Shown piece by piece: positions 1 to 7,079 of a stretch of 7,079 nt of DNA. A program made the position numbers and the translations under genes. The stretch comes from a candidate division WOR-3 bacterium (lineage in GTDB: Bacteria > SDB-A), in NCBI GenBank assembly GCA_016926475.1, contig JAFGON010000070.1, positions 1-7,079 of the forward strand, written 5' to 3'. The notes beneath the pieces are model-generated. The model worked only from the letters and a program-made list of their open reading frames with translations, did no database searches and was not told where the DNA came from. Positions within the stretch are counted from its first letter, which is position 1, and each line of letters starts with the position of its first letter.

Positions 1-100
1 CTGCCCAATCTATTGCCCGATTAACATTGTCAATGATTTCTTTGTAGTTTTTGGTAATGTCATTTTGAATGTCAATTACCACTAAAGCCTTTTTCTGCAT
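1..100 (-). CDS. Isochorismatase-family cysteine hydrolase, N-terminal fragment (cut by window edge)
   Basis: Only the first 33 codons are in the window; the gene continues past base 1. The peptide opens MQKKALVVIDIQNDITKNYK. A hydrophobic strand runs into IDIQND, the N-terminal signature of isochorismatase/nicotinamidase-like hydrolases, and Asp10 corresponds to the first residue of the family's Asp-Lys-Cys catalytic triad. The Lys and Cys lie outside the window, so substrate and activity cannot be judged. The family hydrolyses amide or ether bonds in small molecules such as nicotinamide, N-carbamoyl compounds or isochorismate, usually as a soluble cytoplasmic enzyme. The ATG at 98-100 follows AAGGA (107-111) with a 6-base spacer, which supports this start. 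It is separated from the upstream methyltransferase by about 230 bases carrying an attC-like repeat, so the two may be separate cassettes rather than one operon. Confidence 0.8.
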   Translation of the reverse strand, partial: MQKKALVVIDIQNDITKNYKEIIDNVNRAIDWA

Positions 101-106
101 GGGATT

Positions 107-111
107 TCCTT
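107..111 (-). promoter_or_regulatory. Ribosome binding site of the isochorismatase-family gene
   Basis: AAGGA on the minus strand lies 6 bases before the ATG at 98-100. It fixes the start of the truncated gene. Confidence 0.6.
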
Positions 112-181
112 CTTTTATTTTTATGTTTTAATTCAATTTTCTATTCCATTGTCCATCGCACTGTCGCTTGTTCGCTTGCGG

Positions 182-307
182 CTAACGGCCGGCGGTTTGA
201 AACGTTTGGGAGTACGGGCGATTTCCTGTCGAGTTACACAAAAATTGAAGCGAACTACAACCCTTGAATAACCTACTGTCCCGGCAATTTTTTATACCGC
301 GCGTTAT
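182..307 (-). repeat. attC-like imperfect inverted repeat (possible cassette recombination site)
   Basis: On the plus strand 182-196 reads CTAACGGCCGGCGGT and 296-307 reads ACCGCGCGTTAT. The second arm is the reverse complement of the first with small gaps: both give TAACG, then GCGGT. The arms are 126 bases apart end to end, inside the size range known for integron attC sites. Read in the gene direction (minus), the site starts with GCCACATAAC 21 bases after the methyltransferase stop and ends with CGTTAGCC. These are close to, but not exact matches of, the consensus boxes RYYYAAC and GTTRRRY. The placement directly 3' of a single gene is what a gene cassette would show. No integrase is in the window, and it may simply be a structured intergenic repeat. 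Confidence 0.4.
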
Positions 308-333
308 GTGGCGTTTTTCTTACCATAAAATAT

Positions 334-1137
334 TTACATGTCATAAATCAAAATTCTTTGAGCATTTCTTGCCATAGGAAACAAATTGGCAATTTTATAA
401 ATGAGTTTTGTCCCCCAATTCATTTTTTCGATTTCTTCGTTAGAGGTAAAATAAATAGCCTTGTCAAATTTAAATTCAGAATTCCATTTTTCAAGTTCTT
501 TTATATTATCAATTCCCCAATGGATATGTGCTCCCATCCTTTTAATTGAGGGATGATTTTTAACTTTTTTTGCAGTGTAACCACTATAAGTATCAAAAAT
601 AAGTGTGTAATTACCGATTCTTTTCTTAATTTGATTGAGTAATGCTTTTATTTCATCCTCTTTAAGGTACATAAATAATCCTTCAGCAATTACCAAATAA
701 TTTGCATGTCCAGAAGGGATGTTTTCAATCCAATCAAGTTGTGTAACTGAAGAAGCAATTAAATGATATTTATCAGATTCTTGGAAAAATTCCTTGCGAA
801 TACTGATTACTTCTTCAAAATCCAAATCATACCAATTTGCGTTTTTACTGTCAATTCTTGCGTATCTACTATCAAGTCCACAACCTAAATGTAAAACGAC
901 AACGTCATTCCTTTCCTTTAGAAATTTGTCAGTAAAATTATCAATGAGTTTTGCTCTTAAGCACATCATCGTGTTTGTTTTCCCGGGAATTTTCAAGGAT
1001 TTAAAATCATAGTCTATTTTTTTAATAATTTCAACTGCTTTTGCATCATACAGAATCGGAGTTTTTTTCTGAGTTTCTATGGCTTTACCATATAAAGGTA
1101 CAAGCAATGTCTCTTTTTCTTTATCAAGTGTAATCAT
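334..1137 (-). CDS. Class I SAM-dependent methyltransferase, TcmP/LCMT-like
   Basis: This 267-residue protein looks like a member of the leucine carboxyl methyltransferase/TcmP-like O-methyltransferase group. Motif I is HLGCGLDSR (83-91), with the Gly-x-Gly loop for S-adenosylmethionine and the DSR that marks this subfamily. The strand-2 acid lies in NWYDLDFEEV (101-110), and the post-II segment AEGLFMYL (151-158) is also typical. Arg61, ahead of motif I, matches a conserved Arg of the family. The length fits a complete soluble cytoplasmic enzyme; the methyl acceptor cannot be told, and many relatives modify small molecules or polyketides. No Shine-Dalgarno lies before the ATG at 1135-1137, where the upstream bases read AATGAAAACAAT. 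This is unlike the strong sites of genes further right and suggests a different origin. It stands alone between non-coding stretches, fitting an acquired accessory cassette. Confidence 0.85.
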   Translation of the reverse strand: MITLDKEKETLLVPLYGKAIETQKKTPILYDAKAVEIIKKIDYDFKSLKIPGKTNTMMCLRAKLIDNFTDKFLKERNDVVVLHLGCGLDSRYARIDSKNANWYDLDFEEVISIRKEFFQESDKYHLIASSVTQLDWIENIPSGHANYLVIAEGLFMYLKEDEIKALLNQIKKRIGNYTLIFDTYSGYTAKKVKNHPSIKRMGAHIHWGIDNIKELEKWNSEFKFDKAIYFTSNEEIEKMNWGTKLIYKIANLFPMARNAQRILIYDM

Positions 1138-1159
1138 ATTGTTTTCATTAGTATTAATG

Positions 1160-1187
1160 ATTATAAGTGTCTGTTTTTCTAAATCAA
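1160..1187 (-). promoter_or_regulatory. Possible sigma70-type promoter of the methyltransferase
   Basis: On the minus strand TTGATT (1182-1187) and TATAAT (1160-1165) are separated by 16 bases. The -10 is a perfect consensus and the -35 matches 4 of 6. It would start transcription about 15-20 bases before the ATG at 1137. The region is AT-rich, so chance matches are possible. Confidence 0.4.
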
Positions 1188-1200
1188 AAATTCATTGTAG

Positions 1201-1221
1201 CGTTTCAAAATGCCACACAAC
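1201..1221. repeat. Inverted copy of the box next to the methyltransferase stop
   Basis: The minus strand at 1206-1221 reads GTTGTGTGGCATTTTG, matching 13 of 16 bases of GTTATGTGGCGTTTTT on the plus strand at 303-318. The two boxes face each other around the methyltransferase gene. A second short match, TTTGAAACG, occurs at 196-204 (+) and 1201-1209 (-). GTTGTGTGGC resembles the R' end of an attC site, so this could be the upstream boundary of the same cassette. Confidence 0.35.
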
Positions 1222-1358
1222 TAGTAGATATACTTAGGTGTTGGTGATATTTTAGGTTTGTCATTGTTGCTGATAACCTCCCAAATAAACAGGTTGTTTG
1301 ATGTACTGAATTATGATAACTGAACCTAAACAGAGCTATCATATGGCTTTATCATCCA

Positions 1359-1475
1359 TTATATCATCCAGGGGATTTTGTACTCTTCTGATATTTTGTT
1401 TAGAAACATGTGTATAAAATTTCGGTCTTCTTTGAATTTTTGTGGCTGTGGATTTTCTGTGAACTTATTGGAAAA
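1359..1475 (-). pseudogene. Possible 3' remnant of an unknown gene
   Basis: A 38-codon minus-strand frame lies between two TAA stops with no start codon at its head. Its translation includes FKEDRNFIHMFLNKISEEY and ends KIPWMI. The mix of charged and hydrophobic residues looks like a real amphipathic helix rather than random AT-rich translation. Just upstream a different minus frame opens with ITEGEMTDLFFR (about 1505-1540), so a frameshifted, decayed gene is possible. I do not recognise the family, and the call rests only on the look of the peptide. Confidence 0.2.
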
Positions 1476-1626
1476 TTATTTTGGGACAAACAATTTATCC
1501 TAAAGAAAAGGTCTGTCATTTCCCCTTCAGTGATAATTATTTAATAAATAATAGAACCGAGTTAAACATAAGTCAAATTTCAACCAGGAAAGCGCAACCA
1601 TGAAATCAGTTCCAATAATCCCCCCC

Positions 1627-3879
1627 TCACCCAACATCAACCTCAACTGGTTCGCGGACGCCGATGCCGGTGAGGATGCACTGACCGGTCTCGTAAACCG
1701 GAAGCTGATTGGAAATTTGTTTTGAAATAGTTTCGATAATATCATCGAGAGCCTTAATGTCAGCGTTATTTATCAGCCTGAATATCGCCGATGTGTTGCA
1801 CTGAGCTATGACGGATTTGTCAATATTCGCCGGTCTCTGGGTCACTGCAACCAGACCCGTGTTGAACTTTCTGCCCTCCGATGTTACGTTTAGAAGTGAT
1901 TTAGCGCTTACACAACCTCTCCCGGCACTTTGGGGAGCGTAATTGTGAGCTTCCTCGACAACGAGCAAACTTTTAAACGCTCCGTCTGTTTTCTTGGCTT
2001 CGCTGAATACTGAATCGCATACACTTGAAACTACCCGCCATCTGTCTTCAATCGAATTCATGTTTTTAAGGTTGAGAATGTAAATCTTCGACTCCTTGAT
2101 GTTTTCTATAAACTGCTCGGAAATAAATCCGACTTTTCCTGATTCAAGGATTTTTTGGATTTTTTCAAGTTTTTCTCCGGCGAAAGCTTTTTCTTCAGTT
2201 TTGCTGAATACCTTTGAAATTTCAGCAAATCTCAATTTCTTAATGTGTTTTAGAAGTTCTTCTTTGAATTTTGGATCTTGTTCAATTTTTAAAAATATGG
2301 ATTCTAATGTATCTTTTTTCTTTTGCTTCCCTTCTGTAGTTTTTCCATCTGCATATTCTGATAACACAGCAAAATAAGCTTTAAAATCCTTTTCAAAAAA
2401 ATTTTTAAACGCATACTTTTCGTCAAAAGCTTCATTATCAAGTTCTTCAAGTTTCTGGTTGATATATTGAGAATCAATCTCTTTCTCCTCTTCCCTCTTT
2501 TCTTTTATTATTTCTATAAACCTATTCCTTTTTTTCTCTTCGCTTATCTCAGCAGTTGAGGCTTCAAAGGCGTTCAAGAGTATCTTTTTCTCGTATTCGG
2601 TAAATGCGGAATTGAACAATAAATCAAAATCGCTTTCCTCGGTCAAAATCTTTTTCTCCAAGATTTTTAAGATCATCTTTTCGTCTAAAACTGTAATATC
2701 CTTCGAATCAATTCCTGAATACAATTCACCGGCGTCTTTATTCCCGGGGATATACTCGCCGTGGGTGTCGAATATGACTATTCTGCCTTTTTGATTTTTG
2801 AGCCATGGGAAAATGCCCGAAATGAATTTCTTTGTGAAATACGATTTGCCGCTTCCGGTGGTTCCGAAGACCGCCATGTGCTGGGTCAGGATTTTGTTGT
2901 AATCAATGAAAACCTCCACATCCTTGTTGGAGGTCAATTTCCCCACGGGATAAAGATCTTTTTCTTCAAAGCCGAGAAGCCTGTGGAGAATTTCCGGTCT
3001 CGCGGTTGTGACCACCGAACACGCCGGAACGGCAACCCTGTTTCTCTCCAGTTTCTCTTCCTTGCCGAAATTCACTATTTCCTTGCAAATTTCTATTGTT
3101 CCGCTTCTTAACTGTGTAAAACCCTTTTCGTTTATCAGGGCGGTCATCATTGCAAACCGGACGGCTGGATTTTTCTTGTTGAGGACTTCATACATCTCAG
3201 CGACCTGCGGGTTCAAACGGTTCTCCGGTGTGAAATCCGGCAGAAATTCGCTGTCGTGAGCCACAGGTTTTACAATCTTGCCAAGCCATCTCCTCTTCTC
3301 TCCATCGTAGTCCTCTGACTCGATTTCGACGTATTTCCCGTATTCTATCTCTGTGACACAGACGAAATCGGCTGATCTGTTGTCCGCTTCGCCCAAAACA
3401 AAACCTAAAACGTTCTTGTCCAGAGAAAACGATTTTTCCCATAATGACTCGAATTCCTGTGCCAACTCCTTCACTTTTTCAGGATCGGTGATTTCGAGAC
3501 CCATTTCGTCGTTGTTTCCGGGTTTATTTTCGGTGCCGTATCCGCCGCCTGTAACGTTGAAAGAACCTACTGTCGCGTATGAATCGTCAACTACGTTGAA
3601 CTTCGCGTGGACGGTTGAAAGATACCTGACCTCGGCTTTGACCGAATCGGCTAATTTCAAAAAATTTTCAATGTCGGTAATCTCAAGGTCTTTTTTCTTG
3701 TCCAACCTTACTATAAACCTGATATCTGGAACTTTTCCCTTACTGTCCTTGAAACCTTCCAGAAGTTGCTCGAGCGTGCCGCTTCTGACCCAACCAGAAC
3801 AAATCCAGATTCTCTTTTTTGCCCCCGAAAAAGCCTTTTTGACCCTGTCGAGATTGCCCCTGTTCGTGAGAAGATCCAT
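1627..3879 (-). CDS. PLD nuclease-like domain fused to HerA-type ATPase (DUF87)
   Basis: In this 750-residue protein, residues 1-150 form one phospholipase D-type half. The HKD-like motif is His91-x-Lys93-x4-Asp98, followed by GSFN (105-108) and a downstream Glu125, as in PLD-family nucleases that work as dimers. Residues about 165-215 look like the beta-rich HAS barrel that precedes HerA ATPases. The P-loop GTTGSGKS is at 339-346, Walker B-like LLVVEEAH at 638-645, and VTQRP at 679-683 fits the sensor region. Between P-loop and Walker B lies a long Lys/Glu-rich helical stretch (about 400-590). HerA ATPases are hexameric DNA translocases. Known partners include NurA in archaeal end resection and SIR2 or DUF4297 in anti-phage systems; here the nuclease-like part is in the same chain. 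The ATG has AGGAGG (3884-3889) 4 bases upstream. It follows the four-helix gene by 58 bases, probably in one operon. A defence or DNA-processing role is inferred. Confidence 0.88.
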   Translation of the reverse strand: MDLLTNRGNLDRVKKAFSGAKKRIWICSGWVRSGTLEQLLEGFKDSKGKVPDIRFIVRLDKKKDLEITDIENFLKLADSVKAEVRYLSTVHAKFNVVDDSYATVGSFNVTGGGYGTENKPGNNDEMGLEITDPEKVKELAQEFESLWEKSFSLDKNVLGFVLGEADNRSADFVCVTEIEYGKYVEIESEDYDGEKRRWLGKIVKPVAHDSEFLPDFTPENRLNPQVAEMYEVLNKKNPAVRFAMMTALINEKGFTQLRSGTIEICKEIVNFGKEEKLERNRVAVPACSVVTTARPEILHRLLGFEEKDLYPVGKLTSNKDVEVFIDYNKILTQHMAVFGTTGSGKSYFTKKFISGIFPWLKNQKGRIVIFDTHGEYIPGNKDAGELYSGIDSKDITVLDEKMILKILEKKILTEESDFDLLFNSAFTEYEKKILLNAFEASTAEISEEKKRNRFIEIIKEKREEEKEIDSQYINQKLEELDNEAFDEKYAFKNFFEKDFKAYFAVLSEYADGKTTEGKQKKKDTLESIFLKIEQDPKFKEELLKHIKKLRFAEISKVFSKTEEKAFAGEKLEKIQKILESGKVGFISEQFIENIKESKIYILNLKNMNSIEDRWRVVSSVCDSVFSEAKKTDGAFKSLLVVEEAHNYAPQSAGRGCVSAKSLLNVTSEGRKFNTGLVAVTQRPANIDKSVIAQCNTSAIFRLINNADIKALDDIIETISKQISNQLPVYETGQCILTGIGVREPVEVDVG

Positions 3880-3883
3880 TTTT

Positions 3884-3889
3884 CCTCCT
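3884..3889 (-). promoter_or_regulatory. Ribosome binding site of the PLD-HerA gene
   Basis: A perfect AGGAGG lies 4 bases before the ATG at 3877-3879. It confirms the start and argues for strong independent initiation after the four-helix gene. Confidence 0.75.
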
Positions 3890-3937
3890 GAAGAATTATT
3901 GATTTAAAATGTTTTTCCGATTCAACAAAACACTCTT

Positions 3938-4510
3938 TCATTGACCGTCTCTTCTCTGCTTTCTCTTCTTGTAAAGCTTCTCAGTGAAACCGCCTTCATC
4001 GAGAAATCTTTTTTCTAGCTGTCTCAGTTGTTTATCGAGAAGGTAATTTGTCTGATGAATGAGGCAGATTATTGTGTTGGCTGAAATTTCAGGTTCAGAG
4101 AATTCAATATAGGACTTATAAGTCAAATAAGACCTATTCATTGAATAAGAAAGCTTTCTGATTTCCTGAGACCTGGGATCATCTTTCCCCCAAAGTTTCA
4201 AATTTCTTTGTCTTAGATAATCCTCATAGTCCAGCAATAGTTCTTCAAGACTTGCTCTTGCAACACCGACTAATTTTAACTCGGTTTTTTTAGAAGTTCC
4301 TGAAGCCATGCTTCCTTCTGCTATGTTTTGTTTTCCGCTTCTTGATGCCTGAACCATTTGATCATGTGTTCTTGATCTTTTTTCAATGAATCTATCGCAA
4401 AATTTTATCGTCGCATCATAGACGATTTCCGACATCATATAAGACACAAGGTTTCTGTATCCGCCGTGAGATTCGATTAGCTTATCTTTGTCATGGTGTT
4501 TATCAGCCAC
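3938..4510 (-). CDS. Four-helix-bundle (23S rRNA IVP/S23-like) protein with suffix domain
   Basis: This 190-residue protein belongs to the four-helix-bundle group first seen as proteins encoded in 23S rRNA intervening sequences. The hallmark is QASRSGKQNIAEGS (54-67), preceded by a helix carrying VYDATIKFCDRFI (30-42). The C-terminal part has the pattern of the known four-helix-bundle suffix domain: AN (144-145), HQTNYLLDKQL (152-162), then GG (173-174) and a basic tail rich in Lys and Arg. The family is small, helical and cytoplasmic. Its biochemical role is unclear; the related Avd protein of diversity-generating retroelements forms a pentamer that binds nucleic acid. The start is GTG (4508-4510), with GGAG (4517-4520) 6 bases upstream and an in-frame stop just before it. 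Its head overlaps a leader ORF by 8 bases. The PLD-HerA gene follows 58 bases later, suggesting a shared task. Confidence 0.85.
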   Translation of the reverse strand: MADKHHDKDKLIESHGGYRNLVSYMMSEIVYDATIKFCDRFIEKRSRTHDQMVQASRSGKQNIAEGSMASGTSKKTELKLVGVARASLEELLLDYEDYLRQRNLKLWGKDDPRSQEIRKLSYSMNRSYLTYKSYIEFSEPEISANTIICLIHQTNYLLDKQLRQLEKRFLDEGGFTEKLYKKRKQRRDGQ

Positions 4511-4550
4511 AAGAGTCTCCGGAGTTTAATGCATTGATGGACACAGACAT
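4503..4550 (-). CDS. 15-codon leader ORF overlapping the four-helix gene
   Basis: ATG at 4548-4550 opens MSVSINALNSGDSCG and stops at TGA (4503-4505). AAGGAG (4556-4561) lies 5 bases before the ATG, a better ribosome binding site than that of the four-helix gene itself. The stop falls inside the next gene: GTGGCTGA contains both the GTG start and the TGA stop, an 8-base overlap. This is the geometry of translational coupling or of a short regulatory leader peptide. The peptide resembles no family I know. It could also mark an older upstream start lost by frameshift, but the downstream protein already has a family-typical N-terminus. Confidence 0.5.
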   Translation of the reverse strand: MSVSINALNSGDSCG

Positions 4551-4577
4551 ATTCACTCCTTCACTAGTTGATTTGAT

Positions 4578-4586
4578 ATTCTACCA
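4578..4586 (-). promoter_or_regulatory. Possible extended -10 promoter of the leader/four-helix/PLD-HerA unit
   Basis: The minus strand reads TGG followed by TAGAAT (4578-4583), an extended -10 (TGn plus a 5/6 match to TATAAT). No good -35 was seen at the usual distance. It would start transcription about 20 bases before the leader ATG, within the gap separating this unit from the gene ending at 4621. Confidence 0.35.
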
Positions 4587-4620
4587 CAGAAAAATAATTG
4601 TGATTTGAACCAAATTCCCT

Positions 4621-5472
4621 CTAATCTTTCTTGTATTGAAAATAACTCATACTTGCGCATTTCGGATAATAATAGACCTCAAAATTGGAGAAAAAGTCTG
4701 AGCCGATTATTCCTGAGATTCCATTGGTAAAAAAATGTTTTTCTATCTCGTTGGGCAAGACGCCGAAACTAGCCATGAATTTCTTTTCTCCCAATTTGAC
4801 AGCCATCTCTCTGAAAGGTGTTGTAAATTTATTAAAAGGATAACCCGCAAAATACTCCACTTCTTCTCCCTTCATGGGTTTTTCTGACAATTCACCTTTA
4901 GGCAGGTAAGAAAACCTAGACGCAGTGTTGATGAGCATCTGGAATTTTTTGTTTTTAACCCTGAATTCAGCAGTATATGGATTGGCTGCAAAAAAATCGC
5001 CTGTAGATTTAAGATATGCATAGGGGCTAAAAACAGAGCCGTCTGAAACTGCACGGCTGAAAGCGGCTTTAGAATTTTTATAATTAAAAACAGTTCTGTA
5101 ATCTTCAAAAAAATCATTTCCCGCTATCACAGTTATCTCGGTCTCTAAAAATTCCGAGGCGTTTTTTATAAGTTGAAGATTTTCTTCAGAATCTTCTGTA
5201 GAATAATCAAAATCTTCAATGAAATCAAAATCGCCTTCTCTGCTTATGGATTTTTTCAAACCAGTGTTCAAAAGAATAATTTCTTCGTAATCGGGAGGGC
5301 AGTATTCGTCAAGAGTTTTTGCCTTTTCCTTGTTATTAATCGCTTCAAACCACATATCCCTTGCTTTTTTCTCCCTTTCAAACTTTACGTTCGGATCTTC
5401 ATACAGAAGAATGGGAATATTTTTTACCAATTTAATATCCATCTCGTATATTGACGTTTCTTCAAAATACAT
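4621..5472 (-). CDS. Duplicated retropepsin-like protein lacking catalytic Asp (probable pseudo-protease)
   Basis: A 283-residue protein without signal peptide or membrane segment. The C-terminal half looks like a retropepsin/pepsin-type lobe. MLINTASRFSYLP (179-191) sits where such proteases have the Asp-Thr-Gly active-site turn, and GIIGSDFFSNFEVYYYPK (254-271) matches the family's C-terminal Gly-x-Asp-Phe-Leu strand. The first half repeats both pieces: ILLNTGLKKS (66-75) and IAGNDFFEDYRTVFNYK (116-132). So it may be a two-lobed protein with Asn in place of Asp in both lobes (Asn69, Asn182), hence probably non-catalytic. An acidic linker (79-97) lies within the first half. The ATG (5470-5472) follows AAGGAGG (5478-5484) by 5 bases, so the longer GTG reading from 5553 is not used. 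It follows the VWA metallopeptidase by 46 bases, which suggests a scaffold, inhibitor or substrate partner. The fold call is by eye and moderately sure. Confidence 0.55.
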   Translation of the reverse strand: MYFEETSIYEMDIKLVKNIPILLYEDPNVKFEREKKARDMWFEAINNKEKAKTLDEYCPPDYEEIILLNTGLKKSISREGDFDFIEDFDYSTEDSEENLQLIKNASEFLETEITVIAGNDFFEDYRTVFNYKNSKAAFSRAVSDGSVFSPYAYLKSTGDFFAANPYTAEFRVKNKKFQMLINTASRFSYLPKGELSEKPMKGEEVEYFAGYPFNKFTTPFREMAVKLGEKKFMASFGVLPNEIEKHFFTNGISGIIGSDFFSNFEVYYYPKCASMSYFQYKKD

Positions 5473-5477
5473 TGTCT

Positions 5478-5484
5478 CCTCCTT
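5478..5484 (-). promoter_or_regulatory. Ribosome binding site deciding the start of the retropepsin-like gene
   Basis: AAGGAGG lies 5 bases before the ATG at 5470-5472. The alternative GTG at 5551-5553 lies inside the preceding gene and has no such site. Confidence 0.75.
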
Positions 5485-5518
5485 CTGAATTGTTTGAACC
5501 TTTGCACAATGTTTTTCA

Positions 5519-6892
5519 TTAATCATCAAGGTAAAATACTCCTTTAATATCACCGATATCGTTTATTTTTTTCTTGATAACATGCCTATCGTAAGATTTT
5601 GACGGCAAAATTACATACATCTCCGCTAAAGTCTTTTTATCAGTTTTGCTGAAACAGCCGTCGGTTATGATCAGTGCTTTTTTGAATTTACACGAATTTA
5701 TGTGCTCGATTACTGGGTTTATGTCCGTCCCGCCGGTTATGGCATTTCCCTCTTTCACGTCCTGAAGGGTTATCTTCTTAAGTTCGGATGAAAAAACAAA
5801 ATATGGACCGGGAAAAAGATCCGAGATTTTTCTCAAGAGAATGTAGATCAATTCCTTGTAGGATTCCATGGAACCTGATTGGTCAATATAAACAGGCGCA
5901 AACTCGTCGCTTTTAACTCTCGCGGGAATTTTGTTCTGATAGAACAGGGTGTTCACACCGCAATTTATAAGGGAAAGCTGTTTTCTTGTAAAATTAGGTA
6001 TGACACCTGTCGATTCGACAAAATCAGTTTTATACTTTACGCTTTTAAACATATTTTCACAGACAACTTTTTCCATTAGCTTTTTCAGAAATTCGGCTTT
6101 TCGAATATTCCCGCCTTCTGTAAAATTAATTTTTTTCTTTTCGATTGAAGATGTGTTCTTGAAGTAAAAACTGTTTCTTATGTGATCGATAAAGCCGGAA
6201 ACAGCTGTTTTGGCGGCACTGTTTTGATTTAACACTTCGTTGACGAGCGAGATGTAAGTAAAATTTTCCCTTTTACTTATAAATTTTTTCAAAACACTTT
6301 CCAACTGAGGAACCGACATTCCCGGCTTTAGGTAATTGTCAAACCAAAGGGATATGAGGATATTTTTTTTAGCCGGAGAGAGGTTGATAATTTTTTTGAA
6401 ATCCTTTTCCACGCTTTTTCTGCTTTTGGATGGCGCTGTGAGGAGAAACATAAGGTCGTTTTCAGTGAAAAATCGCTTTATTATCATTTTTTTGTAGTAA
6501 CTGCCGTAACAGTTGTCAAGAACCGGTATTCTTTTTTTCCTGTTAAGATTGTACATCAGAGAATTGCAGTTTATGTCAGCGCAAAAATTCGTGAATTGGG
6601 GGCTGATTTTAACGGCATACTTGAAGTGCTCGAAAAAAATGTGCGATAATTCATGAATCAGCACCCAAAGAAGGTCATACCTTCCGGTCATTTTATTCTT
6701 CATGAAATTTTCGTTTATTCTGATAACGAATCCGCCGTCTCCGGCATGTTGGACGCATGCGGTTTTAACTGTTTCGGAATTCTTTTCGACGATTACGTCT
6801 TTTACCGTGCTTTTGTAAATGTCGAAAAGCGGTTTTAAAAAGCTCTTTTCCTCAAAAATCATTTCCGTGAATTTTTCTTTGACGTTTTCCAT
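5519..6892 (-). CDS. Putative zinc metallopeptidase with VWA-like domain (DUF2201/COG3864-like)
   Basis: A 457-residue soluble protein. The N-terminal part carries a zinc-peptidase motif HELSH (80-84) inside LLWVLIHELSHIFFEHF, and downstream FCADINCNSLM (103-113) supplies Asp106 as a possible third ligand. The C-terminal part is VWA-like. DQSGS (337-341) is the MIDAS metal site, TGGTD (387-390 region) fits its third loop, and ALIITDG (406-412) is the strand with the second acid. This order matches the DUF2201-type metallopeptidase/VWA family, usually encoded beside a MoxR-type AAA+ ATPase and thought to act in protein or metal-centre remodelling. The region between the domains (about 130-290) is helical and basic. 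I chose ATG at 6890-6892 because the upstream frame stops one base earlier, which suggests translational coupling; only AGG serves as a weak binding site. A TTG at 6959-6961 would extend it by 23 residues with no support. Confidence 0.85.
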   Translation of the reverse strand: MENVKEKFTEMIFEEKSFLKPLFDIYKSTVKDVIVEKNSETVKTACVQHAGDGGFVIRINENFMKNKMTGRYDLLWVLIHELSHIFFEHFKYAVKISPQFTNFCADINCNSLMYNLNRKKRIPVLDNCYGSYYKKMIIKRFFTENDLMFLLTAPSKSRKSVEKDFKKIINLSPAKKNILISLWFDNYLKPGMSVPQLESVLKKFISKRENFTYISLVNEVLNQNSAAKTAVSGFIDHIRNSFYFKNTSSIEKKKINFTEGGNIRKAEFLKKLMEKVVCENMFKSVKYKTDFVESTGVIPNFTRKQLSLINCGVNTLFYQNKIPARVKSDEFAPVYIDQSGSMESYKELIYILLRKISDLFPGPYFVFSSELKKITLQDVKEGNAITGGTDINPVIEHINSCKFKKALIITDGCFSKTDKKTLAEMYVILPSKSYDRHVIKKKINDIGDIKGVFYLDD

Positions 6893-6893
6893 G

Positions 6894-7079
6894 TTAACCT
6901 GCTTTGCAAAGCGCTTTCCCGTCAATAATTCCGAGTGAAACCGTTTTTTCAAGGTCTGCAAATCTGTCCAGCGCGGGGTACAAGGGGTTGTAAATCCCGC
7001 AATCTATTCTGCTGTAAATATTCTTGATCATATCAATATCGGTTATGACTTCCGGAGCTGTATCGTAAAATAATATATC
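6894..7079 (-). CDS. C-terminal fragment of unknown upstream gene
   Basis: An open frame enters from the right edge and ends at TAA (6894-6896), giving 61 residues that finish DGKALCKAG. The stop is one base before the ATG of the metallopeptidase/VWA gene, so the two are almost certainly co-transcribed and translationally coupled. The tail is mixed helical, with the stretch CGIYNPLYPALDRFADLE near the middle, and has no motif I recognise. By family habit the neighbour of a DUF2201-type protein is often a MoxR-type AAA+ ATPase, but nothing in these 61 residues shows that, so the identity stays open. Confidence 0.65.
   Translation of the reverse strand, partial: DILFYDTAPEVITDIDMIKNIYSRIDCGIYNPLYPALDRFADLEKTVSLGIIDGKALCKAG

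Follow-up and report, generated by a model that had tools for sequence, protein, structure and literature searches.

In the closest described systems, HerA usually acts with an effector supplied by a second gene. The nuclease of the DNA-end resection complex HerA-NurA (archaea, Deinococcus) is the separate NurA, and the anti-phage complexes DUF4297-HerA and SIR2-HerA (Nezha), each encoded by two genes, likewise place an effector at the HAS barrel of a HerA ring. Docking on the HAS barrels of HerA is described for NurA as well as DUF4297 (PMC9960219; PMC11291478). PLD nucleases are coupled to ATPase motors in SauUSI, NgoAVII, CglI and PbeA. SauUSI is a single chain with an N-terminal PLD domain, and its active site is formed by dimerisation of the PLD nuclease domains (PMC7913695). 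The motor of SauUSI-type enzymes is SF2 helicase-like, and SauUSI additionally has a target-recognition domain. A nuclease and a HerA/FtsK ATPase are joined in one polypeptide in HerA/FtsK capture systems such as DndH. The preliminary description of the locus studied here assumed that HerA effectors reside in separate genes, which was an overstatement, since DndH joins an REase and HerA/FtsK in one chain (PMC10853773).

The locus lies on a contig that is a complete 7,079-base piece of a 2.15-Mb assembly in 106 contigs; we refer to this whole stretch as the window. As the preliminary description had stated, a single ORF on the minus strand (1627-3879) encodes one chain of 750 aa that combines a PLD half with a HerA ATPase, an architecture hereafter called PLD-HerA. 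The ORF is exact, and profile searches identify PLDc_2 (PF13091) at residues 15-147 (E=1.2e-14), HerA DUF87 (PF01935) at residues 311-496 (E=4.7e-25) and the PADLOC HerA at residues 306-747 (E=5.5e-40). A PLD-type nuclease domain with a single HKD motif occupies residues 1-155 (3415..3879, minus strand), as judged from PF13091, the motif and the model. The HerA part, residues 154-750 (1630..3420, minus strand), is recognised by PF01935, the PADLOC HerA, NCBIfam HerA and the model, and comprises a HAS barrel, a RecA-like ATPase and an inserted helix bundle. All of the residues named earlier are present at their exact positions: His91, Lys93, Asp98 and Asn108, the P-loop GTTGSGKS (residues 339-346; 2842..2865, minus strand) and the Walker B motif LLVVEEAH (residues 638-645; 1945..1968, minus strand), the latter two read directly from the sequence. 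The complete PLD motif reads H91-x-K93-x4-D98 ... G105-S106-x-N108 ... N123-x-E125. The insertion in the ATPase is enlarged (approximately residues 385-590; 2110..2727, minus strand; alignment and model), helical in the model, encoded by a low-GC stretch and, in the alignment, common to the 750-aa protein and one relative (L005). With the canonical double-strand-break-repair HerA profiles the protein scores about 104 bits (NF040937) and 103 bits (NF040819), far under the equivalog cut-offs of 800 and 970 bits, and so falls outside the canonical class.

Structure prediction agrees with these assignments. The full-length AlphaFold2 model, built from a 12-row alignment, has a pLDDT of 79. Its residues 154-750 match the HerA subunit of 9x1m, the HerA-NurA complex of Thermococcus (Z 32.2, 379 residues, 3.8 A) and Sulfolobus HerA 4d2i (Z 31.5), placing the protein, on predicted fold and profile matches, in the HerA branch of HerA/FtsK translocases. 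Modelled alone, the PLD domain reaches a pLDDT of 86 and resembles Nuc 1byr (Z 17.0), NucT 6ehi (Z 16.9) and the corresponding domain of SauUSI 7clg (Z 16.8). The HxKx4D...GSxN motif together with the predicted PLD fold identifies this part as a putative one-HKD, Nuc-type nuclease. Because each chain has one HKD motif, the PLD domains are expected to pair, as in SauUSI. Sequence, structure prediction and conservation jointly support a single-chain nuclease-ATPase.

Compared with the known systems, PLD-HerA is like HerA-NurA in having a HAS barrel, a RecA core, a helix bundle and a nuclease at the HAS-barrel face, but here the nuclease is a PLD domain within the chain. The same predicted arrangement of ring and effector is shared with DUF4297-HerA and SIR2-HerA, whereas these have a different effector fold and PLD-HerA is one gene, whose main clade shows no sign of acting in defence. 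Coupling of a PLD nuclease to an ATPase motor, with a predicted dependence on DNA, recalls the SauUSI group; however, the motor is a HerA/FtsK-type ATPase and no target-recognition domain is recognisable. DndH also unites its nuclease and ATPase, but with an REase instead of PLD, in a much larger protein that has other subunits. We found no description of the PLD-HerA architecture in the open literature searched (subscription papers lay outside its scope), and as far as that search reaches, the family is a new form of HerA.

The search for the family started from a relative on the Aquifex aeolicus plasmid ece1, which aligned over residues 1 to 749 of the 750-aa protein. With this alignment twelve loci were identified, of which eleven are genuine relatives over long stretches, and whole-phylum searches followed from these. 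PLD-HerA, or a fragment of it at a contig edge, is present in 77 of the 136 sampled Aquificota genomes and, at E<=1e-50, in 4/147 genomes of the WOR-3 group, with long matches in three; because the scan of genome contigs used narrow patterns, groups outside Aquificota and WOR-3 are under-sampled. The phylum-level group of the source genome comprises four available genomes; the gene is single-copy in the source and was absent from the three others searched. In all 69 aligned homologs (68 distinct, L007 and L052 being the same locus), H91, K93, D98, N108, K345, E642, E643, E668, R670, Q681 and R682 are invariant, as are G339 and G344 of the P-loop. In a tree built from the HerA part only, all 30 sampled PLD-HerA rows lie beyond one branch (99/97), opposite 12 other HerA proteins, as expected if the fusion had a single origin; judging from these sequences, the family probably arose once. 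A separate origin of the fusion in the 750-aa protein is unsupported, given that all PLD-HerA share this branch. The 750-aa protein and L005 form a divergent pair, sister to all remaining PLD-HerA. We also considered a phage or viral origin and rejected it, as neither phages nor three viral-contig scans, made with narrow patterns, yielded any relative. The ece1 copy itself (L004 8001-9957) is interrupted by stops and frame changes, and only two of its fragments are annotated as genes.

Genomic neighbourhoods differ between the clades of the family. In the largest clade (42 rows) PLD-HerA occupies conserved housekeeping contexts, with rpmB before and obg after it, or coaE before and dtd after it. 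At nine loci of the rpmB/obg group, NurA is encoded 1.1-2.8 kb downstream, its identity resting on PF09376 (E=2e-22) in the one locus of the group that was scanned. Genome-wide coordinates add two genomes (G098 and G095), bringing to 11 the Hydrogenothermaceae-type genomes with NurA about 1-3 kb from PLD-HerA. Canonical HerA is encoded elsewhere in these genomes (e.g. G091, G088), and since the NurA synteny is confined to one clade it may represent a single event. The mobile clade (24 rows) has varied contexts with mostly unrelated, non-defence neighbours. In two Aquificota genomes (G137 and G141) PLD-HerA comes directly after type III-A CRISPR genes, csm4-csm5-cas6 or csm3-csm4-csm5, and the frames overlap or abut (L056 2077-6979; L065 2168-6962). 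Type III-like methyltransferases adjoin it at two mobile-clade loci. In two WOR-3 members of this clade, RecJ is encoded 33-38 bp upstream, in the same orientation (L011 5812-9388; L101 3405-6886). In Desulfurobacteriaceae, a 181-aa gene that is weakly HSDR_N/McrBC-like is found 3' of PLD-HerA (L007 5857-6402; L009 11955-12503), and at L008 (11984-18276) an island of trypsin-like, HerA-like and AAA genes replaces it. For the gene that follows PLD-HerA in L005, neither Pfam nor PADLOC gave a match.

The distribution of HerA and NurA offers a further view. Canonical HerA is present in 60/136 and NurA in 109/136 Aquificota genomes. Among the 76 without canonical HerA, NurA is encoded in 39/46 with PLD-HerA vs 13/30 without it (Fisher p=3e-4, a test that ignores phylogeny and incomplete assemblies). 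Most Aquificota members of the family have NurA in the same genome, sometimes nearby, which is another likeness to HerA-NurA. In genome G013, where the second contig matches the ece1 copy, the contig of chromosome size encodes PLD-HerA as well as NurA; canonical HerA was not found at the threshold used. It is tempting to speculate, although we hold this to be rather less probable than not, that PLD-HerA is the working HerA of many Aquificota without the canonical protein, that it pairs with NurA as a two-nuclease end-processing machine, and that a mobile branch was recruited into type III CRISPR operons. The genome of the 750-aa protein does not present a canonical HerA-NurA pair: NurA was undetected there, in its three relatives and in the L005 genome, although a highly divergent one might have escaped the search. 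The reading as an end-resection enzyme is therefore at its weakest for the 750-aa copy.

What might such a protein do? With the PLD domain fused just N-terminal to the HAS barrel, the most straightforward mechanism would be for the ring to feed the duplex DNA it pumps to its own nuclease. We lean, with modest confidence, towards PLD-HerA being a hexameric dsDNA translocase with its own PLD nuclease that processes chromosomal DNA ends and is sometimes recruited for defence. The PLD nuclease would be fused at the N-terminal HAS-barrel face, where the separate nucleases NurA and DUF4297 dock. Six subunits would assemble into a HerA ring, the PLD halves would come together in pairs where the DNA exits, each pair forming an active site with two HKD motifs, and pumping powered by ATP would deliver duplex DNA to these sites, resulting in ATP-dependent end-processing or shredding. 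The ancestral protein was probably a chromosomal DNA-processing enzyme of Aquificota, working by itself or, in genomes that lack canonical HerA, together with NurA. CRISPR, methyltransferase and plasmid loci would then have acquired members of the mobile clade, and the 750-aa copy would be a divergent accessory member without a detectable NurA.

For the main clade, a housekeeping role in DNA processing fits best, and for the mobile clade a role in defence is plausible. Whether the 750-aa copy itself shares with the mobile clade a putative role as an accessory nuclease in defence, that is, as a single-protein ATP-dependent restriction-like enzyme comparable to SauUSI or DUF4297-HerA, is more doubtful, and we consider it unlikely on balance. 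Its absence from the three other genomes searched in the source phylum would fit such a role, as would the relatives in type III-A CRISPR operons and beside type III-like methyltransferases, the broken copy on ece1, whose wider region has AbiEii and PIN genes, and the existence of PLD-helicase restriction enzymes (PMC7913695). However, the sister of the 750-aa/L005 pair is the entire rest of the family, mostly in housekeeping synteny; even the mobile clade has mostly non-defence neighbours; and neither a target-recognition domain, a restriction-type methyltransferase nor a sensor is seen in the window. All genes of the window were read and scanned, and no SIR2- or DUF4297-type effector gene is among them; a PADLOC scan found no defence genes there besides the HerA and PLD matches of PLD-HerA itself. 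Of the two functions suggested in the preliminary description, DNA processing holds for most of the family and defence only for the contexts of some mobile members; the accessory setting it expected is contradicted by the largest clade and borne out at some mobile-clade defence loci. A conjugation-like DNA-transfer or segregation pump, whose PLD domain nicks or resolves DNA, might be suspected from weak TrwB and FtsK Pfam matches, from structural matches to TrwB and VirB4 (Z about 18-24) and from the broken plasmid copy, but we judge it improbable: the structural matches to HerA are stronger (Z up to 32), and no relaxase, secretion or membrane components adjoin PLD-HerA in the window.

The other proposal of the preliminary description was a two-gene module of PLD-HerA with the gene just upstream. 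That gene (3938..4510, minus strand) encodes a 190-aa four-helix-bundle suffix protein, correctly recognised as S23/IVP-like: it matches TIGR04258 (4helix_suffix; E=2.9e-22, 78.3 bits vs a cut-off of 40) and TIGR02436 (E=5.3e-7, 29.8 bits vs 24), and being above both cut-offs it belongs to the S23/TIGR02436 four-helix-bundle class. The four-helix, PLD and HerA profile matches are all far beyond chance. Both ORFs are on the same strand with 58 nt between them, and each gene is single-copy in the source genome with neither in the three relatives, as one would expect if the two proteins worked together. When the neighbours of homologs were tabulated, however, a four-helix gene was found at 0/71 other PLD-HerA loci (some flanks being short at contig ends), and the four-helix protein's single plasmid relative, found in Prevotella, occurs on its own. 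Joint action is thus highly improbable; we rejected the four-helix protein as a partner, judge it to be outside the system and regard its position as incidental. Homologs of the fusion thus do not neighbour the four-helix gene, and the largest clade sits in housekeeping contexts; by and large, both are what the preliminary description had itself listed as counting against the module.

In the order of minus-strand transcription, the window encodes a 480-aa VWA/metallopeptidase-like protein, a 310-aa protein, the four-helix protein and PLD-HerA, followed by a 267-aa methyltransferase-like gene of the leucine carboxyl methyltransferase family. A second copy of the VWA gene and of most of the 310-aa gene (4860-7079), 88.6% identical, is present in the same genome. 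This copy lies at the end of another contig (L115 8531-10751), preceded by MoxR-like AAA and 278-aa genes, which suggests a duplicated MoxR-VWA module. No known RNA families were found in the window. A G+C-rich segment after the methyltransferase gene (176-312) was considered as an attC-like integron site and dismissed, its strand folding no better than shuffles (z +1.74).

If our reading is correct, the nuclease that HerA usually receives from a second gene is built into PLD-HerA, which would make it a one-protein system for studying how pumping and cutting are coupled. It would also offer an explanation, open to testing, of how Aquificota without canonical HerA process DNA ends, and a single enzyme family would extend across genome maintenance and CRISPR-linked contexts.
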